From Jiulongibacter sediminis (lineage in GTDB: Bacteria > Bacteroidota > Bacteroidia > Cytophagales > Spirosomataceae): a stretch of 64,000 nt of DNA. Positions 1 to 64,000 of the stretch are shown here, one piece after another. How positions within the stretch are numbered: position 1 is the stretch's first letter; each line of letters begins with the position of its first letter. The DNA is taken from positions 186,001-250,000 of the forward strand of contig NZ_LGTQ01000009.1 in assembly GCF_001306455.1 (NCBI RefSeq), written 5' to 3'. The translations under genes and the position numbers were made by a program. The notes below the pieces were generated by a model. That model searched no databases, was not told the origin of the DNA, and was given only the letters and a program-made list of their open reading frames with translations.

Positions 1-404
1 ACCTTCTTCTTTGAGAAAATACTGATATCACCTCCGGTGATTATGATGTTTTGAATCTTCCCTTTTTGGTATAAATGTAATGTTTGCCACAGGCGATCAC
101 CGGCATAATTGAGATGCAGATTCTCGTTGAACGGGAGGTAGGCATTTATCAAGCCACCAGTGAGTAGTACTCCGGCGTTTGTAGCTTCTAAATCTTCAAT
201 GTTTTTCTGAGGCGACTCCCACAAAGTCAATGCCTTATTTACTACAGCCGGACAGCTGAAAAGGTATGTTAAGAAAATGGTAAAAAGACCTAACTTTTTG
301 GCTTTGGTACGATTTTTACTTTTAATCATTAGGATGATAAGGATCAGGATGATCCCTAACGGCATCACAATAAACGTCAGCAGTTTAGAAAGTAGGTAAA
401 ACAT
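1..404 (-). CDS. DUF218/YdcF-like membrane protein, C-terminus off the left edge
   Basis: The first 134 residues are visible; the gene runs off the window. Two hydrophobic segments at about residues 5-26 and 38-55 are followed by the start of a DUF218-type domain: GVLLTGG at about residue 78, a DRLWQTLHLYQKGK stretch and IIITGGD. The DUF218 family (SanA, YdcF, ElyC) is linked to envelope and polyprenyl-carrier functions, so a role in the cell envelope is inferred. The ATG at 404 precedes the first membrane segment directly. The gene is divergent from the thioredoxin-like gene at 478. Family assignment is fairly safe; the substrate is unknown. Confidence 0.7.
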   Translation of the reverse strand, partial: MFYLLSKLLTFIVMPLGIILILIILMIKSKNRTKAKKLGLFTIFLTYLFSCPAVVNKALTLWESPQKNIEDLEATNAGVLLTGGLINAYLPFNENLHLNYAGDRLWQTLHLYQKGKIQNIIITGGDISIFSKKK

Positions 405-444
405 AAAGAACTGTTAATAATCAAGCGTTATATCCGTTTATCTT

Positions 445-452
445 TAAATTTG
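445..452 (+). promoter_or_regulatory. Candidate Bacteroidota -7 box
   Basis: TAAATTTG matches the Bacteroidota housekeeping -7 consensus TAnnTTTG exactly and lies 25 bp upstream of the ATG of the thioredoxin-like gene. No clear TTG -33 element is visible, so this is a weak call. Confidence 0.35.
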
Positions 453-477
453 TATCCAGTTTTTAATAAATCCTAAT

Positions 478-1905
478 ATGAAACGATTTACACTAGGTGC
501 TCTGCTAATTTTAATGACTGCGTTTTCTGCTTTTGCCCAGCAAGAGTATAGTATAAAGGTCAAACTGGATGGAGGACCGACAGACAGATACATTCATCTG
601 GCCCACTTTATGGGTTATAATCAGTATATCAAAGTAGACTCGGCAAAACTTGAAAATGGCATCTATCATTTTGAGGGTGAAGAGCCTCTTGAAGGTGGTA
701 TTTACTTGATTGTGCATAGTTCGGCAAAATATTATGATTTTATAGTTAGTGGCGACGAGAAAGCCTTTGAAATAGAAGCTGACACGGTCAATTTTATTAA
801 ATCTGTAAAATTTACGGGCTCTAAAGAGAATGATATTCTTTTCGGCTATCGTAAATTCCTTGAGGGAATGAATGATAGAGCTGCTGAAATAAATGCTTCA
901 ATTAATCCGCAGGACCCGGACGCTAATAGCACACGAAGAGAAAAAATGATGACTCTTCAGGAGGAGTACAAGAATTACCTGGAGAAGACGATTGCTGAAA
1001 ATGAGGGTACTTTTGCCGCGAAGGTGATAAAAGCGAATCAGGAAATAGAGATTCCGAAAGAGGTGCCATTAAACCCTGATGGCTCAAAAGACAGTACTTT
1101 TGCTTTCAGATATTATAAGGCTCATTTCTGGGATAATATGGACTTTAGTGACAGAAGAATGCTCTGGACTCCATTTCTGCAAACCAAGCTTGAGAAGTAC
1201 TTCAAAGACCTTGTTTTCCAGGTTCAGGATAGTGTGATTGTTGACGCAGATAGAGTGGTAACACTTTCGAAACAAAATCCGGAGGTTTATCGCTACGTGC
1301 TTTGGTGGGTTACCAATAAGTACGAAAACTCAGAAATAGTTGGCCTTGATGGTGTTTTTGTGCATCTCGCTGAAGAATATTATCTAAAAGATGCCGACTG
1401 GCTTTCAGAAGAACAACGCAAGAAATTTGAGGACAGAGTAAAAATTCTGAAGCCGTTGAGAACCGGTGAAGTCTTCCCGAGACTTTATGTTTATGATACG
1501 CTTGGGCAGGCACATACTGTGCAGCAAAGCCCGGGTAAATACACCATTGTTTATTTCTACAGCCCTGACTGCGGCCATTGTAAAGATGCTGCTCCGGAGC
1601 TTGTGGAATATGCCAAAGCTGCCAAAGGAAAAGGTATTGTCATTTATAATGTTTCAGTGGACTATGAGCTTGATAAAATGAAGAAGTTCATTGATAAATA
1701 CGGAACTGGTGAGGACATGCTGAACCTTTGGGATCAGGGACATCACTATTATTTCCGCGAGAACTATGATGTTTATGCTACGCCAACCTCATATATTTTG
1801 GACTCTCAAAAGCGTATAATTGGCAAACGTATTCCTATTGAAGAGTTTGATAGGTTCATAGAGTTTTATGAACGTCGCAACGGTTCTAAAAGTCAGAGTA
1901 AATAA
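478..1905 (+). CDS. Thioredoxin-like (TlpA/DsbE type) exported protein with DUF4369-type N-terminus
   Basis: A signal peptide (residues 1-20, ending SAFAQ) targets this 475-residue protein to the periplasm. Residues about 23-110 resemble the DUF4369 beta domain common in Bacteroidota thioredoxin-like proteins. The middle is helical, and residues about 330-470 form a thioredoxin fold with the redox motif C365-G-H-C368 and a cis-proline region (ATPTSY) near residue 436. The CGHC centre is that of disulfide isomerases and reductases. The likely role is reduction or isomerisation of disulfides in envelope proteins; partners are unknown. It is a single-gene unit with a terminator directly behind the stop. 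Confidence 0.85.
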   Translation: MKRFTLGALLILMTAFSAFAQQEYSIKVKLDGGPTDRYIHLAHFMGYNQYIKVDSAKLENGIYHFEGEEPLEGGIYLIVHSSAKYYDFIVSGDEKAFEIEADTVNFIKSVKFTGSKENDILFGYRKFLEGMNDRAAEINASINPQDPDANSTRREKMMTLQEEYKNYLEKTIAENEGTFAAKVIKANQEIEIPKEVPLNPDGSKDSTFAFRYYKAHFWDNMDFSDRRMLWTPFLQTKLEKYFKDLVFQVQDSVIVDADRVVTLSKQNPEVYRYVLWWVTNKYENSEIVGLDGVFVHLAEEYYLKDADWLSEEQRKKFEDRVKILKPLRTGEVFPRLYVYDTLGQAHTVQQSPGKYTIVYFYSPDCGHCKDAAPELVEYAKAAKGKGIVIYNVSVDYELDKMKKFIDKYGTGEDMLNLWDQGHHYYFRENYDVYATPTSYILDSQKRIIGKRIPIEEFDRFIEFYERRNGSKSQSK

Positions 1906-1910
1906 TTAAC

Positions 1911-1934
1911 AGCCACCTTCGGGTGGCTTTTTTA
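1911..1934 (+). terminator. Rho-independent terminator
   Basis: AGCCACC-TTCG-GGTGGCT forms a 7-bp stem with a UUCG tetraloop, followed directly by a T run, 6 bp after the stop of the thioredoxin-like gene. Confidence 0.9.
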
Positions 1935-1953
1935 TTGAGAATTATTCGCTTTG

Positions 1954-1961
1954 TATATTTG
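1954..1961 (+). promoter_or_regulatory. Candidate Bacteroidota -7 box
   Basis: TATATTTG matches TAnnTTTG, 28 bp upstream of the ATG of the M23 lipoprotein gene and just past the preceding terminator. A possible TTG lies at 1935-1937, with 16 bp between it and this box, slightly short for the consensus. Confidence 0.4.
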
Positions 1962-1989
1962 CCAATTATCGTAAGAGGGGAAGCAATAC

Positions 1990-2838
1990 ATGCAGCTAAA
2001 AAGAATCTTTGTCATCATTCTGGTTATCACTAATTTTTCTTGTCAATCACAGTCAAAGAAGAATTCAGAAAAAGAAAAGCCGTTGGACTTTAAAGGCTTA
2101 CTTGTGGCTATTCGCGAGCAAAAGATTGAACCAGTAAAGGCGGAAAAAGAGTTTTCACGAATCATGAAAGAACTTCATGAACAGTACAAGCCTGCATCCT
2201 ACGATTCACTTTCCATGGATTTGGTATTCCCGTTGAGAACAAAAAATTACAAAGATGTAGGGGGCAGAGGCAGAGGTTTTTATGCTCGTCATTTTGACTT
2301 GTTTGATCATTCGGTGGCTAAAAGTCATCCGGCCCATGATATATTCATTTATGATCTTGACCATGATTGTAAAGATGATAACACAGGTGAATATGTGGAT
2401 ATTTTAGCCGTAAACAGAGGTGTTGTGATTGCTACTGAAACTGAGTGGACCGAAGAGAACGGATACAAGGGAGGCAACTACGTTTGGCTCTATGATTTTG
2501 AATCTGGTGGACTTTGGTATTACGCTCATCAGCGAAAAGTTTATGCTCTTGAAGGGCAAATAGTGGAGCAGGGTGATAAAATAGGTGAAGTGGGCCGTAG
2601 TGGTTTTAATGCCGAAAGAAACCGCTCAGATACTCACCTCCATTTAATGTTTCTCAAAATGGATGAAGATTTTAAGCCTACTGCTGTAAACCATTACCCA
2701 TGGCTAAAAAAGGCCAGAACAATTTATACCACTCAACTACCGAAGCACAGACCAAGAAAAACGATTGAAGCAACCGCTTTAAAAACCAGGCAGCCTTTTT
2801 TGCTGGGAAACTCTTTTCCGCTGAAATCAGGACTTTGA
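1990..2838 (+). CDS. M23-family metallopeptidase lipoprotein
   Basis: The first 18 residues form a lipoprotein signal with Cys18 as the lipidation site (ITNFSC). The lysostaphin-type M23 zinc site is visible: H116-D117 in HPAHD and the H216-x-H218 motif in THLHLMF. M23 enzymes cut glycyl or peptide cross-links in peptidoglycan, so this is probably a membrane-anchored murein endopeptidase. All expected metal ligands appear present, so it may be active. It overlaps the 3' end of the convergent pssA gene by 12 bp. Confidence 0.85.
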   Translation: MQLKRIFVIILVITNFSCQSQSKKNSEKEKPLDFKGLLVAIREQKIEPVKAEKEFSRIMKELHEQYKPASYDSLSMDLVFPLRTKNYKDVGGRGRGFYARHFDLFDHSVAKSHPAHDIFIYDLDHDCKDDNTGEYVDILAVNRGVVIATETEWTEENGYKGGNYVWLYDFESGGLWYYAHQRKVYALEGQIVEQGDKIGEVGRSGFNAERNRSDTHLHLMFLKMDEDFKPTAVNHYPWLKKARTIYTTQLPKHRPRKTIEATALKTRQPFLLGNSFPLKSGL

Positions 2839-3495
2839 AAAAAGAGAAAATCCTACATAAAGGATTAAAATAAGCGGAATAGCCACTAGTTTAGTAAGGA
2901 GCAATAAGCCTAAGGAGAGAATCAAAAAAAGGAATTTTGGCTTATTGTTTGTCCAGCTAAATTCCTTGAACTTCAAGGCCATCATGGGAATATCCGCAAT
3001 CATCAGAATACTTATAACTACCGCGTAAACGCCTAGGGCGATTTCTATTGTATGTGGCGAAAGAAGCCCCTCGTTGTCTTTTAAAATAAATGGAAAAGCG
3101 GCTACCGTCATGGCATTTGCCGGTGTTGGTATGCCATAGAAGGTATCTCCCTGTCGCTCGTCAATATTGAATTTGGCGAGTCGTAATGCTGAAAACAAAG
3201 CCGGTAGAAAGGAGATATAAACAAACCATTCAGAACTATCCCACAAATTGTACAACATTAAAGACGGCAGTACCCCAAAACTGACCATGTCTGCCAGAGA
3301 GTCGAGCTGTTTACCAATATCTGAATAGGATTTGGTTAGTCGGGCAATAAATCCATCCAGAAAATCAAGAACCAGAGCCATTAAAATGAGGTATCCGGCA
3401 TTTTCATGCCGACCTTCCATTGTTTCAATGATGCCCACAATTCCACAAACAAGATTGAGAAGAGTAATGAAATTAGGGATGGTAAATACCTTCAT
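2827..3495 (-). CDS. pssA: CDP-diacylglycerol-serine O-phosphatidyltransferase
   Basis: The CDP-alcohol phosphatidyltransferase signature D-x2-DG-x2-AR-x8-G-x3-D-x3-D is complete at D44, D47, G48, A51, R52, G61, D65 and D69. The rest of the 222 residues is hydrophobic, with about six to eight membrane segments. The enzyme transfers a phosphatidyl group from CDP-diacylglycerol to L-serine at the inner membrane, the first committed step to phosphatidylethanolamine. It is translationally coupled to the upstream MBL hydrolase gene: the stop and start codons share one base (TAATG). Confidence 0.92.
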   Translation of the reverse strand: MKVFTIPNFITLLNLVCGIVGIIETMEGRHENAGYLILMALVLDFLDGFIARLTKSYSDIGKQLDSLADMVSFGVLPSLMLYNLWDSSEWFVYISFLPALFSALRLAKFNIDERQGDTFYGIPTPANAMTVAAFPFILKDNEGLLSPHTIEIALGVYAVVISILMIADIPMMALKFKEFSWTNNKPKFLFLILSLGLLLLTKLVAIPLILILYVGFSLFSKS

Positions 3496-4133
3496 TAATT
3501 AAAAAACGGATTAAATTTTTTCTCAAAACCGATCGTTGTATCGGCCATATGGCCTGCATAAACCGTGTATTCGTCAGGCAAAGTAAAGAACTTCTCCCGA
3601 ATACTTTTCATCAGATCTTCATGGCTACAAAGTGGAAAGTCTGTTCTCCCTATGCTTCCATTAAATAAGCAATCTCCACCCACAATATATTTGTCTTCTG
3701 TATTGATAAACGCAATATGTCCGGGGGCATGACCCGGCACCCAAATTACCTTGAGTTCGGTATTTCCAAAAGAGAAGATATCTCCATCTTGAAGAAAAGC
3801 GTCAGCCTCTACGGGCTCATAACCAGGTATTCCCCATGTTTTGCAACGATTTTCGACATCGGCCAAAACAGGCAAATCTGCCTGATGGATATACATTTTG
3901 ATACCAAAATTTCTTTTTACAAAAGCACTACCAAATACATGGTCAAGGTGAGTATGGGTTTGAAGTAGGGCTTTGGGTTGTAAGTTTTCCTTTTTAATGA
4001 AGGAAGCAAGCTTCTCTTTTTCCTCCTGAGCGAGGCAGCCCGGATCAATAATGACAGCTTCCTTTGTTTCATCATAGATGATATAGGTGTTTTCCTCAAA
4101 AGGCGAAAAAGTAAATTTCTTTATGGTGCTCAT
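3495..4133 (-). CDS. MBL-fold hydrolase, glyoxalase II-like
   Basis: This 212-residue cytoplasmic protein has the metallo-beta-lactamase motif H60-T-H62-L-D64-H65 plus H135 (PGHAPGH), D154 (GGDCLF) and H195 (GHMADTT), so both metal sites are complete. The overall layout is that of hydroxyacylglutathione-hydrolase-like enzymes, but it lacks the long glyoxalase II C-terminal domain. The substrate is probably a small thioester, which is inference. It forms an operon with pssA. Confidence 0.85.
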   Translation of the reverse strand: MSTIKKFTFSPFEENTYIIYDETKEAVIIDPGCLAQEEKEKLASFIKKENLQPKALLQTHTHLDHVFGSAFVKRNFGIKMYIHQADLPVLADVENRCKTWGIPGYEPVEADAFLQDGDIFSFGNTELKVIWVPGHAPGHIAFINTEDKYIVGGDCLFNGSIGRTDFPLCSHEDLMKSIREKFFTLPDEYTVYAGHMADTTIGFEKKFNPFFN

Positions 4134-4322
4134 GTTACTTTTTAAAAATTGCTACGTCATAACGATGTAAAAGATGCTAAAAAAGGCGTATTTGTTATGA
4201 ATAAAGTCCTATTTAGTCTCATTTATTAAATAGTTTTTAAGTTGTTCTTTCAAAATGACGTAAAAATTATAAATAGTATTTGAATTCTTTAAAATAGTAA
4301 CCTAACTCTATAAACCCCTTTT

Positions 4323-4883
4323 ATGATCAATCCAAACTCCACCTCTGAAAAGTGGCGTAGAATCACTATAGATGGATTAGAGACGCCTCCTCACTATGAA
4401 GTATCAAGTTTTGGCCGTTTAAAAAGCTTTCAGAATAATCCCGACGGAAAATTTCTGAAAGGTTCAGTCATTCAGGGTTATAAATCCTTAAACCTACGTC
4501 TGCCGAAAGGTAAATCATTTAATCGTTACATACATAAGATGGTTGCGGAGTATTTTGTAGAGAAAGAATCGGAAGATCATATGTATGTGATTCATAAGGA
4601 TTTTGATAAGCACAATAATATCTGTTCTAATCTTGCCTGGGTTACAAAAGAAGAGATGATTGAGCATAACAAACAAAATCCTAATGTTATCAATCGAAAA
4701 AGGCCGGTAAAATCGAAAAACTATAAGCTCAATGAGTCAAAAGTAAAGATGATAAAGAAGCTTTTGAAATCAGACAGTACCCGTTTAAAGATGATTGCCC
4801 GTCAGTTTGGAATAACTCACACACAGTTGAACCGCATTCGCTCGGGCGAAAACTGGGGTCATGTAACTGTAGATGACGAATAG
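4323..4883 (+). CDS. NUMOD4/HNH-like protein with C-terminal helix-turn-helix
   Basis: Residues 11-35 match the NUMOD4 motif of homing-type endonucleases (WRRI, YEVSSFGRLKS). Residues 70-108 resemble an HNH_3 core (H71, H91, N98/N99, NLAWVT), and residues 137-177 form a helix-turn-helix (KMIARQFGITHTQLNRIRSG). It stands alone, with no intron, intein or repeats around it. Either it is a stand-alone homing-type nuclease or, more likely given the HTH and solitary setting, a domesticated DNA-binding protein. The 189-bp upstream region is divergent from the MBL/pssA operon. Confidence 0.7.
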   Translation: MINPNSTSEKWRRITIDGLETPPHYEVSSFGRLKSFQNNPDGKFLKGSVIQGYKSLNLRLPKGKSFNRYIHKMVAEYFVEKESEDHMYVIHKDFDKHNNICSNLAWVTKEEMIEHNKQNPNVINRKRPVKSKNYKLNESKVKMIKKLLKSDSTRLKMIARQFGITHTQLNRIRSGENWGHVTVDDE

Positions 4884-4886
4884 ATT

Positions 4887-7800
4887 TTATGCTTTTCTGA
4901 CCAGCGGAAGATCTACATAAAAGGTAGTTCCTTTATTCTCGTCAGTCTCAAACCAAATATTGCCACCACTATGTTCTACACCACGTTTGGCCATGGCAAG
5001 CCCCAGGCCTGAACCGCCTATTTTGGTGCTGAAGTTTGGCATAAAGACTTTTTTACGGTTTTCTTCAGGTATACCGCTGCCGTTATCTTTGACCTCAATA
5101 ATAGCGAATTTGTCTTTGTGATGTCCGTAAACCTTGACTTCAATTTGAGGCTTTCGGTCTTCAGGAACTGACTGGATACCATTGATGATAAGGTTAGTCA
5201 CCACGCGGTTTATTAATTGGTGATCACTTCGAACCATGAGCCCCTGGTCTTTTATGTCGATATTTATGTCGAGACCATTGTCTTGAGCGTAAAGGTAAGC
5301 TGTACGCTGAACCACGGTGCCCAGTTCAAACACTTCAGAGCGAGGAACAGGCATTTTGGCAAATTCTGAAAATGAGTTCGCAATTTCCGAGATGTTGTCT
5401 ATTTGCTCAGTGAGAGAGTTTAAAGAACGTTCTATTCTACCACGTGTGGTATCTTCCAGCGTGGGTAATGTACGCTGTAGCTGTTGAATAGAAAGTTTCA
5501 TCGGTGTTAGCGGATTTTTTATTTCATGGGCTACCTGCCTTGCCATTTCACGCCATGCTGTTTGTTTTTCACTTTGAGAAAGGGCATCCTTACTTTCTTC
5601 AAGCTTTTTAAGCATTTGGTTGTAAGAGCCGGTTAAAACACCAATTTCATCGTCAGCTTCCCAATGGATAGGTTCATTAACCTCGTTTAAACTAATTCGT
5701 TTTATTTTCTGAGCCACCATTTTTAATGGATTAGTCAATTGTCCCGAAGCATAATAAGACAATACCAACAGAGCTAAAAACAGGGCTATACAAATACTTA
5801 AAATCGTGGTAAATACCTCTTTTAGCTGGCTTTCCAGAGCTGTTGAAGAGTTGAAAAAGGGTACTCCTATGATACCTAACCGCTCATTCTGGCTATCTTT
5901 TATGGTCATATAGGCCGCCCGGTATTCAAGATCTCCGAGTTTTTCTGACAGCAGAATTTCGTTCTCATTTTCTTCTACAATGGCCCGATAAGCTCCCGGA
6001 TTAATACACTTTGAAAGCAGATTATATTCATAAATAAGGGGTCTGGAGCTGTAGACCAGCTTGCCCTCCTCATTAAAATAATTGATATCAGATCGGGTAT
6101 CCTGAGCTAGTTTATTGATTTCTTGTTCAAAGAATGCCTCACTATACCGGCCTTCTTTGAGGTTTTGAAGGTGAATTCTGAAGGTCGAACTTATGTTTTG
6201 AGTATTCTCAAAATAAAAGCCCTCCTGAATGTTTAGTAAAGTACTTCTAATGATACCAATGGTTACAAAAAGAAGTAACATAAAAGGTAATAAGAAAGCG
6301 GCATTAAGATAAACCTGAATTTTGGTAGAGAAATTCATTTTGAGTTTTCTCAACCCAAAACTGAAGGCATAAAACAGAATGACAACGAAAATTACACTTA
6401 CCAGTACGAGATAGAGAAAGGAGAAGTCAGACAAGAGTGATTTCCACAGATGATCGTTCGTAGATACAATGATTTTTCTTCCGGTATCATTAGTTACACC
6501 GAGGTGATTAAAACCATTAAACTGAATTCCGTCAGAGAAAAGCTGATCGTTTTTGAGATAATCCGTTAGCCCGTATTTGTGGTAATTATATTTACCTCCA
6601 GAATAAATAAGCTCATTTTTATCATCATAAATGGCGTAACTGAAGGGCTTGATTTCAGGACTTTGGCTCAGTTTTTTCTCCATGAGTAGCTCCGGGTAAA
6701 CGCTCTTTTTGTTGGCGTTTCGCTGTTTCATGTCGAGTACCACAGTTCCGCCTCTTTCAAGAGGGATAAAAACGACGTACTGTTTTATAAACTTTTCTCC
6801 GGTTTCGTCAATGAAGAAGATGTTAGCATTGGTGGTTTGGTAGTTTGGCTTTTTGTATTGATTTTCCAGCTCTTGCAGTGATGGTAAGTTTTCCTCAAAG
6901 CCCAATTGCTCTCCGAGTGGTTTAAAAGAGTAAACTTCGGTATCATATTTATCAAAATAGAGCTCCAAATGATTTTCTTTTACCAAGGAGCTCACTGCCT
7001 CGCGGGCAAGTGTCGGTCTCTGAATAGCATTTTGAATTGCGGAGTCACTTTTAATGGAGAGTATGACTTTGCCTAATAAACCTTCTCCCAGAGCGTCATT
7101 TTCGGCCAGAAATTGTTTCCCAAAGTTTAGTTTATCAAATGCTGCCTTTCTTCTGTTTTCATGATGTAGCACCTGCATCGAAATCAAGGTGAAAACGAAG
7201 GCTCCTAAAAAGAAAAAGATCGAAGTTCTATACTTTAGAGTATAGAGATACAACGGGAATTTGAACCAGTACGAGATAAGAAAATAGAAAGCTCCGATCA
7301 ATAAAACCCACGACGTTTCACCGACAAAAAGTAAAATGATAGCGGACAAGATTGCACCGTAAACCCAATGAGCTAATCCAGATTTATGACGATTGTTTAA
7401 TCTCAAAAATATGCCGATCAAAAGATGTTGGCTCAGAAAAAATAGAATGGCCAGGAAAACATAGAAGGCCAATACGCCCAATTTGATATTGTCAAACGAG
7501 GTGCTGACGGAGAAATCAAGCATATAATTCGATTTCTCATAGAGATAAATGAGGGCTTTATGGCAGCAATAGGTGACCGCCGTGCTCAGTAAAATTGTAA
7601 TTACTGAAATAACACTTCTGCCATGAATTCCAGATTTTATGATGTTTCTGTAAAGTGCAGACTTGTGAAACCTGTAAGCGATAAACAGAGCAATCAGAGT
7701 AAAGCATAGCGTATTTACAATGAGATCCCCGAGCGATGGGGTAAATGCGTTTACCGCGAAATACTTGGGGTTAAAAAGGTCAATTTCATAAAGAGAGTAA

Positions 7801-8594
7801 GGAATACTATTCGCCAGCATAAACCACCGGACCACCACCACATAAATGATGATTAGAGCCAGAGAGTATTCAAAACCATGTTTGTGAAAAACAGAACGTA
7901 TCCTTGTCAATAAGCAAAGGCCCAGAAGAAGAAATCCGAGAACCAGAAAGCCAAGAGCCTTGTCTGATAGGTTTGACGAATACAGTCGCTCGTACCGTGG
8001 AGGTTCTACTGAAAACAGAAACCGGTCCTTCTGATCGTGAATGTTTAAATGGGCTTTGGAGCTCGCGGTGTTCTTTATGCTTAAAGGGCTGGCCTTAAAT
8101 AGCTTATTATTGAAGTGAGACTTCAGGTAGTCATTCTCATGCTCATATTCTATAAAAACAGGAATAAGCGAAACAAGCTCAATTTTATCCTGATTATGGA
8201 AGAAATCCTGCTTTCTCACCAGGTGAATATGGTTTTTCTGAGCGAGCAGACCATCATCATAAAAGCCTTGGATAGACTGATGATCAGGAGTATACCTGTG
8301 GTCTGACCAGTAGATAAGCTCTCTATTTTTGAAAACATAGAATGGGAACTCTGTTTCAATATTCAAATTGGTAAAGCTGAGCTCATTACCATCCTGATAT
8401 ATTTTGGTGACTTCAGCCAGCTCTCTGCCCGCGGTTTGCAGACTTTCGGTTACACTTTCCTGAACAGCCTCGCTATAGTTTAATTCCGCTGTTTCCTGCT
8501 CCGGGGGGGCAGAGAAATACTGTATGCCTGCCAAAGTAAAGGAGGCCACCGCCAGTATCAGGAGCAAATATTTTTTGACGAATTTCCAGATCAT
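4887..8594 (-). CDS. Large NtrY-like membrane sensor histidine kinase
   Basis: This 1235-residue kinase has an N-terminal anchor (about 8-27), an extracytoplasmic part, a block of about seven membrane segments (roughly 210-475), a second extracytoplasmic sensor region bounded by membrane segments near 735-790 and 935-955, then HAMP, the phospho-accepting box with H1023 (HEIKNPLTP), and a HATPase domain with the N box (NLIINGIQS) and G boxes (DNGSGIP, GGSGLGLA). The catalytic core resembles NtrY. No response regulator is adjacent, so its partner is encoded elsewhere. The signal is unknown; the two large sensory regions suggest an envelope cue. Confidence 0.88.
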   Translation of the reverse strand: MIWKFVKKYLLLILAVASFTLAGIQYFSAPPEQETAELNYSEAVQESVTESLQTAGRELAEVTKIYQDGNELSFTNLNIETEFPFYVFKNRELIYWSDHRYTPDHQSIQGFYDDGLLAQKNHIHLVRKQDFFHNQDKIELVSLIPVFIEYEHENDYLKSHFNNKLFKASPLSIKNTASSKAHLNIHDQKDRFLFSVEPPRYERLYSSNLSDKALGFLVLGFLLLGLCLLTRIRSVFHKHGFEYSLALIIIYVVVVRWFMLANSIPYSLYEIDLFNPKYFAVNAFTPSLGDLIVNTLCFTLIALFIAYRFHKSALYRNIIKSGIHGRSVISVITILLSTAVTYCCHKALIYLYEKSNYMLDFSVSTSFDNIKLGVLAFYVFLAILFFLSQHLLIGIFLRLNNRHKSGLAHWVYGAILSAIILLFVGETSWVLLIGAFYFLISYWFKFPLYLYTLKYRTSIFFFLGAFVFTLISMQVLHHENRRKAAFDKLNFGKQFLAENDALGEGLLGKVILSIKSDSAIQNAIQRPTLAREAVSSLVKENHLELYFDKYDTEVYSFKPLGEQLGFEENLPSLQELENQYKKPNYQTTNANIFFIDETGEKFIKQYVVFIPLERGGTVVLDMKQRNANKKSVYPELLMEKKLSQSPEIKPFSYAIYDDKNELIYSGGKYNYHKYGLTDYLKNDQLFSDGIQFNGFNHLGVTNDTGRKIIVSTNDHLWKSLLSDFSFLYLVLVSVIFVVILFYAFSFGLRKLKMNFSTKIQVYLNAAFLLPFMLLLFVTIGIIRSTLLNIQEGFYFENTQNISSTFRIHLQNLKEGRYSEAFFEQEINKLAQDTRSDINYFNEEGKLVYSSRPLIYEYNLLSKCINPGAYRAIVEENENEILLSEKLGDLEYRAAYMTIKDSQNERLGIIGVPFFNSSTALESQLKEVFTTILSICIALFLALLVLSYYASGQLTNPLKMVAQKIKRISLNEVNEPIHWEADDEIGVLTGSYNQMLKKLEESKDALSQSEKQTAWREMARQVAHEIKNPLTPMKLSIQQLQRTLPTLEDTTRGRIERSLNSLTEQIDNISEIANSFSEFAKMPVPRSEVFELGTVVQRTAYLYAQDNGLDINIDIKDQGLMVRSDHQLINRVVTNLIINGIQSVPEDRKPQIEVKVYGHHKDKFAIIEVKDNGSGIPEENRKKVFMPNFSTKIGGSGLGLAMAKRGVEHSGGNIWFETDENKGTTFYVDLPLVRKA

Positions 8595-8653
8595 TGAAAA
8601 GCTTTAAACGCAAGTCACTATGGCTTGAAAAGAAAAAACCGTGCCAAGGGCCG

Positions 8654-8926
8654 CTATTCTATCCCGAAGAAAGACTCGTTATTCTCGGTTTTATAATCCA
8701 CCTTTTTGCCCATCAGATACATCAGGTGTTTTTTAGCAATGATGACCGGGATACCATCGATGAAATACTTATCGTCATCAGCGGCTTTTTGATCGAAACC
8801 AATAATGTATTTACCTGCACAGGCACCTCCGGAAAGACCGAGCCTGAGAGCATAACTTTCTGAAATACCAGGCTGGCTCAGGGCTTCCAGAATCTTCTTT
8901 TTAGCTGTTTCGGTAAAGCTGACCAT
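8654..8926 (-). CDS. IscA/HesB-like protein lacking the C-terminal cysteine pair
   Basis: The 90-residue protein aligns by eye with A-type Fe-S carriers along its whole length (LRLGLSGGACAGKY; then F-D, hydrophobic strands). The first conserved cysteine is present as C36, but the usual C-terminal CGCG motif is absent: the protein ends ESFFGIE with no further cysteine. Classical carriers use all three cysteines to bind the cluster, so this one probably has another role or binds a cluster differently. It lies 59 bp upstream of the kinase gene in the same direction. Confidence 0.75.
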   Translation of the reverse strand: MVSFTETAKKKILEALSQPGISESYALRLGLSGGACAGKYIIGFDQKAADDDKYFIDGIPVIIAKKHLMYLMGKKVDYKTENNESFFGIE

Positions 8927-8956
8927 TGAGTAGGTTCAGAAAAAAAGGTTGATTGT

Positions 8957-8986
8957 TTTGACCTCAGAAATTAAAACGCAAATTTG
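8957..8986 (+). promoter_or_regulatory. Candidate promoter (TTTG, 18 bp, CAAATTTG)
   Basis: TTTG at 8957-8960 and CAAATTTG at 8979-8986 match the Bacteroidota -33/-7 pair with one mismatch. The -7 box ends only 8 bp before the ATG at 8995, which would give an almost leaderless mRNA. Confidence 0.35.
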
Positions 8987-8994
8987 CCTCAATT

Positions 8995-9519
8995 ATGGAA
9001 ATATTGGCGGATTTATTCAAAATTCTGATTCCCTCCGGCTTTTTGCTTCTGGGGATGTTTCTTTTGGTCAGGTCATTTCTGAACAAACAATATGAGCAAA
9101 AGCAACTTGAGGTGAAAGCTCAGGTCAATGAAGGCACTCTCAGCCTTCGTCTTCAAGCTTATGAACGAATGACGCTTTTTCTGGAGCGTATTACGCCTAA
9201 TTATTTGCTGCTGAGATTGTATGAAAAAGCCAATCAGGTTGGTGATTTTCAGGCTATTTTGTTGAAAGAAGTTCGTGAAGAATATTACCATAATCTTGCA
9301 CAGCAAATTTATATCGGCCCTGATACCTGGGAGGAAATTAAGAACTCAATGAATTCGGTGTTGACTTTGATTAATCAGTCCGCATCTGAATTATCCGCTG
9401 ATCAGCCGGCGATAAAACTTTCGAAGAAAATCTTTGACAAAGTGGTCAATGAAGAAATTGACCCGACTTCAAAAGCCTTGTTGATGTTGAAGAAAGAAGT
9501 ACAGGTTTTGTTCGCCTGA
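8995..9519 (+). CDS. Membrane-anchored protein conserved in Bacteroidota (DUF7935-like)
   Basis: A single membrane segment (about residues 9-26) is followed by a charged helical domain of about 145 residues, probably cytoplasmic. The sequence (LSLRLQAYERMTLFLERITP) recalls a widespread uncharacterised Bacteroidota family, annotated as far as I recall as DUF7935. No catalytic motif is visible. It is divergent from the IscA-like gene. Confidence 0.6.
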   Translation: MEILADLFKILIPSGFLLLGMFLLVRSFLNKQYEQKQLEVKAQVNEGTLSLRLQAYERMTLFLERITPNYLLLRLYEKANQVGDFQAILLKEVREEYYHNLAQQIYIGPDTWEEIKNSMNSVLTLINQSASELSADQPAIKLSKKIFDKVVNEEIDPTSKALLMLKKEVQVLFA

Positions 9520-9574
9520 TATCATTGTTTTCACTGGTCAAAATCTATAAATCGGGATAAATAAATTCTCAATT

Positions 9575-9880
9575 ATGGCAGTGACATCAAAACACTTAGC
9601 AACATTTATTCTGGGTGCGGCTGCAGGAGTGGCCATGCACAAATAGCTTCAAACAGAGGAGGGCGAAAAGCTCATGGAAGATCTCAAAACCAGAGGGCAG
9701 GAGCTGAAAACCGAAGCCGAAGGGGCTATCGAAAAGGCTCCGGAGTATTTTGAAGAGCTGAAAGGGCAGGCCTCGGATAAGTTGGCGGATACTTTGGCAA
9801 TGTTAAAGGAGAGGTTTCCGGAGGCAGAACAAATGATACAGGAATTGTTAGGTGATAAGAAACCTACATCTCAGGCATAA
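9575..9880 (+). pseudogene. YtxH-like gene interrupted by an in-frame amber codon
   Basis: Reading from the ATG at 9575 gives a 101-residue YtxH-like protein (hydrophobic glycine/alanine segment LATFILGAAAGVAMHK, then a helical, charged tail) except that codon 24 is TAG (9644-9646). The frame continues unbroken for 77 codons on the far side to TAA at 9878-9880. The tail alone could be translated from ATG 9674, which has AGGAGG at 9655-9660 upstream, but it would lack the membrane segment. Relatives often have tyrosine here (one base from TAG), from memory. It is a nonsense mutation, sequencing error or, less likely, readthrough. Confidence 0.75.
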
Positions 9881-9907
9881 AAAAAGGTGGGTAAAACCCA
9901 CCTTTTT
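9881..9907. terminator. Bidirectional terminator between convergent genes
   Basis: GGTGGGT-AAA-ACCCACC forms a 7-bp stem flanked by an A run on the left and a T run on the right, so it can work in both directions. It separates the YtxH-like gene from the RRM gene. Confidence 0.9.
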
Positions 9908-9924
9908 ATATCGCTTACAAGTAC

Positions 9925-10173
9925 TTATTCACCTCTAGGTCTTGCAACTTTCACTACGATGGTACGACCATCAAGCTCAGTTTCATTAAGGGCGTCAATA
10001 GCGGCTTGCCCTTCAGAATCATCAGGCATTTCTACAAATCCAAAGCCTTTAGAACGGCCAGTGAATTTGTCCATGATGATTTTTGCAGAATCAACAGTAC
10101 CGAACTCTTCAAAAGAGCTTCTTAGTACATCTTCTTCTGTGTTGTAGTTCAATTTTGCTACGAAAATGTTCAT
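9925..10173 (-). CDS. RRM-type RNA-binding protein
   Basis: The 82-residue protein is one RNA recognition motif: RNP2 at residues 3-8 (IFVAKL) and RNP1 at 42-49 (KGFGFVEM), with the expected aromatic residues for RNA stacking. Small RRM proteins of this kind in bacteria are often cold- or stress-inducible and thought to act as RNA chaperones. It is monocistronic, with a leader of roughly 80-100 nt and a terminator behind it. Confidence 0.92.
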   Translation of the reverse strand: MNIFVAKLNYNTEEDVLRSSFEEFGTVDSAKIIMDKFTGRSKGFGFVEMPDDSEGQAAIDALNETELDGRTIVVKVARPRGE

Positions 10174-10253
10174 TTGAAAAAAAATTAAATAAAAAAAAGA
10201 GAGGATAATGTGCGTAGCAGTCTAATTCAGAAAAGAAATAAGAAATGCATAAA

Positions 10254-10285
10254 CAAAATTATGCTCATTGTCGGCAACAAAGGTA
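10254..10285 (-). promoter_or_regulatory. Two candidate -7 boxes upstream of the RRM gene
   Basis: On the minus strand TACCTTTG (10285-10278) and TAATTTTG (10261-10254) both match TAnnTTTG, and the TTTG of the first lies 16 bp upstream of the second. Either would give a leader of about 70-100 nt for the RRM gene. Confidence 0.4.
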
Positions 10286-10381
10286 TACATATTTTTTACA
10301 ATACTTTCATGCCTCATCTTTATTCTTTTTTGACACGTCTTCAAAAAAGTCGTTTAAAATGAGAGGTTTATGTGGAAGTTG

Positions 10382-11512
10382 TTAAGGTTTCTCCCACCAA
10401 AACTGTCCTTCTATTTCGGGCTTTACAGCATTGAAAGTTTCGCCTATTTTTGGGACGATAATCTCAAGTTCTGTTTGCTTACTCGCCTTCAAAGCCCGCT
10501 CTACCGGGTCTGTCCATGAGTGCATAGCAAGAGTAAAAGCTCCCCAGTGAATAGGCATGAGTCTGCCGGTATTGATATCCAGACCGGCCTGAATAGTTTC
10601 CTCTGGCATCATATGAATATTATCCCACTTCTCATTGTACTGACCGCATTCCATCATCGCAAAGTCAAAGGGACCATACTTTTTCCCAATTTCCTTAAAG
10701 TGCGGCCCGTAACCACTGTCTCCACTGAAGAAGATACGGCTGGAGTCGCTCTGAATTACCCATGATGCCCAAAGGGTGGAGAAACGGTCTCCCAGCCCAC
10801 GACCAGAGAAATGCCTGGCAGGTGTACAGGCTAATTTTAAACCCATATACTCGGTTTCATCCCACCAATCAAAGGTTTTGATCTTTGAAGCCTCCACTCC
10901 CCATTTTGTCAAATGATTTTCAAGGCCTAAGGGCACGAACCATTGCTTTACTTTACTTTTCAGTTTTGTTACTGAAGGATAATCCAGGTGGTCATAATGA
11001 TCATGAGAGAATAGAACAAGGTCAATCTCAGGTAATTGCTCTATTTCTATAGGTAGCTCCTTTGAATAGCGTTTTGAACCCATAAAAGAAATAGGGGAAG
11101 GGCTTTCACCAAACATTGGATCAATCAAAACTTTTTTACCTTCAATTGTCATTAGAAAGGCTGAATGGCCAAACCAGGTCAACTGAGTGGTGCCATCGGG
11201 GGCGGTGGTAATGGAGATGCTGTCAATTTTCTCAACGGGCAACTCAAAATCAGGCTCCCGCTCAGGTGGTCTGCTAAGAAATTCGGGCATCATCTTAAGC
11301 ATCTCCATGAAATCCATGGACATATCAGTTTCTATCTGATTCTCAAAAATTCCATTTTGGTATTGATTCGATTTTTGATACTCAGCTTTTTGAGTCTCGT
11401 CAGCTTTGCCACCAAATACAGGGTGGAAGGTGACAAAAACATAGCTTCCAATTCCCGTGACGATCAAGAGGGCAGTAACTGTTATAAGAATCATTTTTAT
11501 AATTTTTATCAT
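10382..11512 (-). CDS. Membrane-anchored MBL-fold hydrolase (NAPE-PLD/UlaG-like)
   Basis: An N-terminal membrane segment (about 5-28) is followed by a metallo-beta-lactamase domain with H170-D-H172-x-D174-H175. The surrounding motifs (LTWFGHSAFL, IDPMFG, RHFSGRGLGDRFSTLW, MPIHWGAF) match the branch related to N-acyl-phosphatidylethanolamine phospholipase D, so a lipid phosphodiester substrate is plausible but inferred. It lies 37 bp downstream of a TetR gene in the same direction, and a copy of the putative TetR operator sits just before its start codon, suggesting substrate-induced derepression. Confidence 0.8.
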   Translation of the reverse strand: MIKIIKMILITVTALLIVTGIGSYVFVTFHPVFGGKADETQKAEYQKSNQYQNGIFENQIETDMSMDFMEMLKMMPEFLSRPPEREPDFELPVEKIDSISITTAPDGTTQLTWFGHSAFLMTIEGKKVLIDPMFGESPSPISFMGSKRYSKELPIEIEQLPEIDLVLFSHDHYDHLDYPSVTKLKSKVKQWFVPLGLENHLTKWGVEASKIKTFDWWDETEYMGLKLACTPARHFSGRGLGDRFSTLWASWVIQSDSSRIFFSGDSGYGPHFKEIGKKYGPFDFAMMECGQYNEKWDNIHMMPEETIQAGLDINTGRLMPIHWGAFTLAMHSWTDPVERALKASKQTELEIIVPKIGETFNAVKPEIEGQFWWEKP

Positions 11513-11517
11513 TTTGA

Positions 11518-11533
11518 GTAAGTAATCACTTAT
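11518..11533. promoter_or_regulatory. Putative TetR operator in front of the MBL hydrolase gene
   Basis: GTAAGTAATCACTTAT is an imperfect palindrome, identical in 15 of 16 bases to the site at 12076-12091. It lies 5 bp upstream of the hydrolase ATG. Confidence 0.65.
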
Positions 11534-11549
11534 AATTTATTTAAATTTT

Positions 11550-12071
11550 TTAGACGTTGTATTTGTCAAGAAGAAAGTCCTTCATTTTCTCTTTGTCAAC
11601 ATTTCTCCCCATGAGTATAGCTGTTGCCAGCCCGTCATGAATATGAAGAAGAAGCTTTGCTTCCATTTCAGGATTGCTGTAGCCTAATTTTTTGAATGCA
11701 TTTGACAAGGAAAGCAGGAGCGGGGCCATTTTTTCGTGATCTACTAATTCGAGCTCCCATTTTAGTTTGAATTGCAATTTCCAGAAGGCATATTCTTCCT
11801 CAGGTACCTCAAAAAGCATTAAAATAGCCTTTTTGATAACTTCTTTTGGGTCTGATTGCAAGACAATGTTGGCGTAAACTTTCTGCAAACGCTCTTTTCC
11901 TAAGTTTAGAATAGCTTGCAGTAGGCCTTCCTTATTTCCGAAATGACGAAAAATCAAACCTTCGGAAACACCGGCTTCTATGGCTACCTTTTTTGTAGAG
12001 GTGGCGTTATACCCCTCTGAGGCAAAAAGGCGTAACGCAGCTTCCAGAATATTTTCTTGTTTTTCGGTCAT
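11550..12071 (-). CDS. TetR-family transcriptional repressor
   Basis: The 173-residue protein has the TetR N-terminal helix-turn-helix (residues about 3-47: ILEAALRLFASEGYNATSTK, VSEGLIFRHFGNKEGLL) and a helical ligand/dimer domain. It probably represses itself and the adjacent MBL hydrolase gene, since the same palindrome occurs 4-5 bp upstream of both start codons. The ligand is not predictable from the sequence; a lipid or fatty acid derivative would fit the regulated hydrolase (inference). Confidence 0.88.
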   Translation of the reverse strand: MTEKQENILEAALRLFASEGYNATSTKKVAIEAGVSEGLIFRHFGNKEGLLQAILNLGKERLQKVYANIVLQSDPKEVIKKAILMLFEVPEEEYAFWKLQFKLKWELELVDHEKMAPLLLSLSNAFKKLGYSNPEMEAKLLLHIHDGLATAILMGRNVDKEKMKDFLLDKYNV

Positions 12072-12075
12072 TAAA

Positions 12076-12091
12076 GTAAGTAATCACTTAC
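12076..12091. promoter_or_regulatory. Putative TetR operator (autoregulation)
   Basis: GTAAGTAATCACTTAC is a palindrome in 14 of 16 positions and starts 4 bp upstream of the tetR ATG. It shares 15 of 16 bases with the site at 11518-11533. The position near the translation start is compatible with repression by blocking the promoter or elongation. Confidence 0.7.
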
Positions 12092-12111
12092 AAAAGTAAA
12101 GCACGATGATT

Positions 12112-13518
12112 TTAGTTCAAAGTTTTGACACTTTTTTCTTTCTTCAAAACCTGCTGAAGACTTCCGGCAATAAGAGAGGTGGTGTAAGCATCAGACTCCC
12201 AATGAAGGATATTCCGGAGAGCAGTACCTCCGGTAAAGTAAACGCCCCCTTTCCAATGAATTCCGTTTTCGTCTTGAATGGCTTTTGAGAGAAGAAAGTT
12301 GACTGTTTTGTCAATTTTACTTTGGTTAATCTCCAAACCGGCTTTTTGCAGATTGAGCATTGCCGAAAGGGCATATGTAGTTGTTTGAATGGTATCGTGG
12401 TAATTGACCCAAGGTTTGCTTAGAAATGACCCATCTTCCATTTGGCTAGCTAAAAGATATGCCTTGGTATCCGCTGCTGCTTCTTTGAGGTCATTTACAC
12501 CAGAGGCATAGGCTTTGGCCACACTGTAGGATAAATGCTGAGCATTCGGATAATAAACTCCGGCCGTATTCCACATATTTTTTCTGGTCATACGGTGAAT
12601 CATTTCAGCCGAATTTTTAACCGAAACCGCGTCTTCTAACTGATGACTCTTTGCCAGATAGGTCAGGATGTTGGCGTTCACAATGGGGCAAACATCGTTG
12701 GCTCCAAAGGGGACCCAGGGCTTGTATGCTCTGGGATAAGCCGAGCTGGAAGGTAGAAAAATACTGAGGACAGAGAGGTATCCGTAGGCCGGGTTCCAGA
12801 AACCGTAATCATGCTCATCGGCAAACCAGGTGAGGTAAGCTCCGGAGTTCTTGCGTGTATGAAAGAGGTAGTTATACCAATTCCTGTTTTGTCGTTTAAG
12901 GTCAATTCTGGATTCAAATTTTGCCGCTGAAACCAGATTCAATGTATCTTTAAAAACACGATTATGGTACCAAATAGCCAGATTTCCCTGATTAGTGTCG
13001 TCGGCATCATTGGCCACATTAGCCATTTTCTGCACCAGGCGGGGTTTGAAACTAAAGTTGGTTGGTCGTCTGACCAAAGGCAACTCCTCTGGCCTGCTTA
13101 AACGTAGGCGATGGTCTTTTAATGGAGTTAGAGCTTTCCAGAAGTTGAACTCCGGCCCTGTTTTGTAGCTTTGAATTTCCTCAAAAGCCTTTGACAGCAT
13201 AGGTTTCAGCTCTGAAAGAGTGCTGTCGGCCAAATACAATTCAGCAAGCTGATTATGAATTGCTGAAACAGTAAAGCAGTTAGAATCACGTGCCCTTTGC
13301 CTTTTGCCGATAAAAAAATAAGGCTCTGTCAATTCCATGTAAACCGGCCATTCACCTTTATACTGTTTTCCCTCTATGGTGTTGTCAGTTTGTGTTTCGC
13401 TTAAATACTTTAAGGCCCCCTTGAAAGCTTCATCAGGTGTGAGCTGTGCCCGAAGCGAAAAAGAAAGAAGAAGCAGGAATAGAAGTTTTCTCACAGAGCT
13501 CAGATATGGAATTATCAA
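12112..13518 (-). CDS. Exported protein with alpha/alpha-toroid-like repeats, function unknown
   Basis: A 468-residue protein with a signal peptide (about 1-24, ending LRAQ). It is helical and rich in Trp, Tyr and His; the C-terminal part (about 355-450) has repeated helices with QMEDGSF, TTTYALSAMLNLQKAG and DAYTTSLIAGSLQQVL, like the toroid fold of terpenoid cyclases and prenyltransferases. No catalytic motif could be confirmed. A periplasmic carbohydrate- or polyprenyl-related role is possible, but I do not recognise the family. Confidence 0.65.
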   Translation of the reverse strand: MIIPYLSSVRKLLFLLLLSFSLRAQLTPDEAFKGALKYLSETQTDNTIEGKQYKGEWPVYMELTEPYFFIGKRQRARDSNCFTVSAIHNQLAELYLADSTLSELKPMLSKAFEEIQSYKTGPEFNFWKALTPLKDHRLRLSRPEELPLVRRPTNFSFKPRLVQKMANVANDADDTNQGNLAIWYHNRVFKDTLNLVSAAKFESRIDLKRQNRNWYNYLFHTRKNSGAYLTWFADEHDYGFWNPAYGYLSVLSIFLPSSSAYPRAYKPWVPFGANDVCPIVNANILTYLAKSHQLEDAVSVKNSAEMIHRMTRKNMWNTAGVYYPNAQHLSYSVAKAYASGVNDLKEAAADTKAYLLASQMEDGSFLSKPWVNYHDTIQTTTYALSAMLNLQKAGLEINQSKIDKTVNFLLSKAIQDENGIHWKGGVYFTGGTALRNILHWESDAYTTSLIAGSLQQVLKKEKSVKTLN

Positions 13519-13543
13519 AAATCAGAAAACGAACCTGATAAAC

Positions 13544-13576
13544 AAAAGAAGAGCGACGAAATGCCGCTCTTCTTTT
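13544..13576 (-). terminator. Terminator downstream of ppnP
   Basis: AAAAGAAGAGCG at 13544-13555 pairs with CGCTCTTCTTTT at 13565-13576 around a 9-nt loop, placing a T-rich tail after the stem when read on the minus strand, 19 bp beyond the ppnP stop. Confidence 0.8.
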
Positions 13577-13594
13577 ATTAATGAGTTGATGTTT

Positions 13595-13876
13595 TTAACG
13601 GTATTGACATAAATAGGCTGTTTGTCCGCTGGTTTTTACGTCAAAAGATGAATTACCTTCCACATTAAAATGCTCACCGGCTTTATAGGTTTTCCATTCG
13701 GTTTCACCTTTTAAAAGAATGCTCATTTCACCTTCAATTACGTGCATGATTTCTGGTTTGCCTGTCCCGAACGTATATTCTCCGGCCTCCATTACGCCTA
13801 CTGAGGAATCTCCCTCAGCGGTGGCAAAGCCTAATGATTTCACATTTCCTTCAAAATACTCGTTTGCTTTAATCAT
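13595..13876 (-). CDS. ppnP: Pyrimidine/purine nucleoside phosphorylase
   Basis: The 93-residue single-domain cupin matches PpnP (formerly DUF1255) in length and sequence: NEYFEGNVKSLGF near the start, VMEAGEYTFGT, and PEIMHVIEGEMSILL. The family splits many nucleosides with phosphate into base and pentose 1-phosphate. It acts in the cytoplasm and is followed by a strong terminator. Confidence 0.9.
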   Translation of the reverse strand: MIKANEYFEGNVKSLGFATAEGDSSVGVMEAGEYTFGTGKPEIMHVIEGEMSILLKGETEWKTYKAGEHFNVEGNSSFDVKTSGQTAYLCQYR

Positions 13877-13917
13877 TTCCTGTTATTGTTATGAGGCGGC
13901 AAAGATAGGAAGGCTAG

Positions 13918-14361
13918 TTAGTCTTTCGAAATGGCGACAACTGCAATTTCAATTCGGGCGTTTTTGGGTAGTGCGTAGGCACCGACTGTAGTTCGGGCCG
14001 GAAAATTTTCAGTGAAATAAGTGCCATAAATGTCGTTGAAAATTGAAAACTTAGACAGATCAGTTAGATAGACCGTGGTATTAACGATGTCGCTCATACT
14101 TCCACCACCGGCTTCCAAAATAGCTTTGATATTTTCCAGAGCCTGCTTGACCTCTGTTTCAAAGGAATCAGCGGCCAATTCTCCTGTAGCCGGATGGATG
14201 CCTAATTGGCCAGCCAGATATGTAAAACCATTGGATTTGACCCCTTGACTATAAGGACCTAAGGCTTTCGGAGCTCGCTCCGTCCGAATGATTTCTTTGT
14301 TTTGGGCAAAAACATTAAAGGTTGAGAAGAAAAGGAAGAGGACGAGGGAAAAGACTTTCAT
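13918..14361 (-). CDS. Exported RidA-family protein
   Basis: A clear signal peptide (residues 1-19, ending NVFA) precedes a full RidA (YjgF/YER057c/UK114) domain. The catalytic arginine (R123 in PARTTVGAYALPK) and glutamate (E138 in ARIEIAVVA) are present, as is GPYSQGV near residue 35. RidA hydrolyses reactive enamines and imines from pyridoxal-phosphate enzymes in the cytoplasm, but the signal peptide puts this copy in the periplasm, where the substrate is unclear. It reads separately from ppnP, 41 bp away. Confidence 0.88.
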   Translation of the reverse strand: MKVFSLVLFLFFSTFNVFAQNKEIIRTERAPKALGPYSQGVKSNGFTYLAGQLGIHPATGELAADSFETEVKQALENIKAILEAGGGSMSDIVNTTVYLTDLSKFSIFNDIYGTYFTENFPARTTVGAYALPKNARIEIAVVAISKD

Positions 14362-14363
14362 GC

Positions 14364-14550
14364 CGAAATTGGTTTATTGACTTAAAATCAGCAGAATTTG
14401 ATGGAAAATCAATAGCTGTTGCCTTATTGCCTGAATTTATCCCAAAAGCTCGTGGAATGGTTCAAAAAGAATTACTGGTCAAGAAGAATAAAAAACGAGC
14501 ACCGCTTGGTTAACTGGATTTACGATGATCATATTCATTTTTTTCAGTGA
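14364..14550 (+). pseudogene. Decayed 3' gene fragment with a frameshift
   Basis: Two overlapping plus-strand frames read like one protein end: frame A gives IDLKSAEFDGKSIAVALLPE, then IPK, and after a one-base shift in the A4 run at 14444-14447 the next frame continues LVEWFKKNYW and ends KNEHRLVNWIYDDHIHFFQ before TGA at 14548. The residue make-up is coding-like, but there is no start codon and no intact frame. I do not recognise the family. Confidence 0.4.
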
Positions 14551-14572
14551 AGGTTTCACTATTATTTGCTTC

Positions 14573-15109
14573 TCAACTTTCGGAAATTTCATAATTCATT
14601 TTGTTGATAAAACCTAAAATGGATTTTCTTTTTCCTTTGATATTGACAATAAACTCAACGTGGGCAGAAAAAGTACTTTCAGTTTTTCGGGTGATCATAA
14701 TAGTGCCTCCTTTTAGAAAATCTGATTGTTGAAAAGGATAGCTTAGGAAGCTACAACCTCCTCTATCAAATTCTGTTACCAAGAATTTTTGAGGACGTTT
14801 ACTCTCAAAAGAGAAATTTTCAATAACAATTTTAAGGTAACCTTGAACAATACCATCTTCCGTTTCTAGCCAATTGCCCTCATCTTCAAAGACAAGGCTA
14901 AGTTTAAAGACATTTTCTGCCTTCTTTTTTTTACAAGACTCAACAGGTTTTAAGGTCAGCTTAGGCTTAATTTCGGTGGAGGCACAGACGTTTTTACCTG
15001 CGTAGTTTAAAGTTAAAAGCCCTTGTCCACATGAATCAATTTTGTCAAATTCAAGTTTCTGACAACCACTTAATCCAATAAATATTAGTGAAATGCAAAG
15101 AGCTCTCAT
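14573..15109 (-). CDS. Small lipoprotein of unknown function, coupled to ileS
   Basis: The 178-residue protein has a lipoprotein signal ending LSGC (Cys16). Several further cysteines (CGQ, VCAS, ESCKKK, GGCSF) suggest disulfides in the periplasm or at the outer membrane. The rest is predicted mostly beta. Its ATG overlaps the ileS stop codon (ATGA at 15109-15106), so translation is coupled to ileS. I do not recognise the family. Confidence 0.65.
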   Translation of the reverse strand: MRALCISLIFIGLSGCQKLEFDKIDSCGQGLLTLNYAGKNVCASTEIKPKLTLKPVESCKKKKAENVFKLSLVFEDEGNWLETEDGIVQGYLKIVIENFSFESKRPQKFLVTEFDRGGCSFLSYPFQQSDFLKGGTIMITRKTESTFSAHVEFIVNIKGKRKSILGFINKMNYEISES

Positions 15110-18100
15110 GCTGTTCTTATCTTCACCACCAAAACAAACTCATCCATCTCCAGCTCTGCCGCATCGCTCAAACTGTCAATCACTTCCAAAGAAAGAGCCT
15201 GTACTTCCTGGCAGATGTAATCTTTGTTAACTTCAATAGCTTTGGCCAGTTCTTCATTATTGTTTTGTAGCTGGATATTGATCTTGTCTGTGACTTCAAA
15301 GCCACTGTCTTTCCGGTAATTCTGAATCTTGTTGACAAAATCGCGGGCGATTCCTTCATTCTTCAGTTCCTCGGTGATCGTGATGTCAAGGGCTACAGTG
15401 AGGTTACCATCCTGAGCGGTCAGATAGCCTGGAAGATCCTCCGTTTGAATTTCCACATCACCCAATTCGATTTCACCGACAGCAAGTTGAATTTTGCCAC
15501 TCGTTTCCAGCGATTTTAGATCTTCTTTTGACATGCCATTGATGGCAGCAGCAACATCTTTCATGTTTTTGCCATACTTCGGCCCGAGCGTCTTAAAGTT
15601 CGGTTTCACTTTTTTGCTCAATACGCCGGAGTCGTCATCCAGATATTCCACAGATTTGATATTGACCTCGGTTTTGATGAGTTCATCCACCGAAGAAATC
15701 AACTGACGGGTTTCTTTTGATAAGACAGGCACTAACACCTTTGAGAGTGGTTGTCTTACCTTCAGTTTATTGGCTTTCCGCAAGGCATGAATCATGGAGC
15801 TGATTCTTTGAGCGTAATCCATGCTGGTTTGAAGGTCGGCATTGATCCATTCTTCTTTGGCTACAGGCATATCTGAAAGGTGCACTGATACTTTCTCAGC
15901 GTCTCCAGTCAGGTTCTTGTACAGCCAGTCGGCATAGAAAGGAGCGATGGGCGACATCAGTTGCGAAACTGTTTTAAGACATAGCCCAAGGGTTTCATAG
16001 GCAGCTTTCTTATCATCTGAGATTTCGCCTTTCCAGAAACGGCGGCGGCCTAAACGCACATACCAGTTCGAAAGCTGATCGGTGACAAATTCCTGAATCG
16101 CTCGTCCGGCTTTGGTTGGCTCGTAATCTTCATAAGCGGCATCCACTTCTTTGATGAGTGTTTGCAATTTTGACAATACCCATTTGTCAAGCTCGGTGCA
16201 CTTGCTTAAATCAGGGTTACCAGTGAAATTGTATCCATCCAGATTGGCGTACAACGCGAAGAAGTTATAGGTGTTGGTCAGAGTACCAAAGAACTTATTC
16301 CGTACTTCGGTTACACCGGCCAGGTCAAAGCGTAAGTTATCCCAGGGCTGTGCATTGGTGATCATGTACCAGCGGGTAGGGTCAGCTCCGTAATTTTTCA
16401 ACGTCTCAAACGGGTCTACGGCATTGCCAAGACGTTTGGACATCTTGTTTCCGTTTTTATCGAGTACCAGACCAGTAGAAACCACGTTTTTGAAGGCTAC
16501 GGAATCATACAACATTCCGGCAATGGCATGCAAGGTAAAGAACCAGCCACGCGTCTGATCCACACCCTCTGAAATGAAATCAGCAGGGTAGGCTTTGTCA
16601 AAAATCTCTTTATTCTCAAACGGCATATGCCACTGAGCATAAGGCATAGCACCGGAGTCAAACCAAACGTCGATCAGGTCTGGCTCACGGAAGAGTTTCT
16701 TGCCACTTTCAGAAACCAGAATAACATCGTCGACATAAGGGCGGTGGAGGTCAAATGACTCGTAATCACCTCCTTTGAGGTAATTTTCAGTCATAAAGCC
16801 AGCAGCGATTGATTTTTCAATTTCCTGACTCAACTCTTCTACCGAGCCAATACAAATTTCTTCGCCTTCGTCGTTTCGCCAAATGGGCAACGGAGTACCC
16901 CAATAACGGGAACGGGACAAGTTCCAGTCAACCAGATTCTCCAGCCAGTTGCCAAATCGACCGGTACCGGTCGATTCCGGTTTCCAGTTGATCGTTTTAT
17001 TGAGTTCAGCCAGCCGGTCTTTTACGGCTGTGGTTTTGATGAACCAGCTATCTAGCGGGTAATACAGAACAGGTTTGTCCGTACGCCAGCAATGGGGATA
17101 ATTGTGCTCGTATTTCTGCACATTGAAGGCTCTGTTCTCTTCCTTAAGTTTAATGGAGATTCGTTCATCGACAGATAAATATTTATCTCTTCCCTGCTTT
17201 TCTGTTTCAGCAGCAATCTCTTCATCCGTGTAGTATTCGGCTTTGACATACTCTAGTGCGAAATCTGCCACTTCTTTTACAAAACGACCTTTGCGATCAA
17301 CCAAAGGCATGTCTTTTCCGTTTTCGTCTTTCACCAAAATAGCAGGAACACCGTTTTGCTGAGCCACTCTGAAGTCATCTGCACCAAAAGTAGGAGCAGT
17401 GTGTACCACACCAGTACCGTCTTCAGTGGTCACAAAATCACCTGAAATGACACGGAATGCATCACCTTCTTCAGGCTGAACGTATGGAAGCAGCTGGTCG
17501 TAATGGATACCGGTCAACTCTGAACCTTTGAAAGTTCCAAGGACAGTCCAAGGCAATATCTTTTTGTCGGAAGTCGGATAGGCCTCAAAATCACCATCCT
17601 TGCCTTTTTCGTTGAAATAAGCTCCGATTCTATCAGAAGCCAACACCACATTAACAGGCAAATGCGTGTATGGATTGAAGGTTTTGACTAAAGAATAATG
17701 AATGCCGGCTCCAACGGTCAAGGCCGCATTGGAAGGCAGCGTCCATGGCGTGGTCGTCCAGGCCAGAATATAGACCTCGTCATCTCCTGCCTGATCAAAA
17801 AGAAATTGACTTTTTTCGTCTTTCTGAACTTTAAACTGTGCGGTCATCGAGGTGTCTTTCACATCGCGGTAAGTGCCCGGTTGATTAAGCTCATGAGAAG
17901 AAAGGCCGGTTCCTGCAGCCGGAGAGTAGGGCTGAATGGTGTAGCCTTTGTAGAGCAAGCCTTTGTCGTAGAGCCTTTTAAGGAGATTCCAAAGGCTCTC
18001 AATATACTCGTTTTTATAGGTGATATAGGGGGCATCCATATCCACCCAATACCCCATTTTATCGGTCATATCCGACCACAGGCCAGTGAATCGCATCACC

Positions 18101-18468
18101 GCTTCACGGCATTTCTGGTTGTACTCGGCCACAGAAATTTTCTTTCCGATATCCTCTTTCGTAATGCCAAGTTCTTTCTCTACCTGAAGTTCAACAGGAA
18201 GACCATGCGTATCCCAGCCGCCTTTACGGTTCACCTGAAAACCTTTAAGCGTTTTGTAGCGACAAAAAATATCCTTGATAGTACGGGCCATCACGTGATG
18301 AATACCCGGGGTGCCGTTTGCGGAAGGAGGGCCTTCGTAAAAGGTAAACGTTGGACTGCCCTCACGCTCGTCAATTGACTTTCTGAAAATGTCTTCTTTC
18401 TCCCAGAATTCCAGAATTTCGTTCGCCACCTCGGCGTAATTGACCGCTTTGTACTCAGGATATTTCAT
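15106..18468 (-). CDS. ileS: Isoleucyl-tRNA synthetase
   Basis: The 1120-residue class I synthetase attaches isoleucine to tRNA-Ile in the cytoplasm. The HIGH-type motif is at residues about 55-58 (GIHH within PPSANGTPGIHH), the KMSKR motif at 675-679, the editing CP1 domain lies between, and the C-terminus carries the anticodon-binding domain with the WYVRLGRRRFW segment. At about 1120 residues it belongs to the long, eukaryote-like IleS group that is usual in Bacteroidota; that group is often naturally tolerant of mupirocin (family knowledge, not shown here). No T-box leader was seen. Confidence 0.97.
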   Translation of the reverse strand: MKYPEYKAVNYAEVANEILEFWEKEDIFRKSIDEREGSPTFTFYEGPPSANGTPGIHHVMARTIKDIFCRYKTLKGFQVNRKGGWDTHGLPVELQVEKELGITKEDIGKKISVAEYNQKCREAVMRFTGLWSDMTDKMGYWVDMDAPYITYKNEYIESLWNLLKRLYDKGLLYKGYTIQPYSPAAGTGLSSHELNQPGTYRDVKDTSMTAQFKVQKDEKSQFLFDQAGDDEVYILAWTTTPWTLPSNAALTVGAGIHYSLVKTFNPYTHLPVNVVLASDRIGAYFNEKGKDGDFEAYPTSDKKILPWTVLGTFKGSELTGIHYDQLLPYVQPEEGDAFRVISGDFVTTEDGTGVVHTAPTFGADDFRVAQQNGVPAILVKDENGKDMPLVDRKGRFVKEVADFALEYVKAEYYTDEEIAAETEKQGRDKYLSVDERISIKLKEENRAFNVQKYEHNYPHCWRTDKPVLYYPLDSWFIKTTAVKDRLAELNKTINWKPESTGTGRFGNWLENLVDWNLSRSRYWGTPLPIWRNDEGEEICIGSVEELSQEIEKSIAAGFMTENYLKGGDYESFDLHRPYVDDVILVSESGKKLFREPDLIDVWFDSGAMPYAQWHMPFENKEIFDKAYPADFISEGVDQTRGWFFTLHAIAGMLYDSVAFKNVVSTGLVLDKNGNKMSKRLGNAVDPFETLKNYGADPTRWYMITNAQPWDNLRFDLAGVTEVRNKFFGTLTNTYNFFALYANLDGYNFTGNPDLSKCTELDKWVLSKLQTLIKEVDAAYEDYEPTKAGRAIQEFVTDQLSNWYVRLGRRRFWKGEISDDKKAAYETLGLCLKTVSQLMSPIAPFYADWLYKNLTGDAEKVSVHLSDMPVAKEEWINADLQTSMDYAQRISSMIHALRKANKLKVRQPLSKVLVPVLSKETRQLISSVDELIKTEVNIKSVEYLDDDSGVLSKKVKPNFKTLGPKYGKNMKDVAAAINGMSKEDLKSLETSGKIQLAVGEIELGDVEIQTEDLPGYLTAQDGNLTVALDITITEELKNEGIARDFVNKIQNYRKDSGFEVTDKINIQLQNNNEELAKAIEVNKDYICQEVQALSLEVIDSLSDAAELEMDEFVLVVKIRTA

Positions 18469-18604
18469 AAATATTTTTGTGCTTGATCTATCAAAAAATG
18501 CCCCCGTGGAGGCCTTTAAAAATCAGGGGGCAAAGATAGGGATTTCGACTCAAATACGATGTCGGACATTATATAAGTGGATATATTTGCTCAAATTTCT
18601 TCTC

Positions 18605-19987
18605 ATGAGATCACTCACAGAACTTCTTTATGCTTCTCTTCTCCGGTTTGTGAAGTTGGCCTTACGATTTGCTGGGGTTTTTCATTCTAAGACCAGGCTC
18701 AAAATGAAAGGTGATAAAAATTGGAAGAATACCGTTTTGAGAGACCAGAGTAAACCCCTCATATGGTTCCATTGTGCTTCTTTAGGTGAATTTGAGCAAG
18801 GCAGACCAGTGATGGAAAGGTTTGGAAAGCAGCATCCGGATTGGCAGATTCTCTTGACCTTCTTTTCTCCATCAGGCTTTGAAATCAGAAAGAATTATGA
18901 AGGGGCTGATATCATTTGTTATCTCCCTTTTGATTTGCCCGGGGAGGTCAATGCCTTTCTTGATCTTTATCAACCGCGGCTTGCGGTATTTGTGAAATAT
19001 GAGTTCTGGAGAAGTTTTAGTTTTGAGCTAAAGAGAAGAGAAATTCCGTTGATTTCAATCTCAACCATCCTCAGAAAAGATCAGTATTTCTTTAAATGGT
19101 GGGGTGGTTTCGGTCGTAATACCTTGAAAAGGTTCGATCATTTTTTTGTGCAGAATAAGCAAACAAAGGAGTTGCTCAATTCTATTGATATTCCTCAAAC
19201 CACTCTTGCCGGCGATACTCGCTTTGACCGTGTAGCGGATACTTTAAAATCGAGTCGGGAAGTTTCAGAGATTGAACGATTTAAAGGGGATTCAAAACTG
19301 ATGGTTTGCGGCTCGGTTTGGGAAGAGGATATGGAGGTTTTGATGGGAGTGTTCTCGGCTACGCTCGAACTGACAGAAGCTGGAGATAGGAAGCAGGAAG
19401 CGGGAAATGGGGAGAAGGGAGAAGGGAGGACGGAGAATGGTGATAGTGCTGGTTCTCAACCTTTAACCTTTAACCTTCAACCTTCCAACTCCAAAAATCT
19501 CAAATTCGTCATCGTACCCCACGAAATAAATCAGAAGCAAATTGATGGCTGGATCGCTAAAATTGAAAAGCCATGTCTTAAATTTTCGGAAATCAACTCT
19601 GAAACAGATTGGGAGAGTTTTGAAGTTCTTTTCATTGATAGCATTGGTTTGCTTTCTTCAGTTTATCGCTACGGCGATTTTGCTTTTATCGGCGGTGCTT
19701 TTGGGAAGGGGCTACACAATATTCTGGAAGCTGCTACTTTTGGTATGCCTATTTTCTTTGGAGATAAATCCTTTGATAAATTCCAGGAGGCCAATGACTT
19801 AATTGAGCAAAAGGTAGCTTTTCCAATAGCTGATGGGGAGGGATTGAAAGATAAGCTTTCTTACTTTCTTCTAAACGAACAAGACCTTTCGAAAACGTCA
19901 AACCTGGCCTCGGAATATGTAAAAAACCACACCGGGGCTACCGATGTGGTTTTGAAATGGATCGAGCAGGAAATCTCTACCCGTTGA
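18605..19987 (+). CDS. waaA: 3-deoxy-D-manno-octulosonic acid (Kdo) transferase with in-frame repeat insertion
   Basis: WaaA/KdtA adds Kdo from CMP-Kdo to lipid A precursor at the inner membrane. Family features are visible: FHCASLGEFEQGRPVME, LLTFFSPSGFEIRKN, a C-terminal GT-B domain with FIGGAFGKGLHNILEAATFGMPIFFG. I chose the ATG at 18605 (460 residues) because the longer frame from 18440 would run into ileS. Residues about 256-292 (nt about 19,370-19,500) are a polar, low-complexity insertion just before the FVIVPHE strand; it is encoded by a purine-rich then pyrimidine-rich repeat also typical of intergenic repeats in these genomes. Frame and conserved motifs continue on both sides. Confidence 0.9.
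   Translation: MRSLTELLYASLLRFVKLALRFAGVFHSKTRLKMKGDKNWKNTVLRDQSKPLIWFHCASLGEFEQGRPVMERFGKQHPDWQILLTFFSPSGFEIRKNYEGADIICYLPFDLPGEVNAFLDLYQPRLAVFVKYEFWRSFSFELKRREIPLISISTILRKDQYFFKWWGGFGRNTLKRFDHFFVQNKQTKELLNSIDIPQTTLAGDTRFDRVADTLKSSREVSEIERFKGDSKLMVCGSVWEEDMEVLMGVFSATLELTEAGDRKQEAGNGEKGEGRTENGDSAGSQPLTFNLQPSNSKNLKFVIVPHEINQKQIDGWIAKIEKPCLKFSEINSETDWESFEVLFIDSIGLLSSVYRYGDFAFIGGAFGKGLHNILEAATFGMPIFFGDKSFDKFQEANDLIEQKVAFPIADGEGLKDKLSYFLLNEQDLSKTSNLASEYVKNHTGATDVVLKWIEQEISTR
19368..19498 (+). repeat. Purine/pyrimidine-rich dispersed-type repeat inside waaA
   Basis: About 75 bp of G/A-rich, quasi-tandem sequence (GGAAGCAGGAAGC, GGGAGAAGGGAGAAGGGAGG) is followed by a C/T/A-rich part (CCTTTAACCTTTAACCTTCAA). 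It resembles the phrases at 30,360-30,400 and looks inserted in frame. Confidence 0.6.
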
Positions 19988-20834
19988 ATTTTGACATCAG
20001 GTAACCCAAGGCCATGCCATAAGCGACTTTAGTATTTTCCGCATCGTAATTCGGGTTACTTGGGTTGGCAAAACCATGCACACCCGGGAAAATCTTATAG
20101 GTCAGTTTCTTATCAGCCTTTTTCATGTTTGAAGCAAACTCCTCTATTACTTCCTTACTAATCCATTGCTCCGTGGCAAAAAGACCAAGAACGTCAGAAC
20201 TTAGGGTTTTCAATTGCTCCACATCCTGCACAGGCATTCCGTAATACATTACAGAGCCGACGTTTTGTTGTCCGCCAGCCAAGGCTGATTTAAGGGATAA
20301 ACCACCACCAAAGCACCAACCTACACTGGCCACTTTGGCGTTATCTCCGGCAAATTCATAACCTCCGTTAATGATACTTTGTAATCTAGCCTGATCGGCA
20401 CCCTGCATTAGCTTACCTGCTTCGGACGGGTCAGAAGCAACTTTTCCATCATACATGTCAAGAGCTAAAACATTGACATCTCCATGAAGGTCTTTATAAA
20501 ATTTATCTGCCTCGGTGCGAATATGATCATTCAATCCCCACCACTCCTGATACACGAAAAGCCATTTATCTGAATCGGTTTTGGCTTTGATGAAATAACC
20601 GGAAGCCATTTTACCATCAGGAGTATCAAATTTAATTTCTTCTCCCGGCCCTTCATGAATGATCCTCAATGGACGCGGATGCATTTTGACGAATTCAGGG
20701 TCTGAAACGAAATCGGCCATTGAAGTTGGCAGGTCTCCGTGGCAAATAGTGATTTCTCTTTTAGTTTCCTTTGAACCCAGATAAAATGGGAAAAAGGCAA
20801 AAAACAGAATGACAGATTGTAAAGCAATTTTCAT
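19977..20834 (-). CDS. Dienelactone hydrolase-family protein, exported
   Basis: An N-terminal hydrophobic segment (1-20) precedes an alpha/beta hydrolase domain of the dienelactone-hydrolase type: nucleophile C174 in GWCFGGG, His253 in GVHGFANPS, and the oxyanion region VYQEWWGLN near residue 95-102. The acid residue region reads ATEQWIS, so Glu may replace the usual Asp. It probably hydrolyses an ester or lactone in the periplasm. The 3' end overlaps convergent waaA by 11 bp. Confidence 0.85.
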   Translation of the reverse strand: MKIALQSVILFFAFFPFYLGSKETKREITICHGDLPTSMADFVSDPEFVKMHPRPLRIIHEGPGEEIKFDTPDGKMASGYFIKAKTDSDKWLFVYQEWWGLNDHIRTEADKFYKDLHGDVNVLALDMYDGKVASDPSEAGKLMQGADQARLQSIINGGYEFAGDNAKVASVGWCFGGGLSLKSALAGGQQNVGSVMYYGMPVQDVEQLKTLSSDVLGLFATEQWISKEVIEEFASNMKKADKKLTYKIFPGVHGFANPSNPNYDAENTKVAYGMALGYLMSKFNG

Positions 20835-20895
20835 TGTTTGATAAGTTTTGGTTTTGTCTGATAACAGTTAGAGGCTTTCAAATGATTCCAAAACC

Positions 20896-21912
20896 TTAAT
20901 GATCTTCTCTGATGTGTTTTTGAATGAGGTCTTCGCCCCAGTCGTTTGTTAAATCACTGACCACGGTGTGAACATGGTTGGCGTTATTTTGAGTACAGTC
21001 GTATTCCACCAATATTACCGGATGAGAAATTCGATAATAATGTCCGGCTCCCCACTCTTCAGCACCCATCCAGACAAAACGAAGGTGCTCGAAACCCACG
21101 TTCTCAACCTTTTGAAGTAGCTCCGTGGCAAACCCATACGGTGCCCTTCTGATATAATATCTGAGCATATTGGTGAAAGCCTCCTTCTGATCAGTGCTCA
21201 TTCTTTCGTAAGATAATCCTTCAGATTGGTTAACCACAGCCACTTTATTATTAGAACTCACCATATCATAAGGGGCTTTTTTACTTGTCTTGGCTATGGC
21301 TTTTTGTTCTGATGTCAGGGAATGAAGAAGGTCAAAACCCATCTGAGTTTCTTTTTGTAATACTTCGGTTCCTTCAGGCAAAGGCATGTTTGCGGGTACT
21401 CTTGCCGGGTTTGTGCCAAAAAATAATGGGGTGGCAGAATAGATTTTACCTTTGGCAGAAGAATAATTCAAGGACAAATGATGTCCTTCTATCCGCCATC
21501 CCCAGGGTTTATCTGCAGAGGGTTCCCCGAATATGGAGAAGTAGTATTTTTCCGGGTCACGGTGGTCGCTACCAGCCGGCCTGTTTTCTAATACGTGAAG
21601 AACCCCTTCCAGTTGCATAATGGCCTTTGTTGTAGAAGCACCTCTTTCACTTAAAGAAGCCGAGAGGACATCCATGGCCTGTTTCTTTTGCTCAATTTAA
21701 TTTGCGGTAGTCAAGGCCTTTTCTGGGTACGGGGGTATAAAACCAGTTGGTTCGTTCTTGACTTTCCAGCGGGAAAACGGCCTCTTTTTTTGTTCTGCCG
21801 ACAAGGTTTCCAAGAATGAACTTGTGGCGTTCAATACTTCCTTGTTTGTATTTTTTTGGGCGGAACAGCCAAAACAAACGAGTGCCGCGAAGGCAAGGAT
21901 CAGGCTTTTCAT
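20896..21912 (-). pseudogene. DUF3500 lipoprotein gene with two compensating frameshifts
   Basis: The ORF starting at 21912 gives a lipoprotein signal (Cys16 in VCFGC) and the start of a DUF3500 domain, but stops at 21697. The expected text continues in the -1 frame (EAVFPLESQERTNWFYTPVP, then RKGLDYRKLN) from an A7 run at 21785-21791 until TGA at 21694-21692; the rest (EQKKQAMDVLSASLS onward) is in the original frame again and open to 20896. So a one-base loss and a later one-base gain bracket about 95 bp. Without recoding the product is only 71 residues. The remaining 259-codon part is well preserved. The function of DUF3500 is unknown. Confidence 0.8.
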
Positions 21913-22004
21913 TTTCAGATTCAGGGTTGAATTGTCTTACAATCTACATATATTTAGGGTCAATTCATCAGGCAGTAGACCTGTGAAAGGCAGACCAAGA
22001 CCAA

Positions 22005-22793
22005 ATGAATATAAGTATCATAGGAACGGGCAATATCGCCTGGCATTTTATTCAGGTTTTTGAAGAAAATGATCTCAATGTGGCCGAGGTTTTTGCCCGG
22101 AAGAAGCGAAAAGCTGCTGATATGCAGGGTTATGCCTATGATGTTGCGGTGCAAACGAATCTTGATTTCAGCAATAGCACCTCAAAAGTTTTCTTTCTGG
22201 CCGTTTCTGATGATGCCATTGTCCAGGTAGCTTCTGAAATACGCCTTCCTAAAGAGGCCATTTTAGTGCATACCTCCGGTGCGAAAACTTTGGGTGAGCT
22301 GTCTGTTGCTTTGGAAAGAAACCCTGAGGTAAAAATGGGAGTTTTTTATCCTTTGATGACCTTCACGAGAGGTGTTCCGGTTGATTTCAGGAAAGTACCC
22401 ATCTGTATTGAAGGGGAAGACGAATATACCTTGTCAATTTTGAGGGGAATTGCTCAAAAAATCTCCGGAAATGTGAGCGAAATCACCTCACATCAGCGTT
22501 TGGTTCTTCATGTTGCTGCGGTTTTTGGTTGTAACTTTGTCAATCACCTGTGGGCTTTGTCAAAAGAAATAGTTGAAGAAGAGGAGATTGATTTTGAAAT
22601 TCTCAAACCCCTAATTTCTGAAACTTTTCAAAAAGCCATGAAGGCTGAACATCCGGCTCAGGTACAAACCGGGCCTGCTGTCAGAGATGATGAAAGTACC
22701 ATTGAAAAGCACAAAAAGCTTGTAAAAGAAGACCCTGACTTATTAAAAGTATATAAAACCTTAACTCAAAGTATCCAGGATTGGCACCAATAA
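22005..22793 (+). CDS. Rossmann-fold protein with DUF2520 domain (F420/NADP-oxidoreductase-like)
   Basis: Residues 3-8 (ISIIGTGNIA) form a dinucleotide-binding GxGxxA loop. The N-terminal half is a Rossmann domain with VHTSGAKTLGEL and MGVFYPLMTFTRG, and the C-terminal half is the helical DUF2520 domain (HVAAVFGCNFVNHLWALS, ETFQKAMK, GPAVRDDESTIEKH). The family is a beta-hydroxyacid-dehydrogenase-like reductase group of unknown substrate. It overlaps the next gene by 13 bp, so the two are likely cotranscribed. Confidence 0.88.
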   Translation: MNISIIGTGNIAWHFIQVFEENDLNVAEVFARKKRKAADMQGYAYDVAVQTNLDFSNSTSKVFFLAVSDDAIVQVASEIRLPKEAILVHTSGAKTLGELSVALERNPEVKMGVFYPLMTFTRGVPVDFRKVPICIEGEDEYTLSILRGIAQKISGNVSEITSHQRLVLHVAAVFGCNFVNHLWALSKEIVEEEEIDFEILKPLISETFQKAMKAEHPAQVQTGPAVRDDESTIEKHKKLVKEDPDLLKVYKTLTQSIQDWHQ

Positions 22794-23764
22794 GAATTTC
22801 CCTTATTAGTTTGTTTTTTACTCTGATCTTGCTGGCTTGTGGTGGCAGTGAAGAAACCAAAAGCAGCACTGATATAAACTCGCCCAGAGCAGAACTACCC
22901 GTTACTATTCTTTATACAGGCACGGCTGAGCCTGAGGAAAAGGAAATGATTATCAACGACAAAGAAGCTCCTGAGGGCATGATCGCTATCAATGGTGGTA
23001 ATGTCAGAATTGGCTCTGAAGAAGGTTTTGATCATGAAAGGCCCCTATTTTGGGCTCGTGTAAAACCTTATTTTCTGGATAAATCACCGGTTACGGTAGC
23101 TCAGTTTCGTGAGTTTGTAGAAGCTACAGGTTATAAAACTGAAGCCGAAGAATTTGGCAATGCCGGAGTTATTCATGAATCCACCGGTAAAAATTGGATC
23201 CTAAAAGATGGAGCCAACTGGCGGTACCCGATGGGTCCTGATTTTCCAGCTGCTAATGATGATCATCCGGTAACCCAGGTCTCTTGGCGTGATGCTATGG
23301 CTTATGCCCAATGGGCAGGTAAAAGACTGCCTCATGAAATAGAATGGGAGCATGCTGCCCGTAACGCGGAAAATTCCAGGTCTATTTATCCATGGGGAGA
23401 TTCTTTAAGCACTTCATTAGGCTTTAAAGCCAATGTTTGGAATGGGATTTTTCCTGAGTTCAACAGAGTTGAAGATGGTTTTTCAGAGACTTCACCTGTG
23501 GGCCAATACGGCGAAACTCCAATAGGTTTAACAGATATGAGCGGTAATGTCTGGGAATGGTGCCTAAACTATAAATTTGATTACAGAGCCCTTATCATTG
23601 ATGATTTTCCGGGAGGAATGGATCAGGAAAAAGCTCAACGAGGAGGTTCGTTTCTTTGTGAGCCTACCTGGTGTCATGGCTACAGGGTTTCAGGACGCTC
23701 TTCTTCCACACCTGAAACAAGCCTTTTTCATATCGGTTTTCGTTGTCTGAAAGAGATCGATTAA
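22781..23764 (+). CDS. Formylglycine-generating enzyme-like lipoprotein
   Basis: The protein has a lipoprotein signal (ILLAC, Cys20) and a full SUMF1/FGE domain (about 62-325). Both active-site cysteines of true formylglycine-generating enzymes are present, C293 and C298 in RGGSFLCEPTWC, together with VSWRDAMAYAQWAGKRLP, WEHAARN and DMSGNVWEW. Such enzymes oxidise a cysteine in sulfatases to formylglycine with copper and oxygen. The start is TTG at 22781, inside the preceding gene; no ATG would keep the signal peptide. No sulfatase is in the window, so the target is elsewhere. Confidence 0.87.
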   Translation: MAPIRISLISLFFTLILLACGGSEETKSSTDINSPRAELPVTILYTGTAEPEEKEMIINDKEAPEGMIAINGGNVRIGSEEGFDHERPLFWARVKPYFLDKSPVTVAQFREFVEATGYKTEAEEFGNAGVIHESTGKNWILKDGANWRYPMGPDFPAANDDHPVTQVSWRDAMAYAQWAGKRLPHEIEWEHAARNAENSRSIYPWGDSLSTSLGFKANVWNGIFPEFNRVEDGFSETSPVGQYGETPIGLTDMSGNVWEWCLNYKFDYRALIIDDFPGGMDQEKAQRGGSFLCEPTWCHGYRVSGRSSSTPETSLFHIGFRCLKEID

Positions 23765-23817
23765 TTGAATAAAAGTTTGGTATTTAGAAACAGGGATGTT
23801 TCTTTTGTTTTTAACTA

Positions 23818-24324
23818 ATGAAATTGTCAGGAATAAAGATTGCATTGATCGCCCTTGTGGCCGGTACACTTCGTGTATCTGGTCAAGCCTCTTTTAGGGT
23901 AGAGATTATAATTCCTGAAGCAGCACAGATTCGTCTAAAGCCGGGTACGGCAAACACTACAAATTTTAATTTTGCTACCGAAAAGCAGCTTGAAAGTGGT
24001 CTTACAAATGGTAAGGCGGCAACACTGCAGGTAAGGTCAAACAAACTTTGGGTAGCTAGTGCACAGGCAGAAACTCCTTTCTTTACGAAAGTGGAAACAG
24101 GTGATTTATCTGACATGCCAAGTACCGTACTTTCACTCAGATCTGGTAAAGGTTTGGCACCCTACTTACCATTATCTATTGTAGGAGTACCCTTGAAATC
24201 TGGAGGGACCGGACTTTTTGGTGGCAAAAATGAATTCGATGTTGATTTTAAAGCTTCTCCGTCCTTTGACCAGCCAGCAGGTACCTATGCCATGAATGTG
24301 CTTTTCACTGTAAGCTCCCTTTAG
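23818..24324 (+). CDS. Secreted fibre subunit-like protein A
   Basis: A 168-residue protein with signal peptide (1-22, ending VSGQ). It shares with three neighbours a beta-rich sequence, an N-x-x-W motif after a strand (VRSNKLWVASAQAE), and a C-terminal strand after PAGTY (AMNVLFTVSSL). This resembles pilin subunits of the DUF4402/spore-coat-U type, whose last strand is normally PAGxYxxxxxFTV. It lies 53 bp after the FGE gene and is separated from the other subunit gene by a 561-bp leader. Confidence 0.6.
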   Translation: MKLSGIKIALIALVAGTLRVSGQASFRVEIIIPEAAQIRLKPGTANTTNFNFATEKQLESGLTNGKAATLQVRSNKLWVASAQAETPFFTKVETGDLSDMPSTVLSLRSGKGLAPYLPLSIVGVPLKSGGTGLFGGKNEFDVDFKASPSFDQPAGTYAMNVLFTVSSL

Positions 24325-24885
24325 AAACGAACGTAACAGGGCTTTTAATCCTACTTTACCACACAAGAATATTCAGCTAAAATAAAGGGTAAGCCCCTGA
24401 TAGTCTTACGGTTAAATCTGGATCCATAATCTTCTCAAGCAAGTACGAATTCAGTTTTTACATATACGAAAATTTATTTTGTAAATACGAAATAAAATTT
24501 GGCATAGAATTTGGGTGATAATTGACAACGATTAGGGTTGAAAAATAGCCTACTCGATAAAGTTATTTGAAGAATTCAAATTCAATTTCAGAGGCTTGAA
24601 TTAATAGTTAAAGTCCTCAGGAAAAGTGACTGATTATCCACGAAAGTGGAAATGAAGTTTGGTTCTCGAATAGCAAACAGATTTGTCAGAAAAAAACGTA
24701 TTTAAATCTAAGGCTGCATGGTCCTTGGTCCGCCCTGATATCTGCTTTGTTGTTATTGGATACTACACTTCAGTTAAAGTCACCTCTGAATACTTCATTG
24801 ATCTCGTACTAAAGTTCAATTATTAATAACAACGTACCTGCAGAGACGTGTTAATCTGCAAACACTATTTTAAACAAAAAGTAAA
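24325..24885. other. Long gene-free leader with phased repeats
   Basis: This 561-bp stretch has no credible gene. It is A/T-rich, contains three TACGAA repeats (24444-24491) and a TTTGG-N16-TAATTG promoter-like arrangement near 24498-24525, and ends with the subunit B gene preceded by an A-rich sequence. A long regulated 5' region is the best reading. Confidence 0.5.
24444..24491. promoter_or_regulatory. Three TACGAA direct repeats at exact 21-bp spacing
   Basis: TACGAA occurs at 24444-24449, 24465-24470 and 24486-24491. The 21-bp period equals two helical turns, so a protein would bind on one DNA face. LytTR-type regulators typically bind direct repeats spaced by about 21-22 bp; whether a LytTR protein binds here is inference. 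Confidence 0.55.
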
Positions 24886-25353
24886 ATGAAAAAATCTCTT
24901 TTAACCGTAGCTTTCGCCTTCTTTGGTTTTGCTGGATTTAGCCAAAATTTCAATGTGAGCGTGTCTATCCCTCCAGTTATGTCCTTTCAAACAACTCCAG
25001 GAGAAGATGTAACTGTATCTGCAACAGAAACAGACCTGGATGGAGGAACTCTTTCAGCCTCTGGTAGTCATTCATACAAAATTAAGACGAACCAGCTTTG
25101 GCAAATTACTGCTGCAGCAGATGGTGATATCACAAACGAATCGGATGGTGCTTTTTCAATCCCTGTAAGTAACCTAACAGTTGGCGGCCAAGCCATGAGC
25201 ACTACTGGTGCTACTGTAGAAACTGGTGGAAGAGGGAAAGAAAAAACAGGAACTATTGCTTACAACTTAACTTATACGCCAGCAGATCTTTATGTATTGG
25301 AGCCGGGTACTTACTCTGCTACAATTACCTATACGCTTGAGGCCCAGCCTTAA
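24886..25353 (+). CDS. Secreted fibre subunit-like protein B (candidate major subunit)
   Basis: The 155-residue protein has a signal peptide (1-19, ending GFSQ). The mature part is small, Thr/Ser/Gly-rich and beta-predicted, with YKIKTNQLWQITAAADG in the middle and a C-terminal LEPGTYSATITYTLEAQ strand. The layout matches DUF4402-like pilin subunits. The long leader with phased repeats and a terminator directly behind suggest high, separately controlled expression, as expected for a major subunit; that is inference. Confidence 0.62.
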   Translation: MKKSLLTVAFAFFGFAGFSQNFNVSVSIPPVMSFQTTPGEDVTVSATETDLDGGTLSASGSHSYKIKTNQLWQITAAADGDITNESDGAFSIPVSNLTVGGQAMSTTGATVETGGRGKEKTGTIAYNLTYTPADLYVLEPGTYSATITYTLEAQP

Positions 25354-25374
25354 TTGGTACGGTGTTTGATTTGT

Positions 25375-25413
25375 AAAGGGCAGGAGGTTCAGACTTCCTG
25401 CCCTTTTCTATTT
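25375..25413 (+). terminator. Terminator or attenuator between subunit B and the usher-like gene
   Basis: AAAGGGCAGGA (25375-25385) pairs perfectly with TCCTGCCCTTT (25396-25406), an 11-bp stem with a 10-nt loop, followed by TCTATTT. It ends 20 bp before the GTG start of the next gene in the same direction. Confidence 0.85.
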
Positions 25414-25432
25414 AACCCTGGAAGGGATTTAC

Positions 25433-28174
25433 GTGCAAAGACTGATAAAAATATTTCTTCTTCTAAGTGCTCTGTCGTGGGTGTCACATGCCAACGGTCA
25501 GGACATGATGCTATCGGAGCAATCTGTATCAGTTCAGTTTCTTTCAGACTCTATGCATATCGCTCCGGGTAAATTTGGTTTCAATACCATCCGCATTTTC
25601 AATCACAGTTCAGAATCGAAAACATTCCGCGTCAAAATGTCTCTTCCGTCAGGCTGGAGCCTTTTGAGAGATTTACCGGCCTCTACAGAAGTTAGAGCGG
25701 GTGAAGAGAATATCCTTTCTTTTCGATTGAAACCGGGTGATCATTCCTTTGGAGGTAAACCCTACCCAGTCATCATTGACCTTGAAGACGCTCTGACCGG
25801 AGAGCAAATTCGCCGCTACATTCGTGTGGTTCTCAGTCAGATTAATAATTGGGATATTAAATTGCTGAATCCGGTCATCTATGTAGGTGATGATGAGGCT
25901 TTGCCAAATTTCAGCTTCTATCTCTATAATCATGGTAATCGGTATGAACTGTTTGAGGTGGATTTAACCTCGGAGTTTATGTTAACATTACCCTCAAAGG
26001 GTACTCAGATATTGCTGGGGCCTGCCACAGATACACTGATCACGGTGGGAGTCAGAAGTCGTCAACTAAATCAGTTGGAAGACAATATTGTGATCAATGT
26101 GGCAAGCAGAGGTACTTCAAAAACTCTTCAACAACGCATATTAATTTCTCCTTCTGAATTTAAGGCAAACCCATCGGACAAATACATTTTGCCTTTATCG
26201 TTAAGATGGCAGGCCAATGGGATGTCGAAATACAATTTTTCACAGATTCTTAACCTCTCCGGAGATGTGGAGTTTGAGAATGGTTCTTTCCTGGGGATTC
26301 GATCGCAGTCATTTATTTTTAATGACAAGTACGATGCAAGATTCAGCTACCACAGTCTGGCCTACCGAGGAAAGAAAGCGAGAGTTGAAGTAGGGTCTGT
26401 TCAGGACTTTTTTCAAAGTCAGATTTTTGGAATAGGAGGTAGAGTAGGTTACCATTTTGGATCTAAAGATTTTGAGGTCCTCGCATTACGGCCAACTTTT
26501 TATCAGGGGATTTCGCTCGGCTTCCGTCAGTCTTTTTCACTAAAGAATGCTATAACTAATGAAACCGAAGCCTACTATTCAGTAAATAAAGACAACGGAG
26601 TTACCTCAAGTTATGTTGAGAATAGCCTGAATTTGAGAAATAAAAAACTCAGACTAAGAATTGGAGGTGGCCTGAGTAATGAAAAGGCAGAAAAAATTGG
26701 AATCTCTGAAAATGGTTATTCCCTGAATTGTGCTTTGGCCAGTGTTCAAAAATGGTTTTCGGTTCAGTCAAATGTCAGGATCACCAGCTCCTGGTTTCCG
26801 GGAACGGCCAGAGGTCTGAACTTCCAAAATCATCAGGCCCTTCTTCATTTGGGGCCTTTGAGGCTAGGTGGTTTTGCCAACACCAATACCCGAACTCCGT
26901 CACTCTACAAAAATGATTTTACCGAATATGTGGAGCAGACTACCTTTCAGAATACGGACTACGGTTTTCAGTTTGGCTCTAAAATTGGTGATGGGCTACT
27001 AACAGCGAAAGCCGGGGAACATTACCAGCTGCAAAATGTAGGACTTAGTTCTTCAAATTCTTTATTAAACTCGCCGGTTGTAGGTAAAAAGCTGAGCTTA
27101 AACTATTTCAGAAGAGGTCGTTTTGGAGATCAGGTAGTTCAGTTAAATATGGTCAGAGCCGGAATGGAGAAAGAAGGGCAGGAGCTGGGCCTATTCAATA
27201 CCTATAATGCCAGTGTATCAGGCAAGGTGAAATCTCTGGGCTTTAATCTCAAATACGAATACGGGCCTTTCTATTATTTTGATTACCTGTATTATGACAG
27301 AACATCGACCTGGCAAAACAGGCAGCAATATGCCCTATTCTGGAGCTCATCTCAGTTGAAGCGACTCAAGACTCGTTTATCGGCCAACTATTACCGCACC
27401 TCTCAGGGTAACGTTAATATGCTGAATACGCAGGCTGAAGTAGAATTTGATTTTCCGTCAAGAGAAATGTCATTCAGCATGACCAATACGGTCAATGTTC
27501 TGAATCCTAAAAATTCATACTTTGTCAGTGTGGCTTTTTACAAGACATTTAACCTCAAATTGCCTTTTAAAAAGTATCACACTTTACGGGTAAGACTGTT
27601 TAAAGACAGCAATGCCAATAATACTTGGGATGCTAGTGAGCAGCCTTTAAAAGGGGCAAATCTAATTGTTAATGGCCAGAGACTCCGAACCAATAGTAAG
27701 GGTGAAGGGGTGCTCAAAAATATCAAAAATGACAATTATGTGGTAGACCTAAAAGAAAGCAGAAATATCATGGGCTGGCTTCCGGATAAGCTTTCCTCAG
27801 ACACCATTCAGTTTAAAAAAGACACCGAAGTTTCATTAGCTTTTAAAGAATCAAAAACGATTCATGGAAAGATTTCGCTCAAAACTTCTGACTATTCGCT
27901 TACCACAAAATTAGATTTGAGCGGGATGTTGATCATTGCCAAAAATCAGAACGGTCAGGAATTTACCACCCTGACTACGGAGAACGGCGAGTTTAACTTT
28001 AATCTCTTTTCCGGCGTGTACACGGTTCAAATGCCGGCATCAATAACCGGTACTAAATATTATTTTGAAGAACTCACTAAAACGGTAAATCTTCAGCAGC
28101 AGAAATCTGAATCTATTGAATTTCAACTGATTGAGAAAAAACGAAAGTTAAACATCCGTCGGTCAGTAGACTAA
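25433..28174 (+). CDS. Usher-like outer-membrane protein with Ig-like and SdrD/Cna-B-like domains
   Basis: A 913-residue exported protein (signal peptide 1-23; GTG start at 25433 fits it). Residues about 35-240 look like two NEW3/Ig-like beta domains, about 250-710 like a large transmembrane beta barrel (alternating amphipathic strands rich in Tyr, Phe, Arg), and about 712-775 like an SdrD/Cna-B domain (VRLFKDSNANNTWDASEQPL), followed by a carboxypeptidase-regulatory-like domain. Size and order recall fimbrial ushers. Flanking subunit and chaperone genes support assembly or export of surface fibres. It could instead be an unrelated barrel porin; homology to PapC-type ushers is not proven. Confidence 0.62.
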   Translation: MQRLIKIFLLLSALSWVSHANGQDMMLSEQSVSVQFLSDSMHIAPGKFGFNTIRIFNHSSESKTFRVKMSLPSGWSLLRDLPASTEVRAGEENILSFRLKPGDHSFGGKPYPVIIDLEDALTGEQIRRYIRVVLSQINNWDIKLLNPVIYVGDDEALPNFSFYLYNHGNRYELFEVDLTSEFMLTLPSKGTQILLGPATDTLITVGVRSRQLNQLEDNIVINVASRGTSKTLQQRILISPSEFKANPSDKYILPLSLRWQANGMSKYNFSQILNLSGDVEFENGSFLGIRSQSFIFNDKYDARFSYHSLAYRGKKARVEVGSVQDFFQSQIFGIGGRVGYHFGSKDFEVLALRPTFYQGISLGFRQSFSLKNAITNETEAYYSVNKDNGVTSSYVENSLNLRNKKLRLRIGGGLSNEKAEKIGISENGYSLNCALASVQKWFSVQSNVRITSSWFPGTARGLNFQNHQALLHLGPLRLGGFANTNTRTPSLYKNDFTEYVEQTTFQNTDYGFQFGSKIGDGLLTAKAGEHYQLQNVGLSSSNSLLNSPVVGKKLSLNYFRRGRFGDQVVQLNMVRAGMEKEGQELGLFNTYNASVSGKVKSLGFNLKYEYGPFYYFDYLYYDRTSTWQNRQQYALFWSSSQLKRLKTRLSANYYRTSQGNVNMLNTQAEVEFDFPSREMSFSMTNTVNVLNPKNSYFVSVAFYKTFNLKLPFKKYHTLRVRLFKDSNANNTWDASEQPLKGANLIVNGQRLRTNSKGEGVLKNIKNDNYVVDLKESRNIMGWLPDKLSSDTIQFKKDTEVSLAFKESKTIHGKISLKTSDYSLTTKLDLSGMLIIAKNQNGQEFTTLTTENGEFNFNLFSGVYTVQMPASITGTKYYFEELTKTVNLQQQKSESIEFQLIEKKRKLNIRRSVD

Positions 28175-28177
28175 AAA

Positions 28178-28678
28178 TTATTGAGAAGAGAGCGTAAAGA
28201 AAAGTGTGATTTGAAAACCTCCACTTTCCATATAGTCTCCCGGGAGTAAGGCTAAATCCAGATCGAAGTTATTCTCCTTCGATTTACTTCCGCCAGGTCC
28301 GCCTGTGGCCAAAACTTGCGGAGTTGTATTCAGAGCCACGTATTGCGTCTTTTTATCCTGCCTTAATTGTATAACTTCAGAAGAAATTTCACTTGGCATA
28401 TTGGTCGCCTGATTTGTGAATGTTTCGGCATCAGAATTTATTGTGAGCTGCCAGTTGGTATTTGATTTTATCTCTACAGAGAAAGCATTTTTCTGTGACA
28501 TTCCGGTCAGAAAATCTCTATCCTTTTTGGGTTCAAAAAACAGAGCGTTTCCCTTTGGTACTACGCTTAGATCAAGAACAGGTCTGATGTCTAAAAACGG
28601 GAAAATGGCTTCAGTTCGTAAAACCTGAGCGTTACTGAAAAAGGGGGATAATAGGGCTATGATGAACAATTTTCTCAC
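28178..28678 (-). CDS. Secreted fibre subunit-like protein C
   Basis: The 166-residue protein has a signal peptide (1-17, ending SNAQ). It contains VEIKSNTNWQLTINSDAE, parallel to the N-x-x-W motif of subunits A and B, and ends GGFQITLFFTLSSQ after LLPGDY. The 3' end is 3 bp from that of the usher-like gene (convergent). Probably a minor or tip subunit; function inferred from motifs and context. Confidence 0.58.
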   Translation of the reverse strand: MRKLFIIALLSPFFSNAQVLRTEAIFPFLDIRPVLDLSVVPKGNALFFEPKKDRDFLTGMSQKNAFSVEIKSNTNWQLTINSDAETFTNQATNMPSEISSEVIQLRQDKKTQYVALNTTPQVLATGGPGGSKSKENNFDLDLALLPGDYMESGGFQITLFFTLSSQ

Positions 28679-29185
28679 TTACTGAGGGCTTAAAGTGAAA
28701 ACGATGGAATAGAAATATTGCCCGGGCTCAATATCATAACCTACCGGGGCTACGATGAGGTCATAATCATAATAGACAGATCCGCCTCTGTTTGATCCAC
28801 GATGCTCCAAAATCGTTTGATCTGCAAAATCAAGCTGATAAAGGCGTCGGAATTTATTATTCACATTCGTATTGGCATTACTCAGGCGAATAGAATAAAA
28901 ATCACTGGAAAGGAGCTCTGTGCCGTAATTCAGGGTGGATATGACCTTGGCATTGACGGCCAGATTCAAATTCGCCGCCCCGAAAGCGAGCCGGAAGGCT
29001 CTTGGGATAGTGCGTTCAGTTTCGAAATCTAAACCCGTTTGATAGACCAATCCCAGATCAGTATTTGGTGTTACAGAAAAGTTAATGCTTTGTGCTAAAA
29101 TGGCATTAAATTTGGAACATAGAAGGAAGGTAGATATCAGAGTAACTTTCCTGATAAAAGTACTCGTGATTCGTTTTGCAAACAC
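28679..29185 (-). CDS. Secreted fibre subunit-like protein D
   Basis: It has a signal peptide (ITSTF to AILAQ) and a beta-rich mature part ending IEPGQYFYSIVFTLSPQ, the same terminal strand as subunits B and C. It lacks the N-x-x-W motif. The start is uncertain: a GTG at 29185 fits the signal peptide, and the in-frame ATG at 29263 would put 26 extra residues in front. Its stop abuts the start of subunit C, so the two are one operon; it is divergent from the chaperone gene. Confidence 0.52.
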   Translation of the reverse strand: MFAKRITSTFIRKVTLISTFLLCSKFNAILAQSINFSVTPNTDLGLVYQTGLDFETERTIPRAFRLAFGAANLNLAVNAKVISTLNYGTELLSSDFYSIRLSNANTNVNNKFRRLYQLDFADQTILEHRGSNRGGSVYYDYDLIVAPVGYDIEPGQYFYSIVFTLSPQ

Positions 29186-29211
29186 AAAGTTATCCCGATC
29201 CAATTCAATAC

Positions 29212-30015
29212 ATGATGACCCGATTTTTCCTCTTTTTTGCATTTTTTGTTTCTCTCCAGACATTCGGACAGCACCTGACGATTTACCCTACCGCAATGGA
29301 TTTTTTGCTTAATGCACCCAATGAGCGTCAAACTCAGGTCATAAATATCACAAATAAATCTGAGAGTAGCCAAACGGTACAATTGTATGCGGGAGACTGG
29401 GCCAGAAAGGAAGATGGAGGTCATGAATATTTTGAAGGAGGCAGTAAGCCTTACTCCTGTGCAAAATGGTTGGAGATTGGTTCGCGTTTTCTGACCATTG
29501 GTCCGGGTGAAACAGCCTCAGTTCCAATTACCTTGGAAGCACCTTCAGATGCCGAATCAATGGAGTCTATGAAGTGGGCTATGCTCTTTATTCAAGGGTC
29601 TGAAATCAGAGAAAAGATTGATGAAAGAGCTCCCGGGATAAAAACCAATATTAAAGAGATCATCAGGTTTGGCGTCCACATCTATCAAACCCCTCCATCG
29701 GTAACCAAATTATCAGCAAGAGCAGAGGCCTTGAATGTCAATGAAGAAACACCGGGTTTGTATGATTTGAAAGTTATCAATAACGGGGGAGTGATGCTGA
29801 AGACCACTTCCTTTTTAGAGTTAACGAATATAGCCACCGGTGAAGAATTTCAGGGAGAGCCTATAGAATGCCCAATTTTCCCAATGGGTAAGCGGACCGT
29901 TAATCTGCCATTACCTGAGAACCTCCCAAAAGGCCAATACTCCATGCTCGCTATCTTAGATTACGGTGATCCGAATTCTCTGGAGGCGATTGAGAAGATT
30001 ATTACTGTGGAGTAG
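29212..30015 (+). CDS. PapD-like periplasmic chaperone
   Basis: A signal peptide (MMTRFFLFFAFFVSLQTFGQ) leads into a 250-residue protein with two Ig-like halves. The first half has the chaperone pattern: VINITNKSE, a long G-strand-like segment with CAKWLEIGSRFLTIGPGET, and hydrophobic alternation after it; the second half is YDLKVINNGGVMLKTTSFLEL. This recalls fimbrial chaperones that hold pilin subunits by donor-strand complementation. I take ATG 29212 or 29215 as the start; the TTG at 29176 would add residues before the signal. Homology to PapD-like proteins is by pattern, not by alignment. Confidence 0.6.
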   Translation: MMTRFFLFFAFFVSLQTFGQHLTIYPTAMDFLLNAPNERQTQVINITNKSESSQTVQLYAGDWARKEDGGHEYFEGGSKPYSCAKWLEIGSRFLTIGPGETASVPITLEAPSDAESMESMKWAMLFIQGSEIREKIDERAPGIKTNIKEIIRFGVHIYQTPPSVTKLSARAEALNVNEETPGLYDLKVINNGGVMLKTTSFLELTNIATGEEFQGEPIECPIFPMGKRTVNLPLPENLPKGQYSMLAILDYGDPNSLEAIEKIITVE

Positions 30016-30391
30016 TTTTTTTAGTAAGCAGTTCCAGTATTCAGTGGGCAGTTTTTGGCTATGGCTTGGATTCACAGAATCTCACAGAGTCATTGACCTG
30101 CGGACACGCTCAGCAGCCGGTAGAAGTAAACAGTGGGCAGTTACAGTAGGCAGTTTAAGCGTGTAGCTAATTCAGCATTTCTTTCTCCGTTCTCCGTGTT
30201 CCTTTCTCCAATAACATCGGTCATTGGCCAAAAAAACATCGGACACCCGACACCCAGCAAACCTCTGGCTTCGACAACCCGCCTGCCGGACGGCCAGGGC
30301 TCAGCCTCCGGTAGCATCGGTCATCCCTGTCTGCCGACAGGCAGGCGTCCTCGGTCCTCCGCCAAAAACTTCCAACTTCTAACTTCCCACT
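30016..30391. repeat. Gene-free stretch rich in Bacteroidota dispersed repeats
   Basis: It holds quasi-tandem CAGTGGGCAGTT and CAGTAGGCAGTT phrases at about 30,037-30,150, a palindrome CCTGTCTGCCGACAGGCAGG at 30326-30345, a CCTGCCGGACGGCCAGG element near 30,282, and pyrimidine-rich AACTTCCAACTTCTAACTTC at about 30,366. The repeated CATCGG phrases also recur. The small plus-strand ORF through it is an artefact of the repeats. Confidence 0.7.
30326..30345. repeat. REP-like inverted repeat
   Basis: CCTGTCTGCCGACAGGCAGG contains nested inverted repeats (CCTGTC/GACAGG and CTGCC/GGCAG) and can form a stable hairpin. Confidence 0.7.
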
Positions 30392-31039
30392 TCAAACCTC
30401 CACAATCCCATTCTTAATCGCAAAAAGCACCAATCCTACGCGGCTTTTCACTTCGAGTTTCATAAACAGGTTTTCGCGGTAGCCGTCGATGGTGCGGGGG
30501 GAGACGCACATTTGGTCAGCGATTTCTTTATAGGTCATTTCTGAGCAGGCGAGTTGAAGGAATTCTTCTTCTCGGGCCTGGTAGTTGATGATGGCTTTAA
30601 CAGCTTTGCCGTTGGTTTCCGGTTTAATGGATTTTAGTAAGGTATTGGCAACTAAGTCACTATGGTAATAGCCTTTGTGGTTGATTTCATCCAAAGCCAG
30701 TTTGAATTCTTTGGTGGCGGTGTCTTTGAGGAGGTAGCCGGTGGCTCCTGATCGGAGCATTTTGATAATGGCTTCTTCATCATCTTCTACAGAAAGTGCC
30801 AGAATTTTGACGTCCGGATATGTATCTGCCACCTTTCTCGCCGTATCAAAACCATTCATCAGCGGCATATTGATATCAATAAGGGCGATGTCAGGGGCTT
30901 CGTAAGCTTCGAGTTGAGAGAGAAATTCTACACCGTTTCCGGCTTCGTGGATGACCTGATAGCCTTCAAATTTATTAATGAGTTCGGCGAGGGCGTTGCG
31001 GATGAGCTGATGGTCGTCAACCAGGGCTACTTTCGTCAT
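30392..31039 (-). CDS. NarL/FixJ-type response regulator
   Basis: A receiver domain with the acidic pocket D8-D9 and phospho-acceptor D55 (IALIDINMP) is followed by a LuxR-type helix-turn-helix (about 150-205: YKEIADQMCVSPRTIDGYRENLFMKL). It overlaps the upstream histidine kinase gene by 23 bp and forms a two-component pair with it. The stop lies at the edge of a repeat region. Confidence 0.92.
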   Translation of the reverse strand: MTKVALVDDHQLIRNALAELINKFEGYQVIHEAGNGVEFLSQLEAYEAPDIALIDINMPLMNGFDTARKVADTYPDVKILALSVEDDEEAIIKMLRSGATGYLLKDTATKEFKLALDEINHKGYYHSDLVANTLLKSIKPETNGKAVKAIINYQAREEEFLQLACSEMTYKEIADQMCVSPRTIDGYRENLFMKLEVKSRVGLVLFAIKNGIVEV

Positions 31040-31835
31040 GGTTTATTGGGCGGTTAATGGGTATAGATAGCTTAAGGGTGGTTCCCTGACCTGGCGTGCT
31101 GGCTATATCTAATTTCCCATTGATCAGTTCAGCTCTGTTTTTTAGATTCGCTAATCCTGATCCCGACTGAAATCCGTTTGACCGGAATTTCTTCTCTACC
31201 TCAAAGCCCTGTCCGTCGTCAGTTAACTCTAAAGTATAGACTTCTGTGTTTTGATACAAGCTTACCGAAAGCTTTTTGGCATTGGCGTGCTTGATCACAT
31301 TCTGCACCATTTCCTGAAAAATACGAAAGACGATGATGCTGATTTTGGGCTCAATATTCACCAAAGAGCATTGATTCTCAAAGCTGGTTTCCACAAAACC
31401 CGTTTTCTCCAGCCGCTCCAGCTCAAAGGCAATCGCCTTCACTAAACCAGCCTGAAGGATGTTCTCAGAGTTCAACGTCTTCGACAAAGACCGTAAATCG
31501 GTCAAAGCCTTATTCAAATATTCCCGGCTGTCCGTCACCCGTTTCAATCCCGGATTCTCCTCATCAATATTATTCAACTGAATCTTCACCAAACTCAGCA
31601 ACTGCCCGATATTATCATGCAGCTCCCGGGCAATATGCTTCATGGTGTTTTCCTGAACTTCGTTTTTGGCGGTCAGAATCTCCTCATTGAAGGTGGCCTC
31701 CATAGCCGCTTTTTCCAACTTGTGGGCTTGCTGGCGGCGGGAGTGGATAAAGAAGAAACTGATGATAAAGATCATCAGAATCAACATAATCAATGTCCCT
31801 CCAATGATGACGATGACGACTTCGTTGACTTCCAT
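31017..31835 (-). CDS. Sensor histidine kinase, NarX/LiaS-type catalytic core
   Basis: One membrane segment (about 6-30) and a short coiled linker precede the HisKA_3 box with H73 (ARELHDNIGQLLS) and a HATPase domain (HANAKK N-box region, DDGQGF, GSGLANL). With only one membrane segment and no sensor domain of its own, it may sense through the upstream membrane protein, with which its gene overlaps by 46 bp. Phosphotransfer to the downstream regulator is expected. Confidence 0.9.
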   Translation of the reverse strand: MEVNEVVIVIIGGTLIMLILMIFIISFFFIHSRRQQAHKLEKAAMEATFNEEILTAKNEVQENTMKHIARELHDNIGQLLSLVKIQLNNIDEENPGLKRVTDSREYLNKALTDLRSLSKTLNSENILQAGLVKAIAFELERLEKTGFVETSFENQCSLVNIEPKISIIVFRIFQEMVQNVIKHANAKKLSVSLYQNTEVYTLELTDDGQGFEVEKKFRSNGFQSGSGLANLKNRAELINGKLDIASTPGQGTTLKLSIPINRPINHDESSPG

Positions 31836-32476
31836 TGAATGTAAAAGGCGTAGGTGATGAGGGAGTAATAGATGATGTTTAGGAGGTGGTTGATGGAGTA
31901 TAACTGGCTAGCTAATTTAGGGTTGAGCAAATAAACATAAACTACGGTTCCCATCAATACAAACGACCCTGCATGAAAAACAAGGATACCCGTAGATATC
32001 CAAAAGACTTCATATTTTAATAATTCCTTATCCAAATGATATCTTAAAACTTCTATTAAGAATAAGATAGATAGAATAGATACTATAAACGCCACAATCA
32101 AGAAATCATAATAAGCTTTTAATTCATAGAACTCACGTATGATGTGATAAGCAATCAAGAAGAGAATCCCTATACCTACGAGTACTTTACTTAAAACCTT
32201 ATTGACTTGCTCTTGGTACTTTCCTAAAAAGTACAGCCCAATAAGAATCAATTCAATTGGCTGGAAAAAGTCATAGATTACTGAGGCGGGTTTATCATAT
32301 AGTTTTAACGAGAACAGTCCTATTGTTTCTACCACAGAGGTGATTAAAATCAAATAGAAAATGTATCTGCTCGAGGGAAATATTGATTTTCTAAATAGAA
32401 TTCCGGCGACCATAGAGCCGTATAAAACCAACTGATAGATTAGTGCAAATTTCACTTCAGTTATATGGGACAACAT
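31790..32476 (-). CDS. Seven-membrane-segment protein, probable sensory module
   Basis: The 228-residue protein consists almost entirely of about six to seven hydrophobic segments with short loops and a polar Ser-rich C-terminus (KSTKSSSSSLEGH). I do not recognise the family. The gene overlaps both neighbours, which suggests tight stoichiometric coupling with the histidine kinase. Confidence 0.6.
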   Translation of the reverse strand: MLSHITEVKFALIYQLVLYGSMVAGILFRKSIFPSSRYIFYLILITSVVETIGLFSLKLYDKPASVIYDFFQPIELILIGLYFLGKYQEQVNKVLSKVLVGIGILFLIAYHIIREFYELKAYYDFLIVAFIVSILSILFLIEVLRYHLDKELLKYEVFWISTGILVFHAGSFVLMGTVVYVYLLNPKLASQLYSINHLLNIIYYSLITYAFYIQWKSTKSSSSSLEGH

Positions 32477-33228
32477 TCATGACCGTTGTCGTATGGATCA
32501 ACTTCTGCCTTAAATGTTGTGTAGTCCATGAAGCCATTTTGAGCTTCATAATTTCTTAAAAAGACTTTGATCTCTGATTTGCTACGATTGTCACTTAAGT
32601 AAAATGCAAATGTTGTTTTAAACTCTGTTGTTCTGTCACCAAGTTTGGCTACGGGTGAATACATCATAATAAAATTCACGTATTTCCCTTGTAAATCTTT
32701 ACAACTTAATAATTCTTTTACATCAAGTGCTAAATGTGCTATTCCGCTACATTCATTTTCAAAGTGATCGGTATTCTTCACAATGTCATTCCTGTTGTCC
32801 CAATAACCTATTGCACTATTGCAATAGCTATCTCTATCAGATTTGGGTCCAAGTTGTTTGCCTCTTCTACCTCCCCGGCACATAAAGTCTTCAATTTCAC
32901 AGGTGTTTTTTTTCATTAATACAGGTGTCATGAAGGAATGATGATCTTTGCTTATTCTTCCAATTTTGGAGGCAAAGCGAAGTACAAAATAATCTTCATT
33001 GTTTGTATTTTCAATATGGCTTAGGAAACTCAAGATATGTTTTCTTTTAAAAGAGGAAAAATAAACCTCCTTCTTTAGGTTAACATTTATCTTTTTTAGT
33101 TCTTTCTGATGTAACTTCTTTCTTTTTCGATAGTTGTTAATCCCATTGAAAAATACTTCTTCAGTTATGGGCTTCAGCTTACTTGGATTGGTAAAATTCT
33201 TTTGATGATCAAACAGGAAATATGGCAT
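32461..33228 (-). CDS. Uncharacterised cysteine-containing protein, first gene of the sensor operon
   Basis: A 255-residue soluble protein without signal peptide, Lys/Arg/Asn-rich at the N-terminus, with several cysteines (KNTCEIEDFMCRGGRRG, SYCNSAIGYWDNR, ECSGIAH, ELLSCKD, GHECCPI at the end). The CC pair and spacing suggest metal binding, but no known motif is complete. It overlaps the next gene by 16 bp. Base use is more A/T-rich than the genes around 44-48 kb. Confidence 0.5.
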   Translation of the reverse strand: MPYFLFDHQKNFTNPSKLKPITEEVFFNGINNYRKRKKLHQKELKKINVNLKKEVYFSSFKRKHILSFLSHIENTNNEDYFVLRFASKIGRISKDHHSFMTPVLMKKNTCEIEDFMCRGGRRGKQLGPKSDRDSYCNSAIGYWDNRNDIVKNTDHFENECSGIAHLALDVKELLSCKDLQGKYVNFIMMYSPVAKLGDRTTEFKTTFAFYLSDNRSKSEIKVFLRNYEAQNGFMDYTTFKAEVDPYDNGHECCPI

Positions 33229-33678
33229 AACTTTTTTCTATTAAAATTCTTTAAAATTGAAAACCTGAGCTACGTGAAAAACACCCTTTTTTAAATCATA
33301 GTCAAAAAAAATGCTATAAAGTCAGGGATTGACAGATCACCTAATCAAACCCCGGCTTTCTCAAATAAGCTCATTCTCTATCCCCTCCGGAATAAACTCA
33401 TTATACCTCCTCAGCTCAAATTCGGCTTGTGAGCGTTCACTTGCATAGCTTAAAGGTTTTAAATTTTCATACTCGCTACCATCAGAGAACTAATAATATT
33501 CGGTGAGAAGTTAGATGAACCAATCTCATATTACAGTAGAAGTGTAAGGAAATTAAAGAATAATTTATCCGCATTATACCAGACTTTTTCAAAAACGTGA
33601 AAACTACGGTAAGTGATATGGGATAATTCCCCTTACAAGTGATTGCTGGAAGGTTGAGCTTTGTTCAAAAAAAATAAT
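33229..33678. other. Gene-free region with a decayed gene end
   Basis: About 450 bp upstream of the haem peroxidase gene. Apart from the fragment at 33361-33489 I see no feature; the sequence just before the peroxidase is A/T-rich and likely holds its promoter. Confidence 0.5.
33361..33489 (-). pseudogene. Decayed C-terminal gene fragment
   Basis: On the minus strand a 42-codon open stretch after an in-frame TAG reads coding-like (SYASERSQAEFELRRYNEF, IPEGIENELI) and ends at TGA. Upstream in the same frame there are several stops. It looks like the remaining end of a lost gene of unknown family. Confidence 0.4.
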
Positions 33679-34992
33679 ATGAGCAAACATCATGGAACCA
33701 ACGAAAGCATGTGGAAACTGATTGAACGCACATGTGACGAAAATGACATGTGTAAGGATAAATTCGGCCACAATTTTGGGTATTTATTTGGCAAAGGAGA
33801 CACTGCTGCTTTCTCAAAAGAAAAACTGTCAGAAGTAGCCGCTTCAATGACGGATTCAAGTCAAACTCCTGACCTGGAAACTCCTGTCGGCTTCGCTTTT
33901 TTTGGCCAATTTATTGACCATGATATTACACTCGATGTTATCAGTAAGCTCGGTGAGGTGGTTGATGATGTCACTGAAATTGAGAATTTAAGAACACCGC
34001 GGCTTGAACTGGACTCTGTATATGGCAGAGGAAAAGAAGGAACTCCGTTTTTATTTGACGGCGATAAAATAATTCTGGGACATAAAAGAAACCCAAAGGA
34101 TTTTCAGCGAAATGCAAAAGGAACTGCCATTATCGGCGATCCCAGGAATGATGAAAATCTGTTCATTAATCAGTTACACTCCGGCTTTTGCCAGTTTCAT
34201 AATTGTCTGATTGATGACTTCCAAATGACCTTTGAGGAGGCTCAACAATTTGTACGGTGGATTTACCAAAAGGCCATCGTGGATGAGTTTTTAAATGAAG
34301 TTGTTCAAACAAATATTTACACTCCCATAAAGCACGGTTTTTTTAACGCCCACCTACCCGGTCCTGTAAATTGGAATAATGTTCCTTTGATTTCAGTAGA
34401 ATTTTCTGCTGCAGCTTACAGGTTTGGGCACTCTCACATCAGAAATAATTACAGACTTAATAGAAGAAAAAGAGGTGACTTATTTGATTTCGGCAGCTTT
34501 GCTCCTGTAAAAAAAGGATTCAATCTGGATTGGAAATTTTTCTTCGACTTGGATGGGCACAGCTACCTGAAATGCCGACCAATAGACACTTCACTTGCCG
34601 CTAACCTTTTTAATTTGCCTTTTATTCACGATCTGATAAAAAGTCTTGCAGACAGGAATTTGCAACGTGGACAAAGGACATTCGGCATCAGGACAGGCGA
34701 AGATATTACTCAAAATTTGTTTAGTAGCCAGCCTTTACCTCTACATCAAAAAATAGATGATGCCGGCCTAACGGAAACTCCGTTATGGTTTTATATTCTT
34801 CATGAAGCTGAGCAAGGAGGAGGAAAATTAGGGCAGATAGGAGGTACCATTGTAGCAGGTACTTTACTGAATCTTCTCCTCAAAGACCCAAATTCCTATG
34901 TGAACAAATCACCTGGATTTGACCCATTTAATGTGATTCCAAGACATAACAGTGGGTCCATTTTATCTTCGATATTTGATCTTATAAATTAG
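33679..34992 (+). CDS. Animal-type haem peroxidase
   Basis: A 437-residue protein of the peroxidase-cyclooxygenase superfamily. The distal haem site is visible (H81 in FGQFIDHDIT, with the nearby Asp that may form a haem ester), as are GDPRNDEN and the proximal His251 in YRFGHSHIRNNYRL. These enzymes oxidise halides, phenols or fatty acids with peroxide. No signal peptide is seen. I take ATG 33679; the TTG at 33661 would add six residues. It is followed by another haem peroxidase gene. The substrate is unknown. Confidence 0.85.
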   Translation: MSKHHGTNESMWKLIERTCDENDMCKDKFGHNFGYLFGKGDTAAFSKEKLSEVAASMTDSSQTPDLETPVGFAFFGQFIDHDITLDVISKLGEVVDDVTEIENLRTPRLELDSVYGRGKEGTPFLFDGDKIILGHKRNPKDFQRNAKGTAIIGDPRNDENLFINQLHSGFCQFHNCLIDDFQMTFEEAQQFVRWIYQKAIVDEFLNEVVQTNIYTPIKHGFFNAHLPGPVNWNNVPLISVEFSAAAYRFGHSHIRNNYRLNRRKRGDLFDFGSFAPVKKGFNLDWKFFFDLDGHSYLKCRPIDTSLAANLFNLPFIHDLIKSLADRNLQRGQRTFGIRTGEDITQNLFSSQPLPLHQKIDDAGLTETPLWFYILHEAEQGGGKLGQIGGTIVAGTLLNLLLKDPNSYVNKSPGFDPFNVIPRHNSGSILSSIFDLIN

Positions 34993-35023
34993 TATTCACA
35001 TCGTTACAGATATTCTTATACGG

Positions 35024-35055
35024 GGAAAATACCCTATTTAATAGGGCAATTTTCC
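35024..35055. other. Two-part hairpin between the peroxidase genes
   Basis: GGAAAAT pairs with ATTTTCC (outer 7 bp) and CCCTAT with ATAGGG (inner 6 bp) around a TTA loop, with small internal bulges. There is no T run after it, so it is more likely an mRNA structure or operator than a terminator. Confidence 0.5.
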
Positions 35056-35104
35056 AATGAAACTGAAATGGAAATAGATCGAGATTTGACAAAAAATCAA
35101 TTCT

Positions 35105-36493
35105 ATGCTGATTAACCAATACAACCCTCAACTACGCTCCGAATTAGAAGCAATTCAAGGCAATATTCTGAAAGGGCACGGCCGGAAATATACGGCTCAT
35201 GTTTTTCTCAAAGGGAAAAAGGGACAAAGGAACAGCACTGCCTTTTGGATCAGTGAACTTGTAAATAAGGAAGAGTCAGTTGTGAAATCAGGTTATCAGC
35301 AACTCAAAGCGAATCACTTGTTTAAAACACAAAAAATTGACGGAGGCTTATTTGGTGGTTTCTATATCAGTTTTGAGGGGTATATTTTTTTGGAAGGTAA
35401 GGATAAAGCTCAACGGTTATTCTCCGGGAACACCTCTTTTATAAATGGTATGAAAAGGGCTGCTCTAAATGATCCGGAGCCTTCCAAGTGGGATGAGGTC
35501 TATCAGGAGAATTGTCACTTTATGCTATTGCTCGCCGATGATTCTAAATCAACTTTGGTGAATCAGGTAGAAAAAATCAAAAGAGAAACCAGTTCCTTCC
35601 TGCAAACGCTTCACATTGAATATGGGAATGCCATATTTAATAAAAACAAGGCAGCCATTGAGCATTTTGGTTATGCTGATGGCATCTCGCAGCCACTTTT
35701 CTTCGAGGATGAGTTTGAGAAGTATTTAAATGATCATCGCATAAGAAATCTTAAAGATTTAAAGTTTGATCCAAGAGCTGAGGGCAAGTTGGTTCTGGTT
35801 AAAGACAAGTTTGTGGATGAACCCCATTCTAAAGGTAGCTTCTTTGTTTATCGCAAACTGGAGCAGAATGTAAAAGGCTTCAAAAAAGCAGAAGCTGAGC
35901 TTGCTGAAAAACTACACTTGATAGGAGTTGACGAGGAAAGAGTAGGGGCGATGATTGTTGGTCGTTTTGAGGATGGAACACCTGTGGAAGTATCAGGGCA
36001 TGAAGGCATGATGGGTGCTGAACGATTTAATGATTTTGACTACACCTTTAACGGAGAATCTAAATGCCCCTTTCATGCCCACATCAGAAAGACTAATCCT
36101 CGCAATACAGAAAAGGAAGCGGCAGATCGGAGAATGGCCAGGCGAGGAATTCCTTTTGGAGAATATAAGCCGGATATACCCATCGATGAAATGCCCATAG
36201 GTGGTGTTGGCTTGTTGTTTATGTCTTTCCAGGCCAGTCTGGAAGATCAGTTTGAGCACATACAAAAAAATTGGGCCAATAATTCTGATTTCCCACAAGG
36301 AAAGGCCTATGATAAGCCCGGTCTGGATTTGATTATTGGTCAGGGGAAAAGCCTGGCAAAAGGTGCTTATGCCACTGAATGGGGTAACCCAACGTCCATG
36401 AAATCAGCAGACTTTAATCATTTTGTAAGCATGAGGGGCGGTGAGTATTTCTTTGCTCCGAGTATGATGTATTTAAAAACAATAAATATTTAA
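35105..36493 (+). CDS. DyP-type peroxidase
   Basis: The 462-residue protein has the dye-decolourising peroxidase signature GYADG with D192 as catalytic acid, proximal His326 in CPFHAHIRKTNPR, and the RRMARRGIPFG region carrying the distal arginine. DyP enzymes oxidise bulky aromatic compounds with hydrogen peroxide. No Tat or Sec signal is visible, so it is probably cytoplasmic or an encapsulated cargo-like enzyme; no encapsulin gene is nearby. It lies 112 bp behind the other haem peroxidase and only 6 bp before the next gene. Confidence 0.9.
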   Translation: MLINQYNPQLRSELEAIQGNILKGHGRKYTAHVFLKGKKGQRNSTAFWISELVNKEESVVKSGYQQLKANHLFKTQKIDGGLFGGFYISFEGYIFLEGKDKAQRLFSGNTSFINGMKRAALNDPEPSKWDEVYQENCHFMLLLADDSKSTLVNQVEKIKRETSSFLQTLHIEYGNAIFNKNKAAIEHFGYADGISQPLFFEDEFEKYLNDHRIRNLKDLKFDPRAEGKLVLVKDKFVDEPHSKGSFFVYRKLEQNVKGFKKAEAELAEKLHLIGVDEERVGAMIVGRFEDGTPVEVSGHEGMMGAERFNDFDYTFNGESKCPFHAHIRKTNPRNTEKEAADRRMARRGIPFGEYKPDIPIDEMPIGGVGLLFMSFQASLEDQFEHIQKNWANNSDFPQGKAYDKPGLDLIIGQGKSLAKGAYATEWGNPTSMKSADFNHFVSMRGGEYFFAPSMMYLKTINI

Positions 36494-36499
36494 ATAGCT

Positions 36500-38092
36500 A
36501 TGAATAAGTTTTTGAAATTAATAATACTTCTTTTCGTCGGCAATGCGACATTGGGGCAGGAAGTAGTATTTGATTACGCAGAGTTATCAAATATTAATGT
36601 GAAAGATTTAGATGTTAAAGTATCACCTGTGGAATACGGGGGATTTACGAACATCAAAATTAGAAATATTAATACCTTTTTATTTGATGTCAAAATTGAA
36701 GGGAAAAATATGAGTCTTAACACTCCAATGCCCTCCGAGTTACAACGATTGTTCAATATTGACGAAGAAGATTTAATTTCTACTCCAGAAAATGCACAAG
36801 AGGGTTTAAATAACACAGATGAAGCTATTGAATTAATGACCGAAATAGCTAAAAGTAATGAAACTCCGGAAGTGCTCGCGAACAAGACAAAAGTCTTAAT
36901 AAAAAAATGTGACGAATATTACAACATGATTAAAGATGTTATCAATGGTATCTCTAATGTGAAAAAGGTAAGAAAAGACTTAATTTCATTGGCAAAATCA
37001 AACTTACCTTTTGCTAAAATTCAATCTGAATTTAATTCAATAAAAATACCCGACGAGTCTTCACTTAGCAAGCAGTATGTTATGTTTGAGTTGTTATATT
37101 TCAATGTGGAAAGGTTGTATGATGGCTTGGCTGCTGAAAATTCAAAAGCACGGGATAAAGAATTAGAAAATTTAATAAATAAGTATAATGCAGCCGTATA
37201 TACTCAAAAAATGGCTTCAAATAAGGCAAGGGAACAGGTAAAGAGCAAAAATCAAAAAAGCAATATAGACGAAGACGAAAAGCTCAGATTAGATATGCTA
37301 CATCTAAACTTTCAGCATGACAGTTCTAATGTTGTAAATAATTTTAAAAAAATAGAAGAGAAAATTGCCGAAGCTACTGAAAAAATTGAAGAGGGTTATC
37401 ACTTGTTAGAAAGCGAGACCTACCTTTCCTATATAAATGATGTATCTAATTTAAAAAGAGAATTAAAAGAAGAAGAAAACTTTACAGTTTTATCTCCGCT
37501 TATCCAAATGGATGCCGACTACGCAGTTTTTAAGATATCAATTACTCCAGGGGCTGGTGCGGGTACAGGGCCAAAACTAAGAGCGATGAGCTGGGAAACC
37601 CACATCCCTGCCAAGGGTGGTTGGAAAGTTGATTTCAGCATGGGACCTATTATTTCATTCGGTACCGAATCTAATGACGAAAATGTTTATTTAGAGGATG
37701 TTATTCCAGATTCGCTATCAAATCTTGGCGTAAACTTAAATAAAAACGCCATGAAGCCAAGTTTAGGAGCATTAATGCATTTCTACCCCAGGACGGGTAA
37801 AACTAGTGCACTAGGAGGTCTTTTTGGGATAGGGGCTGGTTTTCAGACTATTTCAGATATCGATTTAAGAGTATTTGGTGGCTTAAGTATGGTGCTGGGT
37901 AAATATGAGAAAGTCATGCTCAATGCCGGAATCAGTTATTTAAGAGTCAACAGATTAAAAGAGCCACAATATGAATTGGGTAGAAACTATTTAACTTCTG
38001 ATCTAACTGTCAATGAGATTACAGAAAAAGTATTTCGACCTTCTCTGTTTTTTGGGATATCATACAATCTGACAAACAGGATTGAACGGTAG
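36500..38092 (+). CDS. Exported protein with coiled coil and C-terminal barrel-like domain
   Basis: A 530-residue protein with signal peptide (1-19). Residues about 80-330 are helical and charged, likely coiled coil (KIEEKIAEATEKIEEGY); residues about 355-530 are Gly/aromatic-rich and beta-predicted (GALMHFYP, LGGLFGIGAGFQT, FGGLSMVLGKYEK) and end FGISYNLTNRIER, like an outer-membrane barrel. The family is unknown. It starts 6 bp after the DyP gene and is markedly A/T-rich, so it probably belongs to the same operon. Confidence 0.55.
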   Translation: MNKFLKLIILLFVGNATLGQEVVFDYAELSNINVKDLDVKVSPVEYGGFTNIKIRNINTFLFDVKIEGKNMSLNTPMPSELQRLFNIDEEDLISTPENAQEGLNNTDEAIELMTEIAKSNETPEVLANKTKVLIKKCDEYYNMIKDVINGISNVKKVRKDLISLAKSNLPFAKIQSEFNSIKIPDESSLSKQYVMFELLYFNVERLYDGLAAENSKARDKELENLINKYNAAVYTQKMASNKAREQVKSKNQKSNIDEDEKLRLDMLHLNFQHDSSNVVNNFKKIEEKIAEATEKIEEGYHLLESETYLSYINDVSNLKRELKEEENFTVLSPLIQMDADYAVFKISITPGAGAGTGPKLRAMSWETHIPAKGGWKVDFSMGPIISFGTESNDENVYLEDVIPDSLSNLGVNLNKNAMKPSLGALMHFYPRTGKTSALGGLFGIGAGFQTISDIDLRVFGGLSMVLGKYEKVMLNAGISYLRVNRLKEPQYELGRNYLTSDLTVNEITEKVFRPSLFFGISYNLTNRIER

Positions 38093-38213
38093 TTCAAAGA
38101 AGTCCGCGTTTTTCTACAACTATAAATAAAGTTGAAAATCTTTCTATCTGATATTTATACATGGTGCTTCCACTTGATTAAATAAGTGAATTCAAAAAAA
38201 TAAATCTGATAAA

Positions 38214-38501
38214 ATGACAAAGAGCCAATTTTTTATTGGGGCCATATCTTTCGCCAGACAGGATAAAGTGGTTAGCAATTGGTTTGAAAGAAGAGATTCT
38301 GATGAAACAGTTTCTTTGAGGTCCATACGAGTAGATTTAGATCGATCGAATGAAAATCATCATATATTCAGGATACAGGCAGACTATAAAATTCTGAAAG
38401 GTGATTTTACACGAAAGGAAGATCTTTTGATAGAGGTAAATCTTGACAGAAGAACTAAAAAATTTGTGGAAACAAGAGTTAAAGCTGTGGAAGAATTGTG
38501 A
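38214..38501 (+). CDS. Small uncharacterised protein
   Basis: A 95-residue protein, charged, with no signal peptide or membrane segment (MTKSQFFIGAISFARQDKVV at the start). It lies 121 bp after the barrel-like gene and 105 bp before the SGNH hydrolase gene, all in the same direction. I do not recognise it. Confidence 0.4.
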   Translation: MTKSQFFIGAISFARQDKVVSNWFERRDSDETVSLRSIRVDLDRSNENHHIFRIQADYKILKGDFTRKEDLLIEVNLDRRTKKFVETRVKAVEEL

Positions 38502-38606
38502 AAGTAGCCCTTCGAAAATAATTTGATATGGAAAAAATATATGACCGACTGTTTTGAATAAGATTTTATCATCAAACCATACCTAGCAGAAAAAAGAAAT
38601 GTTCAA

Positions 38607-40001
38607 ATGAGTAACTACCGAGGTACCATAAAAAGGTTGATTGATGAACCCGAGACTTTTGGTCTCCTACAGATGAAAGTTCTAACCAAAGCTATTGATA
38701 ATGGCAGGCTCGATAAAGATGTCATTCGGAAAACTACGCTTAGAGTACTAGATTTGGTAGAAGGAGGAATTTACAAGTCTGCTGCTGGTGAGGGTAAGAT
38801 TGGTAGTCTGAATAGATACACAAATGCGGTAAGGCAAAAGAGCTACTGGAAATATTTCAGAGAAGTAAGTTCCTCAAAAAACAAACAGAAAGATTTAAAA
38901 CGTGTTGTGGCTGAAGGAGATTCCTGGTTTAATCACCCATTTCTCTGTGATATATTGGAAGTGCTAAATCTTGAAAATAATGTATCTGTTTATAGTATGG
39001 CCTATGCAGCCGACTGGCTTCAAAACTATATTTACGGTGGTGAGTATATTGAGGGTTTATCCCTGATAAAACCAGATGCTTTTCTGGTAAGCGGGGGAGG
39101 TAATGATCTGCTGGAGGGACAAAAGTTGGGTTTGTTTATAAGGCAACCCTCGTATAGTAAATCCATTCAGTGTACAACAGATTATCCGGATGACTCAGAT
39201 TATTATCTTAAAATTTTGAGTCATTTCCCTACGAACGATTCTGAATTAGTAAGAGGGTATAAATATCTCAATAAGGCATTTATTAGCCAGGTAAAGTTGA
39301 TGATTTGGTCTTATTATTTCATGTTTCATAACATAAGAAAGAAATACAAAACTTTACTGATCATTACTCAGGGGTACTCTGAGGCCATTCCAGCTATGGC
39401 AGCCAAGAATCTTTGGTTCTCTTTAAACTACTTTTATAAAGGTCTTCTTAATAGACTTCAAAACAACGGCAATTGGATAGAAAACCCGCTCAGAAATTCT
39501 CAAATATATGATGTGAAAGACATGCGGTGTGTTTTAAAAGCTATGATTCATATTTTTAATGAGTCACTAATTAGTCTTGCCAAAGATGGCGGTTTTGACA
39601 ATTTGGTACACGTCGATAATCGAGGCTTAGCTACCTCAAATGATTGGTTTGATGAAATGCACATGAAAAGTTATCGGAATTATCAGATAGCTAAAGTCTA
39701 CTCAGCGATTATTAAGGGAGACTTGCCTCCGATTTCATCATACAGAACAACTGAACTTTTTTCTAGTGGTGCTCTTAAGGCGGATACCTTTATTCAGTTC
39801 TTCGGAAGAATGACTACCACAAAGAATTTTATGAATTATATTAAATGGAGTCTAGGTCTTTTTTTTGTGGTGCTAATTCTTTTGATTTTCTGCTTGGGTA
39901 TTAAATGGCAAAATTCATTTTTTGTGTTTGTACCTTTAGGAATAGAATTATTGAGAAGATTTATTTTGTCCAGTTATATTCTCTGGAATCTGAAGAATTA
40001 A
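38607..40001 (+). CDS. SGNH/GDSL-type hydrolase with C-terminal membrane segments
   Basis: A 464-residue protein with the SGNH blocks: G104-D-S106-W (nucleophile Ser106), SGGGNDLL with N166, and the catalytic Asp/His near D349 and H352 in NDWFDEMH. SGNH hydrolases act on esters of lipids, glycans or peptides. The N-terminus (1-95) is a helical domain. Two hydrophobic segments near the C-terminus (about 412-455) suggest attachment to the membrane. It is last in the accessory block and, like the genes before it, A/T-rich. Confidence 0.7.
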   Translation: MSNYRGTIKRLIDEPETFGLLQMKVLTKAIDNGRLDKDVIRKTTLRVLDLVEGGIYKSAAGEGKIGSLNRYTNAVRQKSYWKYFREVSSSKNKQKDLKRVVAEGDSWFNHPFLCDILEVLNLENNVSVYSMAYAADWLQNYIYGGEYIEGLSLIKPDAFLVSGGGNDLLEGQKLGLFIRQPSYSKSIQCTTDYPDDSDYYLKILSHFPTNDSELVRGYKYLNKAFISQVKLMIWSYYFMFHNIRKKYKTLLIITQGYSEAIPAMAAKNLWFSLNYFYKGLLNRLQNNGNWIENPLRNSQIYDVKDMRCVLKAMIHIFNESLISLAKDGGFDNLVHVDNRGLATSNDWFDEMHMKSYRNYQIAKVYSAIIKGDLPPISSYRTTELFSSGALKADTFIQFFGRMTTTKNFMNYIKWSLGLFFVVLILLIFCLGIKWQNSFFVFVPLGIELLRRFILSSYILWNLKN

Positions 40002-40098
40002 GTTGGAGTTATAAAACCTCACTCTATCCTGACCACCCCAATCCTATCCTTCCCTCAAAAACATCCCGATTCTCAGGACTAATCATATGGGTAGAAAC

Positions 40099-40227
40099 TT
40101 AAAGGATTGCTTTGGTGGCCAATCGGAAGCAACTATCGGTGCTTAGGGAGATGCCTTGGGTTCTTAGGTTTTCCGTGAGGTAGGTGTCACCTTGGTAGCC
40201 TAGAGCCAGGTCGCTGTTATTGGCCAT
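40099..40227 (-). pseudogene. Decayed C-terminal gene fragment
   Basis: A minus-strand frame of 42 codons (MANNSDLALGYQGDTYLTEN, LRTQGISLSTDSCFRLATKA) ends at TAA and opens directly after a REP-like palindrome, with a stop farther upstream. It reads coding-like but has no complete gene around it. Alternatively it is a very short real gene; I do not recognise it. Confidence 0.35.
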
Positions 40228-40240
40228 GAAAGAAGGGCTT

Positions 40241-40260
40241 CCCGGACTCGGAAATCCGGG
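40241..40260. repeat. REP-like inverted repeat
   Basis: CCCGGACTCGGAAATCCGGG has perfect 6-bp arms (CCCGGA/TCCGGG) and can form a hairpin. Such elements occur dispersed in Bacteroidota genomes. Confidence 0.65.
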
Positions 40261-40354
40261 TCACAGTTTCTTAAACCTCCTTGGAAACAAAAATTTCCAA
40301 TTCCTCTCCCTTTCCAATATATTTATCCTGTGAGCTCATCTGCCCCACCTGCAC

Positions 40355-42154
40355 ATGATAAAATATATACCGCTGCTGCTGCTTCTCACCTCCTGCACCC
40401 TGAAAGATCAGCGGGTGATCAATGCCTTTGGGAAAGAGGTGGAGGTAAAGAACGTGGAGTATTTTATTGATCAGCAAGGGGGTTTAGACTTTGGTCATAT
40501 AAAGGAACTGAAAGAGTTTCGGCCCTACACCGAACCAGAGATCAATTTCGGGCATTTGAGGCAGCCCGTTTGGGTCAAAATTGATCTTGAAAATAAGACT
40601 GTGAATGAAAAACAGGCTTTTCTGAGTTCAGATCAGTTTATTCTGGAAGATGTCCGTTTCTGGCATTTGAGTGATTCCACATGGCAGATGGAAAGCTCTG
40701 GCTGGGGCCGTCCAATCAGCCATCGGCAGTTACCGACTTATCTTCATGCCTTTGAGTTTAAATTGGCTCCGCATACTGTCAGTTCAGTTTATTTCAGAGT
40801 GAAGAATGTGTACCAGGTCTTGCGTCTGCCACTTATGCTTTACGACCGGCAGGGTTTTTACGGGCATCATAACACTTCCCTCATTGAAGACGGGCTGGTG
40901 ATTCTGGCTTTGATCACTTCCATTCTCTTTAGTATTTATAACCTGGTTTTTACGGCTGAGTATCGCAAAACTTTAGTGCTTTATCTCGTTTATGCCGTCA
41001 ATTTTCTGCTGTTCTACACGCTGAGAGTGGCTTCTCCTGCATTTATCAGGGAGCCGTTTCCTATTGAGCTTAACTATCTTATTAATATTTGCATTTTCAT
41101 CAGCACGTATACTTTTCTGCGGTTTGCGGTGTCTTTTGTCAATATTAATAGAAGGCCCGAAAATAAGTTTCTCGTCACCACTATCGATGTCCTTTTCGGA
41201 GCTACCGTTCTGGTTTCTCTGTTCCCTTCACAGGAAGGAAATCAGCTTTTCTTTATCATAAAACTGGCCTTTTTTGTATTCAATATTCTGTACCTCATCT
41301 GGTATCTGTTGAATAGCCTGAAAGAAAATGTGCTTGCCCGTCTCTACATCGTTATGGCCATGCCCTTGGTTTTGTCAGGCCTAATTGAAGGACTCACCAA
41401 TGTTTTTGGAGTTATCAAAATACCCAATCAGTTTTTTGAGGCTTTTAGACTTTCCATTTGTTTGGAAATGCTCTTCATTCTTTTTGCTTTGATTTATCGT
41501 GAGCGTTTTCTGAGCAAAATTGTTGAACAAAAACTCAAAGACACCGAGCTGCAGCTGGCCAATGCCTATATCGAGATTCAGGAAACGGAACAAAAACGTA
41601 TCGCCCGTGATTTACATGATGATTTGGGCGGAACGCTCTCCACGCTCAAAAGGAAGGTTTTTGATAAGCTTTTGCATCTGACCAGTGATGAAGATCAGCT
41701 TGAGCTTACCCAATTGGCTCAGAGGGCAGGGGATGACCTACGGAGAATCTCTCATGCCCTGATGCCTCCTAATTTTGAACGAACCGGTCTGGTGGATTCT
41801 ATTCGGGAGTTAATCAAATTCAATAAAGGGCCTGGCAGAAATTTTAAGTTTGGAGAACATGGCAACCGGGTCGAGTTGCCTGCCAAATCAGCTCTACATG
41901 TGTATCGAATCTTCTCTGAAATTCTTCAAAACATCAATAGACACAGCAATGCCACCGAGGTGCATGTGCAGCTTGTTTGGTCAGAGGAAGAATTATCACT
42001 AATTGTGGAAGATGACGGAAGTCAATTCGTTGACAATGAGGAAGGTCTGGGGATGAAAAACATGCGAATGCGAGCCGATTATTTGAATGGAAAGCTTAAT
42101 TTTGATTCTAACAAATCGGGGTCCACCATCATCCTTGACGTTCCACTGCAATGA
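40355..42154 (+). CDS. 7TMR-DISM sensor histidine kinase with lipobox
   Basis: The 599-residue protein starts with a short signal and a lipobox (LLLLLTSC), then a 7TMR-DISMED2-like extracytoplasmic beta domain (about 25-165: QPVWVKIDLEN, VYFRVKNVYQVLRLPLMLYD), seven membrane segments (about 180-390), a coiled linker, the HisKA_3 box with H421 (ARDLHDDLGGTLS) and a HATPase domain (HSNATE region, DDGSQF, GLGMKNM). 7TMR-DISM receptors are thought to bind carbohydrate or other small ligands. The stop overlaps the start of the response regulator (ATGA). Confidence 0.9.
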   Translation: MIKYIPLLLLLTSCTLKDQRVINAFGKEVEVKNVEYFIDQQGGLDFGHIKELKEFRPYTEPEINFGHLRQPVWVKIDLENKTVNEKQAFLSSDQFILEDVRFWHLSDSTWQMESSGWGRPISHRQLPTYLHAFEFKLAPHTVSSVYFRVKNVYQVLRLPLMLYDRQGFYGHHNTSLIEDGLVILALITSILFSIYNLVFTAEYRKTLVLYLVYAVNFLLFYTLRVASPAFIREPFPIELNYLINICIFISTYTFLRFAVSFVNINRRPENKFLVTTIDVLFGATVLVSLFPSQEGNQLFFIIKLAFFVFNILYLIWYLLNSLKENVLARLYIVMAMPLVLSGLIEGLTNVFGVIKIPNQFFEAFRLSICLEMLFILFALIYRERFLSKIVEQKLKDTELQLANAYIEIQETEQKRIARDLHDDLGGTLSTLKRKVFDKLLHLTSDEDQLELTQLAQRAGDDLRRISHALMPPNFERTGLVDSIRELIKFNKGPGRNFKFGEHGNRVELPAKSALHVYRIFSEILQNINRHSNATEVHVQLVWSEEELSLIVEDDGSQFVDNEEGLGMKNMRMRADYLNGKLNFDSNKSGSTIILDVPLQ

Positions 42155-42771
42155 AAAAAAGAATTCTTATCGCCGACGATCACCAGCTTTTCGGTGAAGG
42201 CCTCAAAGAGTTGCTCTCCAAACAATCTACTTTTGAGGTAACTGGCCCTTTGAAAGAACGCGAAGAAATTATTCAGGGTGTTATTCGACTCAAACCACAC
42301 GTACTTTTATTGGATATCAATTTGGGTAAAACCAATGGCATTCTACTCGGCCGCGACCTCAAGAATAGCTATCCCGGAGTCAAAATCATCATGCTGACGA
42401 TGTACGAAGACGAGAAGTTTCTCAAACAAAGCAAGCAGTTTCAGATGGATGGCTATTTGCTGAAAGATTGTGAGACGTCTGTATTGCTTTCGGGTATAGA
42501 AAAGGTTTTGAACGGAGGTACCTGTTTCACGGAATTTGAATCTCTTACTGAGGACCAAAACATCGGCAAAGATAATTTCATGGCTCGTTATCAGCTGAGC
42601 ACCCGCGAGCTGGAGGTGATGCATCAGTTGAGGCATGGTTTCAATAATCAGGAAATCGCCGAAAATCTCAATCTCAGTTTTCATACGGTGAAGACTCATC
42701 GTAAGAATATCTATATGAAACTGAATGTTAGCAATGTGGCTGAGTTGATTGTAGTGATGAATAAATTCTGA
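42151..42771 (+). CDS. NarL/FixJ-type response regulator
   Basis: A receiver domain with D9-D10 and phospho-acceptor D55 (LLLDINLGK) plus a LuxR-type helix-turn-helix (about 147-200: NNQEIAENLNLSFHTVKTHRKN). It is coupled to the preceding kinase by a 4-bp overlap and is presumably its partner. The genes that follow are natural candidates for its targets. Confidence 0.93.
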   Translation: MKKRILIADDHQLFGEGLKELLSKQSTFEVTGPLKEREEIIQGVIRLKPHVLLLDINLGKTNGILLGRDLKNSYPGVKIIMLTMYEDEKFLKQSKQFQMDGYLLKDCETSVLLSGIEKVLNGGTCFTEFESLTEDQNIGKDNFMARYQLSTRELEVMHQLRHGFNNQEIAENLNLSFHTVKTHRKNIYMKLNVSNVAELIVVMNKF

Positions 42772-42890
42772 ACCACCGTTAAATTACCCTTTCTTTCAGT
42801 GGTTAAAACACCCCGTTAAACCCGTACTTTCAGCCTGTTCAGGCCTACGGTTCTTCTTGAAATTTGAACTATCAAATCAAAATCGAATTT

Positions 42891-43580
42891 ATGATAGCTC
42901 AAAACGACACTCTAAAAACCAGTCTTGATTTCATGGATCAACTGGCCCTTCGCGTTGAGAATGCCAACCTCTTCTTCGCAGAAAAACTCAAAAAGAATTT
43001 CTCAGAGACAGGCCTTAAGCCTGAGCAGTATATCAGGTATTTGCAGATGCAATATCACCTGACCAAGGGTGTTCAGGATACATTTATGGCGATTGCTTCG
43101 CACAGTGAAACCCGGGCCTATAAAAAGCTTCGGAAGTTTCTGATCAATTTTGCTTTCGAGGAGGAAATGCATTACAAGCTGGCCGAGAAAGATCTCAAAA
43201 ATACCGGTGCTGGTACAGGCGATATTCCTTTTCCGGTAGAGCTTTGGTGGGCCTATCAGCGGCAGGCGGTTATAGAGAAGCCGATGGAGCGACTTGGTGC
43301 CACAGCTGTGCTTGAAAACGTGGGGAACTTTGCGGCTCCCATCATCAAAGACTTACTGGGCTCTGCGGATTTTATTCATAAAAGGAATACCACGTTTACA
43401 CAGGTGCACATGCACGAAGAGTTACCTCATGGCGATCAGATTCTGGATGCCCTGGGAGCTGAAAACTTCTCAGAAGTACATCAAGCTCAGCTTTTGAGCG
43501 GAGCTGAAAAAGCCACATGGCTCTATGCGTCAACTATTTTCGACTGGATCATTAAAGGTGAACTGACTCTGGTTTACTAA
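42891..43580 (+). CDS. Haem-oxygenase-like di-iron oxidase family protein
   Basis: A 229-residue all-helical protein resembling the iron-containing redox enzyme (TenA/HDO) superfamily. Possible metal ligands are visible in FAFEEEMHYKLAEKD (E/H) and VHMHEELPHGDQI (H/E/H). Members such as UndA, SznF and BesC oxidise fatty acids or amino acids. I use ATG 42891; the earlier TTG at 42864 lacks support. It lies 14 bp before the GNAT gene, so the two are probably cotranslated. Product unknown. Confidence 0.7.
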   Translation: MIAQNDTLKTSLDFMDQLALRVENANLFFAEKLKKNFSETGLKPEQYIRYLQMQYHLTKGVQDTFMAIASHSETRAYKKLRKFLINFAFEEEMHYKLAEKDLKNTGAGTGDIPFPVELWWAYQRQAVIEKPMERLGATAVLENVGNFAAPIIKDLLGSADFIHKRNTTFTQVHMHEELPHGDQILDALGAENFSEVHQAQLLSGAEKATWLYASTIFDWIIKGELTLVY

Positions 43581-43594
43581 CAACAGAATGTGCC

Positions 43595-44155
43595 ATGATT
43601 ATCAAAATTGCAGATTCAGAAAACGAGCTGGAAAGGGTGATGAAGTTACGGTATGAGGTCAATACGCTTGAGCTTCAAAAAGACTTTCTTCCCAAAGGTT
43701 TTGAGCCTAAAGACCGTCATGCTGTTCAGTTGCTGGCCAGCCAAAATGAGCAATTGCTGGGTTGCCTGAGATATCGGATGCCGGATTCTTCTGATGATTT
43801 GACAGAGGAGTGGGGAATTCGGCACAACCTAAAAATTGCCATTACAGATCGCCTTGCTGTTTTACCGAAGTACAGGAATAGTCGGGTGGCCTATTTACTG
43901 ATGTTGGCTGTTTATAAACAGGCACTGCTTTCTGATGCCAAACTGGCCCTGATTGAAACAGAAGAGCATTTATTGAAGATGTACCGTCGTTTGGGCTTTA
44001 TGCCATATCGTGAGAAGCAATATGCGTTTGGTAAGCGGTTTCAATTGTTTATTAATCCATGGGATGTGAAGCGATTGACAGAACTGAACAGTCCCTTTGC
44101 ATCCGTTTATGAAAAGTATATGCAAGAGCTTAAGGACTTTGCACAAGTGGCTTAG
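43595..44155 (+). CDS. GNAT-fold acyltransferase (autoinducer-synthase/FeeM-like)
   Basis: The 186-residue protein has a GNAT fold with an autoinducer-synthase-like N-terminus (VMKLRYEVNTLEL), a central TDRLAVLPKYRNSRVAYLL motif placed like the conserved ExSRxAV stretch of LuxI and FeeM, and MYRRLGFMPY near the C-terminus. This suggests N-acylation of an amine with a fatty acyl carrier. With the neighbouring oxidase it could make a modified fatty acyl signal. The acyl donor and acceptor are unknown. Confidence 0.65.
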   Translation: MIIKIADSENELERVMKLRYEVNTLELQKDFLPKGFEPKDRHAVQLLASQNEQLLGCLRYRMPDSSDDLTEEWGIRHNLKIAITDRLAVLPKYRNSRVAYLLMLAVYKQALLSDAKLALIETEEHLLKMYRRLGFMPYREKQYAFGKRFQLFINPWDVKRLTELNSPFASVYEKYMQELKDFAQVA

Positions 44156-44161
44156 CGGAAG

Positions 44162-44181
44162 AATACCCCAAACGGGGTATT
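44162..44181. promoter_or_regulatory. Perfect inverted repeat upstream of the LytTR gene
   Basis: AATACCCC-AAAC-GGGGTATT has 8-bp perfect arms and lies 96 bp before the LytTR start. A further GTATGGGGC follows at 44191. There is no T run, so it is more likely an operator or mRNA structure than a terminator. Confidence 0.5.
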
Positions 44182-44277
44182 GGATTGGCGTATGGGGCAC
44201 CATATCTTTGAAATTCGCTACTGAGTGAGTCTTTCCCTCTGCTGAATCACAAGTCTTTTCAATAATCCATATAAACC

Positions 44278-44574
44278 ATGAAACTGTCAGAAATCAATAA
44301 TCCTGAAGAAATTGTCTTCCTCAAAGGGGTGGTAAACTACACCGAGTTATACCTCGACAACGGGACAGTCGAAGTTTCCTGTACCACCTTAAAGCGGTAT
44401 GAAGAGAAGCTTTCTGGTTTTCTCAGAGTGAGTAAGTCGCATTTGGTGAACCCCAAAAAGATTGTCAATGTAGCAACATTAGCTGGTCAGCGTTATGTTG
44501 AACTTAGAAGTGGAAACCGTGTTCCGGTAAGTCGACGAAAGAAGTCGATCATAAAAACGGCTCTTGGCATATAA
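44278..44574 (+). CDS. Stand-alone LytTR DNA-binding regulator
   Basis: The 98-residue protein is a single LytTR domain (IVFLKGVVNYTELYLDNG, FLRVSKSHLVNPKKI, RVPVSRRKKS) without a receiver domain. LytTR proteins bind direct repeats about 21 bp apart. It is probably controlled by its own expression or by a partner, and may regulate the signal-synthesis genes just upstream. Confidence 0.88.
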   Translation: MKLSEINNPEEIVFLKGVVNYTELYLDNGTVEVSCTTLKRYEEKLSGFLRVSKSHLVNPKKIVNVATLAGQRYVELRSGNRVPVSRRKKSIIKTALGI

Positions 44575-44584
44575 GAATCGCCTG

Positions 44585-45799
44585 TTAATCAATTATCTCA
44601 GTGTTTATTTGAGTTGTGGTAATCAAAGTTCTGTGCACCGGACATTTTGAAGCGATTTCCTTAAGTCTTTCACGTTGCGAAGCATCCAAATCACCGACAA
44701 GCTTCAGTTTTTTCTCAATAACATCAATCTTTTCATTTCGATCAGACTTCAAATCTTCCACATGCTTTCTGCTGTGACTCAAATAAACATAGACCTCCTC
44801 TAGAGGCCACTTTTTGCGTTCTGCGTAGAGTTTGAGGGTCATGGCCGTGCAGGCTGCGAGAGCTGAGTTGAGTAGTTCATATGGGCTTGGCCCAAAATCA
44901 TCACCTCCCACACTTGCGGGTTCGTCAGCGATGATGGTATGTTTGGCGGTTTGAATGGTGGTGGTAAAATGATCCTCTTCCAGATCAAGATGGCCAACCA
45001 CCTGCTCACCATACGTATCAATGACCTTCAGGGGTTTTGCGGGCAAAAATTTATCAACCCACGTACCGATCATTTTACCCGAGTAAACAGAGTCTTCTTT
45101 TTTGCTGAGCAAATGATCAGCACCATCCAGCGAAATGAAGCTTTTGGGGTGGTAAGCATGATTGTAAATTTCTCTGGCGTTTTCAATGCTCACAATCTTA
45201 TCCTGAGGAGAGTGTAAGATCAAAATTGGTTTACGCATTTCTTTCAAAGTTGACTTCACCGATTGGCGGTCAAGCTCCTCAAGAAATTTGGCGTCAATGG
45301 TGAAAGGTCTGCCTCCAATATTAATTCTTGTTTCCTGTTTATGGGTAAGTTCTTCGCGAGCTGTTTCAAAAAGATGTTCAACGTGACTGGTCTCTGCCGG
45401 AGCACCAATGGTAGCTATTGCTTTTATATTTTCAAGTTTTTGCCCGGCTATAATGACCGCTGCACCTCCAAGTGAATGGCCAACCAGTAAGCTGGGAGCC
45501 TGAAAGTGCTTTTCCATATAGGCTGATACATCGATGAGATCCTGAACATTTGCAGAAAAGTGGCTGTCTTTAAACTCGCCCTCGCTTTGCCCCAGGCCAG
45601 TAAAGTCAAACCGAATAACCCCGAAACCATAATTAGCGAGCTCTCTGCTGATATTTCTGACCGCACTCAGGTCGCTGGAGCAGGTGAAACAATGAGCAAA
45701 AATGGCATATCGCCAAGGTCTTTCATTGGCTGGTAACTCCAAAGAAGCCTTTAATTCAATACCCTTGGAGTTGACAATTGTAAGGTGGTTTGATTTCAT
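44585..45799 (-). CDS. Bifunctional alpha/beta hydrolase-OsmC fusion
   Basis: Residues 1-245 are an alpha/beta hydrolase with nucleophile S109 in GHSLGGA, an HCFTCSSD loop and a catalytic His near HLLSKKED. Residues about 265-400 are an OsmC/Ohr-type peroxide reductase domain with both redox cysteines (SALAACTAM and KCPVHRTL). The fusion occurs in many bacteria; it may hydrolyse and detoxify oxidised lipids or organic hydroperoxides (inference). Cytoplasmic, convergent with the LytTR gene. Confidence 0.9.
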
Positions 45800-46010
45800 G
45801 GATTGATGAGGTTTTATTGTGAATGTACGATTTCTTTTCTTTACGGGTTCTCTTTGAACATTTGGTGACTGGTACCCTTTCCTCCCGATTCAAAAGGCTT
45901 CATTGTATAAAACTGTCAGAAAAGAATGAAGTTCTGACGTTTTGACTTCTCACACTTTGTTTCAATTGAATTGTCACTTAAATTGCTGACTTACTTCAAA
46001 TCAATAAACA

Positions 46011-48431
46011 ATGACCAGAACTTTCTTTTGGGCTGTAGAGAATAAGTCAACAGCCAACAGAAAGGGTGTTTACCCTAAAATTATCGCTCTACTGAGCCTT
46101 TTACCTGTCTTTACATCCTTTATTGCAACTGCCCAGCTCCAATCAAACCGCGTTTTTGAACAGCTTGGAACCGAGCTACCTACTCCTAATACCTACAGAA
46201 CTGGCTCTGGTGCTCCGGGGAGAGACTATTTTCAGCAAAAAGCGGATTACTCAATTAAAGTAGAACTAGACGATGTTAACCAACGAATTATTGGTGAGGA
46301 GGTTGTGACCTATTACAACTATTCACCTGATCCCCTTAGTTATATCTGGGTGCAGTTGGATATGAATATGTTCAAAGACAATTCTATCAATGCACTTTCT
46401 AAAACAGGAGGAATTGATGAAAAGATGACCTCTGGGCAATTGTCCGGTCTTCAGTCGGCAAACTCAGTTTATGGAGATGTGGATAATAGTCGCGAGCGAG
46501 GTTATGATATTAAGTATGTCAAAAATATGGCTGGTCGTGATTTAAAGCATACCATAAACAGCACCATGATGCGTATCGATTTGCCTGAGCCATTGACCAC
46601 GAATCAATCGGTTCAGTTTCAAATAGCCTGGAGCTATAATATGGCTGATTATTACGGCCGTTCGGGCTATGAATATTTTGAGGAAGATGGCAACTATAAT
46701 TATTTCGTAGCCCATTGGTTCCCAAGAATGTGCGTGTATGACGATGTCAACGGCTGGCAAAATAAGCAGTTTGTTGGAAATGGAGAGTTTGCATTGGTTT
46801 TTGGAGATTATGAGGTGGAAATCACAGTGCCCGATGATCACGTTGTAGTAGCCACCGGCGAATGCCAAAACTGGGACAAGGTTCTGACCCGAACTCAGAA
46901 AAAAAGACTGGATGAAGCTTCAAAAGCCACAGATCCGGTATTGATCGTTACTCAGGAAGAGGCTATTGAGAACTCCAAAACCAAGTCGGACAAAAAGCAA
47001 ACATGGAAGTACAAGGCCAGCAATGTTCGTGATTTTGCCTTTGCCTCATCAAGAAGATTTATCTGGGATGCAATGCAAACCGATGTTTATGGAAACGGCC
47101 GTAAAATCTGGAGTATGTCTGTCTACCCTAAAGAGGGAAATCCGCTGTGGGGACAGTATAGCACTAAAGTGGTAGAGCATACGCTTAAAACCTATGGTAA
47201 ATCAACCATCGAATATCCTTATCCGGTAGCGATAAGCTGCCATGCTACTCCCCGCGGAGGCATGGAATACCCAATGATCAGTTTTAATGGCGGTCGCCCT
47301 GAGGCAGACGGGACCTATTCAGAAAACGTTAAAAGAGGCATGATTGGAGTGATAATCCATGAAGTTGGTCATAACTTCTTCCCGATGATCATCAACTCAG
47401 ATGAACGCCAATGGACATGGATGGATGAAGGACTGAACAGTTTCTGCCAGTATCTTTCTGAGCAGGAGTGGAGCCGCGATTTTCCTAGCCGCCGTGGTGA
47501 GCCTAAGAATATTGTTTCATACATGCGATCTGACCCCAGTCAGATGCAGCCTATTATGACAAACTCTGAACAGGTGATTCAGTTTGGAAATAACGCCTAT
47601 GGTAAACCGGCAACGGCACTGAATATTTTGAGAGAAACGGTAATGGGTCGTGAGCTTTTTGATTATGCTTTTAAAGAGTATGCAAAAAGATGGGCCTTCA
47701 AGCACCCGAAACCTGCAGATTTCTTCCGTACGATGGAAGACGCCAGCGGTGTAGATCTTGATTGGTTCTGGAGAGGCTGGTTTTATACTACCGAGGCTGT
47801 AGATCAGGATCTGGCGGAAGTGGAATGGTTCTCACTGGATACCCAAAACCCTGAAATTGTTAAGGCAGAAGGCCGTGCTGAGCACGAAAAAGACACCGAG
47901 ACCATAGCCAACATCAGAAACAGAACGGATATTCCGCAAACGGTGGAAGAAGCCGATGAGAAGTATCGTGACTTTTATTCTTCTTATGATCCATACGAGG
48001 TGACTCCGCAGGATAAGCAACGTTATGAGGCCTATCTCAAAACCCTTTCTGAAGATGAACGCAAACTCGTGGAAAGCGGAATGAACTACTATGCCTTGAA
48101 AGTCAAAAACAAAGGAGGGCTGGTGATGCCATTAATCGTGAAAATGGAATTTGAGGATGGCACTGAAGAAGTTGTTCGTTTCCCGGCAGAAATCTGGAGA
48201 AAGAATAATATTGAAATCACCAAGACGATTCCGACAAAGAAAAGAGTGAAGAAGTTTGTTTTAGATCCGTATCAGGAGATTGCTGACATTGATGATTCGA
48301 ATAACGCTTTCCCGAGAGAGCCGGAGAAACCAACACGTTTCCAACTCTATAAGTCATCGTCAAGAGCTTCTACAAACCCAATGCAGGAAGCCCGTCAAAA
48401 CGGAGCAGCTGCTACTCAAGGGGCAGATTAA
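46011..48431 (+). CDS. M1-family metallopeptidase, exported
   Basis: An 806-residue protein with an N-terminal signal (about 1-42). The gluzincin site H450-EVG-H454 with E473 is intact (HEVGHNFFPM, WMDEGLNSF), and the upstream GGMEYPM corresponds to the GAMEN exopeptidase motif. M1 enzymes remove N-terminal amino acids from peptides; a periplasmic or outer-membrane role in peptide uptake is likely. A strong terminator follows. Confidence 0.92.
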   Translation: MTRTFFWAVENKSTANRKGVYPKIIALLSLLPVFTSFIATAQLQSNRVFEQLGTELPTPNTYRTGSGAPGRDYFQQKADYSIKVELDDVNQRIIGEEVVTYYNYSPDPLSYIWVQLDMNMFKDNSINALSKTGGIDEKMTSGQLSGLQSANSVYGDVDNSRERGYDIKYVKNMAGRDLKHTINSTMMRIDLPEPLTTNQSVQFQIAWSYNMADYYGRSGYEYFEEDGNYNYFVAHWFPRMCVYDDVNGWQNKQFVGNGEFALVFGDYEVEITVPDDHVVVATGECQNWDKVLTRTQKKRLDEASKATDPVLIVTQEEAIENSKTKSDKKQTWKYKASNVRDFAFASSRRFIWDAMQTDVYGNGRKIWSMSVYPKEGNPLWGQYSTKVVEHTLKTYGKSTIEYPYPVAISCHATPRGGMEYPMISFNGGRPEADGTYSENVKRGMIGVIIHEVGHNFFPMIINSDERQWTWMDEGLNSFCQYLSEQEWSRDFPSRRGEPKNIVSYMRSDPSQMQPIMTNSEQVIQFGNNAYGKPATALNILRETVMGRELFDYAFKEYAKRWAFKHPKPADFFRTMEDASGVDLDWFWRGWFYTTEAVDQDLAEVEWFSLDTQNPEIVKAEGRAEHEKDTETIANIRNRTDIPQTVEEADEKYRDFYSSYDPYEVTPQDKQRYEAYLKTLSEDERKLVESGMNYYALKVKNKGGLVMPLIVKMEFEDGTEEVVRFPAEIWRKNNIEITKTIPTKKRVKKFVLDPYQEIADIDDSNNAFPREPEKPTRFQLYKSSSRASTNPMQEARQNGAAATQGAD

Positions 48432-48454
48432 GAAATTAGAAATTTTGTAAAGAG

Positions 48455-48483
48455 AGCATGGCTTAACCGGCCATGCTTTTTTT
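48455..48483 (+). terminator. Rho-independent terminator
   Basis: AGCATGGC (48455-48462) pairs with GCCATGCT (48470-48477) around a 7-nt loop, followed by seven T residues. It ends the M1 peptidase transcript and meets the convergent gene. Confidence 0.9.
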
Positions 48484-49963
48484 ATGGGCATCCGCCAATT
48501 TCGGTTTCGAAAACGGTGCCTGGCGTGATGAGTGTTCCAAACCCATTTCCATTTGGTTCAATAAGGATAGAGTTTGAACGAAGAAATACGTGCCCTCCAG
48601 GAGAATCAAAAGTTGAACCAGAAACTTTTATAAGGGTTTCGGCTGTCCGACTAATACTTTCATTATAGGTCGAGGCATTCAGTTCTATAACATCAGGGCA
48701 GGCGTCCCCAAGTTTTATTAGCCAAAAGTCTTTCCCGCCATAATTGCCTGTAAGGTTTCCATCAGAGGAGTTGGAATATCCACCAACTAAAATGTCACCA
48801 GTATTCGTCTTTATGATAGATGAAGCGATATCAGACCCTGAACCACCAAATACAAGTTCGTTTATTGGGCTACCAAAAAGCACTTCTGTAGAATAAATAT
48901 TTGGAACTATGGGGTCAGAATTGTTCATAAAAGTGCTATCGGAATATGTAGTACCTAGAATTACAGTTTTTTCATTCTGAAAGTCAAAGAACATATCAGC
49001 CGCATATTCCAGGCTATCTCCACCAAATAAGTTATTCAGGTCTCCGGAAGGGTTGAGGTCCATGTTGGTAGAATAAAGCCAAATGTCTGAAGTACCGTTG
49101 AGTGAACCAGCACCTGTATTGTTTGAGTATGTTGTTGATAGGACTATCAGGAAGCTACCAAAAAGACTTTGTCCTATTATTAAGCTTCCGGCCTCTTCAT
49201 TGGCACTCCCTCCGATAAGTTTTGTTGATATTTCGGAACCAGTAGCATTGATTTTTAATAAGAATAAATCATTGCCGCCATTAGAAACAATTCCGTTAAC
49301 TGAAGGAGAGTCACTCGTGCCTAAAACATAATAGAAGCCATTTTGCTCTAAAATGTCGGATGGGACTTCCTCACCACTGCCCCCAAATGTATTATCCCAT
49401 ATTATTGTACCATTATTACTATTAAGGTTTACAACTCTAAGGTCTAGTCCGGTGGTGGGGCTAGTTTCACTACTTAAAAAAAGGATTGTTCCAGAGCTTG
49501 TTTCAATTATTTGACCCGTTTTGGTAGGATTTCCGTCATAGCTTTTCAGTATATTTTGAGAACCGTTCGAGTTTAATTTTATGAGCCAGGTTCCTGTTTT
49601 ATCAAAATCAAAGTTAGTTGAACCTGATTTGCAAAGCACGGCAACTCCTCCCGAGGATAAAGCTGTTAATCCAATAATACTGTCATTGGCTGAACCTCCA
49701 TAGTTTTTTGTCCATGCCAAAGAGCCATTCGAATTAACTTTTGCAATAAAAATATCAGAACCGCCATTATTTCCCGGGACATCATTGGAGTTCGAAAATG
49801 TTGTACCGGCTATATATATTTCGCCGAGGCTATTTTGGCTTATTTTTAGGTCGAAGTCATCCCCACTGCCACCAATATTTTTCTGCCATTGCAGGGCGGG
49901 CGTCTGCGAGAGAGCACTCAAAGTTCTCACCACCAGTAGCAAGGTTATTATTATTCTAAGCAC
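48482..49963 (-). CDS. Secreted repeat (propeller-like) protein
   Basis: A 493-residue exported protein (signal 1-20). It consists of repeats of about 45-50 residues with GGSGDDF/GGSANDS, G-x-I-x-V-A-G-T and D-x-F-L-x-K motifs, as in beta-propeller-like secreted proteins of Bacteroidota. The C-terminal about 75 residues (ACPDVIELNASTYN; then GHVFLRSNSILIEPNGN) resemble a 3-coathanger-type stack domain. It could be an adhesin or substrate-binding surface protein; no catalytic site seen. Confidence 0.6.
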   Translation of the reverse strand: MLRIIITLLLVVRTLSALSQTPALQWQKNIGGSGDDFDLKISQNSLGEIYIAGTTFSNSNDVPGNNGGSDIFIAKVNSNGSLAWTKNYGGSANDSIIGLTALSSGGVAVLCKSGSTNFDFDKTGTWLIKLNSNGSQNILKSYDGNPTKTGQIIETSSGTILFLSSETSPTTGLDLRVVNLNSNNGTIIWDNTFGGSGEEVPSDILEQNGFYYVLGTSDSPSVNGIVSNGGNDLFLLKINATGSEISTKLIGGSANEEAGSLIIGQSLFGSFLIVLSTTYSNNTGAGSLNGTSDIWLYSTNMDLNPSGDLNNLFGGDSLEYAADMFFDFQNEKTVILGTTYSDSTFMNNSDPIVPNIYSTEVLFGSPINELVFGGSGSDIASSIIKTNTGDILVGGYSNSSDGNLTGNYGGKDFWLIKLGDACPDVIELNASTYNESISRTAETLIKVSGSTFDSPGGHVFLRSNSILIEPNGNGFGTLITPGTVFETEIGGCP

Positions 49964-50023
49964 GATTCTATTTGAGTTACCTTTACAAAACTCAGGAATT
50001 TCACTGAAAGTATATGTCTTATC

Positions 50024-52042
50024 CTAAAATTTATACCTGATTTGTAGTTTTAAATCACTCCGGTGTGGAGCTTCTATTTCATTATATCCACTGCTTATGG
50101 TTTCTGTATTAAGAAGTGAAGTTCTTGCTATACGAAACCATAAATCAATATTTCTGTTAACACTATATCTGCTGACCAAATAGAGACGAGTTCCTGTTCC
50201 AAAATAGGCCGGAAAAGAAACGGTATATAAAACGTCATTCTCGTAGGCGTAAATTCTGGAGTTATAGTCGTCGGTCTTGAAAAGAGCAATCCGTGTTTTG
50301 AGCTGGAGTTGGCCCACGGCACCTTCTATATCCTGAATAAGAGCAAATCCGTTTGAACGTGTCAGGCCATAGTAGAGAAATGAATTGTATTGAAGTCTTG
50401 TTTGCGATTTGAAGTTTTTACCAAGGCCTGTTTCAAAATGGGCTAAAAGGTTTTGTCGATAACTGTCTGTTAAATAGTCTGTTGTGGTTTCGTTATTCGG
50501 AGAGTTTCTCTGTTTGCGTTCTCTATGATATTGCGTGTAAAATATCCATTTTTTTGTTGGTTTGAGAGTAAACCTCAACAGATAATCGTCTCCATCAGAT
50601 GGTGCATCCACCAAATATCTAAGCCATGGGAATTTGTATTTATCATAGAAGGCTGAGAATGTAATTCCTCTCTTCGGACTGTATTTCAGACCCGTGTACA
50701 TTCCTTTTTCGTTAATATTTCGACTGGCTTCGCCAAAGGCATTGGCATAGAAACTATGGAAATCGCGATCATAATTTCTCAGATTCAGAGCCCATTCTAA
50801 TTGAGGGCTCAAAGAAGCCACAAAGCCACCAACCGCCCCGATACCACCACTTGATGAGCGGGCAGCTTCACCAAAGAAGTTGAAGTTTTGCCAGCTATAG
50901 CTAAAGTTTGGACCCGCAACAATGTTTTGGGTTCCTTTGAATTCGTGAAGAGCATATTCACGAGGATTTCTCTCAATTTGGTTTCCAAATGTGGTATTCA
51001 AAACCGTAAAACCAATATGCCCGCCATTCAGTCTGAATTTGGCATTGAGCCCGTAGTTTTGCTCAGGAAGAACCCCTTTTTTTGCTATTTCTGCCTCTGT
51101 TCGGTGTAAACCGGCGATGAGTATGGAGCTGAAAACATCTTCCCGCTCTTCTACACTTGTATTAAGACTGGCGTCTCTTTTAGTGTAAGAAGCAAAACCG
51201 GTGAGCTGAATTTGACCAAAGTCATAGCTGGCTGCTGCACCGCGTAAAAAGCCGCCTTCGAGCACGGAGTTATGTGGCCGTATGCCCAAATCACTTCTGC
51301 GAGTGGTATAAATCGGTTCTCCACCTTTGCCCGCAGCATACCCACCAGAAAGTATTAAACCCTGACCAAACTGTAACTGGTAATCACCCAGAATCATATT
51401 TCGCAGTTTGCCTTTGTTCTGAAGCTGAAAATGGAAAGTCGTATAGTCTGCCAGGTTGGGCTCTCCCTGATCTTTTTCCATAATAAAACCCAGGCTAAAA
51501 TCTTTGGGATGCTGCAGCCGATAGCGAGCATAAATCTTTTGAGGACTACCGAGAAAAATACTATCCGTGTACCCGCGGGCTTTCTCCAGGGTTTGTTCTG
51601 CTCTTATAACAAAGAAGTGATCGGTAGCCCTACGGTAAATTCCTTTTATGTCATTGCTCTGCAATTTTTGAATTATTCTTACGAAAGGAAGCAGGTTTTT
51701 AATGGTCTCCTGATCAAAATTCTCAACACTTTGCAATTCGTAAAGGCTTAATAAATTTCCGTATTTGGTTCTATGCTGAAGCAGACTTTGGATTTGAATT
51801 TCAGATAGAACATAAAGGCTTCTGAGTTCTCCGGCATCAGCCTTATTTATATCTAGAGGGTTGAGGTAAAATTGAAGTATGGCTTCATATAAATCCTCGT
51901 AATTGGCATCTTCCTGCTGTGTGGCAGCCAGTTTTTGAATAAATTCATCCAGTTCAATTACAGGCTGGGGGACCTCTTGAGCGTAAATTTTGCTCAAAAG
52001 GAAGAAAGCGAGCAGGGGTATGTAATGCCTAAGCTTTCTCAT
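50024..52042 (-). CDS. Outer-membrane barrel with N-terminal helix-hairpin-helix repeats
   Basis: The ATG at 52042 fits a signal peptide (MRKLRHYIPLLAFFLLSKIY) and makes an ATGA overlap with the upstream gene. After it, residues about 45-125 carry ComEA-like helix-hairpin-helix motifs (PLDINKADAGELRSLYVLSE, YGNLLSLYELQSVENFDQET), and the rest is a large barrel-type domain rich in Tyr/Phe/Arg ending LKLQIRYKF. HhH motifs bind DNA backbone, so a link to DNA uptake is possible but unproven. Coupled to the PorV-like gene. Confidence 0.65.
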   Translation of the reverse strand: MRKLRHYIPLLAFFLLSKIYAQEVPQPVIELDEFIQKLAATQQEDANYEDLYEAILQFYLNPLDINKADAGELRSLYVLSEIQIQSLLQHRTKYGNLLSLYELQSVENFDQETIKNLLPFVRIIQKLQSNDIKGIYRRATDHFFVIRAEQTLEKARGYTDSIFLGSPQKIYARYRLQHPKDFSLGFIMEKDQGEPNLADYTTFHFQLQNKGKLRNMILGDYQLQFGQGLILSGGYAAGKGGEPIYTTRRSDLGIRPHNSVLEGGFLRGAAASYDFGQIQLTGFASYTKRDASLNTSVEEREDVFSSILIAGLHRTEAEIAKKGVLPEQNYGLNAKFRLNGGHIGFTVLNTTFGNQIERNPREYALHEFKGTQNIVAGPNFSYSWQNFNFFGEAARSSSGGIGAVGGFVASLSPQLEWALNLRNYDRDFHSFYANAFGEASRNINEKGMYTGLKYSPKRGITFSAFYDKYKFPWLRYLVDAPSDGDDYLLRFTLKPTKKWIFYTQYHRERKQRNSPNNETTTDYLTDSYRQNLLAHFETGLGKNFKSQTRLQYNSFLYYGLTRSNGFALIQDIEGAVGQLQLKTRIALFKTDDYNSRIYAYENDVLYTVSFPAYFGTGTRLYLVSRYSVNRNIDLWFRIARTSLLNTETISSGYNEIEAPHRSDLKLQIRYKF

Positions 52043-52851
52043 TTCTTCTGCCATCTGAGGTTTAAACTGATATGATGAGAAAGCCCCAGAGCGGGATGGG
52101 TATTGGCGGCATAGTCTATTTGCCATTGTTTATACGCATAGCCTATTCCAAAATGGTTGGTCTTTATCTGAGTATTGATTCCAGTTCTTAGGAACAAGTT
52201 TTCTTTCATAGCATATTCTAAACCAGCTCTGAAGAAAGGTTTATGCTGCAGAGTGTACGCTGTCTCCGCAGAAATGGCCACTTGTTTAATAGGTAAAAAG
52301 GCTAGTCCAAGTCTTAGAGTAGTGGGGAGTTTTTGACCATCAACCAAACGTGCACCTGTGAGATTCTGGGCATGGAAACCCATATTTACTTGACTATGAA
52401 GCTTGGCCATGACACCAAATTCAGTGAGCAAAGTAGCCGAGGATGTAATGTTTTCAGCGTAGGATCCGAGGTAAGATGCTTTAATACCTATTGAAACCAG
52501 ACCGGTATTTTTTGAAACGGCAAGGCCTGCCTTGTTTTCATTATAGAGTCTGTCTCCAAACCGCTCTGCACCGGCGGCGATAGTTAATCCTGACGTTTGA
52601 AACGAGGCCGAAAGAGAAGCAGTTGACAACCCTGCGATGTCAAAACGAGAGTCAAAGGAGCTGTTAACATAGTTTTGTTCTGCAAATGATAATCCAGCCG
52701 GGTTATAAAAGAAAGATAATTCATTGGGTAGTGCAGTCATGGCGTTACCCATCCCCCAGCTACGTGCTCCTACGGGACTCAAAACCGTAGTTTGAGCCAA
52801 AACAGAAAGCGGCAGAAGAAGTATGGATAGTATGATGTTGAGTGGTTTCAA
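52039..52851 (-). CDS. PorV/PorQ-like outer-membrane protein
   Basis: A 270-residue protein with signal peptide (1-19) and a barrel of the FadL-like PorV/PorQ type: GARSWGMGNAMTAL near the start, then NELSFFYNPAGLSFAEQN and repeated amphipathic strands to the end (HISLNLRWQ). PorV/PorQ are type IX secretion-related, but here the partner is the HhH-barrel protein encoded next, so it may be a stand-alone porin of the same fold. No type IX core genes are in the window. Confidence 0.65.
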   Translation of the reverse strand: MKPLNIILSILLLPLSVLAQTTVLSPVGARSWGMGNAMTALPNELSFFYNPAGLSFAEQNYVNSSFDSRFDIAGLSTASLSASFQTSGLTIAAGAERFGDRLYNENKAGLAVSKNTGLVSIGIKASYLGSYAENITSSATLLTEFGVMAKLHSQVNMGFHAQNLTGARLVDGQKLPTTLRLGLAFLPIKQVAISAETAYTLQHKPFFRAGLEYAMKENLFLRTGINTQIKTNHFGIGYAYKQWQIDYAANTHPALGLSHHISLNLRWQKK

Positions 52852-52931
52852 AATGTTGAACTAAAAATAGCAGAACATTTTCAAATTTATAGCCTATCAT
52901 TGTTGTCAATATTCAACTTTAACTAAGCACA

Positions 52932-53396
52932 ATGATAGAAACACTCTATTTTTCAGAATCCATCAAAAACAATATTTTAAAGGGAGCCAGGTGGGCCAAA
53001 TTTCTGGCGATTTTAGGTTTTATAGGTACTGGTTTTATGGTTTTAGCCGCACTGGCTATGTATGGAGCTATGAGTTTTATCGGCTCTGATATTTCCCGTT
53101 TTGATCAAATGAGACCAATGGGGAGCTTTTTCAAATTTATGCCATTACTATATTTGGGGATGGCTGCAGTCTATTTTTTCCTATGCTTTTATCTCTTTCA
53201 GTATGCCACAAAAAGCACGAATGCTGTCATAAATGATGACCAATCAGAAATGGAGTTGGCTTTTACAAATCAGTTTAAAATGTATCGTCTTGTGGGTATA
53301 ACTACCATAGTGACCATAGTTTTATACGCACTTATTGTGATAAGAATGATGACTTTCGCCTCGCAAATGGCAGGATCCAATATTAACTCAATATAG
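52932..53396 (+). CDS. Small membrane protein (DUF5362-like)
   Basis: The 154-residue protein has three or four membrane segments (about 23-50, 70-95, 120-145). The sequence recalls the DUF5362 family (FYLFQYATKS, ELAFTNQFKMYRLVGI). Function unknown. Divergent from the PorV-like gene. Confidence 0.6.
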   Translation: MIETLYFSESIKNNILKGARWAKFLAILGFIGTGFMVLAALAMYGAMSFIGSDISRFDQMRPMGSFFKFMPLLYLGMAAVYFFLCFYLFQYATKSTNAVINDDQSEMELAFTNQFKMYRLVGITTIVTIVLYALIVIRMMTFASQMAGSNINSI

Positions 53397-53398
53397 CC

Positions 53399-54505
53399 CT
53401 AGGCAAATTTCCGCTCCAGATGAGCATAAAATTCACCGGCTTCTTCTGATCCTGCTTTCCATTGAAATTGCTTTACAGTATTTTGCTCAAGGTGATTAAT
53501 GGCTTGATCATAAGACGAGTAGGTCTCAAGAGCTTCTAATGTTTGATTAAAGGCGTCCAAATCTCCCGCAAAAAGATTTCTAACAAAGAGGTGTCTCTGA
53601 TTAAAAGAGATGCCTTCTTTCAGGCTGCTGATTTTTTTCTTTTGGTGCAGATCCAGTAAATTTTTGGTATTCTCTGAGATGATTCGCTCATTCAGTGTGA
53701 CTGATGTACCACTGTGTTTTTCGTTTAGGCGAGCCATGGCTTCTTCCTGGAGAGCTACAGGTTTATCTATCTTCACCTTGACAGGTATTGGCTTAGCCGG
53801 TATTTCAGGTAGAGGCTCTTCCGTTGGTTTTAAACGGACTGGGTTAGTAGAGGCAGATCCATTTAGAGCTTCATCAAAAAAAGAAGTTTTTCCTGCCGCT
53901 TTTCCCACGTAAAGCGGAAGTATATTGTTGAGGTCTGCAAGTAAGTCTGATGGATCCTCAGTTCCTTCAGAGGCGATGATTTCTTTAAGCCATTGAATGG
54001 CCTCGTTGGCAAACACATTGATGTCACCGGTTTTTTCTCCCAGTTTGTTCAAAATGTGTTTATTGAATACGAAATACTTTGAGTTTTTGTCAATCCAGGA
54101 TTTACTGAGCTTAAAGTCAGGGAGATTTCTCAATTGACCCTCAAAAAAGGCTTGAGGTTCGGCAGCAAGCTGTAAGGTATCAAAAGTTGCCTTACTCAGA
54201 AGGCTTTGGAAAGTCTTTTGGTTGACTGAAATATGACGACTCAGTACATTCATGAAACTCTCTAGAGCTTCTTTCACTTCCGGGTTTGAGTAATCAAAAA
54301 ACGGACTTTTCAAACGCGTATTTTCTTCCTGCCATTTATCGTAAAGGTTTTTGATAACCAGAAGATTAAGCTGTTTTATTTCGCTGATCTGAAGCACTTC
54401 GGCTCCACTGATACTTTCTTTGTTTTTGAAAAATTCATCGCAGAGTAGTGAAGCAAACTGTTCTGCGTATTGCTGGGCATCAGCCGAATTCCACTTGTAG
54501 GTCAT
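53399..54505 (-). CDS. Conserved cytoplasmic protein of unknown function
   Basis: The ATG at 54505 gives 368 residues and begins MTYKWNSADAQQYAEQFASL; an earlier ATG at 54559 would add 18 residues with no support. It is helical, with a Pro-rich linker (about 255-275: EEPLPEIPAKPIPVKVK) between an N-terminal and a C-terminal helical domain. No signal peptide. I recall similar proteins across Cytophagales but no function. Confidence 0.55.
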   Translation of the reverse strand: MTYKWNSADAQQYAEQFASLLCDEFFKNKESISGAEVLQISEIKQLNLLVIKNLYDKWQEENTRLKSPFFDYSNPEVKEALESFMNVLSRHISVNQKTFQSLLSKATFDTLQLAAEPQAFFEGQLRNLPDFKLSKSWIDKNSKYFVFNKHILNKLGEKTGDINVFANEAIQWLKEIIASEGTEDPSDLLADLNNILPLYVGKAAGKTSFFDEALNGSASTNPVRLKPTEEPLPEIPAKPIPVKVKIDKPVALQEEAMARLNEKHSGTSVTLNERIISENTKNLLDLHQKKKISSLKEGISFNQRHLFVRNLFAGDLDAFNQTLEALETYSSYDQAINHLEQNTVKQFQWKAGSEEAGEFYAHLERKFA

Positions 54506-54599
54506 TATCAAAATGTCTTTTTTTGTAGGAGTAAGCACAATTGTACAGTAAAGGTACAAAATTTGTGCATTTCATAGACAACGAAGAAAATCAGATTTT

Positions 54600-55229
54600 A
54601 TGTTTCTGGAGCCAAAAAGTGGGAAAGCATCTGAGAAAAAATCAGGATGGGTAGAGGTAATCTGTGGCTCTATGTTTAGCGGTAAAACGGAAGAGCTGAT
54701 CAGAAGGCTAAACCGGGCCAGAATTGCAAAACAAAATGTTGAGATTTTTAAGCCGGGTATAGACACCCGTTATGATGAGGAGGATATTGTTTCTCATAAC
54801 CAAAATTCTATTCGATCTACTCCGGTAAATGCTTCGGGCGAAATTTTACTTTACGCAGGCAATTGTGAAGTAGTAGGGATAGATGAGGCTCAGTTTCTGG
54901 ATTCAGGAATAATAGATGTTGTAAATAAACTGGCAGCTGGCGGAAAGCGGGTAATCATCGCAGGTTTGGATATGGATTCCACCGGTGCTCCTTTTGGGGC
55001 AATGCCTCAACTTATGGCGGTGGCTGAATATGTCACGAAGGTGCATGCTATTTGTGTGCAGTGCGGAGATATTGCTCATTTTTCATACCGTAAGGTCAAA
55101 AATGAAAAACAGGTGATGCTAGGTGAGCAGGAGAGCTATGAAGCCCGCTGCAGACGTTGCTATCACCTGTCTGATAAATTACCGGCTGTACCCGCACCCC
55201 CTGCTAAAGAAAACGAGACGGCCGATTAA
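54600..55229 (+). CDS. tdk: Thymidine kinase
   Basis: The type II thymidine kinase P-loop ([10 protein letters not shown], residues 23-32), the catalytic DEAQF motif (VGIDEAQFL) and four zinc-binding cysteines (CVQCGD and CRRC) are present. It phosphorylates thymidine with ATP in the salvage pathway. The 209-residue length fits the family. Divergent from the previous gene. Confidence 0.95.
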
Positions 55230-55231
55230 TT

Positions 55232-55528
55232 CTATTTCTGAGAATAAGGCCTTTTGTAGTTTCGCTTTGAGGCCGGCGAGGTGGTAAGAGCTACTACCAG
55301 CGACTTGCTTTTTCTATTTGGTCTCTTATAGTTTTTACTTACTTCTTTGGTGATCTCTGACCCGTAAGGGTTGCCTTTCCACTCCTGTCTTACAGTAGCC
55401 TTGGCTTTGTAGTTTCTTGAATTTCTCAATGGGTTCATACTTTCTTCTATTTCCTGGGCGAAGGCTCCTCCTCCGGTTATAATAACTGCACTTAATGCTT
55501 TGCTTACGATTTTAAATAGTTTGTTCAT
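55232..55528 (-). CDS. Small exported basic protein of unknown function
   Basis: The 98-residue protein has a hydrophobic N-terminus ending AFAQ and a Lys/Arg/Asn/Tyr-rich tail (RNYKAKATVR, NYKRPNRKS, SKRNYKRPYSQ). The repeated NYK(R)P units suggest a small secreted or surface-binding protein. Its 3' end lies 2 bp from tdk (convergent). Family not recognised. Confidence 0.45.
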   Translation of the reverse strand: MNKLFKIVSKALSAVIITGGGAFAQEIEESMNPLRNSRNYKAKATVRQEWKGNPYGSEITKEVSKNYKRPNRKSKSLVVALTTSPASKRNYKRPYSQK

Positions 55529-55548
55529 TTCTTTAATTGTTTTATGGT

Positions 55549-55911
55549 TTATGCTGCTGCTTTTGGGTAATAATAAGCGTGGAAAACCGGACGCATATGA
55601 ATCATTTCTTCCAGCTTTCGCTGAGCCGGATTAAACATCTGATAGTCCTCTTTTGCCAGATTTTTCAATACATTCAGCAGGTAGAACATAGAGTCAGGGT
55701 TAGTGGTGAAATCTTTAAAAGTGAACTTTATAAATTCATCTTTCTCTTCTCTTTTAATAAAGAGAATGAGATAAAGATCTACACCATCTATATGGCTGAT
55801 CGTCTGGTTTTTCCCAAATGTGGCCGGTGTGATTTTCTGGTCAGCTAAAAAGTCCAGAATCTCAACCGCCTCATTGCTGATGTACAGATTATCTGTGAGT
55901 TGTTTTTCCAT
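55549..55911 (-). CDS. Small conserved protein of unknown function
   Basis: A 120-residue cytoplasmic protein (ISNEAVEILDFLADQKITPA, then DLYLILFIKREEKDEFIKFT) without signal or known motif. It reads in the same direction as the preceding basic protein gene, 20 bp upstream, and probably shares its transcript. Confidence 0.5.
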   Translation of the reverse strand: MEKQLTDNLYISNEAVEILDFLADQKITPATFGKNQTISHIDGVDLYLILFIKREEKDEFIKFTFKDFTTNPDSMFYLLNVLKNLAKEDYQMFNPAQRKLEEMIHMRPVFHAYYYPKAAA

Positions 55912-56264
55912 GCTTATTAGATTAATGAAGCGTAATTGCTTTGAACAAAGATAATAAGCTCAATTTTAATTATTCAAAATATAATATGGAAAAAAAATTA
56001 TATAACGAATAATAAATGGAAAATATCAAATATTTAAAATTATTTAAAATATTATTTTGCAAAAGTTCCTCAATGAGCAATTGAGAGGTCATTTTAGAGG
56101 AGGTAGCCAATGAAAATACTTTATCAAGGCTATTTTTAAAATAATGTATGTTTTTGGGGGCTAAATCCGTACTTTTGGGAAATATTCTTCTAATCAGAGG
56201 TTATTTTTACCTTCAGGGAGCTCTTTTTAGAGTGAGCTTTAATTGGAAGGATTTAAAAAACGGG
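55912..56264. other. A/T-rich intergenic region
   Basis: About 350 bp with strong A/T richness at 55970-56060 and no credible gene. The plus-strand ORF through 56148-56393 runs antisense into the FkbM gene. A promoter region for the minus-strand gene at 55911 is the likely content. Confidence 0.5.
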
Positions 56265-56972
56265 CTAGGGAAGAGCCATGATTTCAGTGTCGCCGGTCTC
56301 AGACTCGGGCTCCAATACTTCTATCTTATAGTTTTCTCCTTTAAGAAATTGAAGCACAGACCGATGAAGTTCGTCGCTGTGGGTGGCAATTAACATTTTT
56401 GGTCGGTACGTAGAGATGGTTTCCTGACAACCTTTAATCACCTCGATTTCGCCACCTTCCACATCGATTTTTATAAAATCAGGTTTAGGCAGTTTTTTGT
56501 TTTGAACCCATTGGTCTATATGAATCATTTCCACTTCGAGATTTCCGTAGTCTGAAACATGACCTGTAGCTGAGCCGGTCTGAGTGTTAAACCGAACAGT
56601 ACCTGTTTTATCGCCAATGGCATAAGGAAATAGCTGAACGCCCTGGGTATTGTTCAGTTTCATATGTTTTTCGAAAAATTTGCGGTTTGCCGGACGGGGC
56701 TCAAATGAAAAAATATGATCTGATTTTTGACTTGCCAGCAAAGAGAAATAACCAAAGTGAGCACCGATGTCAAAAAAGACGTCATCTTCTTTAAAGTGCT
56801 CTAGAAAAGCCTTGGCTTTGTAAGTCTCAAAACGCCCTTTGATGAATTTTGACCCGGAGGTGGCGATCCATTTTTTACCTTGTAAAGGACCATCCTGGAT
56901 TCTTACGACGATACCACTGAAGAGTTGTTTGAAAAAGTGCTTTACAGACATTACGGGGCGTTTAAGCCTCAA
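56265..56972 (-). CDS. FkbM-family methyltransferase
   Basis: The 235-residue protein has the SAM-binding core DDVFFDIGAHFGYFSLLAS, HIFSFEPRPANRKF and FIKIDVEGGEIEVIKG of FkbM-type methyltransferases, which often act on sugars of polysaccharides or glycolipids. The start could be 56972 or the internal ATG at 56951. No glycan gene cluster surrounds it. Confidence 0.85.
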   Translation of the reverse strand: MRLKRPVMSVKHFFKQLFSGIVVRIQDGPLQGKKWIATSGSKFIKGRFETYKAKAFLEHFKEDDVFFDIGAHFGYFSLLASQKSDHIFSFEPRPANRKFFEKHMKLNNTQGVQLFPYAIGDKTGTVRFNTQTGSATGHVSDYGNLEVEMIHIDQWVQNKKLPKPDFIKIDVEGGEIEVIKGCQETISTYRPKMLIATHSDELHRSVLQFLKGENYKIEVLEPESETGDTEIMALP

Positions 56973-57003
56973 AGGTACACCAACCTGTTAAATTTTGAAA
57001 TGC

Positions 57004-58080
57004 TTATTTCACTTCTACACGGCCGTAAGAAGAGGTAACCCGTACTTTTGTGGCATTGGTTTCAGTGGTAGTACCAATGAGCATTCTCTTTTCTGCGTCG
57101 TTGCCGGTGGTAATATAATGGACCTTTGGCTGGTCTTTCAATACCAAATCAGTGTTTCGGGTATTGGTGCTGAGATCATAGCGACCCTTTACACATAGCG
57201 GAAGCTCAAGATTGGTGTGAGAGCTCTCAATCTCCAGTTTGTCTACGTCAGCCATAATTTCTCCAAGGATAAACTCCTTGGCATATTTGACCTGGAAGCG
57301 GCAGCTTTCGCTCACTTTATCAATATGACCTGAGCCATATGAGGTCTTCATGTCCACATGATCAGCCATCAGCACTTTGACGTTACCACTGGTGTTGGTC
57401 ATGACCACATTCTCAGCTTTATCAATGAGCAGGGCCGTTTGCCGTGCGTTCAGCTGTCCGCCTTTCATTGACTTGATAAAACCCTTACCAAAATTAAGAT
57501 CGATGACAGATCGCTCATTTTTTAAATGATCAGCGAAGAGGTTGCCATAGTTTTGATGGAGGTTTAAAACAGATAAAAATCGGGGGATATAAACATCACC
57601 ATGGGAGTTTTCCACGGTCAAATCATGACCCTCAGGCATCCATACCTCGTAATCAACTCGGAGGAAATTACGTTCTTCTTTATCATCACCTCCATTGATA
57701 TTATTTTCAAAGGCCGAAGCGAGGCATTGGAGATCTGTTTTGAAATGAATTTCACCATTTACTTTTTCAGAGTGGATCTTTACAATCTCCAGAAAAGCCT
57801 GAACTTTCTTTTCGGAAGGGGCATTGGCTGTAATTTCAATATTGACTTTCACTTCTGGTTTTTCCCAGACTCTGACCTTTACATCACCAAAATGATTCTC
57901 AATATGTACCGGTTCATGGCCACTCAGGTGGTGCGTATGCGTTATTGATTTTTTCTTTTCAATCAGATTTTCAGGAACCTCATTATGGCCGACATGTAAT
58001 TTTATACATTCCTTTTCTTTTGCCTGAAGACCAAAATTCAAAAGGAGTAAACCTAATACAATTAAAATTTTTGCTTTCAT
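57004..58080 (-). CDS. DUF4097-like exported beta-helix-type protein
   Basis: The 358-residue protein has a signal peptide (1-20, ending LQAK) and repeated short strands (HIENHFGDVKVRVWEKPEVK, LTVENSHGDVYIPR, VTSSYGRVEVK) as in DUF4097 adhesin-like proteins, including GDV- and GRV-type turns. It is the last gene of an ECF sigma/anti-sigma operon and probably one of its targets. Function unknown. Confidence 0.65.
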   Translation of the reverse strand: MKAKILIVLGLLLLNFGLQAKEKECIKLHVGHNEVPENLIEKKKSITHTHHLSGHEPVHIENHFGDVKVRVWEKPEVKVNIEITANAPSEKKVQAFLEIVKIHSEKVNGEIHFKTDLQCLASAFENNINGGDDKEERNFLRVDYEVWMPEGHDLTVENSHGDVYIPRFLSVLNLHQNYGNLFADHLKNERSVIDLNFGKGFIKSMKGGQLNARQTALLIDKAENVVMTNTSGNVKVLMADHVDMKTSYGSGHIDKVSESCRFQVKYAKEFILGEIMADVDKLEIESSHTNLELPLCVKGRYDLSTNTRNTDLVLKDQPKVHYITTGNDAEKRMLIGTTTETNATKVRVTSSYGRVEVK

Positions 58081-58085
58081 ACGAC

Positions 58086-58664
58086 TTATACAAATTGAAC
58101 AGGGACTTCTTCTTCCATCTCAAATGGAGAAAGTACCATGTCGTCTTTTTCCTGTTCTTGTTCTTTTTTGATAACATCAAGTTGACGATCAAGTAGCTCT
58201 AGCTGCCAGTTCAGGTTCTCAATCATCTGGTCCAGAATAATTTCCTGATTTGGGTTATTGGGCAGCTCATTTTTTAGTTCTCCGTAACTTTCGTCAAGGG
58301 CCTTAAGGTCTTCATTAAACTGCTCAACCAGACCGGGGTTAACATCCTGAAAGGTATTCAGTTGTTTTTTCTTTTCATTCACAGAAGAACTGAAGCGAAC
58401 CATTTCCGCACCATATCTCGGACTGAGGTTAATGATCTCTTTATGCTCTTTAATGGGTCTGGAGTATTTACCAGCCACATAGCCCAGGCTCAATAGAATA
58501 GCTACTGATGCCGCTATGCCCATTCTAAACCAGGGTTTTGATTTCAGGGGGATGGTACCTCCAGCATTTAATCCCAGCTCTATTTTGTCCCAAAGCCCCT
58601 CAGAAACCTCAGCGGTATCAAAAGAACGGCGATTATTTTCTATGAAATCTTTAAGCTTGTCCAT
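58086..58664 (-). CDS. Anti-sigma factor-like membrane protein
   Basis: The 192-residue protein has a short cytoplasmic N-terminus (KDFIENNRRSFDTAEVSEGL), typical of Bacteroidota anti-sigma proteins, one membrane segment (about 49-66) and a helical periplasmic part. It overlaps the sigma factor gene by 14 bp and is followed 5 bp later by the DUF4097 gene, so it most likely sequesters that sigma factor until an envelope signal releases it. Confidence 0.78.
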   Translation of the reverse strand: MDKLKDFIENNRRSFDTAEVSEGLWDKIELGLNAGGTIPLKSKPWFRMGIAASVAILLSLGYVAGKYSRPIKEHKEIINLSPRYGAEMVRFSSSVNEKKKQLNTFQDVNPGLVEQFNEDLKALDESYGELKNELPNNPNQEIILDQMIENLNWQLELLDRQLDVIKKEQEQEKDDMVLSPFEMEEEVPVQFV

Positions 58665-59316
58665 CTCTTATGATCTGTACTAATTTCTTTTTTGCTCGCA
58701 TATATTGTGTTCTGGAGGTGCTTTCGCTGATTTCCAGAAAACCTGCTATTTCTTCATGATCGTACCCCTCGAAAAGGTACATATTTAAAACGGTGCGGTA
58801 GCCATCAGGCAGCATTTCCAAAGCCCGACTTACGGTTTCAACTCTATATTCAAGTTCGCTCTCATCAATTCCCAAACTTTCAGGCTCCTCTATTTTATAC
58901 TGATGATCTTCTATATCCACCAGTTCCAGCTTTTTGGCTCTCAGGTGATTTATAGATTTATTGACCACAATTTGCTTCAGCCACAACCCGAACGATGATT
59001 CCATTCTGAATGAATGAATTTTAGTAAATGCATCAATAAACGCCTCCTGCAGTACATCTTCAGCCTCTTCCTGCTGTTTTACAAAACGCAAACAGGTATT
59101 CAGCATGGCTCGTGAGTAAAGCTTATACAATTTGTATTGAGCTTGTCGGTCGCCATGTTTACACCTTTCTACTAATTCTGTGTTTTTTTCTATGTAAACC
59201 TTGGGTGTCAAATTTCTCGGCACCTCTACCCGCACGAGGGATTCTTTATTTATCGATGTTTTGGTTTCTGCTCGGGTGTTCAGAACGACCTCAAAACTAC
59301 AGTGAAGAGAAACCAA
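58651..59316 (-). CDS. ECF-type RNA polymerase sigma factor
   Basis: Sigma region 2 (about 60-125: YKLYSRAMLNTCLRFVKQQE, EDVLQEAFIDAF) and region 4 (about 160-215: PDGYRTVLNMYLFEGYDHEE, IAGFLEISESTSRTQ) are clear. The 221-residue length suggests up to about 40 extra N-terminal residues; translation may start downstream of 59316. Overlap with the anti-sigma gene supports a sigma/anti-sigma pair. Confidence 0.92.
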   Translation of the reverse strand: MVSLHCSFEVVLNTRAETKTSINKESLVRVEVPRNLTPKVYIEKNTELVERCKHGDRQAQYKLYKLYSRAMLNTCLRFVKQQEEAEDVLQEAFIDAFTKIHSFRMESSFGLWLKQIVVNKSINHLRAKKLELVDIEDHQYKIEEPESLGIDESELEYRVETVSRALEMLPDGYRTVLNMYLFEGYDHEEIAGFLEISESTSRTQYMRAKKKLVQIIRDGQA

Positions 59317-59530
59317 TAGAAAGAGAATGTTGCATAAGCGGTGTTATTTTGTGATGAGAGAAATGGTGGAATTTAACTTCAATAAAATCAGTTAGTTATA
59401 TACCGAAAAACAGGGGAGGTGATGAGGGTTAGCTCAATTTTTTTTTCTGTTAAAGTGGATAGAAATATGTTTTGTAAACCTCGTTTTCTATAAAATCTAT
59501 CTACTTTTAAAGTTCAATTTTGCTTTCTGA

Positions 59531-60322
59531 ATGATACCAAAAGTTATAGCAGTTTCTAACCAAAAGGGCGGTGTAGGTAAAACCACAACAAGCGTCAATC
59601 TTTCTGTGGGTTTAGCTATGCGTGGCTATAAGGTTCTTTTGATTGACACGGATTATCAGGCATCGTGTACGGTAGCTCTTGGTATTAATATGGAATATGA
59701 TAATCGAAGCATTTATGCCGCATTGGTTGATTTAGCTCCTATTCAGGATTGTATCATTTCCTCTGGTAGAAAGAACCTCGATTTGATTCCATCCACGCAA
59801 CACCTTGTAGGGGCAGAAATTGAATTAGTGACCGTCACCAATCGGGAATTTATATTAACCGAAAAGCTTGAGGTCATTAAACCGCTCTATGATTTTATTA
59901 TTATTGACTGTCCTCCTTCACTAGGTATTGTGCCGGTAAATAGTCTGGTAGCGGCAGATTCGGTTCTTATTCCACTTCAGTGTGAGTATTTCGGTTTGGA
60001 AGGGCTGGAGATGTTATTGGATACCATCAAAATTATTCAGAAAAGACTCAAACCTGAACTTTACGTGGAAGGTATTCTCATGACCATGTATGATGAAGAA
60101 TCAGATTTGTCCCGCAAAATGATAGCTTTGATGCGATCAAATTTCGGGGATGATGTATTTGATACCTTCATTCCGCGTGACTCTGATTTTATTGATTCAA
60201 CCGCCAGCCAGATTCCAGTCATTGCCTCAAAGAAAAGTAACTCGCCCGGCCTCCAGGCCTACCATCGCCTTATCCTTGAGTTGTTGGAAAAGTATAATTT
60301 GAAGAAGAGGAAGGTATCCTAA
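59531..60322 (+). CDS. Orphan ParA-family ATPase
   Basis: The 263-residue protein has the deviant Walker A (QKGGVGKTT, K12-T18), LLIDTDYQASC and IIIDCPPSLGIVPVNSL. It is a paralogue of the ParA at 62669-63505 but has no ParB next to it and ends 3 bp from convergent dnaB. It may place a cell-pole or membrane machine, or belong to another partition system; this is inference. Confidence 0.85.
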   Translation: MIPKVIAVSNQKGGVGKTTTSVNLSVGLAMRGYKVLLIDTDYQASCTVALGINMEYDNRSIYAALVDLAPIQDCIISSGRKNLDLIPSTQHLVGAEIELVTVTNREFILTEKLEVIKPLYDFIIIDCPPSLGIVPVNSLVAADSVLIPLQCEYFGLEGLEMLLDTIKIIQKRLKPELYVEGILMTMYDEESDLSRKMIALMRSNFGDDVFDTFIPRDSDFIDSTASQIPVIASKKSNSPGLQAYHRLILELLEKYNLKKRKVS

Positions 60323-60325
60323 CTC

Positions 60326-61786
60326 CTACATATCATTCGCCTTACTTCCGATCGTAATGCCGGTTTGTTGTTCATATTCCTCGGCTGAGACGTGGAAGCC
60401 ATCGAATTCGGCGAAGCGAGTGTATTTACCAATGAATCGCATTTTGACATCTTCAGTACCGCCGCTTCGGTTTTTGGCGATGATCATTTCGGCGTAGCCT
60501 TTAGTACTGGTCCCGTCTTCCAGAGAATCAATATCGTAATATTCAGGTCTGTATAAGAACATCACCACATCAGCATCCTGTTCAATGGAACCTGATTCTC
60601 TGAGGTCAGAGAGTTGAGGGCGTTTATCACCACCTCTTGTTTCCACCGAACGGCTAAGTTGTGAGAGGGAGATTACCGGAACATTAAGTTCTTTGGCCAG
60701 AGTTTTTAGTGATCTGGAGATTGCGGCAATTTCCTGTTCACGATTCATACCCTGCTTGATGTTTCCGGCGGTCATAAGTTGCAGGTAATCAATGATGATC
60801 ATCTTGATATTATGAAAAGCCTTGAGACGACGGGCCTTTGTTCTCAGCTCCAGAATAGAGAGTGCAGGGGTATCATCCACATAAATTGGAGCTGTGGATA
60901 GGTTGTTTAATCTGGAGTGTAGCGAGTGCCATTCGTCTTTATCGAGCTCTCCTTTTCTAAGTTTTTGACTGTCAATCTCCGCCTCGGCCGAAATTAAACG
61001 AAGCATCACCTGCTGTGCCGACATTTCAAGCGAAAAAAGAGCCACAGGCAAATGGAAATCAATAGCTGCATTTCTTAATGCAGAAACTACAAAGGCAGTT
61101 TTTCCCATCCCTGGTCTGGCTGCAATAATGATGAGCTCAGTATTATGAAAACCACCGGTAATTCGGTCTAATGACGGAAAGCCGGAAGGCACATTGCTGT
61201 GTTCAGCGTTTTGGTCAGATTTATTTTTGATTTCCTCAAGTGTTTTCTGAACTACGGCACTCAGCTCGGGAATATTCTTGTTAAGGTTACCCTCCTGAAT
61301 TTCGCGAAGAGATTGCTCAGTGGAATCCATCAGTCCGTAAACATCGGTGGTGTCTTCGTAAGCTTTATTTTTTACGACGTCCAGTATTTTGACGATGTTT
61401 CTTCGGATGGCGTATTGTACAATAATGCGGGCATCCTGCTCAATATGGGCCACGGTAGAGTTGGCCATGATTTTTGAGACATAAGAAGCTCCGCCTACAA
61501 ACTCCAGTTCCCCATTTTGACGAAGCTGATTGGTTACCGTGAGTAGATCAATCGGTTCTGTTTTACCGAACAGAGCCAGAATGCTTTGATAAATAGCAAT
61601 ATGCCGTTCATCTTGAAAGCTATCTGATTTAAGAATGTCAATAACTGAGGTAAGTGCATCCTTCTCTTTGATAATTCCGCCGAGAACATTGGCCTCCAAA
61701 GCCTGCACATGCGAAAGCTGCTGAAAAAGCACGGGCTCTCTCGTTGGCCTGATATTGGGCTGCAATCTTCGGTTTTGTTTGGCCAT
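60326..61786 (-). CDS. dnaB: Replicative DNA helicase
   Basis: DnaB N-terminal domain (about 25-130: PVLFQQLSHVQALEANVLGG), linker, and RecA-like helicase domain with Walker A at 222-230 (ARPGMGKT), IIIDYLQLM and LSQLSRSVETRG. It unwinds DNA at the replication fork. It lies 29 bp downstream of parB in the same direction, so parAB-dnaB is likely one unit. The 486-residue length is normal; no intein. Confidence 0.96.
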   Translation of the reverse strand: MAKQNRRLQPNIRPTREPVLFQQLSHVQALEANVLGGIIKEKDALTSVIDILKSDSFQDERHIAIYQSILALFGKTEPIDLLTVTNQLRQNGELEFVGGASYVSKIMANSTVAHIEQDARIIVQYAIRRNIVKILDVVKNKAYEDTTDVYGLMDSTEQSLREIQEGNLNKNIPELSAVVQKTLEEIKNKSDQNAEHSNVPSGFPSLDRITGGFHNTELIIIAARPGMGKTAFVVSALRNAAIDFHLPVALFSLEMSAQQVMLRLISAEAEIDSQKLRKGELDKDEWHSLHSRLNNLSTAPIYVDDTPALSILELRTKARRLKAFHNIKMIIIDYLQLMTAGNIKQGMNREQEIAAISRSLKTLAKELNVPVISLSQLSRSVETRGGDKRPQLSDLRESGSIEQDADVVMFLYRPEYYDIDSLEDGTSTKGYAEMIIAKNRSGGTEDVKMRFIGKYTRFAEFDGFHVSAEEYEQQTGITIGSKANDM

Positions 61787-61815
61787 TTCGGGCTTATTTT
61801 TCTAAGGACAAGAAA

Positions 61816-62667
61816 TTATTGGTCGAGTCCGAGTTTTTCCAAAAACTCATTCAGTTGGTCTTCACTTTCAAAGGGTACAGAAATATGTCCTTTGTCTACA
61901 TCGCTTACCTTGATTTTCAGCGGTACTTTTGTTTTTCCGCGAAGTGATATTTCCTCAATACGCATATCCTCACGATAGGTTTCAAGAGGCGAAAAAGTAT
62001 CGCCAAAAGCATTTTCAGCTTTAACCAGTTCTTCCACCTTACGAGCAGAAAGTCCCTGATTGATGATTTTATGGAAAAGCTCTAATTGAAAAGCTTCGTC
62101 TTCCAATGTAATTAGAGGGCGAGCCTGCCCCATTGAGATTTTGCCAAGCGTAATAGCGGATTGGATAACCGCCGGGAGTTGCAATAAACGAAGGTAATTA
62201 TTGACCGTTGTACGGTTTTTACCAACACGGCTACCAAGTTCATTTTGCTTTAACCCGCAATCGTCAATCATTCGTTGGAAAGAAAGAGCTACCTCAATGG
62301 CATTCAGATTTTGACGCTGAATGTTTTCAATCAAGGCCATTTCTAGCGAACGCTGATCGTCCACATTACGAATATAGGCTGGCACCTCATTTAGGCCAGC
62401 AAGTTTGGAAGCTCTCAGACGTCTTTCGCCTGAAATAAGCTCGTATTCGCCATCAACTTCACGAACAGTCAGTGGCTGAATAATACCATGAACTTTGATA
62501 GATTCAGCCAGTTCTTCGAGAGCTTCTTCATCAAACTCAGTTCTGGGTTGATGAGGATTTGCTTTGATTTTGGAAACCAAAACCTGCTGAACGCCCTCAA
62601 AAGAGGCGACCTTTTTGGAAACTACGAGATCGCTGTCGCTCAATAGTGCACTTAATCCTTTCGCCAT
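61816..62667 (-). CDS. parB: Chromosome partition protein ParB
   Basis: The 283-residue ParB has the CTP-binding ParB/Srx motif (ISGERRLRASKLAG, YIRNVDDQRSLEMALIENIQ), the helix-turn-helix (QNELGSRVGKNRTTVNNYLR, GQARPLITLEDE) and a C-terminal dimerisation part. It binds parS sites and loads with CTP as a clamp. It is separated from parA by 1 bp. No parS (TGTTTCACGTGAAACA-like) site was found in the window. Confidence 0.95.
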   Translation of the reverse strand: MAKGLSALLSDSDLVVSKKVASFEGVQQVLVSKIKANPHQPRTEFDEEALEELAESIKVHGIIQPLTVREVDGEYELISGERRLRASKLAGLNEVPAYIRNVDDQRSLEMALIENIQRQNLNAIEVALSFQRMIDDCGLKQNELGSRVGKNRTTVNNYLRLLQLPAVIQSAITLGKISMGQARPLITLEDEAFQLELFHKIINQGLSARKVEELVKAENAFGDTFSPLETYREDMRIEEISLRGKTKVPLKIKVSDVDKGHISVPFESEDQLNEFLEKLGLDQ

Positions 62668-62668
62668 C

Positions 62669-63505
62669 TTATGCCGCTATTGTGATTTCCGCCTTAAATT
62701 CCGGAAGATTATTACGTCTGAGCATTTCTTTAGCAAGGTCCACGTAGCTGATAGCACCTTTGTTTTCGAGGAATTTGATGTCAAACTCTTCCCCTTTTTC
62801 ACCGGAGAACATCAATAGAGCAGGTACGCCATAACTTGGAGCCTCGGCCAATTTTACATTGCGGGGCACGATGGTCTCAAAACACTCATCTTTGAAGTAG
62901 TTGGTCACATCTTCCACCACCATTTTTGAGAGATTGGTACGACCATCGTACATGGTAAGTACATAACCTTCCATCTCTAAATCCGGGTTAAGACGCTTTT
63001 TAATGATTTCTACTGTGTTCTGCAGCTTTGCAATTCCTTCAAGAGCAAAATACTCGCACTGAACCGGAATCAGAACAGAATCTGAAGCCACAATAGAGTT
63101 AATTACCATGAGACCCAATGAAGGCGAGCAGTCAATGAAAATGAAATCATAATCACCTTTAATGGGCTCAAGTAATTCTTTTAGTATGTATTCACGAGCA
63201 ACCTGATTGACTATTTCTAACTCAAAACCAGCCAAATCAATGTGCGACGGTATGACGTCAAGGTTTGGGATCTCTGTTGAAAGAATGCAGTCTTTGATAT
63301 CTGATTCTCCTACCAGAGCTGAGTAAATATTGTCTTTGTACTCCTTGCTGTCTATCCCAAGACCAGAGCCGGCGTTTGCCTGCGGATCGGTGTCCACGAT
63401 CAGGATTTTATAGTCAAGAATAGCAAGAGAGGCAGATAGATTGATGGCCGTTGTCGTTTTTCCAACTCCACCTTTCTGATTGACAATAGAAACGATTTTT
63501 CCCAT
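62669..63505 (-). CDS. parA: Chromosome partition ATPase ParA (Soj)
   Basis: The deviant Walker A (KGGVGKTT, residues 11-18), LIVDTDPQANAGSGLG and FIFIDCSPSLGLMVINS are present. It segregates origins together with ParB on the nucleoid. Near residues 228-250 there is an extra stretch of about 14 residues (MFSGEKGEEFDIKFLENKGA) where relatives have a short PxxxxSKGA loop. The start at 63505 follows a -7-like box. Confidence 0.95.
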   Translation of the reverse strand: MGKIVSIVNQKGGVGKTTTAINLSASLAILDYKILIVDTDPQANAGSGLGIDSKEYKDNIYSALVGESDIKDCILSTEIPNLDVIPSHIDLAGFELEIVNQVAREYILKELLEPIKGDYDFIFIDCSPSLGLMVINSIVASDSVLIPVQCEYFALEGIAKLQNTVEIIKKRLNPDLEMEGYVLTMYDGRTNLSKMVVEDVTNYFKDECFETIVPRNVKLAEAPSYGVPALLMFSGEKGEEFDIKFLENKGAISYVDLAKEMLRRNNLPEFKAEITIAA

Positions 63506-63526
63506 AGTTTTTGATTTTGAGGACTA

Positions 63527-63534
63527 CAAATATA
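63527..63534 (-). promoter_or_regulatory. Candidate -7 box for parAB-dnaB
   Basis: On the minus strand TATATTTG (63534-63527) matches TAnnTTTG exactly, 21 bp upstream of the parA ATG. No clear -33 TTG was seen. Confidence 0.45.
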
Positions 63535-63571
63535 GGTCTTTTGCACCCGCCTGAGTATTGAAAATTTAGTT

Positions 63572-63599
63572 TGTCGATAAGTTTTAAAAATGTGGATAA
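63572..63599. promoter_or_regulatory. DnaA boxes upstream of parA
   Basis: TGTGGATAA at 63591-63599 is the exact complement of the DnaA consensus TTATCCACA. TGTCGATAA at 63572-63580, 19 bp away in the same orientation, differs in one base. Two boxes near parAB suggest either an origin-proximal site or DnaA control of parAB. Confidence 0.5.
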
Positions 63600-63703
63600 T
63601 TTATCCTGTTAAGGATAGGATGATCTTTTAGTTCAATGAAATATTTAAATATTACAAAATAAGGTTAATTTAGTACGCTTATTAACCCTTAACATTTACA
63701 ATT

Positions 63704-64000
63704 ATGAACACCAAATCGATTGTTGCCGGTCTATTAGCCGGCCTGACTCTTTTTCTACTTGGTTGGCTGATTTACGGCATTCTATTGGCCGATCTGTTTT
63801 CCGATATGGGTGGTACTGCCACCGGAGTCGCAAAGACAGATGAAGAAATGATGAGTTCTATTCACTGGCTGGTAATAGGTCAGATGGCCCTTGGTCTACT
63901 TCTTTCTTATATTTTCGCTAAATGGGCCAGTATTTCCACCTTCAGTGGCGGTGCCAAGGCGGGTGCTGTCATCGGTGCGTTTGTAGCTATTGGTTGGGAC
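63704..64000 (+). CDS. Small membrane protein, C-terminus off the right edge
   Basis: The first 99 residues are visible: a signal-like first membrane segment (MNTKSIVAGLLAGLTLFLLG), an acidic/Thr loop with KTDEEMMSS, a second segment (WLVIGQMALGLLLSYIFAKW) and the start of a third (AKAGAVIGAFVAIGW). It reads divergently from parA. The fold recalls small DUF1761-like membrane proteins; the function is unknown. Confidence 0.65.
   Translation, partial: MNTKSIVAGLLAGLTLFLLGWLIYGILLADLFSDMGGTATGVAKTDEEMMSSIHWLVIGQMALGLLLSYIFAKWASISTFSGGAKAGAVIGAFVAIGWD

Follow-up and report, generated by a model that had tools for sequence, protein, structure and literature searches.

A candidate divergent chaperone-usher gene cluster with pilin-like subunits in Jiulongibacter sediminis and other Bacteroidota

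Introduction

Chaperone-usher (CU) pili of the classical, alternative and archaic types, such as those of the FimCD, CfaAC and CsuCD systems, are encoded by subunit genes together with a chaperone and an usher-sized barrel protein with a C-terminal domain pair; known ushers have a 24-strand barrel. Fibres of Bacteroidota also include the Type V (FimA/Mfa1) fimbriae of Bacteroidales, which are thought to use strand complementation and are made from lipoprotein precursors without a chaperone or an usher. The available part of PMC4654587 lists CU pili for Proteobacteria, Cyanobacteria and Deinococcus-Thermus, and Bacteroidota are not among the phyla listed there for CU families. A literature search, in which mentions since 2021 were judged by title, revealed no published Bacteroidota chaperone-usher system.

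TLP-1, which we take to belong to the pond-water filaments of Wang et al. and to be the unidentified pond-water fibre of the CryoSeek paper, is presumably built with an n+4 donor strand. According to the accessible text of a 2026 review (PMC12967142), the filaments found by Wang et al. could not be conclusively identified. In the WxL/WxLIP clusters of Firmicutes, which encode a two-Ig-domain partner protein, an outer-membrane barrel is missing. Peptidoglycan binding is attributed to WxLIP, which also carries a membrane helix (PMC10599100, in the part available).

Results

Gene content of the cluster

The window is the whole analysed stretch of 64,000 nucleotides of Jiulongibacter sediminis DNA (contig NZ_LGTQ01000009.1, positions 186,001 to 250,000). 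A preliminary description had reported six clustered genes, and an ORF check found all six reading frames where it had placed them, at 23818-30015 (Table 1). The start of S4 is uncertain; the one preferred in Table 1 is inferred from a normal-looking signal peptide and the absence of overlap with CHP. The subunits have signal-peptide-like starts.

Table 1. Features of the cluster, with positions in the window
Feature	Position	Strand	Description and basis
S1	23818-24324	+	pilin-like subunit, 168 aa; AF2 model, Foldseek
S1 residues 24-38	23887-23931	+	presumed N-terminal donor segment after signal peptide; role inferred
S1 residues 161-167	24298-24318	+	C-terminal strand; DSSP of model, conserved tail in alignment A7
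S2	24886-25353	+	pilin-like subunit, 155 aa; sequence homology
USH	25433-28174	+	usher-like outer-membrane barrel protein, 913 aa, GTG start; AF2 model, Foldseek
USH residues 32-245	25526-26167	+	two Ig-like N-terminal domains, weakly CHP-similar
USH residues 250-713	26180-27571	+	barrel, 26 strands (DSSP), without plug domain
USH residues 716-901	27578-28135	+	two C-terminal beta-sandwich domains, CarboxypepD_reg/SdrD_B-like
S3	28178-28678	-	pilin-like subunit, 166 aa; probable donor to S4 (inferred)
S4	28679-29263	-	pilin-like subunit; likely start GTG 29185; probable tip-side subunit (inferred)
CHP	29176-30015 (likely 29212-30015)	+	periplasmic chaperone-like protein; likely start ATG, 267 aa; no predicted fold
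CHP residues 144-162 (KTNIKEIIRFGVHIYQTPP)	29641-29697	+	presumed G1 donor strand; role inferred

Sequence and fold of the subunits

An N-x-x-W motif, reported earlier for three of the four small proteins, was present in S1 (NKLW), S2 (NQLW) and S3 (NTNW) but not in S4. The tail thought to be common to all four, G-x-Y followed by an FT(L/V)S-like strand, held only in part: G-x-Y occurs in S1 (PAGTYAMNVLFTVSSL), S2 (EPGTYSATITYTLEAQP) and S4 (EPGQYFYSIVFTLSPQ), whereas S3 (ESGGFQITLFFTLSSQ) has SGGF instead and S2 terminates in YTLE rather than FTLS. The W motif and tail resemble those of WxL. In local searches S1, S2 and S3 were mutually homologous (S1-S3 2e-10, S2-S3 5e-7), with S4 more distant (S4-S2 0.03). 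A single homology component, made up of 242 subunit-like ORFs from 88 sources, includes all four; this component and the recurrent CHP/USH pairing described below show that the pattern is not due to chance. The tail is not independent evidence, because its pattern helped to pick the 242 candidates. N-terminal alternating hydrophobicity is found across 235/242 subunits.

The AF2 model of S1 (pLDDT 90.4) showed a pilin-like fold, as had been expected of the subunits; only S1 was folded. Foldseek ranked TLP-1a first (1e-7) and CfaB next (6e-5). Z-scores to the CU pilins CfaB, CooA and CsuA/B were 7.3-7.5, on a par with those to a hexosaminidase (7.7) and to a domain of CEP192 (7.6), a tie that was counted against the chaperone-usher reading. 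In the monomer model residues 24-35 are strandless and the first strand begins at residue 36. S1 is thus a pilin-like, incomplete Ig subunit with an N-terminal extension as far as its model goes, with a C-terminal strand as in CU pili, and the same is predicted for S2-S4 by homology.

Membership of the subunits in DUF4402, which the preliminary description had proposed to check, was not supported: only 1/62 members matched at E <= 0.5, and S1 scored 15 bits (0.041) against PF14352, below the 25.2 cut-off. An hhalign comparison with the subunits of sister Bacteroidota clusters, one of which matches DUF4402, gave no match (0.066, the same as ten shuffles). A subunit-CHP match (1e-5) was also rejected, as it was gone once signal peptides were removed (0.095).

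S1-type genes are duplicated in tandem among relatives, from which we infer that S1 is likely the shaft subunit. Two natural S4-S3 fusions were found, whose N-terminal half matches mainly S4-type and C-terminal half mainly S1- and S3-type subunits, and in which a few residues separate the first half from the alternating segment of the next subunit. As far as sequence can tell, these fusions suggest which subunit gives its strand to which.

Relation to the TLP-1 fibre

The subunit family profile matched TLP-2 and TLP-1 at 2.3e-8 and 1.2e-7, respectively. The S1 model aligned with TLP-1a (PDB 9ikj) at Z 11.2 (147 aligned, rmsd 3.4 A) and with TLP-1b (9ikk) at Z 10.5; both are cryo-EM entries of 16 identical chains. 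When a TLP-2 stretch was compared with 1586 ORFs, all 39 matches at E <= 1e-3 lay inside the subunit component. TLP-1 protomers thus share sequence and fold homology with the subunits, the fold part resting on the S1 model. The TLP protomers are larger (236-237 residues), and the TLP-2 stretch has no real copy in 296 Bacteroidota genomes, where no close copy of the protomers was found; one match (E 0.008) contained two internal stops.

The usher-like barrel protein

An usher-type barrel protein with N-terminal Ig-like domains had been proposed, and the AF2 model of USH (pLDDT 87.1) agrees, with a pair of Ig-like domains at the N-terminus, a barrel of 26 strands and a pair of C-domains. Foldseek placed FimD/PapC ushers at ranks 1-10 (E 1.5e-15 to 2.5e-11); TM-scores to them were low (0.24-0.30) and were counted against the chaperone-usher reading. 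In VIA the barrel came closest to a chain of the Mtr complex, 6r2q_B (418 residues, Z 20.2), with FimD (15.7) and PapC (15.6) scoring lower, and this, together with the 26 strands, would fit an MtrB-like conduit or other large transport barrel with the small proteins as plugs or partners. The 6r2q_B match, however, covers the barrel alone whereas the usher matches of Foldseek span most of the chain, CxxCH is absent from all six proteins, the partners are pilin-like, and sister clusters combine usher homology with a homologous chaperone, so that we give a conduit very little credence. USH is predicted to be an outer-membrane barrel of usher size with a FimD/PapC-like fold. The Cna-B-like reading of its C-terminus found support in CarboxypepD_reg (3.3e-7) and SdrD_B (6.1e-5), both below the Pfam cut-off.

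In contrast to ushers, the USH model carries an N-terminal Ig pair and no plug domain inserted in its 26-strand barrel. A plug profile matched 0/41 USH-type proteins at E < 1e-3, compared with 9/9 sister and 5/5 E. coli ushers, the same 14 from which it was built; in a broader set 1/28 matched (4.5e-4), within the C-terminal domain. PF00577 and PF00345 were absent from the window proteins at E <= 1, PF00577 was absent from genome G000 at E <= 0.001 and above cut-off in 0/296 Bacteroidota genomes (E. coli control positive), so that, directly from sequence, CHP does not class with PapD and USH does not class with PF00577. Three weak PF00577 matches (G175, G235, G282) are sister ushers adjoining a CHP homologue, found in G282 only by a small local search. 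Direct homology of USH to E. coli ushers was rejected, as the profile comparison was not significant; the C-domains gave no match to those of E. coli ushers (0.22), and a single-protein PDB sequence search gave none for USH or CHP. The USH N-domains matched CHP at 6.7e-8 with and 8.9e-5 without signal peptides (lowest of 20 shuffles 0.015); since the match weakened on their removal, the chaperone-like N-terminus is only suggestive. No match of these domains to E. coli chaperones was found (0.029).

Co-occurrence across Bacteroidota

In 296 evenly drawn Bacteroidota genomes, a USH match lay no further than 1.3 kb from 28 of the 34 strong CHP matches (E <= 1e-20, of 86 listed); conversely, each of the 28 strong matches to USH (E <= 1e-60) was accompanied by CHP. 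The six strong CHPs without a nearby USH were counted against the chaperone-usher reading. All but one of the strong USH matches (27/28) extend over the greater part of the model, and a single internal stop interrupts two of the 27; USH of G097 is split across two contigs and was counted through its N-terminal half. The USH profile (A8) search lists 248/296 genomes, the great majority with short, mostly C-terminal-domain matches, which were not counted. Models A2 and A8 include sequences from six of the 296 genomes, and those CHP/USH pairs are therefore not independent.

Among 90 sources, in which at least five places are represented twice, CHP was found in 89, USH in 65 and both in 64. At 25 loci CHP and subunits occur without USH, and at 13 of these a neighbour of about 900-1000 aa occupies the expected usher place. 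One such neighbour, at L076, the only one read, resembles a zinc peptidase by eye. A broken CHP/USH association at the USH-less loci was considered and rejected: a whole-genome search, which did not extend to the remaining 12 loci, detected a full-length USH elsewhere in 12 of the 13 genomes whose CHP flank had none. The gene set, CHP, USH and small subunits, thus recurs as one cluster through Bacteroidota, a co-occurrence that the preliminary description had proposed to look for in other Cytophagales.

The chaperone-like protein

R152, G154, H156, Y158 and P161 of CHP are invariant in 61 members, and residues 144-162 align, not significantly, to the SRIKLYYRP strand of E. coli chaperones. A direct match to these chaperones did not reach significance (0.011 with, 0.18 without signal peptides). 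WxLIP_PGBD matches 48/61 CHP homologues at E <= 0.5 (best 3.2e-7), window CHP reaches 18.7 bits against PF06030, under the curated cut-off of 27.3, and its best PDB profile match is EfmWxLIP1 (E 0.012). CHP, for which there is no predicted fold, is thus weakly similar to the two-Ig-domain WxLIP, and in being nearest to it differs from CU systems.

These matches could point to a diderm counterpart of WxL/WxLIP, in which CHP stays in the envelope as a stabilising partner and the barrel displays single subunits without a polymer; AF2 has a WxLIP strand completing the WxL sandwich (PMC10599100, in the part available). Against it, the closest solved relative of the subunits is the 16-chain TLP-1 assembly, an usher-like barrel with two C-domains is retained next to CHP, the C-terminal membrane helix of WxLIP is not seen in CHP (by eye in the sequence), and subunit genes number up to six per set. 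We consider such a counterpart improbable.

Sister clusters as a bridge to classical ushers

Profile comparison of nine sister ushers with five E. coli K-12 ushers gave 3.6e-15 over 674 columns. The CHP family matched 11 sister chaperones at 4.6e-16 without and 1.9e-19 with signal peptides, and USH matched sister ushers at 5.4e-14 (3.6e-14 was also obtained), over the C-terminal 245 columns only. Sister chaperones matched seven K-12 chaperones at 2.3e-6 with signal peptides and at 5.1e-4 without (87 columns, probability 31%; lowest of ten shuffles 0.073), a weakening that slightly lowers support for the chaperone-usher explanation. Across twenty controls, reversed or shuffled, E never fell below 0.0049. 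At the level of profiles, the sister clusters bridge USH to E. coli ushers and, more weakly, CHP to E. coli chaperones.

The USH barrel does not match the sister-usher barrel (0.083), and neither it nor the N-terminus is matched in sister or E. coli ushers. The system might therefore be analogous and in part independent, with chaperone and C-domains by descent and barrel and N-domains recruited elsewhere. Barrel proteins, however, lose sequence similarity fast, the C-terminal domains match in order, and neighbours and domain order are the same; a partly independent origin remains conceivable, though unlikely.

Discussion

Pilin-like subunits, a conserved chaperone-like protein and a barrel protein of usher-like domain order travel together in Bacteroidota. 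We consider it probable that the cluster is a divergent chaperone-usher pathway building a donor-strand-linked surface fibre, fibre formation itself being inferred. A Bacteroidota chaperone-usher-type system with an unusual usher layout, as first proposed, is supported by the USH and S1 models, the co-occurrence and the sister-group profiles.

In such a pathway, Sec would export the subunits, each without its last strand. CHP would hold them through its R-x-G-x-H-x-Y strand, with the C-terminal FT(L/V) strand of the subunit alongside, and pass them to USH, where the N-terminal Ig pair may take them in, standing in for the N-domain and plug of classical ushers. With its N-terminal extension, the subunit that follows would displace the CHP strand at the mouth of the barrel, and the growing fibre would exit via the barrel. 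The shaft would consist of S1 together with S2, with S3 as adaptor and S4 as tip, and would be expected to resemble the TLP-1 assembly.

More tentatively, and with some doubt prevailing, the cluster may represent a further chaperone-usher lineage of Bacteroidota and relatives, which lost the plug, uses a chaperone-like N-terminal pair both to receive subunits and to gate, and makes thick tubular fibres of the TLP-1 type. If true, this would reveal the kind of bacterium and the machine behind unassigned pond-water fibres. USH would demonstrate how gating can work without a plug, and the cluster would give TLP-1 assemblies a genetic address. Related, unrecognised machinery in Bacteroidota would explain how many environmental members may build surface fibres.

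The gene cluster and its surroundings

The six clustered ORFs of the preliminary description are all present in the window at their described places (host genome: 4.47 Mb), and each of the encoded proteins shows, by eye, a signal-peptide-like start ending in Q. The tail motif ascribed to all four subunits held only in part: S2 terminates in YTLEAQP and S3 carries SGGF, not PG-x-Y. The divergent S4 and CHP genes most likely start, as we infer, at GTG 29185 and at 29212, respectively, a gap of only about 26 bases, so that the promoter of each gene may fall within the coding sequence of the other. In single-sequence Pfam searches CHP matched WxLIP_PGBD (0.0019), S1 matched DUF4402 (0.041) and USH matched only CarboxypepD_reg-like domains at its C-terminus, none passing the cut-off. 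A PDB sequence search with USH and CHP revealed no match.

Genes for a LuxR-type response regulator and a HisKA_3 histidine kinase adjoin the cluster and may regulate it; in a same-genus genome (L032), ORFs that by eye are of similar size and sequence come after the cluster. The gene of an exported FGE-sulfatase-domain protein adjoins S1 and keeps its place next to the cluster in L032/L052 and L034. Elsewhere in the window, an animal-haem-peroxidase-like gene adjoins a Dyp-type peroxidase gene.

Features of the cluster, its surroundings and related loci (window positions unless a locus is named)
Feature	Location	Strand	Basis
S1, small pilin-like subunit	23818-24324	+	
S2, small pilin-like subunit	24886-25353	+	
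USH, 913-aa usher-like barrel protein	25433-28174	+	
S3, small pilin-like subunit	28178-28678	-	
S4, small pilin-like subunit	28679-29263	-	
CHP, chaperone-like protein	29212-30015 (ORF from 29176)	+	
Two Ig-like domains	USH residues 32-245		AlphaFold2 model
26 strands	USH residues 250-713		AlphaFold2 model
Two C-terminal sandwiches	USH residues 716-901		AlphaFold2 model
Exported FGE-sulfatase-domain protein	22781-23764	+	1.3e-62
Response regulator and histidine kinase	30392-31835	-	Pfam
Peroxidase gene pair	33661-36493	+	
USH homologues ending in SPOR or LysM	L029 6709-9699; L030 7506-10625; L031 6983-10159; L168 8945-12658		
Strong CHP homologue without nearby USH	L169 8036-8881	+	

Distribution of the gene set

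A search of 59 relatives turned up CHP homologues in 14; a broader profile detected them in 68 of 296 genomes sampled across the phylum. The flanks of 23 CHP matches, 66 further named loci and the window gave 90 sources, in which at least five places are entered twice under different names. Of the named loci, 63 are labelled Bacteroidota, among them Lacihabitans, Niastella, Chitinophaga, Pedobacter, Mucilaginibacter and Litoribacter; the remaining three are MAGs labelled Williamsia, Azovibrio and Sphingomonadales, which are probably mis-binned. The chaperone model matched 89 sources, the USH model 65 and both together 64; the single source without a called CHP ORF (L029) has a CHP match in the broader profile search. 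For the CHP-only loci (n=25), 13 genomes were searched whole, and full-length USH was detected elsewhere in 12 of these. The small secreted proteins form a single homology component (242 ORFs in 88 sources).

That the gene set would show conserved co-occurrence was confirmed across Bacteroidota: in the even sample a USH match lies within 1.3 kb of 28/34 strong CHP matches, and CHP lies within 6 kb of all 28 strong USH matches. Of the six strong CHPs without nearby USH, five come from genomes of a single family (f17) and the sixth from genome G254. The homologue in L169 is such a case, as are those in four more f17 genomes; its role is unknown. The host genome itself carries a second, paralogous cluster on contig C4, with the order subunit-CHP-USH-subunit-subunit.

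Subunits and their inferred order in the proposed fibre

The S1 model, built with 62 sequences (pLDDT 90.4), showed a mature N-terminus without a strand up to residue 35 and a strand at the C-terminal end. Structural comparison aligned 147 residues with TLP-1a (PDB 9ikj) at Z 11.2; CfaB, CooA and CsuA/B reached Z 7.3-7.5, on par with domains from CEP192 and a hexosaminidase, and in Foldseek the CFA/I and type 1 pilins rank directly after TLP. The subunit family profile detected TLP-2 at 2.3e-8 and TLP-1 at 1.2e-7, both cryo-EM entries with 16 identical chains. In the reverse direction, a stretch of TLP-2 used as query matched 39 of the 1586 locus ORFs at E <= 1e-3, all of them in the subunit component. 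We take TLP-1 to be the pond-water fibre that the CryoSeek study described; in this fibre, protomer n reportedly receives a donor strand from protomer n+4. According to a review (PMC12967142), conclusive identification of such pond-water filaments was not possible.

Window-type subunits (from clusters like that of the window) matched those of paralogue-type clusters at 5.4e-8; no match was obtained with subunits of the plug-type sister clusters, which are distant Bacteroidota clusters (0.066, the same as shuffles). Hydrophobicity alternation in the mature N-termini was 1.04 versus 0.67 in shuffles (235/242 proteins), a figure obtained from related proteins with a crudely guessed cleavage site. 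Judged from sequence, such an alternating segment would be as expected of a donor strand.

Two Flaviaesturariibacter loci encode S4 and S3 as a single protein. Its N-half matches S4-type subunits at E < 1e-3 (25/28 hits in L066, 31/37 in L110), its C-half mostly S1-/S3-type subunits (120/134 and 106/128 hits), and only few residues separate the N-half from the next alternating segment. Donor-strand-complemented fusions have been made in the laboratory, and by analogy the S4-S3 proteins look like their natural counterpart. The arrangement suggests that S3 donates its strand to S4, which would place S4 at the tip side; both roles are inferred. Several Lacihabitans loci (L054-L056) carry three tandem S1-type genes ahead of USH, an arrangement that fits shaft subunits, again an inferred role.

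The barrel protein USH

The AlphaFold2 model of USH, built with 41 sequences (pLDDT 87.1, pTM 0.61), bears out the barrel proposed for this protein. FimD and PapC occupied Foldseek PDB ranks 1-10 (E 1.5e-15 to 2.5e-11, 748-828 alignment columns), with TM-scores of only 0.24-0.30. In the VIA comparison, which bears mainly on the barrel, 6r2q_B of the Mtr complex (Z 20.2), presumably the 26-strand barrel MtrB, scored above FimD (15.7) and PapC (15.6). A plug model from sister and E. coli ushers detected no plug domain in 41 window-type proteins. The N-domains resemble chaperones (8.9e-5 to CHP, lowest of 20 shuffles 0.015; 4.9e-7 to sister chaperones), a likeness that may reflect only the common Ig superfamily.

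Relation to E. coli ushers and chaperones

A Pfam usher search of the 296 Bacteroidota genomes revealed no match over the cut-off, with a positive E. coli control; three weak matches lie in long proteins adjoining CHP homologues. We assembled the sister sets from these and further distant CHP matches, aligning nine ushers (L164-L166, L168, L172, L174-L177) and eleven chaperones, from the nine usher loci, L171 and L167, the last without a recognised usher. Most sister loci contain small secreted proteins, one of which matches DUF4402 (9.7e-4).

Comparison of the sister ushers with five ushers of E. coli K-12 gave 3.6e-15 across 674 columns; with the C-domains removed, the match covered the initial part of the barrel plus the plug, at 3e-11. 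The CHP family matched sister chaperones at 4.6e-16 (224 columns, without signal peptides), and window-type USH matched sister ushers at 5.4e-14 over the C-terminal 245 columns only. Between sister chaperones and seven K-12 chaperones the link is weak (2.3e-6 with and 5.1e-4 without signal peptides; lowest of ten shuffles 0.073). None of 20 reversed and block-shuffled controls gave E < 0.0049, and direct comparisons of window-type with E. coli proteins were not significant. Common descent is thus well supported for the chaperones and usher C-domains of window-type and sister systems, and likewise for sister and E. coli ushers; the chaperone tie to PapD is suggestive, and common descent of the window-type barrel and N-domains is not shown.

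A probable divergent chaperone-usher pathway

The cluster probably works like a chaperone-usher pathway, of which it is a divergent variant. It shares with this pathway the pilin-like S1, the C-domains, the usher-like fold and the gene set, but lacks PF00577 and the plug, and CHP is tied to PapD only loosely, via the sister group. None of the papers covered by our literature search describes this system. SPOR or LysM domains stand at the end of several distant USH homologues and would tie the periplasmic end of the usher to peptidoglycan.
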